Origin: Pseudomonas lini
Lineage (GTDB): Bacteria > Pseudomonadota > Gammaproteobacteria > Pseudomonadales > Pseudomonadaceae
Assembly: GCF_964063345.1 (NCBI RefSeq)
Contig: NZ_OZ061318.1
Coordinates: 5,766,001-5,830,000 of the forward strand
Reading direction: 5' to 3'
Length of the DNA: 64,000 bases
Shown here: positions 1-64,000 of the stretch, in pieces
How positions within the stretch are numbered: the first letter of the stretch is position 1
How the letters are laid out: each line of letters begins with the position of its first letter
Position numbers and translations under genes: made by a program
Notes under the pieces: model-generated
Told to the model about the DNA's origin: nothing
Databases searched by the model: none
What the model saw: the letters and a program-made list of their open reading frames with translations, nothing else

Positions 1-1
1 G

Positions 2-3000
2 ACCACCATGCTGGTCACGCTCGATTACAACTACAAGGGCCGCCCTGCACAGGACGGTATTCACCAAGGGCAAGTGGCCAATTCGCAATCTCTGCTGCAG
101 GCGCTACTGGCCAATTATCAAACCGTGGGTGACGGACGTTTCGCGGAAACCGCGTTCGGTCTGTACACACCGCCGGACATCGGCCCATCCATTCGAATTG
201 TGCAGAACGTCGATGAGTTCGCTGACCACGGCAGCGGCAATCACCAGACGTATGAAGGCATCTACCGCCAAACGGTACCGCAGACCTATGGGCCGCTGAC
301 GCAGATCACTTTGAATTCCGCAGACTACAAAAAATGGATTTGGGAGCTGGATTTACAGGACTTGTACAAGGCTTATCTGGATCAGGCCTGGCCGACCGAC
401 GAGGTACTTTTTGCTGCTGAACCCTACGCGTTGAGGACCTCGGTCAAAGCGGCGTTTGTCATGTCGACGTGGTTGCAGAGCCGTGAGCGGTGCTTGACTC
501 AAAAGGGGCTGGAACTGGCCATGCAGGCTGCCGGACTGCCGTCGGATCAGGCGTGGGAAGCCTTGACCATCGAGCCACTGCAAGCGCCAACCCGGATTGC
601 CCCGGGGATTGAGGCCAGTCGGCTGAAGTTGTATCGATACGTGGCGAAGGATATCTGGGCCTTTCGCGACCGTTTCAGCACGAGGATTTTGTTATACGTC
701 CCCGGCAACTCGTCGCCGGTGCACGAATTCACCGACATCAGCCAGCTACGTCAATGGATTGTGGCGCAAGGCAAGGTTGCCGAGACGAAGCAGGCGTTGG
801 CATCCCATTTTGCCGAAGACGACCGCGACGACGGTACTTTTCATGCGGGAGTACTGACGGCGCTGGATGGCATGGCGATTTACCCGCAAAAGCACCGACT
901 GACGAAAGAGGCAGGTTTCTTCAACGATGACGGCTTTTGGGACCCTGCGCATTTTATCGGCTTCGATGATCCGGTCGACGGGATGGATCCCTTTGCGCAA
1001 TTGGTGTCAACGATGAAGCAGGCTGAGCGCGCCAGCATTAAAACCATACGGGACAACGCGCAAGTCAACCGTGACAACCTGAGCGCCGTCGTCGAGCCGG
1101 TTGTGCAGTGGGTCAATCGGTTTGGTCCGCTGGCGTTGTTCGTTCCGGGCGCAGAGGGCTTGCTGGCGTTAGCCGGGCTCATCGATGCGGGCTACGGGTT
1201 GAATCAAGCCATTAACGGGGAAACGTCGAGTGAGCGTGCCCAGGGCTTAACGCGTACCGTCTTTGGCGTGCTCAATGCGTTGCCCTTGATCGGGGTCACA
1301 GCCACGGCGAAAAGTGAGGCGTCTGATATTGGCGCGTCCCTCAATGTCGATAATGAACCTGGCGAATCGTCGCCGACGCCAAGCACTGCGCCTTCGCCCG
1401 ATCCGCTCGTTTCTGTACCGACAGTGCAAGGAGGGTTGCCCAAGCCTGGCCGGCTGGCGCTGCTGCGTGGAATCGGCGCTCCGGTAGCGGGTTTCAGTGA
1501 TGAAGTGTTGGCGCAGATTGGCAAGGTTGTCGCAGTCGATGACGACATGTTGCGACTGATACAGAACGGACGGCCACCGTCGCCACTGATGGCCGATACG
1601 ATCAGCCGTTTCGAGATCGACCAGCAGCTCGCTCACGTTGATACGGCACAGCCTCGGCGCAGCGAACTTTTCAACACCCGATACGAAGCACTTCAGCACT
1701 CGGAACGCGAATGGGTACGGCTGTTTCAACAGGAATACCCAGGCCTGCCCAAAAGCACCATCGAGCAAATGCTCGACCGCTATGGCGTAGACATCCAGGC
1801 ACCGCCCGATGCAACCGAAGCCATGCAAGTGTTCAGGCGACTGGATGGCAAGGCCGGTCAATACCGGCAGCATGTACGGCTCAACCGGGCCTATGAAGGC
1901 TTATACCTTCGCTCGGTGGACAGCACGGAATCGGAGGTGCTGGCTTTGCACTCCCTCAAGAATCTTCCGGGTTGGCCGCAGGGCATCCGTATTGAGGTGC
2001 TCGATCAGTCAGCCACTGGACAGGTACTGGATCGCAGTGGCGCGCTTGATGCCGCTGATGTCAGGCGCCTGATCAAAGTGGGTAATCGCTATCAGCATCA
2101 GGTGCTGCAAACGGATTTTTATCAGGCGCTTCTCGGGGTATTGACCGATGAGGAGCGCACGGCGTTACACCTGACCTCACTTGATCCGGCCAATGAGTTG
2201 CGGCTCAGCATCGGTGATCACGCATTGTCCCGCTCGGAACTCATGCTTGGGTTGGGCAGGATGGACTCGGGGCTACCCTTTGAAGCTCAGGGCCTGCGAG
2301 GTGGCGGTTTCCCCGGAACACCGCAAGCCGAAGCGTTGACGCACGAGATGATGAGGCTACAGCTCAAGGAGCTCTATCCCGAGTTCTCCAATGTCGAGAC
2401 TGATGATCTGTTACACCGCGTGGGCGGCGGGGCCCAGGCCCACATCGATGGGTTGAAGCAGCAGTTTCAGCAGTTGCACACCGACTTGAGCGGCTGGATC
2501 GATCAGGCGGCGGACGATGTCGAGGAGATGGACATTGAATTTCTGGTGGCCGGCGATGTTCGAGTCCAGGGTATGAACCCTATGCAGATCGCCGCCCGTA
2601 ACGTGCAATTGCTCAATGATGCGATTCTCTATGAGCGCACCAGCCGGTCTGAACTGGTGGATGAACTGATTGCCATCTGGAGAAAGCGTTCCCCGCAGGA
2701 GGACAGTTCCTATTCAGGTCATCACTTGTCTGGCTTTCGGTTGGACATGGCGTATGAGGATTACCATCGACTGCCCCTGCTGAATGTTCGACTCAACGAC
2801 GTGACCGAGTTATCGATGCGTAGTTTTCATCTGACCGAACGTGAAAGCCTGAATGGCTTTCTTGAGTCTTTTCCGAATCTGCGAATCCTCGATATGCAAG
2901 GCGTTGACCTTCGGCTGGCCGATGCTGACGGGGATCTGGAAAGCGTATTGCCATCCACAATCGCGCAGCTTCAGCATCTCACTTCGTTAAACCTGCGTTC

Positions 3001-3724
3001 CACTCAGCTGACATTCGAGCAAAACACAGCGGCGCAGCTCAGTCAGTTGGTTAACCTGCAATCGCTGGATCTGAGCGATAACCCGTTGGGTGTACCTCCC
3101 GTGGTGCTGGGAATGGACCAATTGCGATCGCTGAAGCTGAACGACACGGGCATCGCCACGTGCCCGGTCGGGATCATGGAGCAGCCATACATGACCACGC
3201 TGGATTTGAGCAATAACCAGATTCGTCGCGTTCCACAGGCGGTACTGAACCAGGCCATCGCCAGGGACCGCGTGCTGCTGTGGAACAACCCGCTGACCGA
3301 TGAGGACACCTTGCAGCGGCTGGTCACGCATCGGGAGCAAACGGGCATCAACTTGTGGCTGAGTGCGCCGGGCCCCGGTTATTCGGATCCGGCGACCTGG
3401 TTGAACGGAGTTGAAGCCACGCAGCGAAACGTTCGGCTTGAGGTCTGGCAGCGGCTGGCTCTCAGGCCGGGTGGCGGGCGATTTTTAGGGAGCATGAACG
3501 CGTTGAGCCTCACCGCGGATTTCCAGGTCAATTATCTGGATCTTCAGGCGAGGGTCTGGCGACTGTTGATTGACGTGGATGCTTCGGACGAATTGTGGGG
3601 GCGATTGACCCTGAATCCACCAATGCCGGCGGGCGCTTTCGATAACCCTTTTGCAGTGTTCACGGCACTGGAAAACCGTGCGCAGCTATTGGCCCTGGAG
3701 CAACCCATACCGATCCAGCGATAG
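2..3724 (+). CDS. DUF6543/LRR toxin-like protein with NEL-like tail (5' end outside window)
   Basis: The frame is open to the left window edge, so the N-terminus is missing; the first ATG inside the window (position 8) is probably internal. The visible part (about 1238 residues) resembles large Pseudomonas proteins with a dermonecrotic-toxin-like DUF6543 region (roughly the first 430 residues, including hydrophobic stretches near FGPLALFVPGAEGLLALAGL). Leucine-rich repeats follow at about residues 955-1095 (LQSLDLSDNPL, MTTLDLSNNQI). The last 100 residues look like the start of a NEL E3 ubiquitin-ligase domain (LDLQARVWRLL), but the protein ends soon after. The only two visible cysteines lie before or within the LRRs, so no CxD catalytic motif is present. 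Target and secretion route are not evident. Family call by recognition; function inferred. Confidence 0.75.
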   Translation, partial: TTMLVTLDYNYKGRPAQDGIHQGQVANSQSLLQALLANYQTVGDGRFAETAFGLYTPPDIGPSIRIVQNVDEFADHGSGNHQTYEGIYRQTVPQTYGPLTQITLNSADYKKWIWELDLQDLYKAYLDQAWPTDEVLFAAEPYALRTSVKAAFVMSTWLQSRERCLTQKGLELAMQAAGLPSDQAWEALTIEPLQAPTRIAPGIEASRLKLYRYVAKDIWAFRDRFSTRILLYVPGNSSPVHEFTDISQLRQWIVAQGKVAETKQALASHFAEDDRDDGTFHAGVLTALDGMAIYPQKHRLTKEAGFFNDDGFWDPAHFIGFDDPVDGMDPFAQLVSTMKQAERASIKTIRDNAQVNRDNLSAVVEPVVQWVNRFGPLALFVPGAEGLLALAGLIDAGYGLNQAINGETSSERAQGLTRTVFGVLNALPLIGVTATAKSEASDIGASLNVDNEPGESSPTPSTAPSPDPLVSVPTVQGGLPKPGRLALLRGIGAPVAGFSDEVLAQIGKVVAVDDDMLRLIQNGRPPSPLMADTISRFEIDQQLAHVDTAQPRRSELFNTRYEALQHSEREWVRLFQQEYPGLPKSTIEQMLDRYGVDIQAPPDATEAMQVFRRLDGKAGQYRQHVRLNRAYEGLYLRSVDSTESEVLALHSLKNLPGWPQGIRIEVLDQSATGQVLDRSGALDAADVRRLIKVGNRYQHQVLQTDFYQALLGVLTDEERTALHLTSLDPANELRLSIGDHALSRSELMLGLGRMDSGLPFEAQGLRGGGFPGTPQAEALTHEMMRLQLKELYPEFSNVETDDLLHRVGGGAQAHIDGLKQQFQQLHTDLSGWIDQAADDVEEMDIEFLVAGDVRVQGMNPMQIAARNVQLLNDAILYERTSRSELVDELIAIWRKRSPQEDSSYSGHHLSGFRLDMAYEDYHRLPLLNVRLNDVTELSMRSFHLTERESLNGFLESFPNLRILDMQGVDLRLADADGDLESVLPSTIAQLQHLTSLNLRSTQLTFEQNTAAQLSQLVNLQSLDLSDNPLGVPPVVLGMDQLRSLKLNDTGIATCPVGIMEQPYMTTLDLSNNQIRRVPQAVLNQAIARDRVLLWNNPLTDEDTLQRLVTHREQTGINLWLSAPGPGYSDPATWLNGVEATQRNVRLEVWQRLALRPGGGRFLGSMNALSLTADFQVNYLDLQARVWRLLIDVDASDELWGRLTLNPPMPAGAFDNPFAVFTALENRAQLLALEQPIPIQR

Positions 3725-3754
3725 CAGTTTTGGGGGAGCACGACGGAGCCGATA

Positions 3755-3783
3755 AAGCCCTGATCCCGCTGGGATCAGGGCTT
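3755..3783. terminator. Bidirectional hairpin between convergent genes
   Basis: A perfect 13-bp stem (AAGCCCTGATCCC with its complement) and a 3-nt loop lie between the stop of the toxin-like gene and the stop of the convergent DUF934 gene. T tracts are weak on both sides, so it may act as a shared terminator or mRNA-end stabiliser. Confidence 0.7.
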
Positions 3784-3790
3784 CATGTTG

Positions 3791-4285
3791 TTAGCGACGA
3801 CGGAACAGCGGCAGCGGTTCGTCGGTGGCGGCCTGATAGGTCACCGAGAAGTCCTTGAGACCTTCAAGGGCTTCGTACGGGTCTTTATCGGCGCGGATCG
3901 CGAAGGCGTCGAAACCGCAGCGATGCATATAGAACAGCTGGTCGCGCAGCACATCGCCGATCGCCCGCAATTCGCCTTTGAAACCATAACGGTCACGCAG
4001 CAGGCGGGCGTTGGAGTAGTTGCGACCATCAGTGAAGGCTGGGAAATTCAGGGCGATCACCTGGAAGTTTTCCACGTCGTCACCGATTTCTTCCGCTTCT
4101 TCATCGGCGTCCAGCCACACACCCAGGCCGCCATCGCGAGCCTTGAGCATACGGCTGTGTTCGCGCCACAGCTGCAACGGGACGATAAGGTCGTCGCAGT
4201 TGCTGATCTCGTCGATGTTGAAATCCTTGGGCAACAAGTGCCAGGTTTCGTCGACGACTTCGTTGTTCTTAATTATTCGCTGCAT
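3791..4285 (-). CDS. DUF934 protein, partner of sulfite/nitrite reductase
   Basis: This 164-residue protein begins MQRIIKNNEVVDETWHLL and matches the DUF934 family, which is nearly always encoded directly behind the siroheme sulfite/nitrite reductase hemoprotein in proteobacteria. Its start overlaps the 3' end of cysI by 17 bp, so the two genes are almost certainly co-transcribed and translationally coupled. It has no signal peptide or membrane segment, and no cysteine cluster is visible. A supporting role in assimilatory sulfite (or nitrite) reduction is inferred from conserved neighbourhood only; the biochemical role is not known to me. Confidence 0.85.
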   Translation of the reverse strand: MQRIIKNNEVVDETWHLLPKDFNIDEISNCDDLIVPLQLWREHSRMLKARDGGLGVWLDADEEAEEIGDDVENFQVIALNFPAFTDGRNYSNARLLRDRYGFKGELRAIGDVLRDQLFYMHRCGFDAFAIRADKDPYEALEGLKDFSVTYQAATDEPLPLFRRR

Positions 4286-5927
4286 AGACGCGCTCCTTGA
4301 AGAGGTCGATGCCGATACGCTGATAGGTGTCGATGAAGCGCTCGTCTTCGGTACGTTGTTCGATGTACACGTTGATCAGCTTCTCGATCACGTCAGGCAT
4401 GGCTTCCTGTGCGAAAGACGGGCCGAGGATCTTGCCCAGGCTCGCATCGCGACTGGCGCTGCCACCCAGGGACACCTGGTAGAACTCTTCGCCTTTCTTG
4501 TCCACCCCGAGGATGCCGATGTGGCCGACGTGGTGGTGACCACAGGCGTTCATGCAGCCAGAGATGTTCAGGTCCAGCTCGCCAATGTCGAACAGGTAGT
4601 CCAGGTCGTCGAAACGGCGCTGGATCGATTCGGCGATCGGGATCGATTTGGCGTTGGCCAGTGAGCAGAAGTCGCCGCCCGGGCAGCAGATGATGTCGGT
4701 CAGCAAACCGATGTTCGGTGTGGCGAAGCCTTGCTCGCGCAACTCGCCCCACAGGGCGAACAATTGGCTCTGCTCGACATCGGCCAGAATGATGTTCTGT
4801 TCGTGGGAGGTGCGCAGCTGGCCGAAGCTGTAACGGTCGGCGAGATCGGCCACGGCATCGAGCTGCTTGTCGGTGATGTCGCCCGGCGCAACGCCAGTCG
4901 GCTTCAGGGACAGCGTCACGGCCACATAACCCGGCTTTTTGTGCGCGAGGGTGTTGCGGGTGCGCCAGCGGGCGAATCCTGGGTGCTGTTTGTCGAGCTC
5001 GGTCAGTTCGGCCGTCTGGTTGTCCAGAGCCTTGTAGTCCGGATCGACGAAGTGTTTGGCCACGCGATGCACTTCGGCGTCGGTCAAGGTGGTCTGGCCA
5101 CCGCGAAGGTGTTCCATTTCCGCGTCGACTTTCTGCGCGAACACTTCAGGTGTCAGGGCCTTGACCAGAATCTTGATCCGCGCCTTGTATTTGTTGTCGC
5201 GACGGCCGTAGCGGTTGTAGACCCGCAGGATGGCGTCGAGGTAGCTCAACAGATCCTGCCATGGCAGGAACTCGTTGATGAACGCGCCCACCACCGGCGT
5301 ACGGCCCAGGCCGCCACCGACCAGCACACGGAAGCCCAGTTCGCCCGCGGCGTTGTGCACCGGCTCAAGGCCGATGTCATGGACTTCGATGGCCGCACGG
5401 TCGGATGTCGAACCGTTGATGGCGATTTTGAATTTGCGCGGCAAGTAAGCGAATTCCGGGTGGAACGTGGTCCACTGACGGACGATTTCGCACCACGGAC
5501 GCGGGTCGATCAACTCATCGGCCGCGACACCGGCGAACTGGTCGGTGGTGACGTTGCGCAGGCAGTTGCCGCTGGTCTGGATCGCATGCATCTGCACGGT
5601 CGCCAGTTCAGCCAGGATGTCCGGGATGTCTTCCAGGGCCGGCCAGTTGAACTGCACGTTCTGCCGGGTACTGATGTGGGCGTAGCCCTTGTCATAGTCG
5701 CGGGCAACTTTGGCCATCATTCGCGTCTGGCGCGAAGTCAGTTGGCCATAAGGCACGGCCACCCGCAGCATCGGCGCGAAGCGCTGGATATAAAGGCCAT
5801 TTTGCAGGCGCAGGGGGCGGAATTCTTCTTCGCTCAGCTCGCCTGCCAGATAGCGTCGGGTCTGATCACGGAACTGCTTGACGCGGTCCTCGATGATCCG
5901 CTGATCGTACTCGTCGTATACGTACAT
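4269..5927 (-). CDS. cysI: Sulfite/nitrite reductase hemoprotein
   Basis: A 552-residue cytoplasmic enzyme for the six-electron reduction of sulfite to sulfide (family also reduces nitrite to ammonia). It has the duplicated ferredoxin-like plus siroheme/4Fe-4S layout. The cluster cysteines are visible in the C-terminal half as CCPGGDFC and CMNAC. The substrate-binding basic region is seen around TSGNCLRNVT. The frame stays open upstream to 6050, but the start at 5927 (MYVYDEYDQRIIEDR) is chosen because an AGGAC Shine-Dalgarno sits just before it and the family starts here. It forms an operon with the DUF934 gene. The roughly 290 bp upstream are AT-richer and probably hold the promoter, perhaps CysB-controlled (inference; no site defined). 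Confidence 0.95.
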   Translation of the reverse strand: MYVYDEYDQRIIEDRVKQFRDQTRRYLAGELSEEEFRPLRLQNGLYIQRFAPMLRVAVPYGQLTSRQTRMMAKVARDYDKGYAHISTRQNVQFNWPALEDIPDILAELATVQMHAIQTSGNCLRNVTTDQFAGVAADELIDPRPWCEIVRQWTTFHPEFAYLPRKFKIAINGSTSDRAAIEVHDIGLEPVHNAAGELGFRVLVGGGLGRTPVVGAFINEFLPWQDLLSYLDAILRVYNRYGRRDNKYKARIKILVKALTPEVFAQKVDAEMEHLRGGQTTLTDAEVHRVAKHFVDPDYKALDNQTAELTELDKQHPGFARWRTRNTLAHKKPGYVAVTLSLKPTGVAPGDITDKQLDAVADLADRYSFGQLRTSHEQNIILADVEQSQLFALWGELREQGFATPNIGLLTDIICCPGGDFCSLANAKSIPIAESIQRRFDDLDYLFDIGELDLNISGCMNACGHHHVGHIGILGVDKKGEEFYQVSLGGSASRDASLGKILGPSFAQEAMPDVIEKLINVYIEQRTEDERFIDTYQRIGIDLFKERVYAANN

Positions 5928-6221
5928 ATAAGTCCTGTTCTCAGGCTTGGGCCGGTCGGATCCAGTTGCGTTTTTCGCTTGCTGAAGTCTCCGATACTGC
6001 CTCGGCAATTCTGCGCGCACGGCCGCGCACTCCCAACGGAGCGGAGGCAAGATACCAGTTTGCAGTTATGCGCAAAAGTGATGTTTGAGTATATGTAAAG
6101 AACCAAAACGACTAATGAAGTTCATGGGGGTAAAACCCACATTTGTGGTGCGGGCAATCATCGTCTTAACTGTGCTCGAGTCTTTATGCAATCACCGATA
6201 AAACCGACAAGAGGCGATGCA

Positions 6222-6335
6222 ATGAGCAACCCAACCAAAGCAGGGAAAAGCGATAGCACGGTCGATGCCTGGGCGATTTTGTTCCTGATTATCCTGGTCG
6301 TGGGCACAGCGGTGTTCTGGGTCAGCCATCAATAA
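6222..6335 (+). CDS. 37-residue single-span membrane miniprotein
   Basis: A short ORF with ATG at 6222 and stop at 6333-6335. The peptide begins MSNPTKAGKSDSTVDAW, followed by one hydrophobic span (AILFLIILVVGTAVFWV) and a short tail ending SHQ. A purine-rich GAGGCG ribosome site lies just upstream. The charged, soluble N-terminus plus one transmembrane helix is typical of conserved small inner-membrane proteins in pseudomonads. It stands alone between the divergent cysI promoter region and the periplasmic binding protein gene. No function can be assigned. Confidence 0.7.
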   Translation: MSNPTKAGKSDSTVDAWAILFLIILVVGTAVFWVSHQ

Positions 6336-6413
6336 ACGACCCCGTCCGGGCCCGGCGCCGACGATTGTCGGACAAAAGCCGGAATAAGCACCGTTCCAAG
6401 GGAGTTCGCTGGC

Positions 6414-6419
6414 TATAAT
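6414..6419 (+). promoter_or_regulatory. Probable -10 box (TATAAT)
   Basis: An exact TATAAT lies about 33 bp before the ATG of the periplasmic binding protein gene. The matching -35 region is weak (CCGTTC with 17-bp spacing), so strength is uncertain. Confidence 0.45.
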
Positions 6420-6451
6420 GCGCAGCGGATTTTCGGGGGCTCGGACGTTTG

Positions 6452-7537
6452 ATGTTGAAGTTCTTTTGTGGTGTGGTGCTGGCGCTTGGTACGGTCTTGG
6501 GACCGTGTGCTCAGGCGGCGTCCGTCGTATTCCTGAATCCGGGAACGAGCCAAGAAACGTTCTGGGTCAGCTATTCGCTGTTCATGCAGGCCGCAGCCAG
6601 GGACCTGGGCATGGATTTGCGTATCCGCTATTCCGAACGAAACGCCGAGACCACGCTCCAGCAAGCCCGAGAAGTCCTGCAAGGACCGAATCGACCGGAC
6701 TATCTGGTGTTCGTCAACGAACTGTACGTTGCGCCCGAAATCCTGCGCCTGGCTCAAGGCAGCGGTGTGAAACTGTTTTTGGTCAACAACGGCCTGACCG
6801 CAGACCAGATGCGCCTCCTCGGCGCCCAGCCGGACAAGTATCCCGGCTGGTTGGGCAGCCTGGTGCCCAACAATGAGGAGGGCGGCTACTTGATGCTCAA
6901 GGAGCTGATTCGCCTGCATCGCCCGGTCACGCCCGGTCAGGTCATTGATCTCGTGGCCTTTTCCGGCCTGAAAATCACGCCAGCCGCGCAACAGCGTGAG
7001 AAGGGCATGATGCGGGCATTGGCCGAACACCCTGAAGTGCGATTGCGCCAGTTGGTCTACGGCGGCTGGACCCGCGAGCGCGCCTATGAACAGGCCAGGT
7101 TGTTATTCAAGCGTTATCCGCAAACGTCGCTGGTCTGGTCGGCCAATGATGAAATGGCCTTTGGCGCCATGCAGGCCTATGCCGAAACGGGCGGCCAGCC
7201 CGGCAAGGACGTGCTGTTCAGCGCCATCAACAATTCACCGACTGCGTTACGGGCGCTGTTGGAAGGGCGATTGAGTGTGCTGTTGGGCGGGCACTTCACT
7301 CTGGGTGGTTGGGCCTTGGTGCAGCTGCATGACTACGACAGGGGGGTGGATGTCAGCCAGTACGGCGGGCGCGACCGGCAGATTCCATTGTTGCAGCTGA
7401 TCGATCACGCACAAGCCAAGCGGTTGCTGGCGTTGAGTGCTACTCAGGATTACGGCGTGGACTTCCAGAAGCTCTCGGCCAAGGGGCGACCGACGTCGTA
7501 TCGCTACCCGTTCAGCTTGCAAGCCCTGATGCACTGA
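6452..7537 (+). CDS. Periplasmic sugar-type ABC substrate-binding protein
   Basis: About 361 residues with a cleavable signal peptide (hydrophobic stretch FFCGVVLALGTVLG, then a probable AQA-A cleavage site). The body follows the LacI/RbsB-type periplasmic-binding fold (Peripla_BP_4 class): SVVFLNPGTSQETFW at the N-terminus, paired lobes, and NDEMAFGAMQAYAETG near the hinge. The in-frame ATG at 6452 is preferred over the adjacent TTG at 6449. No permease or ATPase genes adjoin it. In Pseudomonas such orphan binding proteins sometimes feed sensor kinases or diguanylate cyclases, but none is present here. The ligand is unknown. Confidence 0.75.
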   Translation: MLKFFCGVVLALGTVLGPCAQAASVVFLNPGTSQETFWVSYSLFMQAAARDLGMDLRIRYSERNAETTLQQAREVLQGPNRPDYLVFVNELYVAPEILRLAQGSGVKLFLVNNGLTADQMRLLGAQPDKYPGWLGSLVPNNEEGGYLMLKELIRLHRPVTPGQVIDLVAFSGLKITPAAQQREKGMMRALAEHPEVRLRQLVYGGWTRERAYEQARLLFKRYPQTSLVWSANDEMAFGAMQAYAETGGQPGKDVLFSAINNSPTALRALLEGRLSVLLGGHFTLGGWALVQLHDYDRGVDVSQYGGRDRQIPLLQLIDHAQAKRLLALSATQDYGVDFQKLSAKGRPTSYRYPFSLQALMH

Positions 7538-7543
7538 GCCAGT

Positions 7544-7765
7544 TCAGATACCCGCCAGGTGCACCACCAGTTTGACGATGCCAAACAGCGTCAACGCGAA
7601 CACTGCCGTGAACAGAATCCCCAAAATCACGAAATGACTCGGCTTGCCGTGGGTGAAATCCCGGGCCCGATTCTTCCCGCTCTGCACCCCGAAAGCCGCC
7701 GCCATGACGCTGTGCAGCATCTGCCAGAAGGTCGGCGGTTTGTTTTTGTCGACTGGATCGTCCAT
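7544..7765 (-). CDS. DUF2970 small membrane protein
   Basis: A 73-residue protein starting MDDPVDKNKPPTFWQMLHS. The frame extends upstream to 7783, but GGGGGA before the ATG at 7765 decides the start. It matches DUF2970: a short amphipathic N-terminal part with the conserved WQMLHSVMAAAFGVQS segment, then one C-terminal transmembrane helix (VILGILFTAVFALTLFGIV). It ends 6 bp from the convergent binding-protein gene. Function unknown in the family. Confidence 0.8.
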   Translation of the reverse strand: MDDPVDKNKPPTFWQMLHSVMAAAFGVQSGKNRARDFTHGKPSHFVILGILFTAVFALTLFGIVKLVVHLAGI

Positions 7766-7851
7766 AAATCCCCCGTCACGCATGTGTGAGAGCTAAGCAT
7801 AGACAATCCCCCCGAAACCTGTAGGAGGCAACGGCAAAGGCAGGCCTGGGG

Positions 7852-11562
<3,711 letters not shown>

Positions 11563-11717
11563 TTGGACTACTCGGTAAGGCCATGACGAAGGGGCGGGAT
11601 AATAACAAACCTGTGCGCTTTTGGAGCATGTGCGGGTTTTGCATGAATATCGTTCATGTTGGTGCGCTGGCCAGACCGGTAGAATCGCGGCGTTTTCTCA
11701 TGATCAGGACCAGGGAT

Positions 11718-14003
11718 ATGTCGTATCGCGTCGTCACCAGCCTATTGATGCTGTTTTTAAGCGAGGGCGCCGCTGCACAAGGTCCGGATATTTCCTACGT
11801 CCGCGACGTTCAACCGATCTTCACCGAAAAGTGCGTGGCCTGCCATGCCTGCTACGACTCCGCCTGTCAGCTCAATCTGGGCAGTGGCGAAGGGGCGGCC
11901 CGAGGCGCGACCAAAGCGCCTGTCTATGATGGCGAACGCCGTCAGGCCGCAGCACCGACCCGGCTGTTTTATGACGCCTTTGGCAAACGTGCCTGGCAGC
12001 AAAAAGGCTTTTATTCGGTGCTCGACGCCCAAGGCAGCCAAGCGGCGCTGATGGCGCAGATGCTCGAACTGGGCCACAAAACCTCGTTGCAACCTAACGC
12101 CAAATTGCCGGAAGACATCGTCCTGGGCCTGAACCGGGAGAACATGTGCGCCATGCCGGCGGAGTTCGACGGCTACGCCAGCTCCCACCCGAAAGAAGGC
12201 ATGCCGCTGGCGGTCACCGGCCTGACCGATCAGCAATACCAGACGTTGCAACGCTGGCTGGCCTCCGGTGCGCCAATCGATGAACAGGGCCTGGTGCCCA
12301 GCGCCAAGGAAGCCTTGCAGGTGGTGCAGTGGGAAAACCTGCTCAATGCGCCGGGCGCGCGGGAAAGTCTGGTCGGGCGCTGGTTGTTCGAACACTGGTT
12401 TTTGGCGCACCTCTATTTCAAGGACGGCGAGCCGGGGCATTTCTTTCAGTGGGTACGTTCGCGCACGCCAACGGGGCAGCCGATCGATCTGATCAACACC
12501 CGCCGTCCGAATGACGATCCGGGCACTCAGGTCTATTACCGCCTATGGCCGGTGCAAGGCGTGATCGTGCACAAGACCCACATCACCTATCCGCTCAGCG
12601 CGGCGAAGATGGCGCGGATCAAAAGCCTGTTTTACAGCGGCAATTGGCAGGTCAATGCACTGCCGGGTTATGGGCCGGAGCGACGGGCCAATCCGTTCAC
12701 GACCTTTGAGGCCATTCCGGCTCAGGCGCGTTACCAGTTCATGCTCGATAACGCCGAATACTTCGTGCGCACCTTTATTCGTGGCCCGGTCTGCCGCGGC
12801 CAGATCGCCACTGACGTGATCCGCGACAACTTCTGGGCGCTGTTCCAGGCCCCGGAGCATGACCTCTACATCACCGACCCGAACTATCGCGGCCAGGCCA
12901 CGCCGTTGCTGGCGATGCCGGGGCAGAACGATGACGTCGGCAGTGTCCTGAGCCTGTGGCACGACTACCGCAACAAACGCAACGAGTACGAAGCCTTGCG
13001 CCGCGACAGCTACGCCGACCTGCCGGCACCGAGCTGGTCGACCCTGTGGGCCGGCAATGACAACGCGCTGCTGAGCATCTTCCGGCATTTCGACAGCGCC
13101 TCGGTGAACAAAGGCCTGATCGGTGACGTCCCGCAAACCATTTGGCTGTTCGATTACCCGTTGCTGGAGCGCACGTATTACCAGTTGGCGGTCAACTTCG
13201 ATGTATTCGGCAACGTATCCCATCAGGCCCAGACCCGGTTGTACTTCGACCTGATTCGCAACGGTGCCGAACAGAACTTCTTGCGTCTGATGCCGGCCGA
13301 CTCACGGGACGGCTACCTCGACGATTGGTATCAGAACGGCGGCAAGTTCAAGATGTGGCTGGATTATGAGTACATCGACAACGACAAACCAACGGCGCTG
13401 ACGCTGGACGAAAAGGACCCGAAACGCGATTTCGCCCTGCAATTGCTGGCTCGGTACGGCGAACTCAATGCCAGGCCCGACCCGATCAACCGCTGCGACG
13501 GCGCGTACTGCTCGCGGCCGAACATCGACCTGGCGTTGCAGAACGCTGAGCAGGCCTTGAGCCGCCTGACTTCGCGACCGGCTGCCGGGCTGAAAGTCAT
13601 CGATCAGTTGCCAGAAGCCACGATGTTGCGCATCGAGACCCAAAGTGGCAAGCGTGAGATCTACAGCCTGTTGCGCAACCGGGCCCACAGCAACGTGGCG
13701 TTCCTGCTCGGTGAGTCGATGCGCTATCAGCCAGGGCTCGACACGTTGACGATTTATCCGGGTGTTCTCAGCAGCTATCCGAATTTCATCTTCAACATCC
13801 CGGCCGGGCAAGTGCCCGCGTTCGTCGACGCGATGGAAAATGCCAGGGATGCCGCCAGTTTCGAAAAAATCGTCGAACGCTGGGGCATTCGCCGCAGCCA
13901 TCCGCAGTTCTGGCAGTATTTCCATGAACTGAGCCGCTACATCCACGACACCGACCCGGTGGAAGAGGGCGTGCTGGACATGAACCGCTACGAAAACCTC
14001 TGA
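11718..14003 (+). CDS. cti: Fatty acid cis/trans isomerase
   Basis: 761 residues, the usual length for Cti, the periplasmic heme enzyme that turns cis into trans unsaturated fatty acids in membrane lipids under solvent or heat stress. An N-terminal signal peptide (VVTSLLMLFLSEGAAA) and a CVACH heme-binding motif at residues 39-43 are visible. The frame is open far upstream; I chose ATG 11718 because AGGA lies 8 nt before it and the signal peptide then starts cleanly (11700 is an alternative). A TAGAAT -10-like hexamer is at 11680. The gene is divergent from metH and monocistronic, followed by a REP pair. Confidence 0.92.
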   Translation: MSYRVVTSLLMLFLSEGAAAQGPDISYVRDVQPIFTEKCVACHACYDSACQLNLGSGEGAARGATKAPVYDGERRQAAAPTRLFYDAFGKRAWQQKGFYSVLDAQGSQAALMAQMLELGHKTSLQPNAKLPEDIVLGLNRENMCAMPAEFDGYASSHPKEGMPLAVTGLTDQQYQTLQRWLASGAPIDEQGLVPSAKEALQVVQWENLLNAPGARESLVGRWLFEHWFLAHLYFKDGEPGHFFQWVRSRTPTGQPIDLINTRRPNDDPGTQVYYRLWPVQGVIVHKTHITYPLSAAKMARIKSLFYSGNWQVNALPGYGPERRANPFTTFEAIPAQARYQFMLDNAEYFVRTFIRGPVCRGQIATDVIRDNFWALFQAPEHDLYITDPNYRGQATPLLAMPGQNDDVGSVLSLWHDYRNKRNEYEALRRDSYADLPAPSWSTLWAGNDNALLSIFRHFDSASVNKGLIGDVPQTIWLFDYPLLERTYYQLAVNFDVFGNVSHQAQTRLYFDLIRNGAEQNFLRLMPADSRDGYLDDWYQNGGKFKMWLDYEYIDNDKPTALTLDEKDPKRDFALQLLARYGELNARPDPINRCDGAYCSRPNIDLALQNAEQALSRLTSRPAAGLKVIDQLPEATMLRIETQSGKREIYSLLRNRAHSNVAFLLGESMRYQPGLDTLTIYPGVLSSYPNFIFNIPAGQVPAFVDAMENARDAASFEKIVERWGIRRSHPQFWQYFHELSRYIHDTDPVEEGVLDMNRYENL

Positions 14004-14030
14004 AACACCGTTTATCCCCTGTAGGAACGA

Positions 14031-14145
14031 CCTGTGGCGAGAGGGCTTGCCCCCGTTGGGTTGCGCAGCAGCCCCAAAATTTCTGACATACCGAAGATCT
14101 TGTGAGTGCTGCGCACTCAAACGGGGGCAAGCCCCCTCGCCACGG
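14031..14145. repeat. Paired REP element (REPIN), GTGGCGAG type
   Basis: Inverted arms CTGTGGCGAGAGGGCTTGCC and its near complement flank about 65 bp in the cti-nfuA gap. Further partial matches (TCGCTCCCACA) follow the right arm. This is a typical Pseudomonas REP doublet. Confidence 0.85.
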
Positions 14146-14161
14146 GTCGCTCCCACAATGA

Positions 14162-14833
<672 letters not shown>

Positions 14834-14851
14834 GGTGTTCGCTGCGACATA

Positions 14852-14881
14852 AAAAAACGGTGCCCGTGAGCACCGTTTTTT
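14852..14881 (+). terminator. Rho-independent terminator of nfuA
   Basis: Stem ACGGTGC/GCACCGT with a 6-nt loop (CCGTGA), flanked by a run of A on the left and T on the right, starting about 18 bp after the nfuA stop. Confidence 0.92.
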
Positions 14882-14904
14882 GTGGGTCGAATTCAATGGC
14901 CCCT

Positions 14905-14995
14905 TCGCGGGCAAGCCCGCTCCCACAAGATTTTGTGTTGACCGCAATACTATGACCGACTCAAAACCTGTGGGAGCGGGCTTGCCCGCGATGGC
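14905..14995. repeat. Paired REP element (REPIN), GTGGGAGCGG type
   Basis: Arms CGCGGGCAAGCCCGCTCCCA and the complementary copy flank about 45 bp, just beyond the cobM stop. Confidence 0.9.
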
Positions 14996-14998
14996 GTC

Positions 14999-15745
14999 CT
15001 ATGGGCGATACAAATGCGCATGTCCCGCGCGATACAACGACGACTCACTGAAGTGATCGCTACCCAACACCCGGCCCACCAGAATCAGCGCCGTGCGGCG
15101 AAACCCCTTGGCTTCAACCTTCCCGGCAATATCCGCCAGCGTCCCCACCACCCAATCCTGATCCGGCCAGGTCGCCCGATGAATCACCGCGATCGGGCAA
15201 TCGGCGCCGTAGTGCGGCAGCAATTCGGCGAGGATCTTCTCCAGATGATTGACCCCCAAGTGGATCGCCATGGTCGCCCCATGCTGCGCCAGACTACCGA
15301 GCTCTTCACCGGCCGGCATCGCGGTCTTGTCGGCGTAGCGGGTCAGAATCACGCTCTGTGACACGTCCGGCAAGGTCAGTTCCGCGCCCAAAAGCGCCGC
15401 GCAGGCGGCAGTGGCGGTGACGCCGGGAATGATTTCGAAAGGGATGTCGAGCTCACGCAAGTAGCGAATCTGCTCGCCAATCGCGCCGTACAGGCTCGGA
15501 TCGCCGGAATGCACCCGGGCCACGTCCTGGCCATTGGCATGTGCGGCCTTGATCAGTTCAATGATCTGCTCCAGGTGCAATTCGGCGCTGTTGACCACTT
15601 GTTCGGCCTGGTGACCCTCCAGCACGGCGGTGGGCACCAGGGAGCCTGCATAGATGATGACCGGGCAGCTACGAATCAGCCGCTGGCCTTTGACGGTGAT
15701 CAGTTCCGGGTCGCCGGGGCCTGCGCCAATGAAGTAGACGGTCAT
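14999..15745 (-). CDS. cobM: Precorrin-4 C11-methyltransferase
   Basis: 248 residues, tetrapyrrole methylase family. Visible motifs are the N-terminal FIGAGPGDPELITVKG, RVHSGDPSLYGAIGEQ and PGVTATAACAALLGAELTLP. CobM methylates precorrin-4 at C-11 with SAM in the aerobic cobalamin pathway. It lies 82 bp downstream of cobE in the same direction, probably in the riboswitch-controlled cbtB-cbtA-cobE transcript. The ATG at 15745 is preceded by an AGGAAA ribosome site. Confidence 0.95.
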   Translation of the reverse strand: MTVYFIGAGPGDPELITVKGQRLIRSCPVIIYAGSLVPTAVLEGHQAEQVVNSAELHLEQIIELIKAAHANGQDVARVHSGDPSLYGAIGEQIRYLRELDIPFEIIPGVTATAACAALLGAELTLPDVSQSVILTRYADKTAMPAGEELGSLAQHGATMAIHLGVNHLEKILAELLPHYGADCPIAVIHRATWPDQDWVVGTLADIAGKVEAKGFRRTALILVGRVLGSDHFSESSLYRAGHAHLYRP

Positions 15746-15827
15746 CGTCGTTTCCTGTCAGAAAAAGGGTATGGGCACGCTTCAGATGAAGATTGCTCAT
15801 GATCGAAGGCGGGGATTATCGGGGATT

Positions 15828-16241
15828 TTACGCGGCGCTGGCCAATGCCAGGGTGGCCTGGGCGTATTTTTGTCGTGGAATCAGCAACTTTGCCGGTGCC
15901 TGAGCCAATTGTTCGGCCAGTGCCAGCGCGGCACTTTCCGCTACGCCGTAACAGCCGGTGCGTTCGAACGCGATATCCGAGTGGTGGCTGAGTTGTGGTT
16001 CATAACCGGCCAATTGTTCGCTGCTGAAATACATCAACGGCAATGCCAGTTGTTCGGCCAGTTCCATCAGGGCCGGCTCTTCGCGCTTGAGGTCGATACT
16101 GGCCAAGGCCTTGATCTCACGAAGCTCGATTTGATGGGCCTGTAACGCCTGATCAAGTAGCGCCCGCAGCGTGCTGACGGGGCAGCCGCGCTGGCAGCCC
16201 AGGCCGACCACCAGGGTCGGCGCTGTGCTGACGTCAGTCAT
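15828..16241 (-). CDS. cobE: Cobalamin biosynthesis protein CobE (CbiG C-terminal-like)
   Basis: 137 residues related to the C-terminal part of CbiG. It begins with APTLVVGLGCQRGCPVSTL and contains LASIDLKREEPALMELAEQL. The role in the aerobic B12 pathway is not firmly established. The frame is open further upstream, but the ATG at 16241 overlaps the stop of cbtA as ATGA, which indicates translational coupling and fixes the start. It sits between the cobalt transporter genes and cobM. Confidence 0.88.
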   Translation of the reverse strand: MTDVSTAPTLVVGLGCQRGCPVSTLRALLDQALQAHQIELREIKALASIDLKREEPALMELAEQLALPLMYFSSEQLAGYEPQLSHHSDIAFERTGCYGVAESAALALAEQLAQAPAKLLIPRQKYAQATLALASAA

Positions 16242-16945
16242 GCGGAGTATTGGCCATCGCTTTTGCGGCGGAACAACCAGGCGCTGATCAGGCCAAGGGC
16301 CAGCCAGAACGCCATGTTGGTCAGCTGCGAGGCGATTTTGAATTGCGCTTCCAGGGCTTCCGGCGCCAGCATCGAATGCACTTCCGGTTGCGGTGCACCG
16401 ATCACATGAGGCACGGCGAGAATCGCCACGCCGAGGATCTTCATCAGCCAGTGGCGGCTGAATACGATGAGCGCGATGCCGACAGCGGTGGATGCGGCAG
16501 TGCCAATCCACCAGATCTGCCGTTGCGCCAGATCTGCTGCGGCAGTGCCCGGTAGCTCAGGTGGCAGGCCGAGGGTTGGCGCCAGCACGAACGTCGCATA
16601 ACCGGCCAGACCCCAGAGCAGGCCTTGAGAGGTACGGCGTGGAGCACGCAAGGTGTAGAGGCCCGCGAGCATCAGGGCGAAACCGACCGCTACCACCAGA
16701 TTGCCGCCGGTGGTCGACAGCACGCGCTGCCAGCCGTCTTCCGGCTCCCATGCTTCGGCGTCGTGGGTGTGAGCGGCGACAGCGCCAGCGTCGTGCTCGT
16801 GGACTTCGACAGCAGCCGGTTCGGATTTTTCGTAGGTCTCGGCCTGCAAAATCAGCGGGGCAACCCAAAAACTTTGCAGCAGGGTCAGCAGCAGGGCGGC
16901 CAGCAACCCGGTGAAACCTGCGGTTTGCGCAATACGCTTGATCAT
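16238..16945 (-). CDS. cbtA: CbtA family cobalt transporter subunit
   Basis: 235 residues with about five hydrophobic spans (GLLAALLLTLLQSFWV, LVVAVGFALMLAGLYTL, LLWGLAGYATFVLAP, TAVGIALIVFS, ILGVAILAVPHVIGAP). Between the first two spans is a His/Asp/Glu-rich loop (EVHEHDAGAVAAHTHDAEA) fit for metal binding. CbtA with CbtB is a predicted cobalt importer found under B12 riboswitches. The start MIKRIAQTAG at 16945 is chosen by family start; the longer in-frame extension would overlap cbtB in full. It ends by ATGA overlap with cobE. Confidence 0.9.
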   Translation of the reverse strand: MIKRIAQTAGFTGLLAALLLTLLQSFWVAPLILQAETYEKSEPAAVEVHEHDAGAVAAHTHDAEAWEPEDGWQRVLSTTGGNLVVAVGFALMLAGLYTLRAPRRTSQGLLWGLAGYATFVLAPTLGLPPELPGTAAADLAQRQIWWIGTAASTAVGIALIVFSRHWLMKILGVAILAVPHVIGAPQPEVHSMLAPEALEAQFKIASQLTNMAFWLALGLISAWLFRRKSDGQYSA

Positions 16946-16956
16946 GTCAGCAGGTC

Positions 16957-17148
16957 TCAATGGCACGGAAAGGCGGAGCTGTGACGGGTGTCGTGCGCGG
17001 CGTTGTGTACCGCTTCGATGTGCGAGAAACCGGCGAAGTACACCAGGCACGCGCCAAGGATCGACGCACAAAAAGCGGCGGTCAGGCGTTGGCTCAAGGT
17101 TGAAGTGGTGCTGGCGGTGGTGCTGGCGGTACTGCTGATGATCGACAT
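16957..17148 (-). CDS. cbtB: CbtB family cobalt transporter subunit
   Basis: 63 residues: a Ser/Thr-rich N-terminus, one transmembrane helix (TAAFCASILGACLVYFAGF) and a His-rich tail (FSHIEAVHNAAHDTRHSS) typical of CbtB, likely a metal-binding mouth for CbtA. The start at 17148 is preceded by a GAGGGAAG ribosome site; the longer frame to 17334 would cross the riboswitch and is rejected. First gene of the riboswitch-controlled leftward operon. Confidence 0.9.
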   Translation of the reverse strand: MSIISSTASTTASTTSTLSQRLTAAFCASILGACLVYFAGFSHIEAVHNAAHDTRHSSAFPCH

Positions 17149-17282
17149 GGCGCTTCCCTCTGGTCTGTCAGCGGGTGAATAGAGCGCATGAAAACCTCCG
17201 CACGTCGGGGCACGCAGAGATTTCAAACAGCGCCCGCCCACCGCGGGTTTGTTATTCAGTGAACGTAAAGTCACTTTGTGTT

Positions 17283-17490
17283 GCGGGCCGGTCTCCGGGC
17301 TCGCGAGGGGCAGGGCTAACGCCGAAACCTGCAAGCATCACCTTCCCATGCCGTGTGACGGGCACAGTGGATCTGACGCTTCACTCGCTTACCGTTGCGG
17401 GGGCAGCACCGGACTGACATGGCTTTGAGTAAAGCACATGATTCACCGGTTTCCCGTTTCACCCTGTGAAGGGCACCCGTAACAAGGTGT
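17283..17490 (-). promoter_or_regulatory. Cobalamin riboswitch controlling cbtB-cbtA-cobE
   Basis: On the minus strand the conserved B12-riboswitch blocks appear in order: GGTGAAACGGGAA, CCGGTG, GTGCTGCCCCCGCAACGGTAA, GGGAAGGTG, and the B12 box AGCCCGGAGACCGGCC at about 17286-17301. The aptamer ends about 135 bp before the cbtB start. It should shut down the cobalt transporter genes when adenosylcobalamin is plentiful. The expression platform (terminator or ribosome-site sequestration) is not resolved. Confidence 0.95.
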
Positions 17491-17552
17491 GTAGGAGAGC
17501 ATGGGCGGGGGTTGGGCGTCAATTGGCAAGGGTTCTCAACTGACACCAAATA

Positions 17553-17688
17553 CCTGTGGCGAGGGAGCTTGCTCCCGTTCGAGCGCGTAGCGGTCGCATC
17601 AAATTCATGCGGTCTGTCCATTAGATACGCATCGCATGGTTTCACGACTGCTTCGCAGCCGAACGGGAGCAAGCTCCCTCGCCACAGG
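17553..17688. repeat. Paired REP element between the divergent riboswitches
   Basis: Arms CTGTGGCGAGGGAGCTTGCT and its complement flank about 85 bp that includes a further small inverted segment. It lies between the two cobalamin riboswitches. Confidence 0.9.
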
Positions 17689-17765
17689 CAGGCTCCTTTG
17701 CCACAGATGATCGCATTCTCCTATAGGACATTGACCCGCCCCCACACGATGCGTAGCCTTGCGCT

Positions 17766-17955
17766 TTCGAGGTTCTTCGGCGTCTGCCGAAGCTAAGAAG
17801 GGAACGCGGTCAATGCCGCGGCTGCCCCCGCAACTGTGAACGGTGATGTTCGCTGCCACGCCACTGCAAGCCCTGATCCATCAGGTTCGCGGGAAGGCGC
17901 AGCAAACGCCAGTCGAGCGATTGGCACACCGTCAGCCAGGAGACCTGCCTCGACA
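17766..17955 (+). promoter_or_regulatory. Cobalamin riboswitch controlling cobW-cobN-chelatase
   Basis: On the plus strand: AAGGGAACGCGG, GGCTGCCCCCGCAACTGTGA, GCGGGAAGGC and the B12 box AGCCAGGAGACCTGCC (about 17934-17949). The cobW start follows about 110 bp later. It is head-to-head with the cbtB riboswitch, about 280 bp apart, so both arms of the B12 region respond to the same ligand. Confidence 0.95.
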
Positions 17956-18066
17956 CAGATTCTCACTTTCAACCGGGCGGGGTGATCCGGTGGCGGAACT
18001 CTTGCGTGCGCACCTGCCGCAGCGATTGTCGTCCCGTATGCCCGCCACCTTGCCAAAGGGCATCCG

Positions 18067-19128
18067 ATGAAAACACTGGCCAAACTCCCCGTCACCATCG
18101 TTACCGGCTTCCTCGGCTCGGGCAAAACCACCTTGCTGCGCCACATGCTCGACAACGCCCAGGGCCGTCGCATCGCGGTGATCGTCAATGAGTTTGGCGA
18201 GCTGGGCATCGACGGCGAAATCCTTAAGCAGTGCTCGATCGGTTGCACCGAAGAAGAAGCCAACGGTCGCGTCTATGAACTGGCCAACGGCTGCCTGTGC
18301 TGCACGGTTCAGGAAGAATTCTTCCCGGTGATGCGCGAACTGGTCGCGCGTCGCGGCGACCTCGACCACATCCTCATCGAAACTTCGGGCCTGGCCCTGC
18401 CAAAACCTTTGGTTCAAGCCTTCCAATGGCCAGAAATCCGCAGCGCCTGCACGGTTGACGCGGTGATCACCGTGGTCGACAGCCCGGCCGTCGCTGCTGG
18501 CACCTTCGCTGCGTTCCCGGATCAGGTCGATGCCATGCGCAAACTCGACCCGAACCTGGACCACGAATCGCCGCTGCACGAGCTGTTTGCCGACCAACTG
18601 GCCAGCGCCGACCTGGTGATCCTCAACAAGGCCGATCTGATCAGCGCTGAAGACCTGGCCCGCGTGCGCCTGGAAGTCGCCGAAGAACTGCCGCCAGCGG
18701 TAAAAGTCATCGAAGCCAGCAGCGGTCGTCTGCCACTGGACGTGCTGATCGGCCTCGGCGCCGGCTCCGAAGAACACATCGACAGCCGCCACAGCCATCA
18801 CGATCATCACCATGAAGGTGAAGATGATCACGACCACGACGCGTTCGATTCCATCTCGATCGAGCTGCCACAAGCTGACGAAAGCCTGCTGATGGATGCA
18901 CTGACTCAATTGGTGGTCCAGCACGGCATCCTTCGGGTGAAAGGTTTTGCCGCGGTGCCGAACAAGCCGATGCGCCTGCTGATCCAAGGCGTGGGCACGC
19001 GCTTCGACAAGCACTTCGACCGTCAGTGGGGCGCTGAAGAAGCGCGCACCACCCGTCTGGTGTTGATCGGTCAGGATCTGGATGCCGCAGCGCTCGAAGC
19101 GCAATTGCGCGCTGCGCTCAGCGTTTAA
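18067..19128 (+). CDS. cobW: CobW GTPase (cobalt chaperone, COG0523)
   Basis: 353 residues, G3E GTPase. Walker A GFLGSGKTT begins at residue 14. The metal-binding CLCC motif of the COG0523 family is at residues 76-79. A His/Asp-rich stretch lies at about 239-260 (SRHSHHDHHHEGEDDHDHD), followed by the CobW C-terminal domain. It probably supplies Co(II) to the CobN chelatase encoded next, only 3 bp downstream. An AAGGG ribosome site precedes ATG 18067. First gene after the plus-strand B12 riboswitch. Confidence 0.96.
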   Translation: MKTLAKLPVTIVTGFLGSGKTTLLRHMLDNAQGRRIAVIVNEFGELGIDGEILKQCSIGCTEEEANGRVYELANGCLCCTVQEEFFPVMRELVARRGDLDHILIETSGLALPKPLVQAFQWPEIRSACTVDAVITVVDSPAVAAGTFAAFPDQVDAMRKLDPNLDHESPLHELFADQLASADLVILNKADLISAEDLARVRLEVAEELPPAVKVIEASSGRLPLDVLIGLGAGSEEHIDSRHSHHDHHHEGEDDHDHDAFDSISIELPQADESLLMDALTQLVVQHGILRVKGFAAVPNKPMRLLIQGVGTRFDKHFDRQWGAEEARTTRLVLIGQDLDAAALEAQLRAALSV

Positions 19129-19131
19129 CCC

Positions 19132-22100
19132 ATGCACCTGCTCAGGACCCAGCCCGGCGGTTTCGTGTCGGATGACAACATTGCCGACCTTGGACAAACC
19201 CCCGCCGAGCTGGTGATCCTGTGCAGCGGCGATTCCAGCCTGGCGTTGCTCGCCGAAGCGGCGCAGCAGTTACCCGACGATTACCCGAGCGTGCGCCTGG
19301 CCAACCCGATGCAGGTGCAGAATCACGCCTCGGTCGATCTCTACGTCGACGAAGTGCTGCGCCACGCCAAGGTGATTCTGATCTCGCTGCACGGCGGCAT
19401 CGCCTATTGGCGTTACGGCATCGAGCGTCTGGTGGAATTGTCCGAGCGCGGCGTGCAGCTGATTCTGGTGCCGGGGGATGATCGCCCGGACCCGGAACTC
19501 AGTGACCTGAGCACCGTAACCGCGCAAGAGCGCGATCGGCTCTGGCACTTCCTGCGTCAGGGCGGCATGGCCAACGCGCTCGACCTGTTTCGCTGCCTCG
19601 CCAGTCGTTGGCTGGGCCGCGACTACCCCTGGTCCGAGCCGCAAACCCTGCCACGCACGGCGATTTACCATCCGCAAAAAAGCCCCGCTGAACTGAAGGA
19701 TTGGCAAGCCGACTGGCAAGCTGATCGGCCGGTGGCGGCGGTGCTGTTTTATCGCTCGCACTTGCAGGCGGCGAACACTGGTTTCATCGATATTTTCTGC
19801 CAGCGTTTGCAGGCGGCGGGGTTGAATCCGTTGCCGATTGCGCTGGCCAGTTTGAAAGAACCCGGCTGCCTGACGGTGGTCGAGGACTTGCTGGATGAAG
19901 TCGAGGCGGGGGTGATTCTCAACACCACCGGTTTCGCCCAGTCCAGCCCCGAAGCACCGCACCTGCGGCCGTTTCGCCGCAACATTCCGGTGATTCAGGC
20001 GATCTGCGCCCAAGACAACGAACCCGGCTGGCGCGCCAGCGAACAGGGCCTCGGTCCCCGCGATCTGGCAATGCACATTGCATTGCCGGAGCTGGACGGG
20101 CGAATCATCAGCCGGCCGATCAGTTTCAAGGACCTGGCCTGGCGCAGCGAGCGCAGTCAGTCCGATGTGGTTTGCTACCGGCCTGCACCTGAGCGCATGG
20201 ATTTTGTCGCTGAACTGGCGCGGCGCTGGATCGATCTGGCGCGAGTGCCCAATGGCGAAAAACGCATCGCCCTGATCCTCGCCAATTACCCGACTCGCGA
20301 TGGGCGTATCGGTAATGGCGTGGGTCTCGATACACCGGCCGCCGCACTGAATATCCTTCGTGCCCTGCACGCCGAAGGTTATCCGCTGCCGGCCGAGTTG
20401 CCGGACAGCGGCACCGCGTTGATCCAGCAATTGCTCGGCGGCGTCAGCAACGACCTCGATACCCTCGACCAGCGTCCCTGTCATCAAAGCCTCGCGCTGG
20501 ACGATTACAACCTGATGTTCAACGCGCTGCCAGAGGCCAATCGCCAAGCCGTGCTGGAGCGCTGGGGCGCCCCCGAAAACGATCCAATGTTCCGTGGCGG
20601 ACGAATGATGATTGCCGGTCTGCGCTTCGGCCTGACTTTCGTCGGCATCCAACCGGCCCGGGGTTATCAGGTGGACCCGAGCGCGGTGTATCACGATCCG
20701 GACCTGGTGCCGCCCCACGGCTATCTCGCTTTCTACTTCTGGTTGCGCAACACCTACGGCGCCCACGGCGTGATCCACGTCGGCAAGCACGGCAACCTCG
20801 AATGGCTGCCGGGCAAGGGCGTCGGGCTGTCGGAAAACTGCTGGCCGGACGCATTGCTCGGACCGCTGCCGAACATCTATCCATTCATCGTCAACGACCC
20901 GGGCGAGGGCGCCCAAGCCAAGCGTCGCACCCAAGCGGTGATTATCGATCACCTGATGCCGCCACTGACCCGCGCCGAAACCTACGGTCCGCTGCGCAAT
21001 CTCGAATTGTTGGCCGACGAATATTACGAAGCGCAATTGCTCGATCCGCGCCGCGCCCGGGAACTGCAACGCGACATTCTGCAATTAGTGCGCGACACGC
21101 ACATCGACCGTGAACTGCAACTGGACGAAAAGCTCGACAGCGATGCCGATGCGGCGATCTGGTTGCCGCGTCTGGACACGTACCTGTGCGACTTGAAGGA
21201 GTCGCAGATCCGCGATGGCCTGCACGTGTTTGGCGAATCGCCGGTCGGGCGGTTGCGCATCGACACCTTATTGGCTTTGCTGCGCATTCCTCGCGGCGAT
21301 GGCCGTGGGGCGCAATCGAGCTTGTTGCGGGCATTGGCCAAGGCGTTTGAATTGGGCTTCGATCCGCTGGATTGCGCGTTGGTTGAGCCTTGGGTCGGGC
21401 TGCGTCCGGATGCCCTGTTGTCGGTCAGCGATGATCTATGGCGCACAGCGGGCGATACCCGCGAGCGACTGGAGCTATTTGCCGCTGAACTGATCTTGCT
21501 GACACTGAACCCATCTCAAGCCCACCACGACCCCTGTGGGAGCGGGCTTGCCCGCGAAGGCGGCGTGTCAGTCGACATTGATTTATCTGACCCACCGCTA
21601 TCGCGGGCAAGCGCGCTCCCACAGGGTCTTGCGTGGGCTGACGTCAGCGCCATCCTTGAGAGCCTGCGCGAAGTGGTCGCACCACGCCTGGACGCCTGCG
21701 GCCCGGCAGAAATGCGCGGCTTGCTCGACGCCCTCAGCGGTCGATTCGTCCCGGCGGGGCCTAGCGGCGCACCGAGTCGCGGCCGGCTGGACGTGCTGCC
21801 CACCGGGCGCAATTTCTATTCGGTGGACGTGCGCAACCTGCCGACCACCACCGCGTGGCGCATCGGCTTCCAGTCCGCGAACCTGATTCTTGAGCGGCAC
21901 TTGCAGGACCACGGCGATCACCTGCGGCAGCTCGGCCTGTCGGTCTGGGGCACCGCGACCATGCGCACCGGTGGCGACGACATTGCCCAGGCCATGGCGC
22001 TGATGGGCGTGCGCCCGGTTTGGGCCACTGGCAGCCAGCGTGTCGACGACTTCGAGATTCTGCCGTTGAGCCTGCTGGACCGCCCACGGGTGGATGTGAC

Positions 22101-22998
22101 CTTGCGCGTTTCCGGATTTTTCCGCGATGCCTTTGCCAACCTGATCCGGCTGTTCGACGCCGCCGTGCAAGCGGTTGCCGCGCTGGATGAACCGGACGAT
22201 CTCAACCCGTTGGCGGCCAAGGTTCGTGCCGAGCGCAAAGCGCTGCTGGAATCCGGTCTCGATGAAGAAGCGGCTCGGCGGCAGGCCGGCTGGCGCATCT
22301 TCGGGGCCAAACCGGGTGCTTACGGCGCGGGCGTGCAGGGCGCCATCGACGGTCGCTTGTGGCAAAGCCGCGAAGACCTGGCCGAGATTTACCTGAATTG
22401 GGGTGGCTATGCTTATGGTGGCTCCGACGAAGGCACCGCCGCCCGCGAACAATTCGCCCAGCGTCTGAGCCAGGTGCAGGCAGTGCTGCAAAACCAGGAC
22501 AACCGCGAGCACGACTTGCTCGATTCCAACGATTATTACCAGTTCCAGGGTGGCATGCTGGCGGCTGTCGAAAGCCTCAGTGGTGAAGCGGCGGCCAGTT
22601 ATCACGGCGACCACAGTCAACCAGACTTGCCCAAGATTCGCACCTTGAAGGAAGAGCTGAACCGGGTGATTCGTTCCCGGGCGGCCAATCCGAAATGGAT
22701 CGACGGGGTCAAGCGTCATGGCTACAAAGGCGCGTTCGAACTGGCGGCAACGGTCGATAACCTGTTTGCGTTCGACGCCACCACGCAGTTGATCGACGAC
22801 CACCAGTATGCGTTGCTGGCGGACGCCTATTTGCTTGATCCGGCGACCCGGGAGTTTGTCCGCGAACACAATCCCCATGCCCTGCGCGACATGACCGAGC
22901 GCATGCTCGAGGCGCAGCAGCGGGGGATGTGGAAAGAACCGGGCGAGTACCGCGAGGCGCTGGAGAATTTGTTGCTGGATATAGAAGAAGACGGCTAA
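19132..22998 (+). CDS. cobN: Cobaltochelatase large subunit CobN
   Basis: 1288 residues, CobN/BchH family. It binds hydrogenobyrinic acid a,c-diamide and inserts cobalt together with an AAA+/VWA motor. Conserved blocks include HGVIHVGKHGNLEWLPGKG, PNIYPFIVNDPGEGAQAKRR and KPGAYGAGVQGAID. The start is 3 bp after the cobW stop. At residues 801-832 a REP pair is translated in frame (segment containing CGSGLAREGG and RASALPQG). This probably accounts for the protein being a few tens of residues longer than most CobN proteins; see the repeat entry at 21532. The frame stays open through the insertion, so the protein may still be active. Confidence 0.96.
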   Translation: MHLLRTQPGGFVSDDNIADLGQTPAELVILCSGDSSLALLAEAAQQLPDDYPSVRLANPMQVQNHASVDLYVDEVLRHAKVILISLHGGIAYWRYGIERLVELSERGVQLILVPGDDRPDPELSDLSTVTAQERDRLWHFLRQGGMANALDLFRCLASRWLGRDYPWSEPQTLPRTAIYHPQKSPAELKDWQADWQADRPVAAVLFYRSHLQAANTGFIDIFCQRLQAAGLNPLPIALASLKEPGCLTVVEDLLDEVEAGVILNTTGFAQSSPEAPHLRPFRRNIPVIQAICAQDNEPGWRASEQGLGPRDLAMHIALPELDGRIISRPISFKDLAWRSERSQSDVVCYRPAPERMDFVAELARRWIDLARVPNGEKRIALILANYPTRDGRIGNGVGLDTPAAALNILRALHAEGYPLPAELPDSGTALIQQLLGGVSNDLDTLDQRPCHQSLALDDYNLMFNALPEANRQAVLERWGAPENDPMFRGGRMMIAGLRFGLTFVGIQPARGYQVDPSAVYHDPDLVPPHGYLAFYFWLRNTYGAHGVIHVGKHGNLEWLPGKGVGLSENCWPDALLGPLPNIYPFIVNDPGEGAQAKRRTQAVIIDHLMPPLTRAETYGPLRNLELLADEYYEAQLLDPRRARELQRDILQLVRDTHIDRELQLDEKLDSDADAAIWLPRLDTYLCDLKESQIRDGLHVFGESPVGRLRIDTLLALLRIPRGDGRGAQSSLLRALAKAFELGFDPLDCALVEPWVGLRPDALLSVSDDLWRTAGDTRERLELFAAELILLTLNPSQAHHDPCGSGLAREGGVSVDIDLSDPPLSRASALPQGLAWADVSAILESLREVVAPRLDACGPAEMRGLLDALSGRFVPAGPSGAPSRGRLDVLPTGRNFYSVDVRNLPTTTAWRIGFQSANLILERHLQDHGDHLRQLGLSVWGTATMRTGGDDIAQAMALMGVRPVWATGSQRVDDFEILPLSLLDRPRVDVTLRVSGFFRDAFANLIRLFDAAVQAVAALDEPDDLNPLAAKVRAERKALLESGLDEEAARRQAGWRIFGAKPGAYGAGVQGAIDGRLWQSREDLAEIYLNWGGYAYGGSDEGTAAREQFAQRLSQVQAVLQNQDNREHDLLDSNDYYQFQGGMLAAVESLSGEAAASYHGDHSQPDLPKIRTLKEELNRVIRSRAANPKWIDGVKRHGYKGAFELAATVDNLFAFDATTQLIDDHQYALLADAYLLDPATREFVREHNPHALRDMTERMLEAQQRGMWKEPGEYREALENLLLDIEEDG
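21532..21626. repeat. REPIN inside the cobN coding sequence
   Basis: Perfect REP arms CCCTGTGGGAGCGGGCTTGC (21532 on) and a near-perfect complement ending at 21626 flank about 43 bp. Unlike all the other copies here it lies inside a gene, and the cobN frame reads through both arms without a stop. Confidence 0.93.
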
Positions 22999-23015
22999 AT
23001 CTGTGGCACCGCTAA

Positions 23016-23112
23016 CCTGTGGGAGCGTGGCTTGCCCGCGAAGAGGCCCTAACAATCAACATTGATTTCGACTGAGCGGGCGCCTTCGCAGGCAAGCCAC
23101 GCTCCCACAGGT
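23016..23112. repeat. Paired REP element between cobN and the chelatase AAA+ gene
   Basis: Arms CTGTGGGAGCGTGGCTTGCC and GGCAAGCCACGCTCCCACAG flank about 55 bp, occupying most of the cobN to 23153 gap. Confidence 0.9.
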
Positions 23113-23152
23113 ACAAGGTGTGCCTGCCACCGACCATGACTGAGATATGTAA

Positions 23153-24160
23153 ATGACCGACACCCCCCATTTCCCGCTCTCCGCCGTGGTCGGCGCCGAT
23201 GACTTGAAGCTCGCGCTGTACCTGACCGCCATCGACCCGAAAATCGGTGGCGTGCTGATCGAGGGCCCGCGCGGCATGGCCAAATCCACCCTGGCCCGAG
23301 GCTTGGCGGACTTGTTGGCCAGCGGTCAATTCGTCACCTTACCGCTAGGCGCCACCGAAGAACGGCTGGTCGGCACCCTCGACCTAGACGCGGCCCTGAG
23401 CGAGGGGCGCGCACAGTTTTCCCCCGGCGTACTGGCCAAGGCCGACGGCGGCGTGTTGTATGTCGATGAAGTCAATCTGCTGCCCGATCACCTCGTGGAC
23501 TTGCTGCTCGACGTGGCCGCCAGTGGCACCAACCTGATCGAGCGCGACGGGATTTCCCATCGGCATTCGGCGAAGTTTGTGCTGATCGGCACCATGAACC
23601 CGGAAGAGGGCGAATTGCGTCCGCAATTGCTCGACCGCTTTGGCCTGAACGTCGCCCTCAGTGGCCACACCGCACCTGCCGAGCGTGGTCAGATCATCCG
23701 TCGTCGACTGGATTTCGACAGCGACCCGCAAGGGTTCTGCGCCGAGTGGGAAAGCCAGCAACACGCACTGCGCGAGCGTTGTCAAAAGGGGCGCTCGGCA
23801 CTGGCGAACATTCCCCTCGACGATGCCGCGCTGGCGCAAATCACCGAGCGTTGCTTTGCTGCTGGCGTCGATGGTCTGCGGGCCGATCTGGTCTGGTTGC
23901 GTGCTGCTCGGGCTCATGCGGCCTGGCGCGGAGCGAATGCCATTGGCGAAGAAGATATCGACGCGGTCGCCGAGTTTGCCTTGCGTCATCGTCGTCGCGA
24001 ACACTCGCCTCCAATGCCGCAACAATCCCAGGCCCCACAGCCGCCCTCTAACCAGAATCCCAACCCCAGCGAAGGTCAGGGCCAGTGGGGCGAAATGCCC
24101 GCCCAGGCGCTGCCGGTCGGCGCTCGACGTGAAGTGCCGAGCTGGCCAAAAAAGCCCTAG
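23153..24160 (+). CDS. AAA+ chelatase ATPase (ChlI/BchI-like), zero-frame product
   Basis: 335 residues. AAA+ motor of the magnesium/cobalt chelatase class: Walker A GPRGMAKST (residues 38-46), Walker B VLYVDE (about 101-106), GTMNPEEGELRPQLLDRFGL with the sensor/arginine-finger region, then a Pro/Gln/Asn-rich linker (about 290-320). In pseudomonads lacking CobS/CobT this protein is the likely ATPase for CobN. The zero frame ends at a TAG right after an A_AAA_AAG slippery heptamer, and the -1 frame continues into a VWA domain. So the gene probably yields this short AAA+ form and a 557-residue AAA+/VWA fusion. Confidence 0.93.
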   Translation: MTDTPHFPLSAVVGADDLKLALYLTAIDPKIGGVLIEGPRGMAKSTLARGLADLLASGQFVTLPLGATEERLVGTLDLDAALSEGRAQFSPGVLAKADGGVLYVDEVNLLPDHLVDLLLDVAASGTNLIERDGISHRHSAKFVLIGTMNPEEGELRPQLLDRFGLNVALSGHTAPAERGQIIRRRLDFDSDPQGFCAEWESQQHALRERCQKGRSALANIPLDDAALAQITERCFAAGVDGLRADLVWLRAARAHAAWRGANAIGEEDIDAVAEFALRHRRREHSPPMPQQSQAPQPPSNQNPNPSEGQGQWGEMPAQALPVGARREVPSWPKKP

Positions 24161-24195
24161 GCATTCGCCCTCGATCAGACGCGGGGGCGAATGCC
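24148..24195 (+). promoter_or_regulatory. Programmed -1 ribosomal frameshift signal
   Basis: Slippery heptamer A_AAA_AAG at 24148-24154 is in the correct phase with the AAA+ frame (codons CCA AAA AAG). After a 5-nt spacer there is a perfect 11-bp stem, GGCATTCGCCC (24160-24170) with GGGCGAATGCC (24185-24195). It can be lengthened by three inner pairs to leave an 8-nt loop. The zero-frame stop TAG (24158-24160) is two codons after the heptamer. A -1 slip enters exactly the frame of the VWA region. All elements are seen directly; the frameshift itself is inferred. Confidence 0.85.
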
Positions 24196-24825
24196 AGACC
24201 CCGCGCAGGACGACTGGATCACGGTAAACAGGGCAAGCGTCACGCAGCCCTGAGCGGATCGATCAATTGGCCCGGCACCTTGCTTAATGGCCGACCGCGT
24301 CAACGCGACGATGTGCTGTTTCACCTGCGCACCCGCAGTCCTCATGAATTATGGCTGGTGATTGTCGACGCCTCGGCCTCGACCCGGCGCCATCACGCGT
24401 TGAGCGATGCCAAGGGTTTGCTGGCGCAACTGTTCGACGATGCCTATCGACAGCGTGCGCGCTTGGCTTTGCTGACCGCCAGCGGCCATGTGCCGAAGTG
24501 GCAGGTGCAAGGGTTGAAAGCCTCGGCTGGCTTGCGTGACTGGCTCGACGGACTCGGTGCCGGCGGCGGAACGCCGATGCTGGCGGCGCTGGGTGAAGCA
24601 GGGCACTGGCTGGCGGCACGGCAAAAGCGCTTTCCGGCAGAGCAGCAACGGCTGTTGCTGGTGACGGATGGACGGGTGAAGGAGTGGTCAACGTTGCCGG
24701 CGCTGGAGTGTCCGGGGTTGCTGATCGACATTGAGCGCGGCCCGATTCATCTTGGCCGGGCAAAGGTGTTGGCAGCGCAGTTGCAGGTTGATTATCGACA
24801 TATCGATGAGCTGATTTCAGGTTGA
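24154..24825 (+). CDS. VWA (ChlD/CobT-like) half of chelatase, read by -1 frameshift
   Basis: This frame is open from 24133 and has no convincing ribosome site of its own; the first start-type codon near the domain is a TTG at 24280, already inside conserved sequence (DWPGTLLNGRPRQRDD). Read by frameshift from 23153 it adds 223 residues after K334, giving a 557-residue fusion. A basic linker (KKALGIRPRSDAGANARP) is followed by the VWA domain with the MIDAS motif DASAS (D406, S408, S410 of the fusion), GAGGGTPML and LLLVTDGRV. The VWA part should contact CobN and the AAA+ ring. An independent start at 24280 would give a protein of 181 residues, which cannot be excluded. Confidence 0.85.
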   Translation, partial: ALGIRPRSDAGANARPRAGRLDHGKQGKRHAALSGSINWPGTLLNGRPRQRDDVLFHLRTRSPHELWLVIVDASASTRRHHALSDAKGLLAQLFDDAYRQRARLALLTASGHVPKWQVQGLKASAGLRDWLDGLGAGGGTPMLAALGEAGHWLAARQKRFPAEQQRLLLVTDGRVKEWSTLPALECPGLLIDIERGPIHLGRAKVLAAQLQVDYRHIDELISG

Positions 24826-24850
24826 GTTCTGTACTGACAGTATTGACCCC

Positions 24851-24916
24851 ATCGCGAGCAGGCTCGCTCCTCACATTGGAATGCGTTCTCCTGTGGGAGC
24901 GAGCCTGCTCGCGATG
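24851..24916. repeat. Paired REP element
   Basis: Short REPIN with arms ATCGCGAGCAGGCTCGCTCC and GGGAGCGAGCCTGCTCGCGA and an inner spacer of about 25 bp. Confidence 0.88.
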
Positions 24917-24999
24917 GCATCACTTGGGTATCGGATAATCACGGCGACCCCACATCGCTGCCCTATGCTGCTGTAAGCAAGCCATCACAGGAGTGACCC

Positions 25000-26646
25000 A
25001 TGCGCGTTCTAGCCCGCAACGATCAAGACGATTTTCGCGTCAAAGCCTACGCTGGCACCAACGGCGTGTTGCTGGCGATCGACGTGGCCGAACCCCGCCG
25101 CAAAGGCCTGCTGGGTTTCGCCATCGAAAAGCAGCAAGGCAGCAAACCCTGGCTGTTTCTGTTCAACAGCCTGACCTTCCCCGGCAAGGCTCATACATTC
25201 CCCCAGTTTCACGCCACCCCCAGCGATACCGCGCCGTTGCAGAAGTTTCGTTGGGCCGATTACGCAGTCAATCCGGGCGTGACGATCCATTATCGGATTC
25301 ACCTGGCCTACGGCACCGCCGATGCGCCGCAGTTGGGTGAGTTTCTGGAAGTGACGATCAGCACCGACAATGGCCTGCCCAAAGGCCAAAACGTCATTTT
25401 CAATCGGGCGGTGGCCGCCAGTCAGGCTTTCCAGCGTAAGTTCGCCGACGTTGATGCGCTGCTCAGCGTCAACAAGAAACTGCCCATCGAAGAATGGCCC
25501 TACGCCCCACGGCAATGGCTGGAAAACGGTCTGCTCGCACGCTTGCTGGGGTTCATCGAACGGGCCGAGGATGGCCAATGGGCGCTGGACATCGCGATCT
25601 ATGAATATCAGTTGAAAGTGATCGTCGATGCGGTGAATGCCGCTTTCCAGCGCGGCGTAAAGGTTCGGGTTCTGTACCATGCCCAACCGGACGAAGACAC
25701 CACTGCGCTGAACGAAGCCAGCCTGGAAAAAATCCCGGCGGCGAACAAACGCGGGCGAGTCACCCACAACATTTTCCACAACAAATTCATGGTCCTGAGT
25801 CGGCTCGATGCAGCGGGGCACCCTCAGCCCGAAGCGGTGCTCTGCGGCAGTACCAACTTCACAGCTAACGGTGTTTATCGTCAGGCTAACGTTGTGCATG
25901 TGCTGGACGACGCCCGAATCGGCGCCAGTTACCTGCAAACCTTCGAGCAAGTCTGGTCCACACCGGCGGACGTCGGCGCCACCCGGGAATGGCTCACGGA
26001 AAACAATCCGATGCAGTCGGACCAGGCGCTGTTCGCAGGGTTCTCACCGCGCACGGGTCAGGGCGACTTGCGTGAATTTGTCGAGGTCATCAATGCCGCC
26101 AAAAAAGACCTGCTGTTTGTCACGGCGTTCACCTTGCCGGACGAAATACTCAACGCCTTGCTCGGCCAGCCCCACGACGACATCTTGCGTTACGGCTTGC
26201 AAAACACCGTTAGCAGCATCACCGGTTTCCACGCCGACCGCACCGCCCAATTTGCCGCCACCGCGCTGCTCAATACGGGCCTGGAAGGCTGGCTCAAGGA
26301 AAACATGAAAGGCCAGAAGGGCAACCTGCTGGTGCACACCAAAGCCATCGTCGTCGACTTCACCACCGACACACCGACCATCATCAGTGGCAGCCACAAC
26401 CTAAGCGCCGCAGCCAGCAACGGCAATGACGAGAACTACCTGATCATCCGTGGCGACACCGACCTGGCCGATCGTTACGGGCTGGAACTGCTGCGCTTTT
26501 ACGAGCATTACCGGTTCCGCTACTTCGCAAAAAAACTGCAACTCAAGCAGGTCCGGCCGTTGGCTCCGGATGACAGCTGGACCGATGACTATTACCTCCA
26601 GGGGGATTTGCGCATGCTGTCACGGCTGCGCTTTGCCGGACGATAA
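25000..26646 (+). CDS. Phospholipase D-like (HKD) protein
   Basis: 548 residues with two PLD-superfamily HKD sites: FHNKFMVLS (H260, K262) with GSTNFT after it, and VHTKAIVVDF (H446, K448) with SGSHNLSAAASNGNDENYL. No signal peptide or membrane span is visible, so it is probably cytoplasmic. The N-terminal 150 residues (FRVKAYAGTNGVLLAIDVAE) form an additional domain without a clear match. PLD-fold enzymes cut phosphodiesters (phospholipids or nucleic acids); the substrate here is not evident. Start ATG 25000 has AGGAGTG upstream. Isolated gene between REP pairs and a decayed region. Confidence 0.85.
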   Translation: MRVLARNDQDDFRVKAYAGTNGVLLAIDVAEPRRKGLLGFAIEKQQGSKPWLFLFNSLTFPGKAHTFPQFHATPSDTAPLQKFRWADYAVNPGVTIHYRIHLAYGTADAPQLGEFLEVTISTDNGLPKGQNVIFNRAVAASQAFQRKFADVDALLSVNKKLPIEEWPYAPRQWLENGLLARLLGFIERAEDGQWALDIAIYEYQLKVIVDAVNAAFQRGVKVRVLYHAQPDEDTTALNEASLEKIPAANKRGRVTHNIFHNKFMVLSRLDAAGHPQPEAVLCGSTNFTANGVYRQANVVHVLDDARIGASYLQTFEQVWSTPADVGATREWLTENNPMQSDQALFAGFSPRTGQGDLREFVEVINAAKKDLLFVTAFTLPDEILNALLGQPHDDILRYGLQNTVSSITGFHADRTAQFAATALLNTGLEGWLKENMKGQKGNLLVHTKAIVVDFTTDTPTIISGSHNLSAAASNGNDENYLIIRGDTDLADRYGLELLRFYEHYRFRYFAKKLQLKQVRPLAPDDSWTDDYYLQGDLRMLSRLRFAGR

Positions 26647-26735
26647 ACAGCCCGGTGATTCCTGGTTGATCAGGTAACCGTGCGCAGCGTGAATCTGCAC
26701 CCCGGTGAAACCGGCCTTTTCCAAGCAATAGTTCT
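26647..26735 (-). pseudogene. Remnant of an Old Yellow Enzyme-type flavin oxidoreductase
   Basis: In the gap after the PLD-like gene, the minus strand encodes EKAGFTGVQIHAAHGYLINQ. This is the highly conserved flavin-binding strand of the NADH:flavin oxidoreductase (OYE) family (consensus AGFDGVQIHAAHGYLLNQ). The similarity stops within about 30 codons on either side and there is no ORF, so it is a short relic of a lost gene. Confidence 0.6.
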
Positions 26736-26821
26736 GGAAGTGATTTCCAGTCAATAAGGACTCATGCCTGGAAGGAGATGGTTGTTCATTTTGTGTTGAG
26801 CTTTAATTGCCTTTTACCGAA

Positions 26822-26848
26822 CCGGGAGGCCCAGAGCTGGCCTCCCGG
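26822..26848 (-). terminator. Hairpin downstream of yccF
   Basis: Perfect 10-bp GC-rich stem CCGGGAGGCC/GGCCTCCCGG with a 7-nt loop, 9 bp beyond the yccF stop. The following minus-strand sequence (TTCGGTAAAAG) lacks a strong U run, so termination efficiency is uncertain. Confidence 0.6.
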
Positions 26849-26856
26849 ACAAGCGA

Positions 26857-27318
26857 TCAGCTTGGCTGACGCAGTTTCATAGCGAGTTCTTCTGCGTTGA
26901 GTTTGCGCGACGCGGCGGCCACCTCTTTGCTGACGATGGTCTTGCCAATCGGCGCCAGGGCGATGCTGGCCAGTTTCAAATGCTGGATACCGAACGGGAT
27001 GCCGATGATAGTGATGAAACACATCAAGGCCGAGATCACGTGACCGATGGCCAACCAGATACCGGCGAACAAAAACCAGATCACGTTGCCGACTACGCCC
27101 AGGCCGCTGGTGCCCAGGTCCTCCTTGTTCGACAGGTCTTTGCGGTTGACCGCTTCCTTACCAAACGGGAAAAACGAGAACGTGCCGATTACAAAGCACG
27201 CGCGACCCCATGGGATACCGACGATAGTCAGGAACGCGACTGCACCCAACAGCCACCAACTCAGGCCCATGATGACGCCGCCGAGGATGAACCAGAGAAA
27301 ATTGCCGATCGCACTCAT
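26857..27318 (-). CDS. YccF family inner-membrane protein
   Basis: 153 residues with two repeated YccF domains, each with paired hydrophobic helices: FLWFILGGVIMGLSWWLLGAV then FLTIVGIPWGRACF, and VIWFLFAGIWLAIGHVISAL then FITIIGIPFGIQHLKL. The repeated IVGIPWG/IIGIPFG motif is the family hallmark. Inner membrane, function unknown. Single gene with its own downstream hairpin. Confidence 0.9.
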   Translation of the reverse strand: MSAIGNFLWFILGGVIMGLSWWLLGAVAFLTIVGIPWGRACFVIGTFSFFPFGKEAVNRKDLSNKEDLGTSGLGVVGNVIWFLFAGIWLAIGHVISALMCFITIIGIPFGIQHLKLASIALAPIGKTIVSKEVAAASRKLNAEELAMKLRQPS

Positions 27319-27368
27319 GTAAAACTTCCCTATTTTGTCCGCCAGAATGGTGGGCTAGTGGCTACATG

Positions 27369-27827
27369 CTATCTGCTGATAGCGCCCAGGAAAAGCCTGC
27401 GATTCAAAAGTTTACGCGCACGTGACGGAGTGCAAAGGGTATGGAGTGTGCGATGCAGCCAAGGTAAATCGTGGCATGCGGCCCGTGCGACAGGTTTTGG
27501 ACGTCGTTTAGTGACGTGCTTGGCAAACACCTCGCTCAGCGTCTGCTTGCTACCAAAGCCTTTGAGTTTCTCCAGCAATTTTCCATCTTTATAAAACAGC
27601 ACCGTGGGGGTGCCGGTCACTTCCGGATGCCGGGGGGATACGTGGGTGCTGAGCATGTAAATGTGTGCGTGTTCCACATACGTCTGCGCAATGGACAGGA
27701 AAATCGGTCCGGCCATTTCGCAGGCATAACAGCTCGGGTGGCCGAAATACAGGATCACCGGGCGCCAGGTTTTAAGGGCTTTGCGGTAGTCCGAGGGGGA
27801 CTGTACGTGGGTGATGATCGAGTTCAT
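27369..27827 (-). CDS. Thioredoxin-like protein (CYAC active site)
   Basis: 152 residues with a thioredoxin fold: ILYFGHPSCYACEMAGP carries the redox CxxC (CYAC), and GTPTVLFYKDGKLLEKLKG contains the conserved cis-proline. A basic C-terminal tail (KRRPKPVARAACHDLPW and on) extends beyond the usual thioredoxin length. No signal peptide, so probably cytoplasmic. ATG 27827 is chosen because AAGGGAG lies just upstream; the in-frame start at 27845 would overlap it. Substrate unknown. Confidence 0.8.
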   Translation of the reverse strand: MNSIITHVQSPSDYRKALKTWRPVILYFGHPSCYACEMAGPIFLSIAQTYVEHAHIYMLSTHVSPRHPEVTGTPTVLFYKDGKLLEKLKGFGSKQTLSEVFAKHVTKRRPKPVARAACHDLPWLHRTLHTLCTPSRARKLLNRRLFLGAISR

Positions 27828-28088
27828 TGAAATCTCCCTTTTCACACGGGCATCGAGGCTTATTGACGGTAAAGGAGAGGAGGCGGTGAGTCTACTGTCA
27901 GAAATTACAGGTAGGGCTCTGCTTCATTTTGAATCGCTATGGCTTCAGATGTGGTGCAAATACTCGAGCGTTGTGGCCAACGGTAGCGTTCATTCCATTG
28001 TCCATTTCGTAACACCTTCCTCGCGCTAACGCGCATCCGGCTGATTCAAAACACTTTTCAATTCCCCCGAGATTCCGCTCACTACCTG

Positions 28089-28145
28089 TGGCACACTTTC
28101 TGCTGTCTATTCCGTTGTTACATACCTGTTTCCGGTATAGCGGAA
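28089..28145 (+). promoter_or_regulatory. Possible sigma-54 promoter and TTCCG-type operator before the ABC importer
   Basis: TGGCAC-N5-CTGCT at 28089-28104 resembles a sigma-54 -24/-12 element (consensus TGGCAC-N5-TTGCW, one mismatch). Downstream, TTCCG-N6-CGGAA at 28130-28145 is a perfect interrupted palindrome, with an extra TTCCG half-site at 28110. It lies 25 bp before the binding-protein start and could be an operator for the IclR-type regulator at 31904. Both roles are inferred. The rest of the 27828-28170 gap shows no gene. Confidence 0.35.
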
Positions 28146-28170
28146 TAAACATGACTCTGGAGTGCTTGCC

Positions 28171-29019
28171 ATGCATCGCCGACCTTCGTTGTTTAAAGCG
28201 TGTGTTTTCGTTCTCGCGGCTTCGGCCGCTGTCATGGGTGTCGCCCAAGCGGCAGACAGCAAGCTCGACAGCGTGCTGGCCCGTGGGAAGTTGATCGTGG
28301 GTACGGGCAGCACCAATGCGCCGTGGCACTTCCAGGGAGCGGATGGCAAGTTGCAGGGTTTTGATATTGATATCGCGCGGATGGTGGCCAAAGGGTTGTT
28401 CAACGATCCGAGCAAGGTCGAGTTCGTGGTGCAGTCGTCCGATGCGCGGATTCCGAATCTGCTGACCGACAAGGTCGACATGAGTTGCCAGTTCATCACC
28501 GTGACCGCCAGCCGCGCCCAGCAAGTGGCGTTCACCCTGCCGTACTACCGCGAAGGCGTGGGCCTGTTGTTGCCGGCCAACAGCAAGTACAAGGAAATCG
28601 ACGACCTGAAAGCTGCCGGTGACGGTGTGATCGTGGCGGTGCTGCAGAACGTGTACGCCGAAGAGCTGGTGCATCAGGCGTTGCCCAAGGCCAAGGTCGA
28701 TCAGTACGACAGCGTGGATTTGATGTATCAGGCGGTGAACTCCGGCCGTGCCGATGCGGCGGCCACCGATCAGTCGTCGGTGAAATACCTGATGGTGCAG
28801 AACGCTGGTCGTTATCGCAGCCCGGCCTATGCCTGGAGTCCGCAGACTTACGCATGCGCGGTCAAACGCGGCGATCAGGACTGGTTGAACTTCGTCAATA
28901 CCGTGCTGCATGAAGCCATGACTGGCGTTGAGTTCCCGACTTACGCGGCGTCGTTCAAGCAGTGGTTCGGTGTAGACCTGCCGACACCTACGATCGGTTT
29001 CCCCGTCGAATTCAAATGA
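28171..29019 (+). CDS. Amino-acid-type ABC transporter substrate-binding protein
   Basis: 282 residues with a signal peptide (LFKACVFVLAASAAVMGVAQA) and the SBP family-3 fold: LDSVLARGKLIVGTGSTNAPW, GFDIDIARMVAKGLF, DMSCQFITVTASRAQQVAFT. It captures a small polar solute, probably an amino acid or amino acid-like compound, in the periplasm for the permeases at 29195 and 29868. ATG 28171 is chosen over the GTG at 28162, as it directly precedes the signal peptide. A 175-bp gap with palindromes separates it from the permease genes, which may allow more binding protein than permease to be made. Confidence 0.9.
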   Translation: MHRRPSLFKACVFVLAASAAVMGVAQAADSKLDSVLARGKLIVGTGSTNAPWHFQGADGKLQGFDIDIARMVAKGLFNDPSKVEFVVQSSDARIPNLLTDKVDMSCQFITVTASRAQQVAFTLPYYREGVGLLLPANSKYKEIDDLKAAGDGVIVAVLQNVYAEELVHQALPKAKVDQYDSVDLMYQAVNSGRADAAATDQSSVKYLMVQNAGRYRSPAYAWSPQTYACAVKRGDQDWLNFVNTVLHEAMTGVEFPTYAASFKQWFGVDLPTPTIGFPVEFK

Positions 29020-29047
29020 AAACTGCTGCGCTCAGAAATACTGCGTT

Positions 29048-29105
29048 GAAAACAGACTCGAAATGCTCATTGACTAAAGTCAACTCCGCTTTCTCGTCTG
29101 TTTTC
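29048..29105. repeat. Nested palindrome (Pseudomonas intergenic repeat)
   Basis: Outer arms GAAAACAGACTCGAAA (29048-29063) and TTTCTCGTCTGTTTTC (29090-29105) match at 14 of 16 positions when inverted. Within them sits a second palindrome, TTGAC-TAAA-GTCAA (29070-29083). The element resembles a dispersed intergenic repeat of fluorescent pseudomonads that is distinct from the REP families. Confidence 0.7.
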
Positions 29106-29150
29106 GCCTTGTCTTTCCTTCGCTCGCGACGTTTCCAATTTTTGAATGAG

Positions 29151-29179
29151 GAGCGGGGCGGTTTTAAATCGCCCCGCTC
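29151..29179 (+). promoter_or_regulatory. Intraoperonic hairpin
   Basis: Perfect 10-bp stem GAGCGGGGCG/CGCCCCGCTC with a 9-nt loop, 15 bp before the first permease gene and without a following T run. It probably stabilises the binding-protein mRNA or attenuates read-through into the permease genes. Confidence 0.6.
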
Positions 29180-29194
29180 AAGGTACTGCTGACC

Positions 29195-29857
29195 ATGAAC
29201 TATCAGTTGAATTTTGCCGCCGTCTGGCGCGACTTCGACACCTTGCTGGCGGGGCTCGGTCTGGGCCTTGAGCTGGCGCTGGTGTCGATCGCCATCGGCT
29301 GCGTGATCGGCCTGCTGATGGCGTTTGCGTTGCTGTCAAAGCATCGCGCATTGCGGGTGCTGGCGTCGGTGTATGTGACGGTGATCCGTAATACGCCGAT
29401 TCTGGTGTTGATTCTGTTGATCTACTTCGCGTTACCGAGCCTTGGCATTCGTCTGGACAAGATCCCGTCGTTCATCATCACCCTGTCGCTGTATGCCGGG
29501 GCGTACCTGACCGAAGTGTTTCGCGGCGGATTGTTGAGCATTCCCAAGGGGCTACGTGAAGCTGGCCTGGCCATCGGGCTCGGTGAGTGGCAGGTCAAGG
29601 CGTACATCACCGTGCCGGTGATGCTGCGCAACGTGCTGCCGGCCCTGTCGAACAACTTCATTTCGCTGTTCAAGGACACCTCGCTGGCGGCGGCGATCGC
29701 CGTGCCGGAGCTGACCTATTACGCGCGCAAGATCAATGTCGAGAGCTACCGGGTGATTGAAACCTGGCTGGTGACCACAGCGCTCTATGTTGCGGCCTGT
29801 TACCTCATTGCCATGATGCTGCGTTACCTCGAACAGCGTCTGGCGATTCGCCGATAG
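29195..29857 (+). CDS. Amino-acid-type ABC transporter permease
   Basis: 220 residues, HisM/GltJK family. About five membrane spans are visible (LGLELALVSIAIGCVIGLLMAF onward). The conserved inner-membrane EAA loop is REAGLAIGLGEWQVKAYITVP, and the family motif is VIRNTPILVLILLIYF. It pairs with the permease at 29868 and the ATPase at 30527. The next gene starts 10 bp after its stop. Confidence 0.93.
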   Translation: MNYQLNFAAVWRDFDTLLAGLGLGLELALVSIAIGCVIGLLMAFALLSKHRALRVLASVYVTVIRNTPILVLILLIYFALPSLGIRLDKIPSFIITLSLYAGAYLTEVFRGGLLSIPKGLREAGLAIGLGEWQVKAYITVPVMLRNVLPALSNNFISLFKDTSLAAAIAVPELTYYARKINVESYRVIETWLVTTALYVAACYLIAMMLRYLEQRLAIRR

Positions 29858-29867
29858 GAGGCCCCCC

Positions 29868-30530
29868 ATGTACGAATCCCCCAGTTGGTTGCATGAGTTA
29901 TGGGTGGCGCGGGACGTCCTGTGGCAGGGCTTTCTGACCAGTGTGCAGTGCTCGGCGCTGGCGATTTTGTTGGGCACGCTGGTCGGCATCGTTGCAGGTC
30001 TGGTGCTCACCTATGGCACGTTCTGGATGCGCGCGCCGTTCCGGTTTTACGTCGACATCATTCGCGGCACGCCAGTGTTTGTATTGGTGTTGGCCTGTTT
30101 CTACATGGCGCCGGCACTGGGCTGGCAAATCAGCGCATTCGGGGCCGGCACCTTGGGTCTGACGCTGTTTTGCGGCTCCCACGTCGCCGAGATTGTGCGC
30201 GGTGCATTGCAGGCGTTGCCGAGTGGCCAGATGGAAGCGAGCAAGGCCATCGGCCTGACGTTTTACCAGGCGCTGGGCTACGTGTTGTTGCCCCAGGCAT
30301 TGCGGCAGATTCTGCCGACCTGGGTCAACTCGTCCACCGAGATCGTCAAGGCCTCGACGCTGTTGTCGGTGATCGGCGTTGCCGAATTGCTGCTCAGCAC
30401 CCAGCAGATCATCGCCCGGACGTTCATGACCCTGGAGTTTTACCTGTTCGCCGGTTTGCTCTTTTTCATCATCAATTACGCCATCGAATTACTCGGCCGG
30501 CACATTGAAAAGCGGGTGGCCTTGCCATGA
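29868..30530 (+). CDS. Amino-acid-type ABC transporter permease
   Basis: 220 residues, the second permease of the pair. Features are the [18 protein letters not shown] motif and the EAA loop [28 protein letters not shown] upstream serves as ribosome site. Its stop overlaps the start of the ATPase gene (ATGA at 30527-30530), indicating coupled translation and a stoichiometric complex. Confidence 0.93.
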
Positions 30531-31318
30531 CACAAGCTCAAGTTTCGACACAGGATCAAGCGCTGCTGGACATCCGTGGCCTGCACAAACAATACGGCCA
30601 GCTCGAAGTGCTCAAAGGCGTCGACCTGACCATGCAGCGCGGCAACGTGGTCACGCTGATCGGTTCCAGCGGCTCGGGCAAGACCACACTGCTGCGCTGC
30701 GTGAACATGCTCGAAGAGTTCCAGGGCGGGCAGATTCTGCTCGATGGCGAATCCATCGGCTATCACGAGGTCAACGGCAAGCGCGTGCGTCATGCAGAAA
30801 AAGTCATCGCCCGCCATCGAGCGATGACCGGCATGGCGTTCCAGCAATTCAATCTGTTCCCGCACCTCACCGCGTTGCAGAACGTCACCCTCGGGTTGCT
30901 CAAGGTCAAAAAGCTGCACAAGGATGAAGCCGTGGCGCTGGCGGAAAAATGGCTGGAGCGGGTTGGACTGCTGGAGCGCCGCGACCATTACCCCGGTCAG
31001 TTGTCTGGCGGCCAGCAACAGCGCGTGGCGATTGCCCGGGCGATTGCGATGAACCCGAGCCTGATGCTGTTCGATGAGGTCACCTCGGCCCTCGACCCGG
31101 AGCTGGTGGGTGAAGTGCTGAACGTGATCAAGGGTCTGGCCGAAGACGGCATGACCATGCTGCTAGTGACCCACGAAATGCGTTTTGCCTTTGAGGTGTC
31201 GGACAAGATCGTGTTCATGAATCAGGGGCGGATCGAAGAGCAGGGGCCACCCAAGGAACTGTTCGAACGCCCGCAATCGCCGCGTCTGGCGGAATTTCTC
31301 AAGAACACTCGCTTTTAA
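30527..31318 (+). CDS. Amino-acid-type ABC transporter ATP-binding protein
   Basis: 263 residues with Walker [13 protein letters not shown]-loop [16 protein letters not shown], signature [15 protein letters not shown], Walker [15 protein letters not shown] and H-loop VTHEM. HisP/GlnQ family. Overlaps the preceding permease by 4 bp; the RidA gene follows 24 bp later, so all five genes from 28171 probably form one transcript. Confidence 0.95.
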
Positions 31319-31342
31319 CTTTTTCAATCAGGAGAAACACCC

Positions 31343-31732
31343 ATGAGCATTACTCGTTACGGCACCGGCAGCACCGCCGGTGGCGGCCAGCCCCGTCCTT
31401 TCGCCCGCGCCGTCGAAGCCGATGGCTGGCTGCACGTGTCCGGCCAGGTGCCGGCGCTGGATGGCGAAATCATTGTGGGCGGCATTGTCGAGCAGACTCA
31501 CCAGACCATGAAAAACCTGATCGCGATTCTGGAGGAGGCCGGTTACGGTCTGGAAGACGTGGTCCGTACCGGCGTGTGGCTGGAAGATCCACGGGATTTC
31601 TGGAGTTTCAACAAGGTGTTTTCCGAGTACTTCAAAAGCGAACACGCACCGGCGAGGGCTTGCGTACAGGCGAACATGATGGTCGATTGCAAGGTTGAGA
31701 TTGACTGTGTCGCGTACAAGAAAAAGGCCTGA
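31343..31732 (+). CDS. RidA family enamine/imine deaminase
   Basis: 129 residues, RidA (YjgF/YER057c) family. Visible are the strand SGQVPALDGEIIVGGIVEQTHQTMKNL and the trimer-interface ARACVQANMMVDCKVEIDC. These proteins hydrolyse reactive enamine/imine intermediates released by PLP dehydratases and amino-acid oxidases. It sits at the end of an ABC-importer operon and 1 kb before a PLP deaminase gene, which fits that role. AGGAGA ribosome site. The arginine of SRxxxxA-type motifs in classical RidA is not obvious outside ARAC, so the exact RidA subgroup is uncertain. Confidence 0.88.
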   Translation: MSITRYGTGSTAGGGQPRPFARAVEADGWLHVSGQVPALDGEIIVGGIVEQTHQTMKNLIAILEEAGYGLEDVVRTGVWLEDPRDFWSFNKVFSEYFKSEHAPARACVQANMMVDCKVEIDCVAYKKKA

Positions 31733-31746
31733 ACCGAGGCGCGCCC

Positions 31747-31842
31747 ATCGCGGGCAAGCCCGCTCCCACAGGGATGGAAGGTGTGTCTGCAATCTGTGGC
31801 GGCACATAGAACCCTGTGGGAGCGTGGCTTGCCCGCGATGGC
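31747..31842. repeat. Paired REP element
   Basis: Arms ATCGCGGGCAAGCCCGCTCC and GGAGCGTGGCTTGCCCGCGA flank about 55 bp between the RidA and IclR genes. Confidence 0.9.
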
Positions 31843-31903
31843 GGCCTAACAGTCGCCGCAGCACCCTGGGTAAACTCCCGGCATATTAATGGGAACCACT
31901 GAC

Positions 31904-32668
31904 ATGACCGAAGACACCATCAAGCGCCGGGCTCGCGGTCTGGACCGGGCGTTCGACATTCTCGATTTCCTCAAGGAAATCGGCCAGCCCCTGCGCCCGA
32001 ATGAAATCGCCAGCGGCATCGGCAGCCCGAAATCCACGGTCTACGAACTGGTCGCGTCCTTGTTGGAACGGCGCATTCTTGAACCTGTGGGCAAGGACGG
32101 TCACGTTTACCTCGGTCGTCAGCTGTACTTTCTCGGGCAGGCGCATTTGCGCCACTTCGACTTGACCCGCGAGGCCGATCTTGCCTTGCAAGAGATCGTC
32201 AGCCAGACCCGTGAAACCGCGCAGATGTGCCTGCTCAACGGGCGCAAATACACCGTGGCGTTGATGAAAGAGGGCGAGCGACATTTCCGCATTTCCTCGG
32301 ACATCGGCGAGAACGCGCCGATCCCCTGGACCGCTTCCGGGCGCTTGCTGCTGGCGCACCTGAGCGATCAGCAGATCGTCGATTTGATCGACCCCGACGA
32401 CTTCATCCTGCCCGATGGCGAACGTCTGCCGCTGGAGCGGTTTATCGAGGAGATCCGCCAGGCCGGTATCGATGGGTTCTTTTCCTTCGATAGCGTTGCC
32501 GACACCTTTACCCATTGCTTCGCCGCCCCGGTCAAAGACCCGAACGGCGTGGCCATCGCGACCCTGTGCATCGTCGCCCCACGGGCCGATGCGAAGAACA
32601 ATTACAACGACTATCGCCGGGTACTGATCGACAGCGCCAACAGTCTCGCCCGGCGTATCAACGAATAA
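31904..32668 (+). CDS. IclR family transcriptional regulator
   Basis: 254 residues. N-terminal winged helix (LDRAFDILDFLKEIGQPLRPN, then SGIGSPKSTVYELVASLLERR) and C-terminal IclR effector domain (ETAQMCLLNGRKYTVALMK, PWTASGRLLLAHLS). Probably controls the surrounding transport and catabolic genes in response to the substrate or a keto-acid product. ATG 31904 is preferred over the in-frame ATG at 31889 because GGGAA lies 9 nt before it; the choice is not certain. Confidence 0.9.
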   Translation: MTEDTIKRRARGLDRAFDILDFLKEIGQPLRPNEIASGIGSPKSTVYELVASLLERRILEPVGKDGHVYLGRQLYFLGQAHLRHFDLTREADLALQEIVSQTRETAQMCLLNGRKYTVALMKEGERHFRISSDIGENAPIPWTASGRLLLAHLSDQQIVDLIDPDDFILPDGERLPLERFIEEIRQAGIDGFFSFDSVADTFTHCFAAPVKDPNGVAIATLCIVAPRADAKNNYNDYRRVLIDSANSLARRINE

Positions 32669-32707
32669 CAGCGGCTGCCTGCGGCCGCGAGTGTGAGGAG
32701 TTCGACC

Positions 32708-33925
32708 ATGTCTTCTGCCAAAAATACTGCCGCCGTGGAAAAGGGCTTTGCCCACACAGGCGCCAATCTTGTGCGCGACGTCAGCCTGCCGGCGCTGGTG
32801 CTGCACCGCGAAGCGCTGGAACACAACATTCGCTGGATGCAGGACTTCGTCAGCAACAGCGGCGCGGAACTGGCGCCGCACGGTAAAACCAGCATGACCC
32901 CGGCGCTGTTTCGTCGCCAACTGGACGCCGGTGCCTGGGGCATCACCCTGGCCAGCGCCACGCAAACCCGCGCGGCTTACGCCCATGGCGTGCATCGGGT
33001 GCTGATGGCCAACCAATTGGTCGGCGCGCCGAACATGGCGCTGATCGCCGATCTGTTGGCAGACCCGACCTTCGATTTCTATTGCATGGTCGATCACCCG
33101 GATAACGTCGCGGACCTCGGCGCGTATTTCGCCTCGCGCGGTGTGCGGCTGAACGTGATGATCGAGTACGGCGTGGTCGGCGGTCGTTGCGGTTGCCGTA
33201 CCGAAGCCGAAGTACTTGCGCTGGCCAAGGCGATCGCGGCTCAACCGGCGCTGGCATTGACCGGCATCGAGGGTTACGAAGGGGTGATTCACGGCGATCA
33301 CGCGGTGAGCGGGATCCGTGAGTTCGCCGATTCTCTGGTGCGTCTGGCGGTGCAGTTGCAGGACAGCGGTGCGTTCGCCATTGCCAAACCGATCATCACG
33401 GCGTCGGGTTCGGCCTGGTACGACCTGATCGCCGAGTCCTTCGAAGCGCAGAACGCCGGTGGGCGTTTCCTCAGCGTGCTGCGCCCCGGCAGTTACGTGG
33501 CCCACGACCATGGCATCTACAAAGAAGCACAATGCTGCGTGCTCGACCGTCGCAGCGACCTGCACGAAGGTTTGCGCCCGGCGCTGGAAGTATGGGCGCA
33601 TGTGCAGTCGTTGCCGGAACCCGGTTTTGCGGTGATCGCCCTAGGCAAACGCGACGTTGCCTACGACGCCGGTTTGCCGGTGCCGTTGCTGCGTTACAAG
33701 GCCGGTGTGGTGCCAGCAGTCGGCGATGATGTGAGTGCCTGCAAAGTGACGGCGGTGATGGACCAGCATGCGTTCATGACCGTGGCGCCGGGGGTTGAGT
33801 TGCGGGTGGGGGATATCATTTCGTTCGGTACTTCGCACCCGTGTTTGACGTTCGACAAGTGGCGCATTGGGTGTTTGGTGGATGAGCAGTTGCAGGTGAT
33901 AGAGACCATGGAAACCTGTTTTTAA
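32708..33925 (+). CDS. PLP-dependent amino acid deaminase/dehydratase (DSD1/D-threonine aldolase fold)
   Basis: 405 residues, fold-type III (alanine-racemase-like barrel). The PLP lysine is K60 in ELAPHGKTSM. The barrel core includes LTGIEGYEGVIHG, and the C-terminal metal site typical of DSD1/D-threonine aldolase is seen as SHPC (H-x-C). These enzymes deaminate or cleave D-configured beta-hydroxy amino acids using PLP and a divalent metal. Start at 32708 fixed by GAGGAG upstream. Context (importer, RidA, IclR regulator, downstream KDG kinase) suggests a dehydratase acting on an amino-sugar acid or D-amino acid; substrate inferred. Confidence 0.88.
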   Translation: MSSAKNTAAVEKGFAHTGANLVRDVSLPALVLHREALEHNIRWMQDFVSNSGAELAPHGKTSMTPALFRRQLDAGAWGITLASATQTRAAYAHGVHRVLMANQLVGAPNMALIADLLADPTFDFYCMVDHPDNVADLGAYFASRGVRLNVMIEYGVVGGRCGCRTEAEVLALAKAIAAQPALALTGIEGYEGVIHGDHAVSGIREFADSLVRLAVQLQDSGAFAIAKPIITASGSAWYDLIAESFEAQNAGGRFLSVLRPGSYVAHDHGIYKEAQCCVLDRRSDLHEGLRPALEVWAHVQSLPEPGFAVIALGKRDVAYDAGLPVPLLRYKAGVVPAVGDDVSACKVTAVMDQHAFMTVAPGVELRVGDIISFGTSHPCLTFDKWRIGCLVDEQLQVIETMETCF

Positions 33926-33945
33926 GGTTCCAGACCGAGGTGCCG

Positions 33946-34040
33946 CCATCGCGGGCAAGCCCGCTCCCACAGGTATTTTGGTGTGGCTGCAATCTGTGGC
34001 AATTCACAACCCTGTGGGAGCGGGCTTGCCCGCGATGACG
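33946..34040. repeat. Paired REP element
   Basis: Arms CCATCGCGGGCAAGCCCGCT and GCGGGCTTGCCCGCGATG flank about 50 bp between the deaminase and kinase genes. Confidence 0.9.
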
Positions 34041-34080
34041 GCCTACCAAACAACATCGCAATACCAGAGACCCCACAACG

Positions 34081-35013
34081 ATGAGCAGCATCAGCCCACT
34101 TGGCCCCAACACCCCGCGCATCGCCCTGATCGGCGAATGCATGATCGAATTGCAGCAGCGCGCCGATGGCACGCTGCAACAAAGTTTCGGCGGCGATACC
34201 TTGAACACCGCGGTCTACCTGGCCCGCGAACTGGGCGATGGCGGCACGGTGGATTACGTCACCGCCCTGGGCGATGACAGTTTCAGCGACGCGATGTGCC
34301 AGAGCTGGGCCAGCGAAAACATTGGCCTGGACATGGTCCAGCGTTTGCCCGGTCGCTTGCCCGGTCTGTATTGCATCCAGACCGATGCGGCCGGCGAGCG
34401 GCGTTTTCTCTACTGGCGCAACGAAGCGGCAGTGCGAGATTGCTTTACCACACCGGCCGCCGCGCCGATTCTGGCGGCGCTGCCGGATTACGACGTGTTG
34501 TATTTCAGCGGCATCACCCTGGCGGTGCTCGGTGTGCAGGGGCGGGAAAAACTTCTGGAAACCCTGATCGAAGCCCGGCAGCGGGATGCGCGGATCGTGT
34601 TCGACAACAACTACCGGCCACGGTTGTGGGCGTCGATTGAAGAGGCTCGGGCGGCTTATCGCAGCGTTCTACCCTATATCGACCTGGCGTTGCTGACGGT
34701 TGACGACGAGCAGGCGCTGTTCCACTTTTCCGATTGCGCGGCGGTGTTTGCTGCTTACGAGCAAATGGGCACGCCGGAAGTGGTGCTCAAGCGCGGCGCC
34801 GAGGCGTGTCTGATTCGTTGTGACGGGGAGTCGTTCGAAGTGCCGGCGCAGGTGGTCGAACGGGTAGTGGACACCACGGCGGCGGGGGATTCGTTCAGCG
34901 CGGCGTATTTGGCTTGTCGGCTTAAGGGCGGTAGCCCGGTTGAGGCTGCCGAGGCCGGGCATCGGTTGGCGAGTCGGGTGATTCAGGTGCCCGGGGCGTT
35001 GATCCCAAGGTAA
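34081..35013 (+). CDS. kdgK: 2-dehydro-3-deoxygluconokinase (PfkB family)
   Basis: 310 residues, PfkB carbohydrate kinase. Features are N-terminal IALIGECMIELQQR, substrate loop FGGDTLNTAVYLAREL, and the C-terminal signature DTTAAGDSFSAAYLA with the catalytic Asp. KDG kinase is the closest subtype (ECMIEL and GGDTLNTA pattern). It converts 2-keto-3-deoxygluconate to KDPG, which enters the Entner-Doudoroff pathway. Separated from the deaminase gene only by a REP pair. Its location beside a PLP dehydratase rather than hexuronate genes is unusual and underlies the D-glucosaminate hypothesis. Confidence 0.85.
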   Translation: MSSISPLGPNTPRIALIGECMIELQQRADGTLQQSFGGDTLNTAVYLARELGDGGTVDYVTALGDDSFSDAMCQSWASENIGLDMVQRLPGRLPGLYCIQTDAAGERRFLYWRNEAAVRDCFTTPAAAPILAALPDYDVLYFSGITLAVLGVQGREKLLETLIEARQRDARIVFDNNYRPRLWASIEEARAAYRSVLPYIDLALLTVDDEQALFHFSDCAAVFAAYEQMGTPEVVLKRGAEACLIRCDGESFEVPAQVVERVVDTTAAGDSFSAAYLACRLKGGSPVEAAEAGHRLASRVIQVPGALIPR

Positions 35014-35056
35014 GCGGATGGCCGCTTGCTGCGCAACCGGATCGCGGGCAAGCCCG

Positions 35057-35291
35057 CTCCCACAGGGATTTGTGAGTTGCCCACGATTGCAGTCACATCA
35101 CCACTCCCACAGGGATTTGTGAGTTGCCCACGATTGCAGTCACATCACCACTCCCACAGGGATTTGTGAGTTGCCCACGATTGCAGTCACATCAGCACTC
35201 CCACAGGGATTTGTGAGTTGCCCACGATTGCAGTCACATCACCGCTCCCACAGGGATTTGTGAGTTACCCACGATTGCAGTCACATCACCA
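35057..35291. repeat. Five tandem copies of a 47-bp REP-derived unit
   Basis: The decamer CTCCCACAGG recurs exactly every 47 bp at 35057, 35104, 35151, 35198, 35245 and 35292, giving five contiguous full units. Units differ by only one to three bases (CCACTCC, GCACTCC or CCGCTCC; TTGCCC or TTACCC). The leftmost unit starts in a normal REP arm (CGGGCAAGCCCGCTCCCACA), so the array grew by duplicating the inner half of a REP pair. The opposite arm follows at about 35340-35380, interrupted by about 16 bp. The rest of the 35014-35400 gap holds no gene. Confidence 0.95.
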
Positions 35292-35400
35292 CTCCCACAG
35301 GTTTTTTGGTGTGGTTGCAATCTATGGCAATTCACAACCCCTGTGGGAGCGGCGGTGCGGCGATCCGACTTGCCCGCGATGAGGCCCTGAAGCCAACCGA

Positions 35401-35676
35401 TCAATCCCGGTAAAACACCTGCACCAGGTGATAACCAAACTTGCTCTTGATCGGCCCATGCACCACCCGCAGCGGTTTTTTGAAGATCACCGCATCGATC
35501 ACGCCGACCATCTGCCCGGGCCGCACTTCGCCCAGGTCGCCGCCGCGTTTTCCGGACGGGCACGTGGAGTATTTCTTGGCCAGCACATCGAAGGCTTCGC
35601 CCTTGGCGATGCGTTGTTTTAGCTGCTCGGCTTCTTCCGAGGTTTTCACCAGAATATGGCGGGCTTGGGCTTTCAT
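35401..35676 (-). CDS. ppiC: Parvulin-type peptidyl-prolyl isomerase
   Basis: 91 residues, a single cytoplasmic parvulin (rotamase) domain: ARHILVKTSEEAEQL, YSTCPSGKRGGDLGEVRPGQMV and KSKFGYHLVQV. It catalyses cis/trans isomerisation at X-Pro bonds. No signal peptide. Monocistronic. A second parvulin gene lies at 51506; the two proteins are clear paralogues with the same domain layout. Confidence 0.92.
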   Translation of the reverse strand: MKAQARHILVKTSEEAEQLKQRIAKGEAFDVLAKKYSTCPSGKRGGDLGEVRPGQMVGVIDAVIFKKPLRVVHGPIKSKFGYHLVQVFYRD

Positions 35677-35742
35677 TGGCAGTACCTTGCAACGGTGGTG
35701 GCTATGTTGGTGCCAGCGTGGGGCGCGCGATTATGCCTTAAC

Positions 35743-38280
35743 TCAGTCCGCTTGGCCGATCATCGTGCGAATCTTGTTGGCCAGCAGGTCAATGGAAAAG
35801 GGTTTGGCCACCATGTCCATGCCTTCCTCCAGGAAACCCTGGCGTTCGGCGGCTTTTTCCGCATAACCGGTCATGAACAGTACCTTCAGACCCGGGCGAT
35901 GTTGACGCGCGATTTCCGCCAGTTGCCGACCGTTCATGCCCGGCAGCCCGACATCGGTCACCAGCAGATCGACCCGCAAGTCGGATTCCAGCAAGGGCAG
36001 GGCGGCTTTCGCGTCTTCGGCTTCATGGGCGTGATAACCCAACTCATTAAGCAGGTCGAGCACCAGCATGCGCACCGCCGGATCGTCTTCCACCAACACC
36101 ACGGTTTCACCGGCAACTGCTGCCGGTGTTTCACCGGTGAGCGGCATCAAAGTAAGTTCCGGCACCGCGACGTGCAGCCGTGGCAAATACAGGCGAACGC
36201 TGGTGCCCTGGCCCGGCAGGCTGTGAAGACTGACGTGCCCGCCCGACTGCTGGGCGAAGCCATAGATCATCGACAGCCCAAGACCGGTGCCCTGACCGAT
36301 GGGTTTGGTGGTGAAGAACGGATCGAAAGCCTTGGCCAGCACTGACGGGGTCATGCCCGTGCCGTTGTCGCTGACGGCAATCATCAGGTAATCCCCGGCC
36401 CTGACCGGTTCCAGGGGGGTGATGTCGCTGCCGTCGAGGTGAACGTTAGCAGTTTCGATCAGCAGCTCGCCACTTTCGGGCATCGCATCCCGGGCATTGA
36501 TGACGAGGTTGAGCAAGGCATTTTCCAGTTGACTGACGTCAGTACTGACCGGCCAGACTTCATCGGCCAATTGCATTTTGAGCTCGATATGGTCGCCCTT
36601 GGTGCGGCGGAACAAATCTTCCAGGGAATGCACCAGATGGTTGGCATTCAGCGGCTTGCGATCCAGCGACTGACGCCGGGAGAACGCCAGCAGGCGATGG
36701 GTCAGGGCGGCCGCGCGGTGGGCCGAGGACACCGCGGCTTCGGTGAAGCGACCGATCTCGGCGGCACGCCCGTCGGCAATGTAGCGTTGCATCAGATCGA
36801 GGCTGCCAATAATCCCGGTGAGCATGTTGTTGAAGTCATGGGCGATGCCGCCGGTGAGTTGTCCCACCGCTTCCATTTTCTGCGCGTGCCGCAAGGCGTC
36901 TTCGGCGCGCTCGCGTTCGAACATCTCGTTCTGCAGTCGCTGGTTGGCTTCGGCCAATTGTTGAGTGCGGGCGCTGACGCGTTCTTCAAGGGTTTCGTTG
37001 AGATTGCGCAGGGCTTCTTCGGTCTGTTTGCGCTCGGTTTCGTCGATTACGAAGATGTAAAAACCATTTGCCGCGCCGTCCGGGCCATGACGGGGCAGGT
37101 AGTTCATCAAGGCCTGACGGGGGCTGCCGTCGCGGTGCGCGGCGCTGATGCTGAAACTGCAGGCCTTGCCTTTCAGCGCCTCGGCAATGTATTCGGCGCG
37201 CGAGGCATAGGCTTCGTCGCCCAGCACTTCGCGGATGGTGCGGCCGTAAAGCTCTTGGGGCGTCAGGCCGTACCATTCCAGATAGGCGGCATTGTTCAGT
37301 CGAAAGCGCTCCTCGCTGTCGACATAACTGATCAGGATCGGCATGGCGTTGATGATCAGTTGCAGCTCGGTCTGGCTCTGGCGCAAGGCCTGTTCGATGT
37401 GTTTGCGTTCCGTCAGATCGAGTGCTGCGCCAAGGAAACGGATCGGCCGGCCATGATGGTCCTTGTAGCAGCGGCCGCGGGCAAACACCCAGCGCAATTG
37501 GCCGTCGGGCTGCAGCAAGCGATATTCCTCGGCGTACTCGCTGCCATGGGTGATGCAGTGCTTGATGCTGCGGGCAATCATGGCGCGGTCTTCCGGGTGC
37601 ACGCCGTGGAGGTATTCGCTGATGGGCAACTGGCTGGCCATGGCCGGATTGATGCCATGCAATTGGGCGAAGTGGGCATCGGCGATGAAACGGTCTTCGC
37701 CGATGTCCCAGTCCCAGGTGCCGACCGCATCGGTGGCGGCCAGCGCCAATTGTAGGCGCTGCTCGGTTTCCTGCTGGGCCTTGAGGCTCGCGGCGGAGCG
37801 TTGTTCGAGTTCCAGGGCGATGCGGCGGCGTTCGTTGGTTTCGATGGCCGTGACCAGAATCCCGGCGACCTCGGCGCTTTCATTGCGAATGGGGCTGTAG
37901 GTCAAATCCAGCCAGAAGTCGGAATCCTGACCGTCGCGCTGCAAGGTAAAGCGCTGTTCGCTGTAGGTCCGCACCTGGCCCTGTAGGACGGCGCTGTAAA
38001 TCGGGTCGGTGAAGTCTTTCAGTTCTGGCCAGATCTGGTGCGTCGGTTGTCCGAAAGCGTATGGGTGCTTGCTGCCGGCGAGGAAGGCGAAGCCGTCGTT
38101 GTAGATCTGCGTAAGCTGCGGGCCCCACAGCAACAGCATCGGCATTGGCGAGTGAATCACAATGTCCACGGCGGTGCGCAGGCTCTGTGGCCAGTGCTCG
38201 GCGGCGCCCAGCGGATTGTTTGTCCAGTCCAGTCGAGCAATCAAGGCTTGGGCGTCGCTGGCGGTCGGTGGTGCGTTCAT
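35743..38280 (-). CDS. Hybrid sensor histidine kinase with PAS domains and receiver
   Basis: 845 residues, apparently soluble. Three PAS-like domains lie in the first 420 residues, with PAC-type ends (GILVTAIETNERRR, RFLGAALDLTERKH, YIFVIDETERKQ). Then a coiled coil, HisKA with phospho-acceptor H481 in GGIAHDFNNML, a HATPase domain (LVINARDAMP, DNGTGMTP, GQGTGLGLSMIYG) and a C-terminal receiver with D776 in LVTDVGLPGMNG. With no transmembrane span it should sense a cytoplasmic or diffusible cue; the output partner is not encoded nearby. The start at 38280 (MNAPPTASDAQ) has AGGA upstream; the longer frame is rejected. Confidence 0.92.
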   Translation of the reverse strand: MNAPPTASDAQALIARLDWTNNPLGAAEHWPQSLRTAVDIVIHSPMPMLLLWGPQLTQIYNDGFAFLAGSKHPYAFGQPTHQIWPELKDFTDPIYSAVLQGQVRTYSEQRFTLQRDGQDSDFWLDLTYSPIRNESAEVAGILVTAIETNERRRIALELEQRSAASLKAQQETEQRLQLALAATDAVGTWDWDIGEDRFIADAHFAQLHGINPAMASQLPISEYLHGVHPEDRAMIARSIKHCITHGSEYAEEYRLLQPDGQLRWVFARGRCYKDHHGRPIRFLGAALDLTERKHIEQALRQSQTELQLIINAMPILISYVDSEERFRLNNAAYLEWYGLTPQELYGRTIREVLGDEAYASRAEYIAEALKGKACSFSISAAHRDGSPRQALMNYLPRHGPDGAANGFYIFVIDETERKQTEEALRNLNETLEERVSARTQQLAEANQRLQNEMFERERAEDALRHAQKMEAVGQLTGGIAHDFNNMLTGIIGSLDLMQRYIADGRAAEIGRFTEAAVSSAHRAAALTHRLLAFSRRQSLDRKPLNANHLVHSLEDLFRRTKGDHIELKMQLADEVWPVSTDVSQLENALLNLVINARDAMPESGELLIETANVHLDGSDITPLEPVRAGDYLMIAVSDNGTGMTPSVLAKAFDPFFTTKPIGQGTGLGLSMIYGFAQQSGGHVSLHSLPGQGTSVRLYLPRLHVAVPELTLMPLTGETPAAVAGETVVLVEDDPAVRMLVLDLLNELGYHAHEAEDAKAALPLLESDLRVDLLVTDVGLPGMNGRQLAEIARQHRPGLKVLFMTGYAEKAAERQGFLEEGMDMVAKPFSIDLLANKIRTMIGQAD

Positions 38281-38399
38281 TACAATGTCCTGCGCGTCAG
38301 TCGGTGTGGCTGCGTCTACTATCCTTGCAGGGCGGTAGACGCTGGATGACCCGTTTTGGGTCATTTTTTCAATTGAATGCTTCGCGGGTGCTTTTTGCC

Positions 38400-39509
38400 A
38401 TGGAAATCGATGCACTGTTGCAAATTCTGGCCAGCCGCAATGGCTCCGATCTTTACCTGTCCACCGGCGCGCCACCCAGCGCGAAATTTGACGGTGTGCT
38501 CAAAGCCTTGGCCGAGCAACCATTCAAGCCCGGAGAAATCGCGGCCATCGCGGCGTCCATCATGGACGCCGAACAGCGCCTGGAGTTCGATCGCGAACTG
38601 GAAATGAACCTGGCGCTTTCCCTGGCCGGGGTCGGGCGCTTTCGGCTCAATATCTTCAAGCAGCGCAACGATGTGTCCATCGTGGCGCGCAACATCAAAC
38701 TCGACATTCCACGCTTCGAAGACCTCAAACTGCCGCCGGTACTGCTCGAAACCGTGATGCTCAAACAAGGGCTGATATTGTTCGTCGGTTCGACCGGCTC
38801 GGGCAAGTCGACATCGCTGGCGGCACTGATCGATTACCGCAATCGCCACAGCAGCGGCCATATCATCACCATCGAAGACCCGGTCGAGTTTATCCATCGG
38901 CACAAGAAGTCGATCATCAACCAGCGTGAGGTCGGCGTAGACACCCGCAGTTTCCATGCTGCGTTGAAAAACACCCTGCGTCAGGCGCCGGACGTGGTGC
39001 TGATCGGCGAAATTCGCGATCGCGAGACTATGGAGCACGCGCTGGCGTTTGCCGATACCGGTCATCTGGTAATTTCCACTTTGCATGCGCACAACGCCAA
39101 TCAGGCGCTGGACCGGGTGATCAACTTCTTCCCCGAAGAACGCCGGACGCAACTGCTCCATGACTTGGGTAATAACCTCAAGGCCTTTGTTTCCCAGCGT
39201 TTGGTGCGTACCCGCGATGGGCAGCGCCGGGCGGCGGTGGAGATCATGCTGGGAACGCCGACCATCGGCGACCTGATCCGGCGCAACGAATTTTCCGAGC
39301 TCAAGGGGATCATGGAGAAGTCTTCTGAGGCGGGGATGCAGACGTTTGATGGGGCGCTGTTCGAGCTGTTTGCCGAGGGCGCGATCGATGAGGCAGAGGC
39401 GTTGAAACATGCGGACTCGGTGAACAACTTGCGCCTGCGGCTGAAAATGCACGCTGAGGCTACGCCCGGGCCCCATACACCGCCGGGTGAGTGGGGATTA
39501 GTGGACTGA
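38400..39509 (+). CDS. PilT/PilU family pilus ATPase
   Basis: 369 residues. Secretion-superfamily hexameric ATPase: Walker A GSTGSGKSTSLAALI, Asp box TIEDPVEFIHRHKKS, Walker B VVLIGEIRDRETMEHAL and His box TGHLVISTLHAHNA. The length and N-terminus (MEIDALLQILASRNGSDLYL) are closest to PilU-type accessory retraction ATPases of type IV pili. No other pilus gene is nearby. The start at 38400 is by family alignment; the frame is open far upstream but shows no ribosome site there. Confidence 0.9.
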   Translation: MEIDALLQILASRNGSDLYLSTGAPPSAKFDGVLKALAEQPFKPGEIAAIAASIMDAEQRLEFDRELEMNLALSLAGVGRFRLNIFKQRNDVSIVARNIKLDIPRFEDLKLPPVLLETVMLKQGLILFVGSTGSGKSTSLAALIDYRNRHSSGHIITIEDPVEFIHRHKKSIINQREVGVDTRSFHAALKNTLRQAPDVVLIGEIRDRETMEHALAFADTGHLVISTLHAHNANQALDRVINFFPEERRTQLLHDLGNNLKAFVSQRLVRTRDGQRRAAVEIMLGTPTIGDLIRRNEFSELKGIMEKSSEAGMQTFDGALFELFAEGAIDEAEALKHADSVNNLRLRLKMHAEATPGPHTPPGEWGLVD

Positions 39510-39545
39510 CGCATACTCAATGGGAATTAATGGACTGACGCATAC
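39492..39545. repeat. 24-bp direct duplication at the 3' end of the pilus ATPase gene
   Basis: TGGGGATTAGTGGACTGACG and the following CATAC are repeated 29 bp later as TGGGAATTAATGGACTGACG CATAC, two mismatches in all. The first copy contains the stop codon (TGA at 39507-39509). Confidence 0.8.
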
Positions 39546-39548
39546 CCG

Positions 39549-39640
39549 GTAGGAGCTGGCGCAGGCTGCGATCTTTTGACTTTGGCGTCAGACGAATCGC
39601 TAAAGATCAAAAGATCGCAGCCTTCGGCAGCTCCTACAGG
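39549..39640. repeat. Inverted repeat of the GTAGGAGCTG...GATCTTTTGA type
   Basis: Arms GGTAGGAGCTGGCGCAGGCT plus GCGATCTTTTGA and the complementary copy enclose a short loop. This is a palindrome family of pseudomonads different from the REP pairs elsewhere in this window, placed between two convergent genes. Confidence 0.85.
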
Positions 39641-39677
39641 AGTCGCATTTCAGTCGTCCAGTTAGGGGTGGCGTGTT

Positions 39678-41633
39678 TCAATCGTTCAATTCAGAGCGGT
39701 CACGAAACTGTTCCAGCGCCTCGGGATTGGCCAGTGCATCGGTGTTTTTCACTTTCTGGCCATGCACCACATTCCTCACCGCTAGCTCGACCACCTTGCC
39801 GCTGATAGTCCGTGGAATGTCCGTCACCGCAACTATCTTCGCCGGCACATGCCGTGGCGTAGTGTTGGCGCGGATGACTTGGCGAATCTGTTGTTGCAGC
39901 GCGTCGTCCAGCTCAACGCCGTCGCGCAGTTTCACGAACAGCACCACCCGCACGTCATCCTGCCATTGCTGACCGATGGCAACACTGTCCAGCACCTGCG
40001 GGACTTTCTCCACCTGACGATAGATTTCCGCCGTGCCGATGCGCACGCCGCCGGGGTTGAGCACCGCATCCGATCGACCGTGGATCAGCATGCCGCCATG
40101 GGGCAATTCTTCGGCGTAATCGCCCTGAGCCCAGACGCCGGGGAACAGGCTGAAATAGGACTTTCGCAGTTTCTCCCCGTCAGGGTCATGCCACAGCTCG
40201 ATGGGCATCGCCGGAAAATGTCGGGTGCACACCAGCTCGCCTTTTTCACCGATCACAGGCGTACCTGCGTCGTTCCAGACTTCCACCGCCATGCCCAGGC
40301 TCTTGCACTGCATCTCGCCACGGCGCACCGGCAGGACCGGGTTACCAATCACAAAGCACGACACGATGTCGGTGCCGCCAGACATCGAGGACAGGCACAG
40401 GTCGGACTTGAACGCGCGGTAGACGTAATCGAAGCTTTGCGGCGACAGCGCGGAACCGGTGGACAGCACGGTTTTGAGACTGCTCAGGTCATGACTTTCG
40501 CAAGGATTCACGCCGTTGCTTTCCAGCGCGGTGAGGAACTTGGGACTGGTGCCGAAGACGTTGATGCGTTCGTCGTCGATCAGATCGATCAAGCGCTCCG
40601 GGCCTGGATGAAACGGCGAGCCGTCGTAAAGCACCACGGCGCTGTCGACTGCCAGGGCCGAGACCAGCCAGTTCCACATCATCCAGCCGCACGTTGTGTA
40701 GTAGAACAAGCGGTCGCCAGGGCCGAGATCGGTGTGCAGACCATGTTCCTTGACGTGTTGCAGCAGCACGCCGCCGGTGCTGTGAACAATGCACTTCGGC
40801 ACGCCGGTAGTGCCACTGGAATAAAGGATGTACAGCGGATGAGCGAAGGGCACGGGAACGAATTGCGGCTCGCCGCCCGGGTCGTAGAAATCGCCCCATA
40901 GCGTCATGCTGGCTTGGCTGCGGAAGTCTTCGATGCGTGCCTGGGGTCGCGCGTAAGGCACAACGATCAACTGCTGCAAGGACGGCAGTTGCCCGAGGAT
41001 TTCATTGACCTTGTCGGTCTGGTCGATTTCTTTTCCGGCGTAGCGGTAACCGGCGCAGGTGATTAGTACTTTCGGCTCGATCTGGCCGAAACGGTCGATC
41101 ACCCCGTGGGTACCGAAGTCGGGTGAAGAACAGGACCAGATCGCACCCAGACTAGTGGTGGCGAGCATGGCCACCAGGGTTTGCCAGGTGTTCGGCATGC
41201 ACGCGGCCACGCGGTCGCCGAGGCCGACACCGGCGGCTATCAGGCCGTTTTGAAAGCCGGCGACATGGCTCGCCAGTTCGGCCCAGGTCAGTTGTTCCCG
41301 TTGGCCGTTTTCGCCGATGGCCACTACCGCCACGGCATCGTCGCGACGGCGCAGCAGGTGTTCGGCGAAGTTCAGCGTGGCGCCGGGGAACCACTGGGCG
41401 CTGGGCATTTGTGCGCCTTCTATCAGCACCGCATCCGGCTGATCGTGAAAACGGATGTCGAAGAAATCGACAATGGCCTGCCAGAAAGCTTCCCGCTGAT
41501 CGATGCTCCACTGGTGCAGGGCAGGGTAGTCGGTGATTTCAAGGGAGTGTCGCTGATTGACGAAGCGCCGGAAGGCCTCCATGCGGGTCTTGCCGATGCG
41601 CTCGGTGCCGGGTTGCCAGAGGATGTCGGACAT
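39678..41633 (-). CDS. Acetoacetate--CoA ligase
   Basis: 651 residues, ANL adenylate-forming superfamily, acetoacetyl-CoA synthetase subtype (begins MSDILWQPGTERIGKTRMEAF). Motifs are the P-loop YILYSSGTTGVPKCIVH, SGGTDIVSCFV, GVWAQGDYAE and the catalytic lysine in PRTISGKVVE near the C-terminus. It activates acetoacetate to acetoacetyl-CoA, the step after 3-hydroxybutyrate dehydrogenase encoded upstream. A REP pair separates it from that gene; it is likely part of the same ketone-body regulon. Confidence 0.95.
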   Translation of the reverse strand: MSDILWQPGTERIGKTRMEAFRRFVNQRHSLEITDYPALHQWSIDQREAFWQAIVDFFDIRFHDQPDAVLIEGAQMPSAQWFPGATLNFAEHLLRRRDDAVAVVAIGENGQREQLTWAELASHVAGFQNGLIAAGVGLGDRVAACMPNTWQTLVAMLATTSLGAIWSCSSPDFGTHGVIDRFGQIEPKVLITCAGYRYAGKEIDQTDKVNEILGQLPSLQQLIVVPYARPQARIEDFRSQASMTLWGDFYDPGGEPQFVPVPFAHPLYILYSSGTTGVPKCIVHSTGGVLLQHVKEHGLHTDLGPGDRLFYYTTCGWMMWNWLVSALAVDSAVVLYDGSPFHPGPERLIDLIDDERINVFGTSPKFLTALESNGVNPCESHDLSSLKTVLSTGSALSPQSFDYVYRAFKSDLCLSSMSGGTDIVSCFVIGNPVLPVRRGEMQCKSLGMAVEVWNDAGTPVIGEKGELVCTRHFPAMPIELWHDPDGEKLRKSYFSLFPGVWAQGDYAEELPHGGMLIHGRSDAVLNPGGVRIGTAEIYRQVEKVPQVLDSVAIGQQWQDDVRVVLFVKLRDGVELDDALQQQIRQVIRANTTPRHVPAKIVAVTDIPRTISGKVVELAVRNVVHGQKVKNTDALANPEALEQFRDRSELND

Positions 41634-41670
41634 GGCTTGGCCTCTTCTTATTTATGCATAACACAGGCTT

Positions 41671-41770
41671 TTGTGGCGAGGGAGCTTGCTCCCGCTGGAC
41701 AGCGCAGCTGTCCCAAAACCTAATTACGACTGCTTCGCAGCCGAACGGGAGCAAGCTCCCTCGCCACAGG
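41671..41770. repeat. Paired REP element, GTGGCGAGGGAG type
   Basis: Arms TTGTGGCGAGGGAGCTTGCT and the complement ending CGCCACAGG flank about 50 bp between the acetoacetate ligase and hydroxybutyrate dehydrogenase genes. Confidence 0.9.
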
Positions 41771-41771
41771 G

Positions 41772-42545
41772 TTACTGCGCCAACCACCCGCCATCAATAT
41801 TCCACGCTGCGCCACGCACCTGGCTACCGGCTTCGCTGCATAAAAACAGCACCAACTCACCCAGTTGCGGCGGTGTCACGAATTCCAGCGACGGCTGCTT
41901 TTCGGCCAGCAAATCATGTTGCGCCTGCTGCGGGTCGATCCCGGTTGCGGCGCGATCATCGATCTGCTTTTGCACCAGCGGCGTCAGCACCCAACCCGGA
42001 CAGATGGCGTTGCAGGTGACGTTTGTCGTAGCGGTTTCCAGACCGACCACTTTGGTCAGGCCGATTACGCCATGCTTGGCCGCAACGTACGCCGCCTTGC
42101 CCACCGAACCGACCTGGCCATGCACAGAAGCGATGTTGACGATCCGTCCCCAGCCTTTGGCGCGCATCCCCGGCAAGCTCAAACGGGTGCTGTGAAACAC
42201 CGACGACAGGTTGATCGCCATGATCGAATCCCAGCGCTCCACCGGAAAATCTTCCACCGACGCCACATGCTGAATGCCCGCGTTGTTGACCAGGATATCC
42301 ACGCCGCCGAACTCACGCTCGGCGTATTCAATCATCTCGGCGATCTGCGCCGGGTCGCTGACGTCGGCGGGGTGATGGCCGACTTTGCCGCCGAATTTTT
42401 CGATTTCAGCAACCACTGAAGACGCATCGCCGAAACCGTTGAGGATCAGGTTGGCGCCAGCCTTGGCCAGGCTCAGGGCGATTCCCAGACCGATGCCGCT
42501 GGTGGAACCGGTGACCAGTGCGGTCTTGCCCGAAAGAGTCGTCAT
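41772..42545 (-). CDS. bdhA: 3-hydroxybutyrate dehydrogenase (SDR)
   Basis: 257 residues, short-chain dehydrogenase. Motifs are the NAD-binding TGSTSGIGLGIA, NNAG (VNNAGIQHVA) and the catalytic Ser-Tyr-Lys in NIASVHGQVGS and AAYVAAKHG. It oxidises (R)-3-hydroxybutyrate to acetoacetate in the cytoplasm. The start at 42545 has GAGGT upstream and lies 7 bp after the permease stop, so permease and dehydrogenase form an operon. Confidence 0.95.
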   Translation of the reverse strand: MTTLSGKTALVTGSTSGIGLGIALSLAKAGANLILNGFGDASSVVAEIEKFGGKVGHHPADVSDPAQIAEMIEYAEREFGGVDILVNNAGIQHVASVEDFPVERWDSIMAINLSSVFHSTRLSLPGMRAKGWGRIVNIASVHGQVGSVGKAAYVAAKHGVIGLTKVVGLETATTNVTCNAICPGWVLTPLVQKQIDDRAATGIDPQQAQHDLLAEKQPSLEFVTPPQLGELVLFLCSEAGSQVRGAAWNIDGGWLAQ

Positions 42546-42552
42546 GAATACC

Positions 42553-43944
42553 TCACACAATGCCAGTGGCGTAGAAAGTGCCGATCACCACAAAAACAGC
42601 GAGTGTCTTGATCAGCGTAATACAGAAAATGTCTTTGTAGGCCTCGCGGTGGGTCAAACCGGTAACCGCCAGCAAAGTAATCACCGCGCCGTTGTGCGGC
42701 AAAGTGTCCATGCCGCCACTGGCCATCGCGGCGACCCGGTGCAGCACTTCCAGCGGAATATTGGCGGCGTGGGCGGCGCTGATGAACGTCTCGGACATCG
42801 CCGCCAGGGCAATGCTCATGCCGCCCGACGCCGAACCGGTGATGCCGGCCAGCAGGGTCACGGTAATCGCTTCGTTGACCAGCGGGTCGGGAATGCTTTT
42901 GAGCCAGCCGGACAGCACCAGGAAACCCGGCAGCGAGGCGATTACTGCACCGAAACCGTATTCCGACGCGGTGTTCATCGCCGCCAGCAGTGCGCCGCTG
43001 ACCGCACTTTTACTGCCTTCGGCCAACTTGCCGCGAATCGTCTGAAAGGCGAACACCAGCACCATGACGATGCCCACCAGCAAGGCCGCCTGGACCGCCC
43101 AGATCGCCGTCAGTTTGGCGATGTCGGTGGTCACCGGTGCTGCCATGCCTGGCAACGAGAGGCTGTGAGTCTTGCCGTACCACAGCGGAATCCAGCGGGT
43201 GAACAGCAGGTTCATCAGGCCCACCATCAACAGCGGGGAGAGCGCGATCCACGGGTTGGGCAGCTTGATGTCCGGCGCGGTTTCCGGTTCGTTGCGCAGC
43301 TCCGAACCATAACCTTCACCCGTGCGCTGGGCCTTGTTGCGCTGGCGCTGAAGGAACAGCATGCCGGCGCAGAACACGAAAATCGTGCCGATCACACCCA
43401 GCCACGGTGCCGCCCAGGCGGTGGTGTTGAAGAAGGTGCTGGGGATGATGTTCTGGATCTGTGGGGTGCCGGGCAGGGCATCCATGGTGAACGAGAACGC
43501 GCCGAGGGCGATGGTCGCCGGGATCAGGCGCTTGGGAATATTGCTCTGACGGAACATCTCGGCGGCAAACGGGTAGACCGCAAACACCACCACAAACAGC
43601 GACACGCCGCCGTAAGTGAGCAGTGCGCAGACCAGCACGATCACCAGCATTGCCTGGCGAGTGCCGAGCAAGCGAATGGCCGCTGCGACGATGGAGCGGG
43701 AGAAGCCCGACAACTCGATCAGCTTGCCGAATACGGCACCGAGCAGGAACACCGGGAAATACAGTTTGACGAAGCCGACCATTTTTTCCATGAACACCCC
43801 GGTGAAGACTGGGGCAACGGCGGAAGGGTCGGTGAGCAGGACGGCGCCGAGGGCGGCGATCGGGGCAAAGAGGATAACGCTGTAGCCACGGTAAGCAGCC
43901 ACCATCAACAGCGTGAGGGCTGCCAAGGCAATGATCACACTCAT
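42553..43944 (-). CDS. GntP family permease, probable 3-hydroxybutyrate transporter
   Basis: 463 residues with 11-13 hydrophobic spans, beginning MSVIIALAALTLLMVAAYRG. The GntP-family pattern (YGGVSLFVVVFAVYPFA, TASEYGFGAVIASLPGF, GGMDTLPHNGAVITLL) is clear. Its operon with bdhA and the adjacent sigma-54 activator point to hydroxybutyrate uptake rather than gluconate. The ribosome site is AGGAGA, and a sigma-54 promoter lies 55-71 bp upstream. Confidence 0.9.
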   Translation of the reverse strand: MSVIIALAALTLLMVAAYRGYSVILFAPIAALGAVLLTDPSAVAPVFTGVFMEKMVGFVKLYFPVFLLGAVFGKLIELSGFSRSIVAAAIRLLGTRQAMLVIVLVCALLTYGGVSLFVVVFAVYPFAAEMFRQSNIPKRLIPATIALGAFSFTMDALPGTPQIQNIIPSTFFNTTAWAAPWLGVIGTIFVFCAGMLFLQRQRNKAQRTGEGYGSELRNEPETAPDIKLPNPWIALSPLLMVGLMNLLFTRWIPLWYGKTHSLSLPGMAAPVTTDIAKLTAIWAVQAALLVGIVMVLVFAFQTIRGKLAEGSKSAVSGALLAAMNTASEYGFGAVIASLPGFLVLSGWLKSIPDPLVNEAITVTLLAGITGSASGGMSIALAAMSETFISAAHAANIPLEVLHRVAAMASGGMDTLPHNGAVITLLAVTGLTHREAYKDIFCITLIKTLAVFVVIGTFYATGIV

Positions 43945-43998
43945 GGTGTGTCTCCTGGATTGTTATTTTTGTAGGTGAAGCTTTGTTGGGAGGGCTAT

Positions 43999-44015
43999 AG
44001 CGAGTTTCGTGCCAG
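43999..44015 (-). promoter_or_regulatory. Sigma-54 promoter of the hydroxybutyrate operon
   Basis: On the minus strand CTGGCAC-GAAAC-TCGCT matches the -24/-12 consensus (TGGCAC-N5-TTGCW) with one mismatch, located 55-71 bp before the permease start. The enhancer-binding regulator is encoded just upstream at 44248. Confidence 0.8.
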
Positions 44016-44113
44016 ATATTTAAGTTATTGAAACTTAAGGGAATTGTTGGTTTTTAGGGTTGAATTCAAATTATTTATCTCTATTTTGAGATTTCTATTG
44101 GCTGGTCTGGCCC

Positions 44114-44197
44114 TTTCGCGAGCAAGCCCGCTCCCACAGTTTGACCGAATCGCTCAGAGGAATGCGGTCGAATGTGTGTGTGGGCTTGCTCGCGAAG
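44114..44197. repeat. Paired REP element
   Basis: Arms TTCGCGAGCAAGCCCGCTCC and TGGGCTTGCTCGCGAA flank about 45 bp between the sigma-54 regulator and the permease promoter. The right arm is slightly degenerate (GTGTGTGTGGG). Confidence 0.85.
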
Positions 44198-44247
44198 AGT
44201 GCGCAGCGCTCAGGAGGTCATATCTACCAATGGAGATCCATGTCTCT

Positions 44248-45663
44248 TTATGTAGACTCCGCAATCCCCAACGCCACCATCTTCTTGTACAACGTCGACC
44301 GCCCCAGCCCCAACCGCGCCGCCGCTTCGATAACCTTCCCGCCGCATTGCGCGAGGGCGGATTCAATCAACTGCCGATCAAACCGTTCGCGAGCCTCACT
44401 GAAGGTTTCATGGGCAACCGGCTCAATGGCCAAGGGCGCCACACGCTGCACCGGGGTAAAACTGCCAATCGCCGCGCGGATATCCGCTGCATTCAGCATC
44501 AAATCATCACTGAGTAACGCGGCGCGCTCCAGAACGTTGCGCAGTTCGCGGATGTTCCCCGGCCAGGCGTGTTGACCCAACAAATCCAGGGCTTCGGGGT
44601 TCAGTTCGTGCTGACTGCGCAGCTCTTCGAGGATCGCTTCGCTGAGGGCCGGCAGGTCGTCGAGGCGATCACGCAAGGGCGGGACCTGAATCGGCAGCAC
44701 GTTGAGGCGGTAATACAAGTCGGCACGAAACTCCCCGCGTTTGATCGCTGCTTCCAGATCGGTGGAGGTGGCCGCGATCACTCGCACATCGCTCTGGATC
44801 ACTTCGTTGGAGCCCACCGGCTCGAATTCCTTTTCCTGCAACACTCGCAGCAATTTGCTTTGCAGTGGCAGCGGCATGTCGCCGATCTCATCGAGAAACA
44901 GCGTGCCGCCCTGAGCGATCTGCAACTTGCCGGTGCGGCCCTTGCGATCGGCGCCGGTGAATGCGCCGGGTGCGGTGCCAAAGAACTCGGCTTCCAGCAG
45001 CGCTTCGGGAATTGCCGCGCTGTTGATGCTGACGAAGGCTTTGTGCGCCCGAGGCGAGGCGCCGTGGATCGCCTGGGCCAGCAGCTCTTTGCCGGTACCG
45101 GTTTCGCCGAGCAACAACACCGGTGACTCGGCACTGGCGCTGCGCCGGGCGCGGCGTTTGACTTCCAGGCTGGCGGCGCTGGTGCCGATGAAATGGGCGA
45201 AGTTGTACTTGGTCTGCCGCGCCCGCAGCAGCGAGCGGGTCGATGCCAGTTCTTCCTGCATGCTCAGGTAGCGCTTGAGCATCGGTGACAGGCTGCGCAA
45301 TTCATCGAACAGGGCAAAGCCGATGGCGCCGATCACCGCGCCGGCATCGTCGTGAATCGGCAGGCGCATCACCACCAGCGGTTCCTTGGGGGTGTCCTGC
45401 ATGTCCAGCAGGATGGGTCGTCCGGTGCGTACCACCTCACGCAACAGGCTGCCGGGGATCACGCTTTCGCAGGCCCTGCCGATCGCACCTGCGGCCGATT
45501 CGAGACCGAAGCGCCGGGCATAACGCTCATTCATCCAGACGATGTTCGCATCGCGGTCGACAATCACCGTGCCCTCGCTCGATTGCTCGATGATTTCGAA
45601 CAGCGAGCGGATCGCCAGGGTGCGAACGCGCTGGTAGTCCTTGAGGCTTTCGGTGGTGTCCAT
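44248..45663 (-). CDS. hbcR: Sigma-54-dependent activator (HbcR-like)
   Basis: 471 residues: an N-terminal PAS domain (EQSSEGTVIVDRDANIVWMN), a central AAA+ domain with Walker A LGETGTGKELLAQAIH, the sigma-54 contact loop GAFTGADRKG and Walker B GGTLFLDEIGDMP, and a Fis-type C-terminal helix-turn-helix (AAARLGLGRSTLYKKM). It probably activates the adjacent sigma-54 promoter in response to hydroxybutyrate or a related acid. The arrangement matches the P. aeruginosa HbcR regulon as I remember it, so the symbol is given with moderate certainty. Confidence 0.85.
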   Translation of the reverse strand: MDTTESLKDYQRVRTLAIRSLFEIIEQSSEGTVIVDRDANIVWMNERYARRFGLESAAGAIGRACESVIPGSLLREVVRTGRPILLDMQDTPKEPLVVMRLPIHDDAGAVIGAIGFALFDELRSLSPMLKRYLSMQEELASTRSLLRARQTKYNFAHFIGTSAASLEVKRRARRSASAESPVLLLGETGTGKELLAQAIHGASPRAHKAFVSINSAAIPEALLEAEFFGTAPGAFTGADRKGRTGKLQIAQGGTLFLDEIGDMPLPLQSKLLRVLQEKEFEPVGSNEVIQSDVRVIAATSTDLEAAIKRGEFRADLYYRLNVLPIQVPPLRDRLDDLPALSEAILEELRSQHELNPEALDLLGQHAWPGNIRELRNVLERAALLSDDLMLNAADIRAAIGSFTPVQRVAPLAIEPVAHETFSEARERFDRQLIESALAQCGGKVIEAAARLGLGRSTLYKKMVALGIAEST

Positions 45664-45702
45664 GGGGGCTGATCCTGATTAAGTATTGCCTGTGCTGGCC
45701 CA

Positions 45703-45794
45703 ATCGCGGGCAAGCCCGCTCCCACAGGATTTGGGTTGCCGCTGAATTTAGGTACGACATAAAACCTGTGGGAGCCGGGCTTGCCCGCGATGGC
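45703..45794. repeat. Paired REP element
   Basis: Arms ATCGCGGGCAAGCCCGCTCC and GGAGCCGGGCTTGCCCGCGA flank about 50 bp between the peptide-importer ATPase and the sigma-54 regulator. Confidence 0.9.
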
Positions 45795-45829
45795 CGCGAC
45801 GCGGTTCATCGGCGTACACGGGATTATGC

Positions 45830-47404
45830 CTACCCCGGATGCGCCGCTGCCAACAGCTCTTTGGTATACGGATGCTGCGGCGAATCGAACACGTCGTGAC
45901 TGGCGCCGCTTTCCACCACTTTGCCGTCCTTGATCACGATCATGTCGTGGGCCAGGGCGCGCACCACCGCCAGGTCGTGGCTGATGAACAGGTAGGTCAG
46001 GCCATGTTTCTCCTGAAGCTGGCGGAGCAGGGCGACCACTTGTTTTTGCACCGTGCGATCCAGCGCCGAGGTCGGTTCGTCGAGCAGGATCAGCGCCGGT
46101 TTCAGTACCAGCGCGCGGGCAATGGCGATGCGCTGGCGTTGGCCGCCGGAGAATTCGTGCGGGTAGCGATGACGGCTTTGCGGGTCGAGGCCGACTTCCG
46201 TCAGCGCCCGAATCACTTCGTTATTGCACTCGTCAGCGGTCAACTGGCTGTGCACCTCAAGGCCTTCACTGATGATCTGCGCCACCGACATCCGCGGGCT
46301 GAGACTGCCGAAGGGGTCCTGGAACACCACTTGCATCTTCTTGCGCCACGGTCGCAGCTGCTTTTGCGTCAAGCCATCCAGCGCCTCACCCTGAAAGCGA
46401 ATGCTGCCTTCGGAATCGAGCAAGCGCAGGATCGCCTGACCCAGCGTGGACTTGCCCGAACCGGACTCGCCGACGATGCCCAACGTCTTGCCGCGCTGAA
46501 CATTCAGGCTGATGCCATCCACCGCGCGCAGGTAGGTTTTACGCTGAAACAGGCCGCCACCGATGACGAACTGCACCTGTAAATTATCCACTTCCAGCAC
46601 TTTTTCCCTTTCGTCTCGGGGCAGGGCTTCGCCTTCCGGTTCGGCGTTCAATAGTACGCGGCTGTAAGGATGTTTAGGCGCGGTGAACAGTGTCTCGCAA
46701 GGTGCCTGCTCGACGATTTCCCCGGCGTGCATCACACACACTCGCTGAGCAATACTGCGCACCAGATTGAGGTCGTGGCTGATCAGCAGCAGCGACATGC
46801 CGAGCCGCTGTTGCAGGGATTTGAGTAGCAGCAGGATCTTGCGTTGCACTGTCACATCCAGCGCGGTGGTCGGCTCATCGGCGATCAGCAATTCCGGCTC
46901 GCAGGCCAGGGCCATGGCGATCATCACCCGTTGCCGTTGGCCGCCGGACAGTTGATGGGGATAGGCCTTGAGCCGCTCTTCGGGTTTCTGGATGCCCACC
47001 AATTGCAGCAACTCGAGAATCCGCGCTTGCGCCGCTTTGCCGCCCAGCCCCTTATGCAGCAGCAGGGTTTCGCCGATCTGCTTTTCAATGGTGTGCAGCG
47101 GGTTGAGGGAGGTCATCGGCTCCTGGAAGATCATCGCAATCCGGTTGCCGCGCAGCTCGCGCAAAACCTTGACGTCGGCGCCGATCAGCTCCTGGCCGCG
47201 ATAGCGAATGCTGCCGGTGGTTTCAGTGCCGGTCTCGGGCAGCAGTTGCAAGATCGAGTGGGCGGTCACCGACTTGCCGCAACCCGACTCGCCGACCAGC
47301 GCCAGGCATTCGCCGGGGCGGATGTCCAGGAACAGGTTGCGCACCACGGTCTGGCCGCTGAAGGCCACGTTGAGGTCACGGATTTCGATCAGGTTGTCAC
47401 TCAT
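45830..47404 (-). CDS. yejF: Peptide ABC transporter, double ATPase (YejF/NppD type)
   Basis: 524 residues with two fused ABC domains. The first has Walker [14 protein letters not shown], signature [15 protein letters not shown] and Walker [14 protein letters not shown]. The second has [28 protein letters not shown] and [13 protein letters not shown]. Last gene of the yejABEF-type operon for import of short peptides and peptidyl compounds. The start at 47404 ([15 protein letters not shown]) follows the permease stop by 14 bp; the in-frame ATG at 47422 would overlap the permease end by 4 bp and remains possible. Confidence 0.92.
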
Positions 47405-47418
47405 ATCAACTGTCCGCG

Positions 47419-48441
47419 TCAAGATCGTGGGTCAAAGGCATCGCGCAACGCCTCGCCGATGAACACTAATAAAGAAAGAATCAGCGCCAGGGTAAAAAAC
47501 GCCGTCAGCCCCAGCCATGGTGCTTGCAGGTTCTGTTTGCCTTGACCGATCAATTCGCCCAGGGACGCACTGCCGGCGGGCATGCCGAAGCCGAGAAAAT
47601 CCAGCGCCGTGAGGGTGGAAATCGCCCCGGTCAAAATGAACGGCAAATAACTCAGGGTCGCATTCATCGCGTTGGGCAGAATGTGCCGCACGATCACCTT
47701 GCGATCGCTCAGGCCCAGCGCACGGGCGGCCTTGACGTATTCCAGGTTGCGCCCGCGCAGGAACTCGGCGCGCACCACGTCCACCAGGGCCAGCCAGGAA
47801 AACAGCGCCATGATCCCCAGCAGCCACCAGAAATTCGGCTCGACGAAACCCGACAGAATGATCAGCAGGTACAGCACCGGCAGCCCCGACCAGACTTCCA
47901 GCAAGCGCTGACCGATCAGGTCGACCCAACCACCGTAATAGCCTTGCAGCGCACCGGCGGCGATGCCGATCAACGCACTGATGAAGGTCAGCGCCAACGC
48001 AAACAAAATCGACACCCGCGCGCCGAAAATCACCCGGGCCAACACGTCGCGAGCCTGATCGTCGGTGCCCAGCCAGTTGACCTTCGACGGCGGGCTTGGT
48101 GCGGGTTGATTGAGGTCGTAATTGGGTGTGTCGTCGCTGAACGGGATCGGAGGAAACAGCATCCAGCCGCCGTCCTTGTGGATCAGCTTCTGCACGTAAT
48201 CACTGCGGTAGTCGGCCTGGAATGGCAATTGCCCACCGAACTCCTGCTCGGTGTGGCGTTTGAGCGCCGGGAAATACAGCGAGCCCTGATAACTGACCAT
48301 CAGCGGTTTGTCGTTGGCGATCAGCTCGCCGCCCAGGGTCAGCAGGAACAGGCCGATAAACAACCACAGCGACCACCAGCCCCGGCGGTTTTTCTTGAAA
48401 CGTTCGAAACGGCGACGGCCCAGCGGCGAGAGCTTGAACAT
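47419..48441 (-). CDS. yejE: Peptide ABC transporter permease (YejE type)
   Basis: 340 residues. A charged N-terminus (FKLSPLGRRRFERFKKNRRGWWS) is followed by a first span, a large periplasmic domain of about 90 residues, and then the DppC-like permease core (VNWLGTDDQARDVLARVIFGAR, EAA loop EYVKAARALGLSDRKVIVRHI). The start at 48441 overlaps the previous stop as TGATG, consistent with coupled translation. Confidence 0.92.
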   Translation of the reverse strand: MFKLSPLGRRRFERFKKNRRGWWSLWLFIGLFLLTLGGELIANDKPLMVSYQGSLYFPALKRHTEQEFGGQLPFQADYRSDYVQKLIHKDGGWMLFPPIPFSDDTPNYDLNQPAPSPPSKVNWLGTDDQARDVLARVIFGARVSILFALALTFISALIGIAAGALQGYYGGWVDLIGQRLLEVWSGLPVLYLLIILSGFVEPNFWWLLGIMALFSWLALVDVVRAEFLRGRNLEYVKAARALGLSDRKVIVRHILPNAMNATLSYLPFILTGAISTLTALDFLGFGMPAGSASLGELIGQGKQNLQAPWLGLTAFFTLALILSLLVFIGEALRDAFDPRS

Positions 48442-49502
48442 CAGGCGTTCCTCGCGGCGAAGTCGATACGCGGGTCGACCAGGGTGTAGCAAAGGTCGCC
48501 AATGATTTTTATCAGCAGGCCGAATAAGGTGAAGATGAACAGCGAACCGAATACCACCGGATAGTCCCGTGACACCGCAGCTTCGTAACTCATGCGACCT
48601 AACCCGTCGAGGGAGAAAATCACTTCGATCAGCAGCGAGCCGGCGAAAAATACGCTGATGAAGGCCTGCGGAATCCCCGACACCACCAGCAGCATCGCAT
48701 TGCGAAACACATGGCCGTAAAGCACCCGGCGTTCGCTCAAGCCCTTGGCCCGGGCGGTGACCACGTATTGGCGGGTGATTTCATTGAGGAAGGAGTTCTT
48801 GGTGAGGATGGTCAGGGTCGCGAAACCGCCGACCACCAGTGCCGTCACTGGCAGCACCAGGTGCCAGAAGTAATCGGCGATTTTGCCCAGGGTCGACAGC
48901 GACTCGAAATTGTCCGAGACCAGGCCACGCACCGGGAACCAGTTCAACGAAGTACCGCCGGCGAAGACCACAATCAGGAACATCGCGAACAGGAACGCTG
49001 GCATGGCGTAACCGACGATGATCGCGGTGCTGCTCCAGATATCGAAATGGCTGCCATGGTGCACGGCTTTGCGGATGCCCAGAGGGATCGACACCAGGTA
49101 GGTAATCAATGTGGCCCAGAGCCCGAGGGAAATGGTCACCGGCATTTTTTCCAGAATCAGGTCGGTGACCGTGGCGCCGCGGAAAAAGCTCTTGCCGAAG
49201 TCGAGGCGGGCGTAGCTCTTGAGCATCAGCCACAGGCGTTCGGGTGCCGGCTTATCGAAGCCGTATTGCTTTTCGATCTCCTTGATCAACTGCGGATCGA
49301 GCCCGCGACTGGCCCGCGAACTGCCCTGCAGGGCTTCGCTGGAACCCCCGCCGACATTCGCGCCGCCGATGCCTTGCAAGTGCGCGATGGCCTGTTCCAC
49401 GGGACCGCCCGGCGCGGCCTGGACGATAACGAAATTGACCAGAAGAATAATCACCAGTGTCGGAATGATCAGCAGCAAGCGCCGCAGTACATAAGCCCAC
49501 AT
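48441..49502 (-). CDS. yejB: Peptide ABC transporter permease (YejB type)
   Basis: 353 residues. DppB-like permease with N-terminal span [20 protein letters not shown], a periplasmic insert, and the EAA loop [21 protein letters not shown]. The start at 49502 overlaps the stop of the binding-protein gene as TGATG. A Gly-rich insert ([12 protein letters not shown]) near residue 50 is typical of this subtype. Confidence 0.92.
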
Positions 49503-51370
49503 CAGTGCGACCCTCCGGATTTGCCGCGTTTGATGAGTTCGGCGGTCATCTGTTGGTTGGTCAACGAGGTAGAACTCACTTCCCACCAACTCTCGATGGC
49601 TTCGTCATTGCTCGCTTGCACAGAGGGAATGCCGAAGCGGTTCCACCACACGGTCGAGCTACCTGGCGGGTAATAATTGGGAATCCAATAGAAGTTCCAT
49701 TGCAGGACGCGGTCCAGGGCATGGGCGTAGCGCAGCATGTCAGTCTGGGTAGTGGCGCGAACCAGGCCGTTGATCAGCGTATCGACCGCTGGGTTCTTCA
49801 GCACCATGTAGTTGTTGGAGCCCGGATCGTTGGCCGCCGCCGAGCCAAAGTAGTTGTACAGCTCGTTGCCCGGCGAGGTGCTAACCGGGTAGCCGGTGAC
49901 GATCATGTCGTAATCCCGGGACATCAGGCGGTTTATGTATTGGGAGGCGTCGATGCGGCGAATATTCAGGTCGATGCCGATTTGTTTCAGGGTGCGCTTA
50001 TAAGGCAACAGTAGCCGGTCCATGCCGTTCTGGGTGATCAGGAAAGTGAAGCTCAGCGGTTGGCCTTGGGCATTGACCAGTTGATCGCCATCGGGTTTCC
50101 AGCCGGCCTGTTCGAGCAAGTCCAGGGCTTGCAACTGTTTGTCGCGAATCACACCGCTACCGTCAGTTTTCGGGGCTTCGAAGACCTGGGTGAAGACTTC
50201 GTCGGGAATCTGCCCGCGCAGCGGCTCGAGAATCGCCCGTTCACTGGCGTCGGGCAGTTGCCGGGCTGCAAGGTCGGTATTGGAAAAGTAGCTCTGCTGG
50301 CGGATGTAGAGGTCGCGCATCATCTGCCGGTTGCTCCATTCGAAATCCCAGAGCATGGCCAGGGCCTGGCGCACACGGCGGTCCTGGAACATCGGGTTTT
50401 GCAGGTTGAACACAAACCCCTGGGCCGTTTGCGGTGCCTCTTTGGCCAAGTGGGCCTTTTGCAGGCGACCGTCGCTCAGGGCCGGGCTTTCGTAGCCGAT
50501 GGAGTAGGCGGTGGCGGAGAATTCGCGGTTGTAATCGTAGGCGCCGCCACGCAGCACCTGACGGGCAACGTCGGTATCGCCGAAGTACTCGATGCTGAAA
50601 TGATCGAAGTTATAGAGGCCGCGGCTGACCGGTAAATCCTTGCCCCACCAGTCGGCGTTACGCTCAAAGGTGATGCTGCGCCCGGAGTCGACCTTGTTCA
50701 CGCGATATGGCCCGCTGCCCAGCGGTGGCTCGTAACCACCGCCGTTGGCAAAGTCGCGGGTTTTCCACCAGTGCTCGGGAAATACCGGCAAGGTGGCGAT
50801 ATCGAGGGGCAGGGTGCGGTTTTCGTTGCTCTTGAAGTCGAACCGAATGGTTCGCGGCGACTCCACTTCGACGCCTTTGACGTCGGCGAATTGCGTGCGA
50901 TAGCGCAGGCTGCCCTGGGTCATCAGCAGGTCGAAGGTGTAGCGCACGTCTTCGGCGGTGATCGGCTTGCCGTCGGCGAAACGGGCCTTTGGATTCAGGT
51001 AGAAACGCAGAGACAGTCCGTCGTCGGAACGCTCCATCTGTTGGGCGACCAGGCCGTAAACGCTATAGGGCTCGTCCAGCGAACGCTGGGCCAGGGGCGA
51101 GTAGATCAAGCCGTCGATCTGCGTGACACCCGTGCCCTTGTCGATGTACGGCAGGATATGGTCGAAATGACCGATTTCCATCGCCGAGCGACGCATCGTG
51201 CCGCCCTTGGGCGCTTGCGGGTTGGTGTAGGCGAAATGGCTGAAGCCAGCGGGATACTTCGCCGGTTCACCGTACACGGTCAACGCATGTTGCGGTGCAG
51301 CGTTCGCCCCCGTGGCGCCCAATAACAGGGCCACGGCAGTGAACAACAAAGTGGGGAAAACCAGTCGCAT
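49502..51370 (-). CDS. yejA: Peptide ABC transporter binding protein (YejA/NppA type)
   Basis: 622 residues, SBP family 5. Signal peptide [22 protein letters not shown], then [20 protein letters not shown], and lobe motifs [21 protein letters not shown] and [16 protein letters not shown]. It binds oligopeptides in the periplasm; relatives import microcin C and peptidyl-nucleoside antibiotics. The start at 51370 is fixed by the signal peptide and AAGG upstream. First gene of a four-gene operon with overlapping junctions. Confidence 0.93.
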
Positions 51371-51457
51371 TGTCAGCCTTGGAGCCGGGTGGTTGATAAC
51401 CACAATTTGTACGCTAGCGGCGCGTCCCTCGCCAGCCGTATCACGTAACGAAAACAC

Positions 51458-51483
51458 AACGGCCCACCAAAAGGCGGGCCGTT
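51458..51483 (-). terminator. Terminator of the second parvulin gene
   Basis: 8-bp outer stem AACGGCCC/GGGCCGTT with a further inner CC/GG pairing, 22 bp beyond the stop. On the minus strand it is followed by GTGTTTTCG. Confidence 0.75.
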
Positions 51484-51505
51484 ATGTAGCAAACTTCAGT
51501 GTTGA

Positions 51506-51787
51506 TCAGTCCTGACGGCTGGTCACTTCCAGCAGGTGGTAACCGAACTGGGTCTTGACCGGGCCTTGCACCACGTTGATCGGCGCGCTGAAGACCACGG
51601 TGTCGAATTCCTTGACCATCTGGCCTGGACCGAACGAACCCAGGTCACCGCCCTGGCGGCTGGATGGGCAGGTGGAGTTGGCTTTGGCGACTTCGGCGAA
51701 GTCGGCGCCGCCTTCGATTTGGGCCTTGAGTTCGTTGCACTTGGCTTCGCTGGCAACCAGGATGTGACGGGCAGTGGCTTTGGCCAT
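51506..51787 (-). CDS. ppiC: Parvulin-type peptidyl-prolyl isomerase (second copy)
   Basis: 93 residues, a single parvulin domain: AKATARHILVASEAKCNEL, STCPSSRQGGDLGSFGPGQMV, TQFGYHLLEVTSRQD. Paralogue of the protein at 35401 and closer to the classical E. coli PpiC. Cytoplasmic. The ATG at 51787 is preceded by GGAGT; the in-frame ATG five codons earlier lies within the ribosome-site region. Confidence 0.94.
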   Translation of the reverse strand: MAKATARHILVASEAKCNELKAQIEGGADFAEVAKANSTCPSSRQGGDLGSFGPGQMVKEFDTVVFSAPINVVQGPVKTQFGYHLLEVTSRQD

Positions 51788-51893
51788 GGGAAAATACTCC
51801 ATTCAATGTTCAATAAAGTGCGGAGCCTACCGGATTCAGTGGGCTATTTCTCTCTCAAAGTTCCGTGAATATCGCGTGGCGTCGTGGCATTGC

Positions 51894-52775
51894 TCAAAGG
51901 CCGGCATTTCTCAAGCGTTCGGCATGCTGGACATACAGGGAAATGGGGTCAATGCCCTTGCGGACCTGACCGGTTGTCTGGCCCAGGCTGTCCAAATGAT
52001 CCAGCGGATAGTCCGAGCGGATCACTTTACCCAGATGGGCGCTGAATCGACCGACCATGCCGTCATTCTGCTCGGCTTCGGTGGTGAAATAGCGGGAGAA
52101 GGCCCGCAGGAGTCCGTGCAGCGGATTGAGTGCATGGAGCCCCTCATCGAGAATGTTTCCTTGCAGGGTGCCGCTCCAGGAGTAGTAGCGCACGCCGTTC
52201 ACCAACTCGCGACCCTTGCCGCCCCAGGTTTTCGGTAATCCTTGCGGGTATTTGTCGTTGAATGCGCCGACGCCTTCAGTGGTCAATGCATTGAGCGCGG
52301 CGATGGCGTTCTGTGGCAGGTCCCGGTTGCCACTGAGCAACGACAGGAAGTCGGCGAACAGGGTAGCCACCGCACCGGCGACATGCTCCGGCAGGCGCCC
52401 GGGCGTCAGCGCCTTGCGCAGGAAGTCGGCCAGCTCCGAGCCATGGTTAGGCCCGCTGACCGATGTCACCGAAGCGACTGTCTCCGGCGCCAGCGCCCCC
52501 GCATACCGTGCAGCCAGTGCCCCTTGACTGTGACCGATCAGGTTGACTTTGCTTGCACCGGTTCCTTGCAATACCCGGTCGATCTGGGCCAGCAGTTGTT
52601 CGCCCCGGGCTTCATTGCTGTGGGTGGCTGACAGGTGTGGGATGAAAACCCTCGCGCCGGCACTTCTCAGGGCAAGTTTGACGTCATGGAACAGTTCCAG
52701 ATTGCCGATGCGATCGAAGCCGAAGAGCCCATGGACCAGCAGGATCGGATACTGAGTGGTTGCATTCCGTAGCAT
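51894..52775 (-). CDS. Triacylglycerol lipase (family I, P. fragi-like)
   Basis: 293 residues, alpha/beta hydrolase. Oxyanion region YPILLVHGLFGFD; nucleophile GHSQG (S83 from this start); a long conserved block SVTSVSGPNHGSELADFL; Asp and His of the triad in ENDGMVGRF-like QNDGMVGRF and DYPLDHLD. Closest in pattern to the P. fragi/P. fluorescens lipases, which also lack a clear signal peptide. ATG 52775 is preferred because AAGGAA is then about 6 nt away; ATG 52781 would touch it. No foldase (lif) gene adjoins it. Confidence 0.88.
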   Translation of the reverse strand: MLRNATTQYPILLVHGLFGFDRIGNLELFHDVKLALRSAGARVFIPHLSATHSNEARGEQLLAQIDRVLQGTGASKVNLIGHSQGALAARYAGALAPETVASVTSVSGPNHGSELADFLRKALTPGRLPEHVAGAVATLFADFLSLLSGNRDLPQNAIAALNALTTEGVGAFNDKYPQGLPKTWGGKGRELVNGVRYYSWSGTLQGNILDEGLHALNPLHGLLRAFSRYFTTEAEQNDGMVGRFSAHLGKVIRSDYPLDHLDSLGQTTGQVRKGIDPISLYVQHAERLRNAGL

Positions 52776-53113
52776 GTACATTTCCTTTTTCGCAGTAAGT
52801 CAGGTGTGTGCTCAAGGAGGCACTCTAAAGCACACCACCCGCTCGGCGATGTATGAAAAAGCCGCTGTAACCTGATGAAAACGGAATAGAAATGGTACGA
52901 AAGTTCGGATGAGCCTGAGGTATCGGTCGGAATATTTGGACATCTTTTTAACGATGACTGCACGTTTCTTCACAATGACCTACCTCTGAAACGTCCTTTT
53001 ACCGTGCAAGCCGACGCGATTGTCCGGCAGCGCGAATCAGTACCGTGGGTTTCAATAGGCTTCGTTCGATGCCGACCTCAAGGCGGCATTTATTCCAGGG
53101 ACTGGAGCGTTGA
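52776..53113. other. 338-bp intergenic region without a gene
   Basis: A divergent gap between the lipase gene and the three-repeat protein gene. It is moderately AT-rich around 52850-52950 and probably holds two promoters. No ORF, RNA or repeat could be supported. Confidence 0.5.
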
Positions 53114-54166
53114 ATGGCTACTTATGAAGCAGGTAACTTGAATGTTGTAGAGCAATGCCTGGTGGCACCACAGCTGGATCAAGCGGAGAACGCCACGCTC
53201 GATCCGTCCGACAATAAGGCCATTATCACCGTCGTGCCGTACCCGGACATGGCTTGCGGAGACAAGCTGGAAATACTCTGGTCAGGTATCGACTCAGAGG
53301 GTGTTGCGTATTGGCATGAGGTGTCGCGTTTTGTCAGCGAAGCTCAGGTGGGCAGGGCGATTGTCTTTTGCGTGTCGGGCGTACACATCGCCGCACTGGA
53401 CGGTGGGTCACTAGAGATTTACTACATCCTCTACACTGCGCGCCTTCGTGAACCTGTGGAGTCTGTGCGTTTGTACCTGAACGTCGGTGATGCCCGGCCA
53501 GATTTGTTGCCTGTGATTGTGGACGATGCGGTGGGTAGCACGCTCGATCCGGACAGAGTCGCGCAGGGCGCGCGCGTAACGATCAGGCCGTATGCCCGGA
53601 TGGCTGCTGGAGATCGGGTCTTGCTGTCCTGGGCAGGTGTTACGCCACAAGCGAGTTTCAATGACACATTGAAAATCGAATCCTTTGCAATGGGCAGCGA
53701 ACTGTCGTTTTGGGTAAGTCCCGACTGTATCGCCCCCAATCTCGGAACAACCGTCACGATCAGCTATTGCGTCGAGCAGGAGGGGCAGGCGTCACGCTTC
53801 TCGGAGCCTGTAGCGCTGGTGATCGGCCCGCTGGAACGAGGAGCGCTTTTGCCACCTACCGTGCTGGAAGCCGATGAGGGTTGGCTGGATCTGCAAGATG
53901 CGATCGATGGTGTCACCGTCGTGATCGACAATGCCCAGGCCGAAGCGGGGGAACTGGTCTATCTGAAATGTGACGGGGAGCATTTCAGTCATCGCGATGA
54001 TCGTGAAGTTTCCAGGGAAATGGCCGGTCAACCGCTGGTATTTATCGTTCCCTACAGGTTTTGGCGCGAGCATCAGGATTTGACGGTCCGAGTAGCCTAT
54101 TCGGTCGAGCGTCTCGACGATGTGAGCCAGCAGTCCGAAGCCACGTTGGTGCAAGTGCAGTCATAA
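53114..54166 (+). CDS. Protein of unknown function with three Ig-like-size repeats
   Basis: 350 residues. Three similar modules of about 105-120 residues start with an LDP/LDL motif and a short strand pattern: LDPSDNKAIITVVPYPDMACGD, then LDPDRVAQGARVTIRPYARM and LDLQDAIDGVTVVIDNAQAE, each followed by a hydrophobic-Trp/Tyr strand (LEILWSG, VLLSWAG, LVYLKCDG) and a late SFW/FVIPY strand. The arrangement suggests beta-sandwich domains as found in Pseudomonas secreted or surface proteins. No signal peptide, anchor or secretion signal is seen. It is followed by a strong hairpin. Function not assigned. Confidence 0.7.
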   Translation: MATYEAGNLNVVEQCLVAPQLDQAENATLDPSDNKAIITVVPYPDMACGDKLEILWSGIDSEGVAYWHEVSRFVSEAQVGRAIVFCVSGVHIAALDGGSLEIYYILYTARLREPVESVRLYLNVGDARPDLLPVIVDDAVGSTLDPDRVAQGARVTIRPYARMAAGDRVLLSWAGVTPQASFNDTLKIESFAMGSELSFWVSPDCIAPNLGTTVTISYCVEQEGQASRFSEPVALVIGPLERGALLPPTVLEADEGWLDLQDAIDGVTVVIDNAQAEAGELVYLKCDGEHFSHRDDREVSREMAGQPLVFIVPYRFWREHQDLTVRVAYSVERLDDVSQQSEATLVQVQS

Positions 54167-54182
54167 ACTGAATTAACGTCAA

Positions 54183-54218
54183 CCGCCTTCCGGTTTTCGA
54201 TTGAAAACCGGAAGGCGG
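54183..54218. terminator. 16-bp perfect hairpin between convergent genes
   Basis: Stem CCGCCTTCCGGTTTTC with its exact complement and a 4-nt loop, between the stop of the repeat protein and the stop of the DAHP synthase gene. Probably serves both directions; the T run is weak. Confidence 0.8.
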
Positions 54219-54225
54219 GCACTGG

Positions 54226-55314
54226 TCACTTTGGCTGTTGAGTAGGGTGCTGTGCACGAAGTCGCTCGGTTGCCTGCAGCAACAATTGTTCCGTCCCGGT
54301 CCAGCCAAGGCAGCCGTCCGTTACCGATACCCCGTAACGCAGGGACGAACTCAGTGGTTGGCAGCCTTCGAACAGATGGCTTTCAATCATCATGCCGACC
54401 AGCGAACGATCACCTTTCAGGCGTTGTTCAAGCACGTCGTTGAACACGGCTGGCTGACGCAATGGATCTTTACCGCTGTTAGCGTGGCTGCAGTCGACCA
54501 TGATCCGCGCCGGGATCTTGAGTCTGGTTAAATCACTGTGCACTTGGGCGATGCTTTCGCGGTCGTAGTTCGGCCCACAATGGCCACCACGCAGTACCAA
54601 GTGGGTGTCGGGGTTGCCCGGCGTCTGAATAATTGCAGGGTGCCCTTGGCTATCGACGCCGAAATGACGATGCGGATGGGCGGCCGAGCGCATGGCGTCG
54701 CTGGCGACAGTCACACCGCCATCGGTGCCGTTCTTGAACCCTACCGGCATGCTCAGGCCGCTGGCCATTTCCCTGTGGATCTGTGATTCGGTGGTACGGG
54801 CGCCAATCGCGACCCAGCTCAGCAGGTCGTCGAAGTAGCCGGCGGCCATTGGTTGCAGCAGTTCGGTGGCAATGGGCAAGCCCAGTTGGAGCATTTCGCG
54901 CATCAATTCGCGGGACAGCGTCAAACCACTCGCCATGTCGTCGCTGCCATCCAGATGCGGGTCGTAGGCCAGCCCTTTCCAGCCAATTGTGGTGCGGGGT
55001 TTTTCGACGTAGGCGCGCATCACCAGCAGCATTTCATCGCTGACTTCGGCGGCCAGCCGGGCCAGGTTGGCGGCGTATTCGAGGGCTGAACGGGGGTCGT
55101 GAATCGAGCAGGGGCCGACGATGACCAGCAGACGGGAGTCTTCACCGTTGAGGATCGCGCGAACTGCCTGACGGTGGTCGGCGACTTGCCGGGTCAGGGC
55201 ATTGCTGAGGGGTAATTGCTGTTTGAGCTGCAATGAGCTGGGCAGACGCAAGGTCAGCGCTTCATTGGCAGGGCTCAGGGTGGACAGTGGCAGAGCAGAG
55301 ACGGACGAGTTCAT
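54226..55314 (-). CDS. 3-deoxy-7-phosphoheptulonate (DAHP) synthase, class I
   Basis: 362 residues, AroF/G/H family. Motifs are LLVIVGPCSIHDPRSALEYA, MRAYVEKPRTTIGWKG, GFKNGTDGG, HLVLRGGHCGPNYD and ARIMVDCSHANSGKDP (metal/PEP site). It condenses phosphoenolpyruvate and erythrose-4-phosphate in the first step of aromatic amino-acid synthesis. Upstream lie two aromatic-rich leader ORFs and a strong terminator, so expression is probably attenuated by charged Phe/Tyr/Trp tRNA. Which isozyme (Phe-, Tyr- or Trp-sensitive) cannot be decided by eye. Confidence 0.95.
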   Translation of the reverse strand: MNSSVSALPLSTLSPANEALTLRLPSSLQLKQQLPLSNALTRQVADHRQAVRAILNGEDSRLLVIVGPCSIHDPRSALEYAANLARLAAEVSDEMLLVMRAYVEKPRTTIGWKGLAYDPHLDGSDDMASGLTLSRELMREMLQLGLPIATELLQPMAAGYFDDLLSWVAIGARTTESQIHREMASGLSMPVGFKNGTDGGVTVASDAMRSAAHPHRHFGVDSQGHPAIIQTPGNPDTHLVLRGGHCGPNYDRESIAQVHSDLTRLKIPARIMVDCSHANSGKDPLRQPAVFNDVLEQRLKGDRSLVGMMIESHLFEGCQPLSSSLRYGVSVTDGCLGWTGTEQLLLQATERLRAQHPTQQPK

Positions 55315-55362
55315 ATTCGGGCTTCCTGGGCTGGCGGCGGGTTCGTTTCCGCGCGCTCGGCC

Positions 55363-55515
55363 CTACTGGGGTGTTCGACAATTGGCCGGATTGGCTGCGT
55401 GTGTGTGCTTGCCACCTATGGGTGACCGATCGGAGGCGGCAGGCTGTCCCGAGCGGAGGCTGGTAAATCGCCAGGCGGTAAAACTGTCGTAACGGTAATA
55501 AGTGGCGTAGTTCAT
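55363..55515 (-). CDS. Small aromatic-rich ORF between attenuator and DAHP synthase
   Basis: 50 codons with ATG at 55515 and a good GAGGA site 8 nt upstream. The peptide starts MNYATYYRYDSFTAWRF: four Tyr, two Phe and one Trp in the first 17 residues, then a non-aromatic tail. It lies after the terminator and ends 48 bp before the DAHP synthase start. It may be a second leader peptide that senses aromatic tRNA charging by stalling, or a translated spacer. Function inferred. Confidence 0.6.
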   Translation of the reverse strand: MNYATYYRYDSFTAWRFTSLRSGQPAASDRSPIGGKHTHAANPANCRTPQ

Positions 55516-55573
55516 GTCGTGAATCCTCAAATTGTCTGGTTGACGCTAAAAATGTTCAGGGCTGAAAAAACAA

Positions 55574-55603
55574 AACCCCCGGTCGGGGAGCCGACCGGGG
55601 GTT
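55574..55603 (-). terminator. Attenuator terminator of the DAHP synthase leader
   Basis: 13-bp GC-rich stem AACCCCCGGTCGG/CCGACCGGGGGTT, loop of 4 nt, followed on the minus strand by TTTGTTTTTTC. It lies 48 bp after the stop of the 42-residue leader peptide and well before the structural gene, as expected for an attenuator. Confidence 0.92.
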
Positions 55604-55650
55604 GAAAATTCTCTGGTGGCGACCCGTTTAAAGTGGGCGCCGTGTGGGTA

Positions 55651-55779
55651 TCAGGCGCGCCAGTGGCTAAACCAATACCCAAAATAAAAGCTGACCGAAG
55701 CACAAACGTCGTTCGCCCGGGCAGCCGCAACCGAGCGCGGGGCGCTGGCGGTACGAAGCTGTGAGAGGGCGTTGAGCAT
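55651..55779 (-). CDS. Aromatic leader peptide (attenuation)
   Basis: 42 residues, ATG 55779 with a GGAGA ribosome site. The 3' end encodes SFYFGYWFSHW, seven aromatic residues in eleven, then RA and a TGA. The Gly-Tyr codons (GGGTAT) can pair over 7 bp with TACCCA just after the stop, giving a 1:2-type alternative fold. The terminator follows at 55574-55603. Ribosome stalling for lack of Phe, Tyr or Trp tRNA should free transcription into the DAHP synthase gene. Confidence 0.85.
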   Translation of the reverse strand: MLNALSQLRTASAPRSVAAARANDVCASVSFYFGYWFSHWRA

Positions 55780-55941
55780 GGTCTGTCTCCGATGAATGCG
55801 CCGAGCTTACTAGAGGCCGGTACGCGGATTCAATCAGAAAATGCTATCGATGATCATGGGCTTTTCTATCGCTTGAGTACGTCGGGGGTTGTGACACACT
55901 TTGCGCTGCGCCCAACTACCACAACGTCACAAGGATGAACC

Positions 55942-56700
55942 ATGACGACACTGATCATTGCCGCCGCTCAATCGATCTCCATCGCCGGTGATCTTGCCGC
56001 CAACATGGCTTGGCATCAGCGCTTCATGCAGGTTGCTGCGGAGCAGGGCGTGCAATTGCTGATGTTTCCAGAACTGTCGCTGACCGGGTACGAACGCGGC
56101 CTGGCGGCGGATCTGGCCATAGCGCCAGACGCCGGGGTGCTGCAACCGCTGCGCGACTTCGCGCGGGAGGTCGGTGTGACCAGTGTCGTTGGGGTGCCGA
56201 TTCGTCTGTCGGACGATTCGCCGGTATTGATCGGTGCTCTGGTATTGGGTGCCGATGGTTCGCTTGGTGTTTACAGCAAGCAGCATCTACACCCGGGCGA
56301 GGAGATGGCGTTTGCCCCGGGAGCGGGCGGTTCGACATTAAAGATCGGTAGCGACACCGTCGCACTAGCGATATGCGCCGATTTTTCTCACGCCAGTCAC
56401 GCGGCAGCCGCGGCACGGCAGGGCGCTGATCTTTATGCAGCGGGCGTGTTGATCACAGAAAACGGCTACGCTCCAGATACTGCACTGTTGCAAGGCTATG
56501 CTAGCACTCACTCGATGGCGGTTCTGATGGCCAACCACGGTGGTGCAACGGGTGGCTGGGAATCGGCGGGGCGCAGTGCAATCTGGGCGGAGGACGGGAC
56601 GTTGATTGTGGCGGCGCCGGGTACGGGGAACCATCTAGTCGTTGCTCGCCGCAATGCTGACGGCTGGGAAGGGCAAATCGTCGCTGTGGCGGAGGCTTGA
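55942..56700 (+). CDS. Carbon-nitrogen hydrolase (nitrilase superfamily)
   Basis: 252 residues with the Glu-Lys-Cys triad: E44 in FPELSLTGYE, K113 in YSKQHLHPGEE and C145 in AICADFSH. It hydrolyses amides or nitriles; the exact substrate is unknown. No signal peptide. The next gene (GNAT) starts right at its stop codon, so the two are probably co-expressed. Confidence 0.9.
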   Translation: MTTLIIAAAQSISIAGDLAANMAWHQRFMQVAAEQGVQLLMFPELSLTGYERGLAADLAIAPDAGVLQPLRDFAREVGVTSVVGVPIRLSDDSPVLIGALVLGADGSLGVYSKQHLHPGEEMAFAPGAGGSTLKIGSDTVALAICADFSHASHAAAAARQGADLYAAGVLITENGYAPDTALLQGYASTHSMAVLMANHGGATGGWESAGRSAIWAEDGTLIVAAPGTGNHLVVARRNADGWEGQIVAVAEA

Positions 56701-57144
56701 ATGGGTTTCGAATTGCGTCCGGCAACGTCCCGGGATCTGGACTTTGCTCGTAGCCTGACTTGTCGAAATATGCTTCGCTACTACATTCAACATGAGCTGT
56801 TGTGGCTGGACGAGGCCTTTGATGTCGCCTGGCAGGGCCGCGAAAACTGGCTGATTGTGCGTGATGACACGTTGATGGGGTATGTCAGTCTGAGCCGTGA
56901 CGCTAATGCCTTGTATATCCGCGAATTGCATTTATTAGCAGCGTACCAGGGGCTGGGCGCCGGTTCCTGGGCGATCGATCAGGTATTCGCCATGGCGTGC
57001 AAGGAGCGACGCCCGGCATTGCGTTTGACCGTTTTTGAAAATAATCCGGCAAAAATACTTTACGAGAGAAAGGGCCTGAAGGTGGTCGGCAAGGACCAGT
57101 GTTTCCTGAGAATGCAACGTGATATCAATGGACTGCATCGCTGA
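56701..57144 (+). CDS. GNAT family N-acetyltransferase
   Basis: 147 residues. N-terminal ELRPATSRDLDFARSL, the acetyl-CoA-binding motif A region ELHLLAAYQGLGAGSWAID (Q/RxxGxG/A type), and NPAKILYERKGLKVVG in motif B. The ATG directly follows the TGA of the nitrilase gene. Substrate unknown. Confidence 0.88.
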   Translation: MGFELRPATSRDLDFARSLTCRNMLRYYIQHELLWLDEAFDVAWQGRENWLIVRDDTLMGYVSLSRDANALYIRELHLLAAYQGLGAGSWAIDQVFAMACKERRPALRLTVFENNPAKILYERKGLKVVGKDQCFLRMQRDINGLHR

Positions 57145-57271
57145 AACACACAGGTGGCAAGCCTTGCCAGATGAATTGATACTTTTTATATGCGGCTTGC
57201 CGCTAGGTCTGCCAGTTGCTTTTTGCTAAGGTGTCCGACAACCCAATAAGACCAAATCGCGAGGTGTCTGC

Positions 57272-57913
57272 TTGATTAGGGTGCTAGTAGTCGATGACCA
57301 TGATCTCGTTCGTACAGGCATTACACGAATGCTGGCTGACATCGATGGCCTGCAAGTAGTCGGCCAGGCTGAGTCAGGGGAGGAATCCCTGCTTAAAGCG
57401 CGTGAGTTGAAACCTGATGTGGTGCTGATGGACGTCAAGATGCCCGGGATCGGCGGTCTTGAAGCCACGCGCAAATTATTGCGCAGTCATCCGGACATCA
57501 AAGTCGTCGCGGTCACCGTGTGCGAAGAAGATCCGTTTCCTACCCGGCTGTTACAGGCGGGTGCCGCGGGTTACCTGACCAAGGGGGCCGGATTGCCGGA
57601 AATGGTCCAGGCCATTCGCCTGGTGTTTGCCGGGCAACGCTACATTAGCCCGCAGATTGCCCAGCAACTGGCGATCAAGTCGTTCCAGCCAACCAATGAT
57701 TCGCCCTTCGACGCCTTGTCGGAGCGGGAAATCCAGATTGCGTTGATGATTGTCGGCTGTCAGAAGGTGCAGATCATTTCCGACAAACTGTGCCTGTCGC
57801 CAAAAACAGTGAATACCTACCGTTACCGTATTTTCGAGAAGCTTTCGATCAGCAGCGATGTCGAGTTGACGCTGCTGGCGGTTCGTCACGGCATGGTTGA
57901 TGCCAGCCTCTGA
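57272..57913 (+). CDS. gacA: Response regulator GacA
   Basis: 213 residues. N-terminal receiver with the phospho-acceptor D54 in [14 protein letters not shown]-terminal LuxR-type helix-turn-helix ([33 protein letters not shown]). Partner of the GacS sensor, controlling secondary metabolism and virulence through small RNAs that titrate Rsm proteins. The start is TTG (57272), as known for Pseudomonas gacA, with GAGGTG upstream. The stop is 2 bp from the uvrC start, the conserved gacA-uvrC order. Confidence 0.97.
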
Positions 57914-57915
57914 AA

Positions 57916-59739
57916 ATGACTGAAATCTTCGATCCAAGTGCTTTTCTGTCGACGGTCAGTGGGCGGCCGGGCGTCTATCGCATGTTCGACAGCGATGCGC
58001 GGCTGCTTTATGTCGGCAAAGCCAAAAATCTCAAGAAGCGTTTGGCGAGCTACTTCCGCAAAGCCGGTCTTGCCCCTAAGACCGCCGCGCTGGTGGGCCG
58101 TATCGCCCAGGTCGAAACCACCATCACGGCCAACGAAACCGAGGCCTTGCTGCTTGAGCAGACGCTGATCAAGGAATGGCGTCCGCCGTACAACATCCTG
58201 CTGCGCGACGACAAATCCTACCCTTACGTCTTTCTCTCGGATGGCCAGTTCCCACGCTTGAGCATTCATCGAGGGGCGAAAAAGGCCAAAGGCAAATATT
58301 TCGGCCCTTATCCCAGCGCAGGGGCGATTCGCGAAAGCCTGAGTCTGTTGCAAAAGGCTTTTTTTGTTCGTCAGTGTGAAGACAGTTTTTACAAGAACCG
58401 CGCGCGACCTTGTCTGCAATACCAGATCAAACGCTGCAAGGCGCCGTGCGTGGGGCTGGTGGAACCCGAGGTGTATGCCGAAGATGTACGCCACTCGGTG
58501 ATGTTTCTTGAAGGGCGCAGCAACGCCCTGGCGGACGAGTTGTCTGCGGCCATGGAGGAGGCGGCGGTCAACCTCGAGTTTGAGCGCGCCGCCGAGCTGC
58601 GTGACCAGATCTCATTGCTGCGTCGGGTCCAGGACCAGCAGAGCATGGAAGGCGGGACGGGCGATGTCGATGTGATTGCGGCATTCGTCAATCCAGGTGG
58701 CGCCTGCGTACACTTGATCAGCGTGCGCGGTGGCCGGGTGTTGGGGAGCAAGAACTTCTTTCCGCAGGTGGGTATTGAGGAAGACGTTTCCGAAGTCATG
58801 GCAGCGTTTCTTGGCCAATACTTCATCAGCAGTCCCGAGCGCGACTTGCCGAGCGAGTTGATCGTCAACGTGGTTCACGAAGACTTTCCGACTCTGATCG
58901 CAGCCATCGAAGAGCTGCGCGGTCGTGAATTGACCATCAGCCATCGAGTACGCGGCACACGAGCGCGCTGGCAGCAATTGGCGGTCACCAATGCCGAGCA
59001 AGCGCTGGGCGCACGTCTGGCTAACCGACAACACGTTGCGGCACGTTTCGATGCCTTGGCCGAAGTGCTGAAACTGGACGAACCGCCGCAACGTCTCGAG
59101 TGCTACGACATCAGCCATTCCAGCGGCGAGGCCACGGTGGCCTCCTGTGTAGTGTTTGGCCCGGAAGGCCCGATCAAATCCGACTACCGCCGCTATAACA
59201 TTGAAGGCGTCACCCCGGGCGATGACTATGCCGCGATGCACCAGGCCCTGACCCGACGCTTCAGCAAATTGAAGGACGGCGAGGGCAAGTTACCGGATAT
59301 CTTGCTGGTCGACGGCGGTAAAGGTCAGCTGTCCATGGCCCGTGACGTGCTTAACGAACTGGCTGTGCCAGACCTGATTCTCTTGGGTGTGGCCAAAGGC
59401 GCGACGCGCAAGGCCGGTTTCGAAACCCTGTACCTCAACGACGCGGCCCATGAATTCACCTTGCGCGGCGATTCCCCCGCGCTGCATTTGATCCAGCAGA
59501 TCCGCGACGAAGCTCACCGATTCGCCATTACCGGGCACCGCGCACGTCGTGGAAAAACTCGCCGCACGTCTACGCTTGAGGGCGTTGCCGGCGTCGGACC
59601 GACACGTCGACGCGATTTGTTGAAACATTTTGGTGGATTGCAGGAGCTGTCTCGTGCCAGCATCGAAGAAATTGCCAAAGCACCCGGAATCAGCAAAAAG
59701 CTCGCAGAGTTGATTTATGCAAATCTGCACAGCGAGTAG
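57916..59739 (+). CDS. uvrC: Excinuclease ABC subunit C
   Basis: 607 residues. GIY-YIG nuclease ([26 protein letters not shown]), UVR domain ([18 protein letters not shown]), RNase-H-like nuclease core ([35 protein letters not shown]) and C-terminal helix-hairpin-helix pair ([17 protein letters not shown]). It makes both incisions in nucleotide excision repair. It is translated directly after gacA and probably co-transcribed with it. Confidence 0.98.
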
Positions 59740-59772
59740 AATGCCCAACTCACCTCGTAGCCAGTTGTGCCG

Positions 59773-60333
59773 ATGAATATCCCTAATCTGATTACCGTTC
59801 TACGCGTCCTGCTCATCCCGATCTTCATTTTGCTGTTTTACTTGCCTTACCACTGGAGCTATTTGGCGTCCGCCTCGGTCTTCGCATTTGCCGCCGCGAC
59901 CGACTGGCTCGACGGATATCTGGCCCGTCGTCTGGAACAAAGCACACCGTTCGGGGCCTTCCTCGATCCTGTTGCGGACAAGCTGATGGTCGCCGTTGCG
60001 CTGGTTCTGCTGGTGCAAGAGCATGGCAACCTGTGGCTCACGCTGCCGGCCGCCGTTATCATCGGTCGCGAAATTGTCGTCTCGGCACTGCGCGAGTGGA
60101 TGGCCGAACTCGGTGCCCGCGCCCATGTAGCGGTGTCAAACCTGGGCAAATGGAAAACCGCCGCGCAAATGCTGGCGCTGGTGATCCTGCTGGCCAACCC
60201 TTCGGACTTCACTTTCTGGGTCCTGATGGGTTACGCCTTGCTGCTGGTGTCTGCTGGCCTGACGTTGTGGTCCATGGTCCAATACTTGCGGGCTGCCTGG
60301 CCGCATCTGAAGACGGACGTAGAAAAGAAATAA
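59773..60333 (+). CDS. pgsA: CDP-diacylglycerol--glycerol-3-phosphate 3-phosphatidyltransferase
   Basis: 186 residues, integral membrane enzyme of phosphatidylglycerol synthesis. The CDP-alcohol phosphotransferase signature D-G-x2-A-R-x8-G-x3-D-x3-D is complete (starting DGYLARRLE, ending FLDPVADK). ATG 59773 ([18 protein letters not shown]) preferred over the in-frame GTG at 59767. Lies 33 bp after uvrC. Confidence 0.96.
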
Positions 60334-60352
60334 ACTTTTTTGAATCAAGGGG

Positions 60353-60380
60353 TTGACGGGGGATGTGGATTCTATAGAAT
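60353..60380 (+). promoter_or_regulatory. Promoter of the tRNA-Gly gene
   Basis: TTGACG (60353-60358) and TAGAAT within TATAGAAT (60375-60380), spacing 16 bp, about 15 bp before the tRNA start. Confidence 0.75.
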
Positions 60381-60395
60381 GCGCATCACCAAGAC

Positions 60396-60471
<76 letters not shown>

Positions 60472-60693
60472 AATATTGCGCTACAGAGTTCCAGTGAATT
60501 CTGTAAGCGATTGAAATCAGGGCCTTTAGGCCCTTTTTTCGTTCCAGCGGGCACCACTGAAATCCAGCACTATCCGGTGCGTTTAAGTCCAGAATTGAGT
60601 CCAGGATTCTGACAAGCACTGAATCGGTTAAATGCTGGAGCAGATTGTGTAGCGAGATGAGCATCTGGCCCTGACTCTGTTCAGGAGCTCGCG

Positions 60694-62535
60694 ATGGCAC
60701 TCTCAGAAATGACAGTTCGGCATGCCCGAATCACTGGTAACGACTACACCCTCGGTGACAGTGATGGTCTCACACTCAATGTGACGGCCAGAGGCGGAAA
60801 AGTCTGGCTCTTCCGCTACTACTGGGCAGGCAAGCAGAAGCGCATGTCCCTCGGTAGTTACCCCCAAATTGGGCTTAAAGAAGCCCGTACCCGTCGTGAT
60901 GAAGCCCGTACCTTGGTTGCCCAGGGCATCAACCCCTACGAGCATCGTAAACAACAGCGACTTGCTGTTCATGCTGCGAAGGAGCACACCTTCGAGGCGG
61001 TGTTCAATCAGTGGGTGGAGTTCCGAAGGCTAAGCCTGAAGGAAGGGCGCCAGAGCACGCTCTCGCAGATCTTGAGAATCTTCAATAAAGACGTCCTGCC
61101 CGTACTGGGTGGGAGGTCCATTTATGATATCAATCGTCACGATCTGCTGGATTTACTGAGCAGGATCGAGCAGCGCAAGGCCTTAACGACAGCCGAAAAA
61201 TGCCGGACCTGGTTCAACCAATTGTTCCGCTATGCGCTGGTGAAAATCGAGGGGCTGGAACATAACCCGGCTTCAGACCTTGATGTGGTCGCACTCCCCA
61301 AGCCGCCTGTTACGCACAATCCATTTCTCCGAATGGACGAGCTTCCGGCATTGATGGCTGCTCTTCGAAACTACGGTGGCGCCAATCAAACTCGGCTTGG
61401 CCTTCGGTTGTTGTTGCTGACCGGTGTCCGGACGGGCGAATTGCGGTTGGCAACACCCGACCAGTTCGATCTGGAGAAGCGCTTGTGGGTCATACCGGCG
61501 GAACTGGTGAAACAACTCCAGCTAGCGATGCGCAAGCCAGGTAAGCAGATTCAAAATGTACCGCCCTACATTGTCCCGCTATCGGTTCAGGCGCTGGAGA
61601 TTGTGCGTCACTTGCTGGACCAGGTTGTTCCCGCGCAGCGCTACTTGTTTGCGCATCGAAGCAACCTGAGCAAACGCATCAGCGAGAACACGCTGAATGG
61701 CGCGTTGCGTCGGATGGGGTACGCCGATCAACTCACCGGGCATGGGATGAGGGCGACGATCTCGACGGCGTTGAACGAGATCGGATACCCGAAGGTTTGG
61801 GTGGATGCTCAGCTTTCTCATGCCGATCCGGACAAGGTGAGTGCGGCCTACAATCACGCGGAATACGTGGAGCAGCGCCGGACCATGATGCAGGATTGGG
61901 CGAACCGTCTGGATCTTTGGGGGCAAGGCCAGCTGAAAGCGGCTAGCTCTCCGCTTACTATTCGTTTAGAAGGTGCAGCTTCGTTACCTTCGTTGGAAAG
62001 CGCGAACGCAAACGCCGTTCTGTACAGCGGGGGTTTCCCAGCGACGACGGTTCCAGCCTCCAAAATGTCCGTCAGCAACGAACCGGTCCTTAACGCGGCT
62101 CAGTATTCACCTGTCCTACCTGCTCCAGCGCAGACTGAACAGCTGCGCGAACCCCAAGTATCAGACATACAACGTCAGCGCGCCGAGATGCTCGCCACCT
62201 ATGAAGCTTCGAGTAATCTGCCGCTGCTTGTCTTCGCCAAGTTGGCAGGCAAATCCCGAGATCAGATCAACCGCGATATCAAGGCTCGGCGCCTGCTGTC
62301 CCTTAGCCTGGGGAATCGAGGTCAGCGCCTTCCCGATTGGCAGCTTGATCCACTGCGGCACAAGTTGGTACTTGCTGCGTTAGCGCGATTTCCGGATGTC
62401 GATGCTTGGAGACTTTATCGTACGGTCTGTGAGCCTCATGAGCGATTGAAGGGGCGTTCGCCAATCGATGTGCTCACACTGGAGAATTTCGACGTGACTG
62501 CACGAATAGTTTGCAGCGCCCTGGGCCCAAGCTGA
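60694..62535 (+). CDS. P4-type tyrosine integrase with long C-terminal extension
   Basis: 613 residues. Arm-type DNA-binding domain (DUF4102: GDSDGLTLNVTARGGKVWLF, RMSLGSYPQIGLKEAR), core-binding domain, then the catalytic domain with R246 (LTGVRTGEL), H350 and R353 (GHGMR), H376 (LSHAD) and Y386 (AAYNHAEY). The usual P4 integrase would end near residue 410. About 200 residues follow: a low-complexity linker and a module (LPLLVFAKLAGKSRDQINRD ... LKGRSPIDVL) resembling the Xre/MbcA/ParS (DUF2384) antitoxin-type domain. ATG 60694 has CAGGAG upstream. The extension may alter excision control or DNA binding (inference). Confidence 0.92.
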   Translation: MALSEMTVRHARITGNDYTLGDSDGLTLNVTARGGKVWLFRYYWAGKQKRMSLGSYPQIGLKEARTRRDEARTLVAQGINPYEHRKQQRLAVHAAKEHTFEAVFNQWVEFRRLSLKEGRQSTLSQILRIFNKDVLPVLGGRSIYDINRHDLLDLLSRIEQRKALTTAEKCRTWFNQLFRYALVKIEGLEHNPASDLDVVALPKPPVTHNPFLRMDELPALMAALRNYGGANQTRLGLRLLLLTGVRTGELRLATPDQFDLEKRLWVIPAELVKQLQLAMRKPGKQIQNVPPYIVPLSVQALEIVRHLLDQVVPAQRYLFAHRSNLSKRISENTLNGALRRMGYADQLTGHGMRATISTALNEIGYPKVWVDAQLSHADPDKVSAAYNHAEYVEQRRTMMQDWANRLDLWGQGQLKAASSPLTIRLEGAASLPSLESANANAVLYSGGFPATTVPASKMSVSNEPVLNAAQYSPVLPAPAQTEQLREPQVSDIQRQRAEMLATYEASSNLPLLVFAKLAGKSRDQINRDIKARRLLSLSLGNRGQRLPDWQLDPLRHKLVLAALARFPDVDAWRLYRTVCEPHERLKGRSPIDVLTLENFDVTARIVCSALGPS

Positions 62536-62765
62536 GGTGCTGTCTTCGAGCGGTGACAACGGATAGGACTGTGCTTGTATATAGCAACGCAGTCAAAACC
62601 AGAACCGGCCATGAGCGTTCGGACGCTGTCACTTAGCAGGACGCTTGCGGCCTTCCCGACCGGAAGGTCGCTGCCGTACAAAAAAGCCCCATGACTCCCG
62701 TGGAGTGTGCGCCAGTTATGCATAACGGTGTACTGTGACTGCTGGCTAGTCGTAGAGGTGTTTTC

Positions 62766-63416
62766 ATGTATCAGGTGCTTGGTATTCAAAAGTGTCTTGG
62801 TTACTTCGCTCTATTGTGTTTCATCGTTTTCGGGGGGCTGAGCTTCTGGCGCCTGCCTGAAGTGTTCAGTGGCTTTTCAGCTTTTTGGTCAGTAGCCAAG
62901 GTGGCGGTAGGCGTTTCAACGATTGTCCTGCTTGGCGTGGGTCAGACACCTATGTTCCCCTGGATCTGCAAGCTGCCCTTTCTTCGGAATTTTTTCCCAC
63001 CTATTGATGGAGACTGGCTGGTAACCATCCGGTCGAACTGGAACGTGGTCAGGCAGCTATCGGGCCAACCAACTGGCGACGCGCTTTTTGAAAAGCAAGG
63101 CAAGGTCACCATTACATCCCGCTTGTTCGGCATACGGATGAAGTTTCAGTCTGATGATAAATACTCAAAGTCGAGCACCACGATTGTGGGGGTACGGCGC
63201 GATCCAGAGCACGGAACCATTGAACTCAACTATTCATACCTTAACGTCACCCGAAATCCGGAAGTAACGGATAGCGGCTGCCATCTCGGTTCGGCGCGAT
63301 TGGAGGTTCATGACGGTGATGGTGGGGTAACTCTTGATGGGGAGTATTGGACGAATCGGAACTGGAACAAGGGCTTAAACACAGCGGGTATGATTTTCTT
63401 TGAGCGATTGAAGTAA
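62766..63416 (+). CDS. Cap15-like two-transmembrane, beta-rich protein (putative anti-phage effector)
   Basis: 216 residues. Two N-terminal membrane helices (YFALLCFIVFGGLSFW; VAKVAVGVSTIVLLGVG) are followed from about residue 75 by a beta-rich domain: PPIDGDWLVTIRSNW, KVTITSRLFGIRMKFQSDD, SSTTIVGV, ELNYSYLNVTRNPEV, HLGSARLEV and LDGEYWTNRNWNKG. This order (G-x-W strand, short-Ser pair, YxY-N-P, HxGxAxL, LxGxYxTxR) is that of the Cap15 cyclic-dinucleotide receptor family, whose members oligomerise in the membrane in CBASS anti-phage defence. No cGAS-like nucleotidyltransferase is in the window. Isolated gene 230 bp after the integrase. Family call by eye; function inferred. Confidence 0.7.
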   Translation: MYQVLGIQKCLGYFALLCFIVFGGLSFWRLPEVFSGFSAFWSVAKVAVGVSTIVLLGVGQTPMFPWICKLPFLRNFFPPIDGDWLVTIRSNWNVVRQLSGQPTGDALFEKQGKVTITSRLFGIRMKFQSDDKYSKSSTTIVGVRRDPEHGTIELNYSYLNVTRNPEVTDSGCHLGSARLEVHDGDGGVTLDGEYWTNRNWNKGLNTAGMIFFERLK

Positions 63417-63928
63417 TTCACTTGCTGCCTCGGCCATTCGCTGGCTAGCTCAGGTTGGGCCGATCATAAAATGTGGTATCCCTCCCTTCCTGCCACTATT
63501 TGAGCCAATTTCCAAGAAGAAGCGAGTTCTGCTGGAGCTTCCTTCTAAGCAGGGCAGATTCTATTCGCGAAGTGTGGGGAGATTCCCGGGCGCCTTTGAT
63601 ACATCGCCTGAAGCTTCCTGGCTAGGGTGTTGTCGCCACCGCAGTGGGTCCAGGGTCCCTGCCACTGCTAGTCCAGCTGTTGAGTAGCGATAGCACAATA
63701 TGTAGTGTCTTCTATCTGTATTCGTCCATGTATTGCACAATATGTAGGTGTCTGTCAGTATTGGATCCAGCTTGTGTCCGCTTCGCTACAGTTGCGCGCT
63801 ATTTGGCTACGAATCTATTGCCGATTTGTGGCAGCACGGAAGAGGTTGGTTGTTGGGGAGGGTTCCCACCGCGAGGGTTAGCATGAAGACAGGCACGGTG
63901 CTCACTAGCCATCGACTGGAGATGTTTC
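63417..63928. other. Gene-poor stretch of the island
   Basis: About 510 bp with codon patterns and base composition unlike the rest of the window and no credible ORF. The only structure seen is the 13-bp direct repeat listed separately. It may hold the regulatory region of a gene starting near 63929. Confidence 0.5.
63693..63747 (+). repeat. 13-bp direct repeat, 42 bp apart
   Basis: GCACAATATGTAG occurs exactly at 63693-63705 and 63735-63747. The 42-bp distance equals about four helical turns, so a dimeric regulator could bind both copies on the same DNA face. Confidence 0.6.
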
Positions 63929-64000
63929 ATGCCCAACCTGAGCCCCTTGCTTTACACCACCAAAGACCTTCCCAATGGCGACGGAGCGGTCGCTGATCAC
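63929..64000 (+). CDS. Start of an unidentified gene (truncated by window edge)
   Basis: ATG at 63929 with GGAG 9 nt upstream opens a frame (MPNLSPLLYTTKDLPNGDGA) that runs off the right edge after 24 codons. Too short to identify; could be chance. Confidence 0.3.
   Translation, partial: MPNLSPLLYTTKDLPNGDGAVADH

Follow-up and report, generated by a model that had tools for sequence, protein, structure and literature searches.

The window, a stretch of 64,000 nucleotides from Pseudomonas lini, holds next to cobN an open reading frame for an AAA+ protein that ends at a TAG, and a VWA domain that follows in the -1 frame. This arrangement raises the question of how the VWA half comes to be translated. 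The initial annotation had proposed a -1 programmed frameshift, and our comparisons lead to the same answer: -1 programmed frameshifting very probably provides, from this one gene (fs-chlD), two subunits of the CobN cobaltochelatase, one with AAA+ only (335 residues) and one with AAA+ and VWA (557 residues). The frameshift is a correct rediscovery; it is already published for Pseudomonas.

Layout of the locus and of the junction

The features of the locus are listed in Table 1. The AAA+ half carries the Walker A motif GPRGMAKS and the Walker B motif DEVN. The zero-frame product has 335 residues and the shifted product 334 + 223 = 557, and translation of both frames confirmed the sizes initially given. 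The riboswitch upstream of cobW would control cobW, cobN, and fs-chlD together.

Table 1. Coordinates of the features of the fs-chlD locus within the window.
Feature	Position	Strand	Evidence
Cobalamin riboswitch, 5' of cobW-cobN-fs-chlD	17753..17966	+	Rfam RF00174, 104.5 bits (gathering 31.5)
cobW, 353 aa	18067..19128	+	TIGR02475, 534.6 bits (cut-off 332.1)
cobN, cobaltochelatase large subunit, 1288 aa	19132..22998	+	TIGR02257, 1723.8 bits (cut-off 822.05)
ChlI-like AAA+ subunit (zero-frame product), 335 aa	23153..24160	+	ORF; PF07728, PF17863, PF01078
5' stretch, putative function	24131..24147	+	low synonymous change among relatives
Slippery heptamer A_AAA_AAG	24148..24154	+	sequence reading; kept in 257/260 genus loci
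Zero-frame stop TAG, one codon past heptamer	24158..24160	+	sequence reading
Hairpin 5' arm (core 24160-24170, extension to 24173)	24160..24173	+	folding, covariation
Hairpin 3' arm (core 24185-24195, extension 24182-24184)	24182..24195	+	folding, covariation
-1 frame extension, 223 codons + stop	24154..24825	+	conserved as protein from first codons
VWA domain in -1 frame, DASAS metal-site motif	24355..24672	+	PF13519, 1.9e-07, residues 68-173

The codons at the junction read CCA (24146-48), AAA (24149-51), AAG (24152-54), CCC (24155-57), and TAG (24158-60). Since CCA, AAA, and AAG are read from 24146, A_AAA_AAG lies in phase with the AAA+ frame, as had been claimed. The spacer of five nucleotides (24155-24159) was found as described. 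The zero-frame stop is indeed close by; more precisely, one sense codon (CCC) intervenes between it and the heptamer. The heptamer by itself is no rarer than chance, with seven occurrences in the window against 6.0 expected, so that the weight of the argument rests on its phase, its position, the hairpin, and conservation. An anticodon-loop pattern search for a lysine tRNA with the anticodon CUU gave four matches, none of which was called a tRNA.

The hairpin, 5 nt further on, would hold up ribosomes that have reached the heptamer in the AAA+ frame. In some of them, both lysyl-tRNAs would slip back by one base and pair anew on AAA AAA. Ribosomes that stay in frame would terminate one codon on and release the 335-residue ChlI/CobS-like AAA+ subunit; shifted ribosomes would continue in the VWA frame and complete the 557-residue ChlD/CobT-like subunit. 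From the sequence we infer the slip in this strain, its rate, and the participation of both products in cobalt insertion by CobN. Both products have the AAA+ module with its Walker motifs; a ring would thus consist of like AAA+ units, and the proportion that bear a VWA tail would depend on the slip rate.

Conservation of the junction and of the downstream hairpin

The VWA half was matched in 373 of the 398 genomes of the genus that were searched. We read 260 of these loci; of the 113 left out, 111 are close relatives of the window. The -1 offset between the two halves is present in 255 of the 260 genomes, and 252 loci have the canonical layout of heptamer, one codon, and stop, with VWA in the -1 frame. 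The canonical loci were chosen by the heptamer, and the unselected figure for its conservation is 257/260; the invariance seen within the 252 (of the heptamer, with zero synonymous change, and of a preceding CCA or GCA) follows from this selection. In the AAA+ genes of the relatives, CCA makes up 11.4% of proline, GCA 8.2% of alanine, and AAA 29.5% of lysine codons. No second in-frame A_AAA_AAG was seen within any of the 252 canonical genes. Scanned for motifs, 251 of these loci have Walker A, all 252 have Walker B, and 249 have DxSxS.

The remaining eight loci differ in several ways. Five retain the heptamer (L041, L046, L257, L205, and L214): in L257 the stop follows it immediately, and in L205 and L214 the frame is broken elsewhere. 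In L041 and L046, whose heptamer lies at 1492 on the coding strand, the near stop has become CAG and the next stop comes five codons later, within the hairpin, with heptamer and -1 frame kept; the exact position of the stop is thus not strictly conserved. Heptamer loss in close homologues, for which the initial annotation had proposed to look, was confined to three loci (L166, L167, and L252). All three have additional frame breaks and therefore look like sequencing errors or decay. No clean in-frame fusion of AAA+ and VWA was found among the 260 loci. Long open frames hinted at such a fusion in four cases, of which L040, L052, and L134 proved canonical; in L252, the AAA+ half spans three frames.

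Among 99 genomes of the family, 52 gave a match; 30 places yielded loci, of which 24 were newly read, and 22 places were left out. All 24 newly read loci carry the signal: 20 belong to four other genera and four to the genus of the window, three of these repeating genomes already read. In a scan of 229 genomes at the class level with TIGR02442 (at 1e-40), 14 matched, and both halves were present in 11 of the 18 loci fetched, including the window's own. Six of these loci have a single frame (L265, L266, L274, L277, L278, and L281), L273 falls in no clear class, and three besides the window are split with a -1 offset (L272, L275, and L276). L275 and L276 have A_AAA_AAG, one codon, and TGA, and their downstream fold beats 195 of 200 shuffles and all 200, respectively. 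The junction of L272 (around 1608, reverse strand) reads A10G followed by GCC TGA.

The 11-bp core of the downstream stem pairs GGCATTCGCCC (24160-24170) with GGGCGAATGCC (24185-24195), and U-G, C-G, and G-C pairs extend it to 14 bp. Reading and folding both returned this stem, which had been described in the same form. The minimum free energy of 24155-24215 is -30.7 kcal/mol, compared to -19.2 +/- 3.0 for shuffled sequences, none of 200 being as good. Among the canonical loci, a single register without gaps accommodates the stem in 221 of 252, with six or all of the seven core pairs formed; the other 31 do not fit. Covariation was measured on 105 diverse sequences drawn from the 221 fitting loci, a choice that favors the structure. 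In this set, both sides had changed at 10 of 14 pairs; 85.9% of cells were paired, versus 37.5-49.5% in slid registers; and none of 500 shuffles scored as high on any of the five measures. The control slid by -3, however, outnumbered the structure in cells with double changes (42 vs. 35). RNAalifold recovered an 8-bp core with double changes at four pairs. When sequences were folded singly, the consensus hairpin was not the minimum-energy structure in L132, L134, L141, L143, and several others. Outside the positions used for selection, third bases that form part of the stem are held: Asp 13 of the extension is encoded by GAT in 174 of 175 sequences, whereas elsewhere in the VWA frame GAT and GAC are used about equally. 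The gene thus has the downstream RNA structure of fs-chlD genes, for which a stimulatory role is predicted. We also considered a pseudoknot between the loop and CCCCGCG (24199-24205); in relatives, the complementarity was 4.86, against 4.88 +/- 0.06 for swapped partners, and the pseudoknot is unsupported.

The frame change, its alternatives, and the sequence upstream

The AAA+ and VWA halves very probably form one shifted gene, and a separate start for the VWA half is rejected. Were there two genes, translation of VWA would begin at a separate ribosome site, or ribosomes would re-initiate once past the TAG. The start listed for the VWA part alone is a TTG at 24280, which opens a 181-aa ORF; there is no earlier one in the -1 frame, and 150 of the 252 relatives have TTG in that column. 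However, the -1 frame is conserved at many of the 42 residues that precede this TTG, which means that the region is translated. Among the 252 canonical loci, A1 is conserved in 243, L2 in 245, I4 in 239, A14 in 247, G19 in 245, G27 in 249, and W39 in all 252; R5 is likewise conserved. Ahead of the VWA core strand, no column holds a start codon in as many as 60% of these loci, in agreement with the initial claim that VWA has no ribosome site of its own. Two genes would also leave the heptamer, the spacing of the stop, and the covarying hairpin unexplained, and we consider this arrangement very improbable.

Slippage of the transcript on the A run, in place of ribosomal slippage, is only slightly less improbable. 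It is known on runs of nine A, according to passages of PMC5009743, and it could also act on the A10 run of the class-level relative L272; but the run in the window has only six A, and an in-phase A_AAA_AAG with a covarying hairpin just downstream is the arrangement that tandem slippage of two tRNAs requires. That the frame change is a sequencing error, or the mark of a pseudogene in decay, has a negligible probability. Errors or decay do affect this gene, as the extra frame breaks in five loci (L166, L167, L205, L214, and L252) indicate, but neither would account for a -1 offset shared by nearly all the genomes read, nor for Walker and DxSxS motifs as intact as those counted above.

The heptamer is preceded by a stretch of low synonymous change that reaches a Glu codon 17 nt upstream, with 0.058 changes per sequence. 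None of the 42 two-fold background columns is as low (minimum 0.084), whereas single four-fold columns go down to 0.032. Where this column encodes Glu, loci of the TAG group use GAA in 98 of 106 cases, and those of the TGA group use GAG in 74 of 81. Across the TAG group the column changed four times, and the other 17 conserved Glu columns 11-34 times; across the TGA group it changed seven times, compared to 2-31 times in 11 others, one of which changed less (2). GAG followed by GTN forms GAGGT or GAGGTG 11-12 nt upstream of the heptamer in 64 of 107 TGA, 3 of 142 TAG, and 1 of 3 TAA loci. Six-base Shine-Dalgarno-like matches occur there in 19.8% of loci, compared to 0.8% for control stretches within these genes. 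The E. coli dnaX cassette has a 5' Shine-Dalgarno stimulator about 10 nt upstream of its slip site. This strain has no counterpart, its sequence at 24131-24136 being GAAGTG, whereas many TGA-group loci have the Shine-Dalgarno-like GAGGTG, and GAGGT is found there in 68 of 251 relatives.

A 5' stimulator that pairs with rRNA might offset a weaker hairpin and so hold the subunit ratio steady, the two groups being tuned in opposite directions; we regard this as possible but rather unlikely. Over a fixed 36-nt stretch, in which hairpins in another register may be missed, the mean hairpin energy is -27.3 kcal/mol in the 139 TAG loci without a match and -18.5 in the TGA loci. TGA loci share the mean of -18.5 whether they have a match (64 loci) or not (43 loci), which lowers the odds of a trade-off. 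On a tree of 251 of the 252 canonical loci, an energy difference as large as the observed one arose under simulated independent evolution in 4.1 and 2.5% of cases (one-sided, two rates) or 11.6 and 6.8% (two-sided). The link between the 5' element and hairpin strength is only suggestive, resting as it does on six changes of state on this tree. A literature search, beyond whose reach the main 2020 fs-chlD paper lay, returned no report of a Shine-Dalgarno element in chlD. The synonymous constraint is a lead that the published passages considered here do not mention.

Chelatase subunits and published fs-chlD genes

By sequence, the nearest solved structures to the AAA+ half are ChlI/BchI (6l8d, 8osf, and 1g8p), and the nearest to the VWA half is the magnesium-chelatase 60 kDa subunit (2x31_A). 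Scored apart against TIGR02442 (putative cobaltochelatase), the halves reach 412.3 and 60.9 bits, with a whole-protein cut-off of 779.45, and their matches fall in order along the profile. CobT (PF06213) had no match in the whole genome, while the control genome of Caulobacter vibrioides did match; the best match to CobS in the genome was 29 bits, against a cut-off of 558.55. No second ChlI-like protein was found in the genome, the next AAA+ match having 29% identity (4.1e-7). The gene is thus linked to cobN in a genome with neither cobS nor cobT and no separate chlI, which supports the earlier suggestion that one gene beside cobN replaces CobS and CobT.

CobT exceeds its cut-off in 5 of 99 family genomes and in none of ten from the window's genus. 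CobN exceeds its cut-off in all eight VWA-bearing genomes that were tested. Of 25 VWA-less genomes, 20 were tested: 11 had no CobN match, seven had partial matches below the cut-off, and two were over it, with CobN at most 730 bases from the contig start in both. Seven VWA-less genomes of the genus (G060, G082, G180, G185, G242, G260, and G317) encode a CobN-like protein in a frame of 1408-1491 aa that scores below the CobN cut-off and may be an HmuS-type or BchH-like chelatase.

In CobS/CobT and ChlI/ChlD, as in fs-chlD, a small AAA+ subunit and a larger AAA+/VWA subunit act with CobN or ChlH. These systems have two genes, whereas fs-chlD is one; CobT, moreover, has its own Pfam family, which is absent from this genome. 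fs-chlD is a clean case of one gene that serves a complex with two of its subunits at a fixed ratio. It is also a good model for asking how a frameshift rate can stay constant when the hairpin, the stop codon, and the sequence upstream vary. In this genus, the VWA half should not be annotated as a separate or broken gene.

Frameshifting in chlD-type genes had been cited as a precedent, which is right but understated, given that passages of PMC3711429, PMC5009743, and PMC9227772 place it in Pseudomonas itself. Those of PMC3711429 (2013) describe a cluster of 23 magnesium chelatase genes with a -1 frameshift from six genera including Pseudomonas, three cassettes of which shift 63, 40, and 10% in E. 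coli; the reporters named there have A7, A9, and A11 runs, and an A6G site is not named in these passages. PMC5009743 (2016) describes strong purifying selection on A_AAA_AAR in Pseudomonas and other genera, and prints a P. protegens stem-loop, with the suggestion of triplex formation; as printed, it reads nearly identically to the window's junction, a resemblance that, together with the Pseudomonas sRNA P15 in the window, points to this genus. fs-chlD supplies the small and medium cobaltochelatase subunits according to PMC9227772 (2022), which also lists P. aeruginosa. As far as these passages go, the published cluster and the gene described here agree in gene, genus, A_AAA_AAR site, downstream stem, and the supply of small and medium subunits from one gene, and there is no difference in kind. 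What we add are counts over 260 species genomes, the covariation, the finding that VWA has no conserved start, and the synonymous constraint 5' of the heptamer.

The N-terminal part common to the two dnaX proteins of E. coli is an AAA+ module. In passages of PMC5009743, dnaX resembles fs-chlD in its A_AAA_AAG heptamer, its downstream stem, and its short and long proteins with a common N-terminal part; however, the shift gives the short product in dnaX and the long product in fs-chlD.

Several further elements were noted in the window. A second cobalamin riboswitch (17269-17495, reverse strand; RF00174, 95.1 bits) diverges from the one upstream of cobW and points to a gene for a CbtA-type cobalt transporter (16238-17071, reverse strand). 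Two inverted repeats that look REP-like flank fs-chlD: one lies between cobN and fs-chlD (23015-23112; 48-nt arms, 81% complementary) and the other directly 3' of fs-chlD (24844-24922; 27-nt arms, 93% complementary). The Pseudomonas sRNA P15 is located at 55576-55693 on the reverse strand (RF00627, 123.7 bits).
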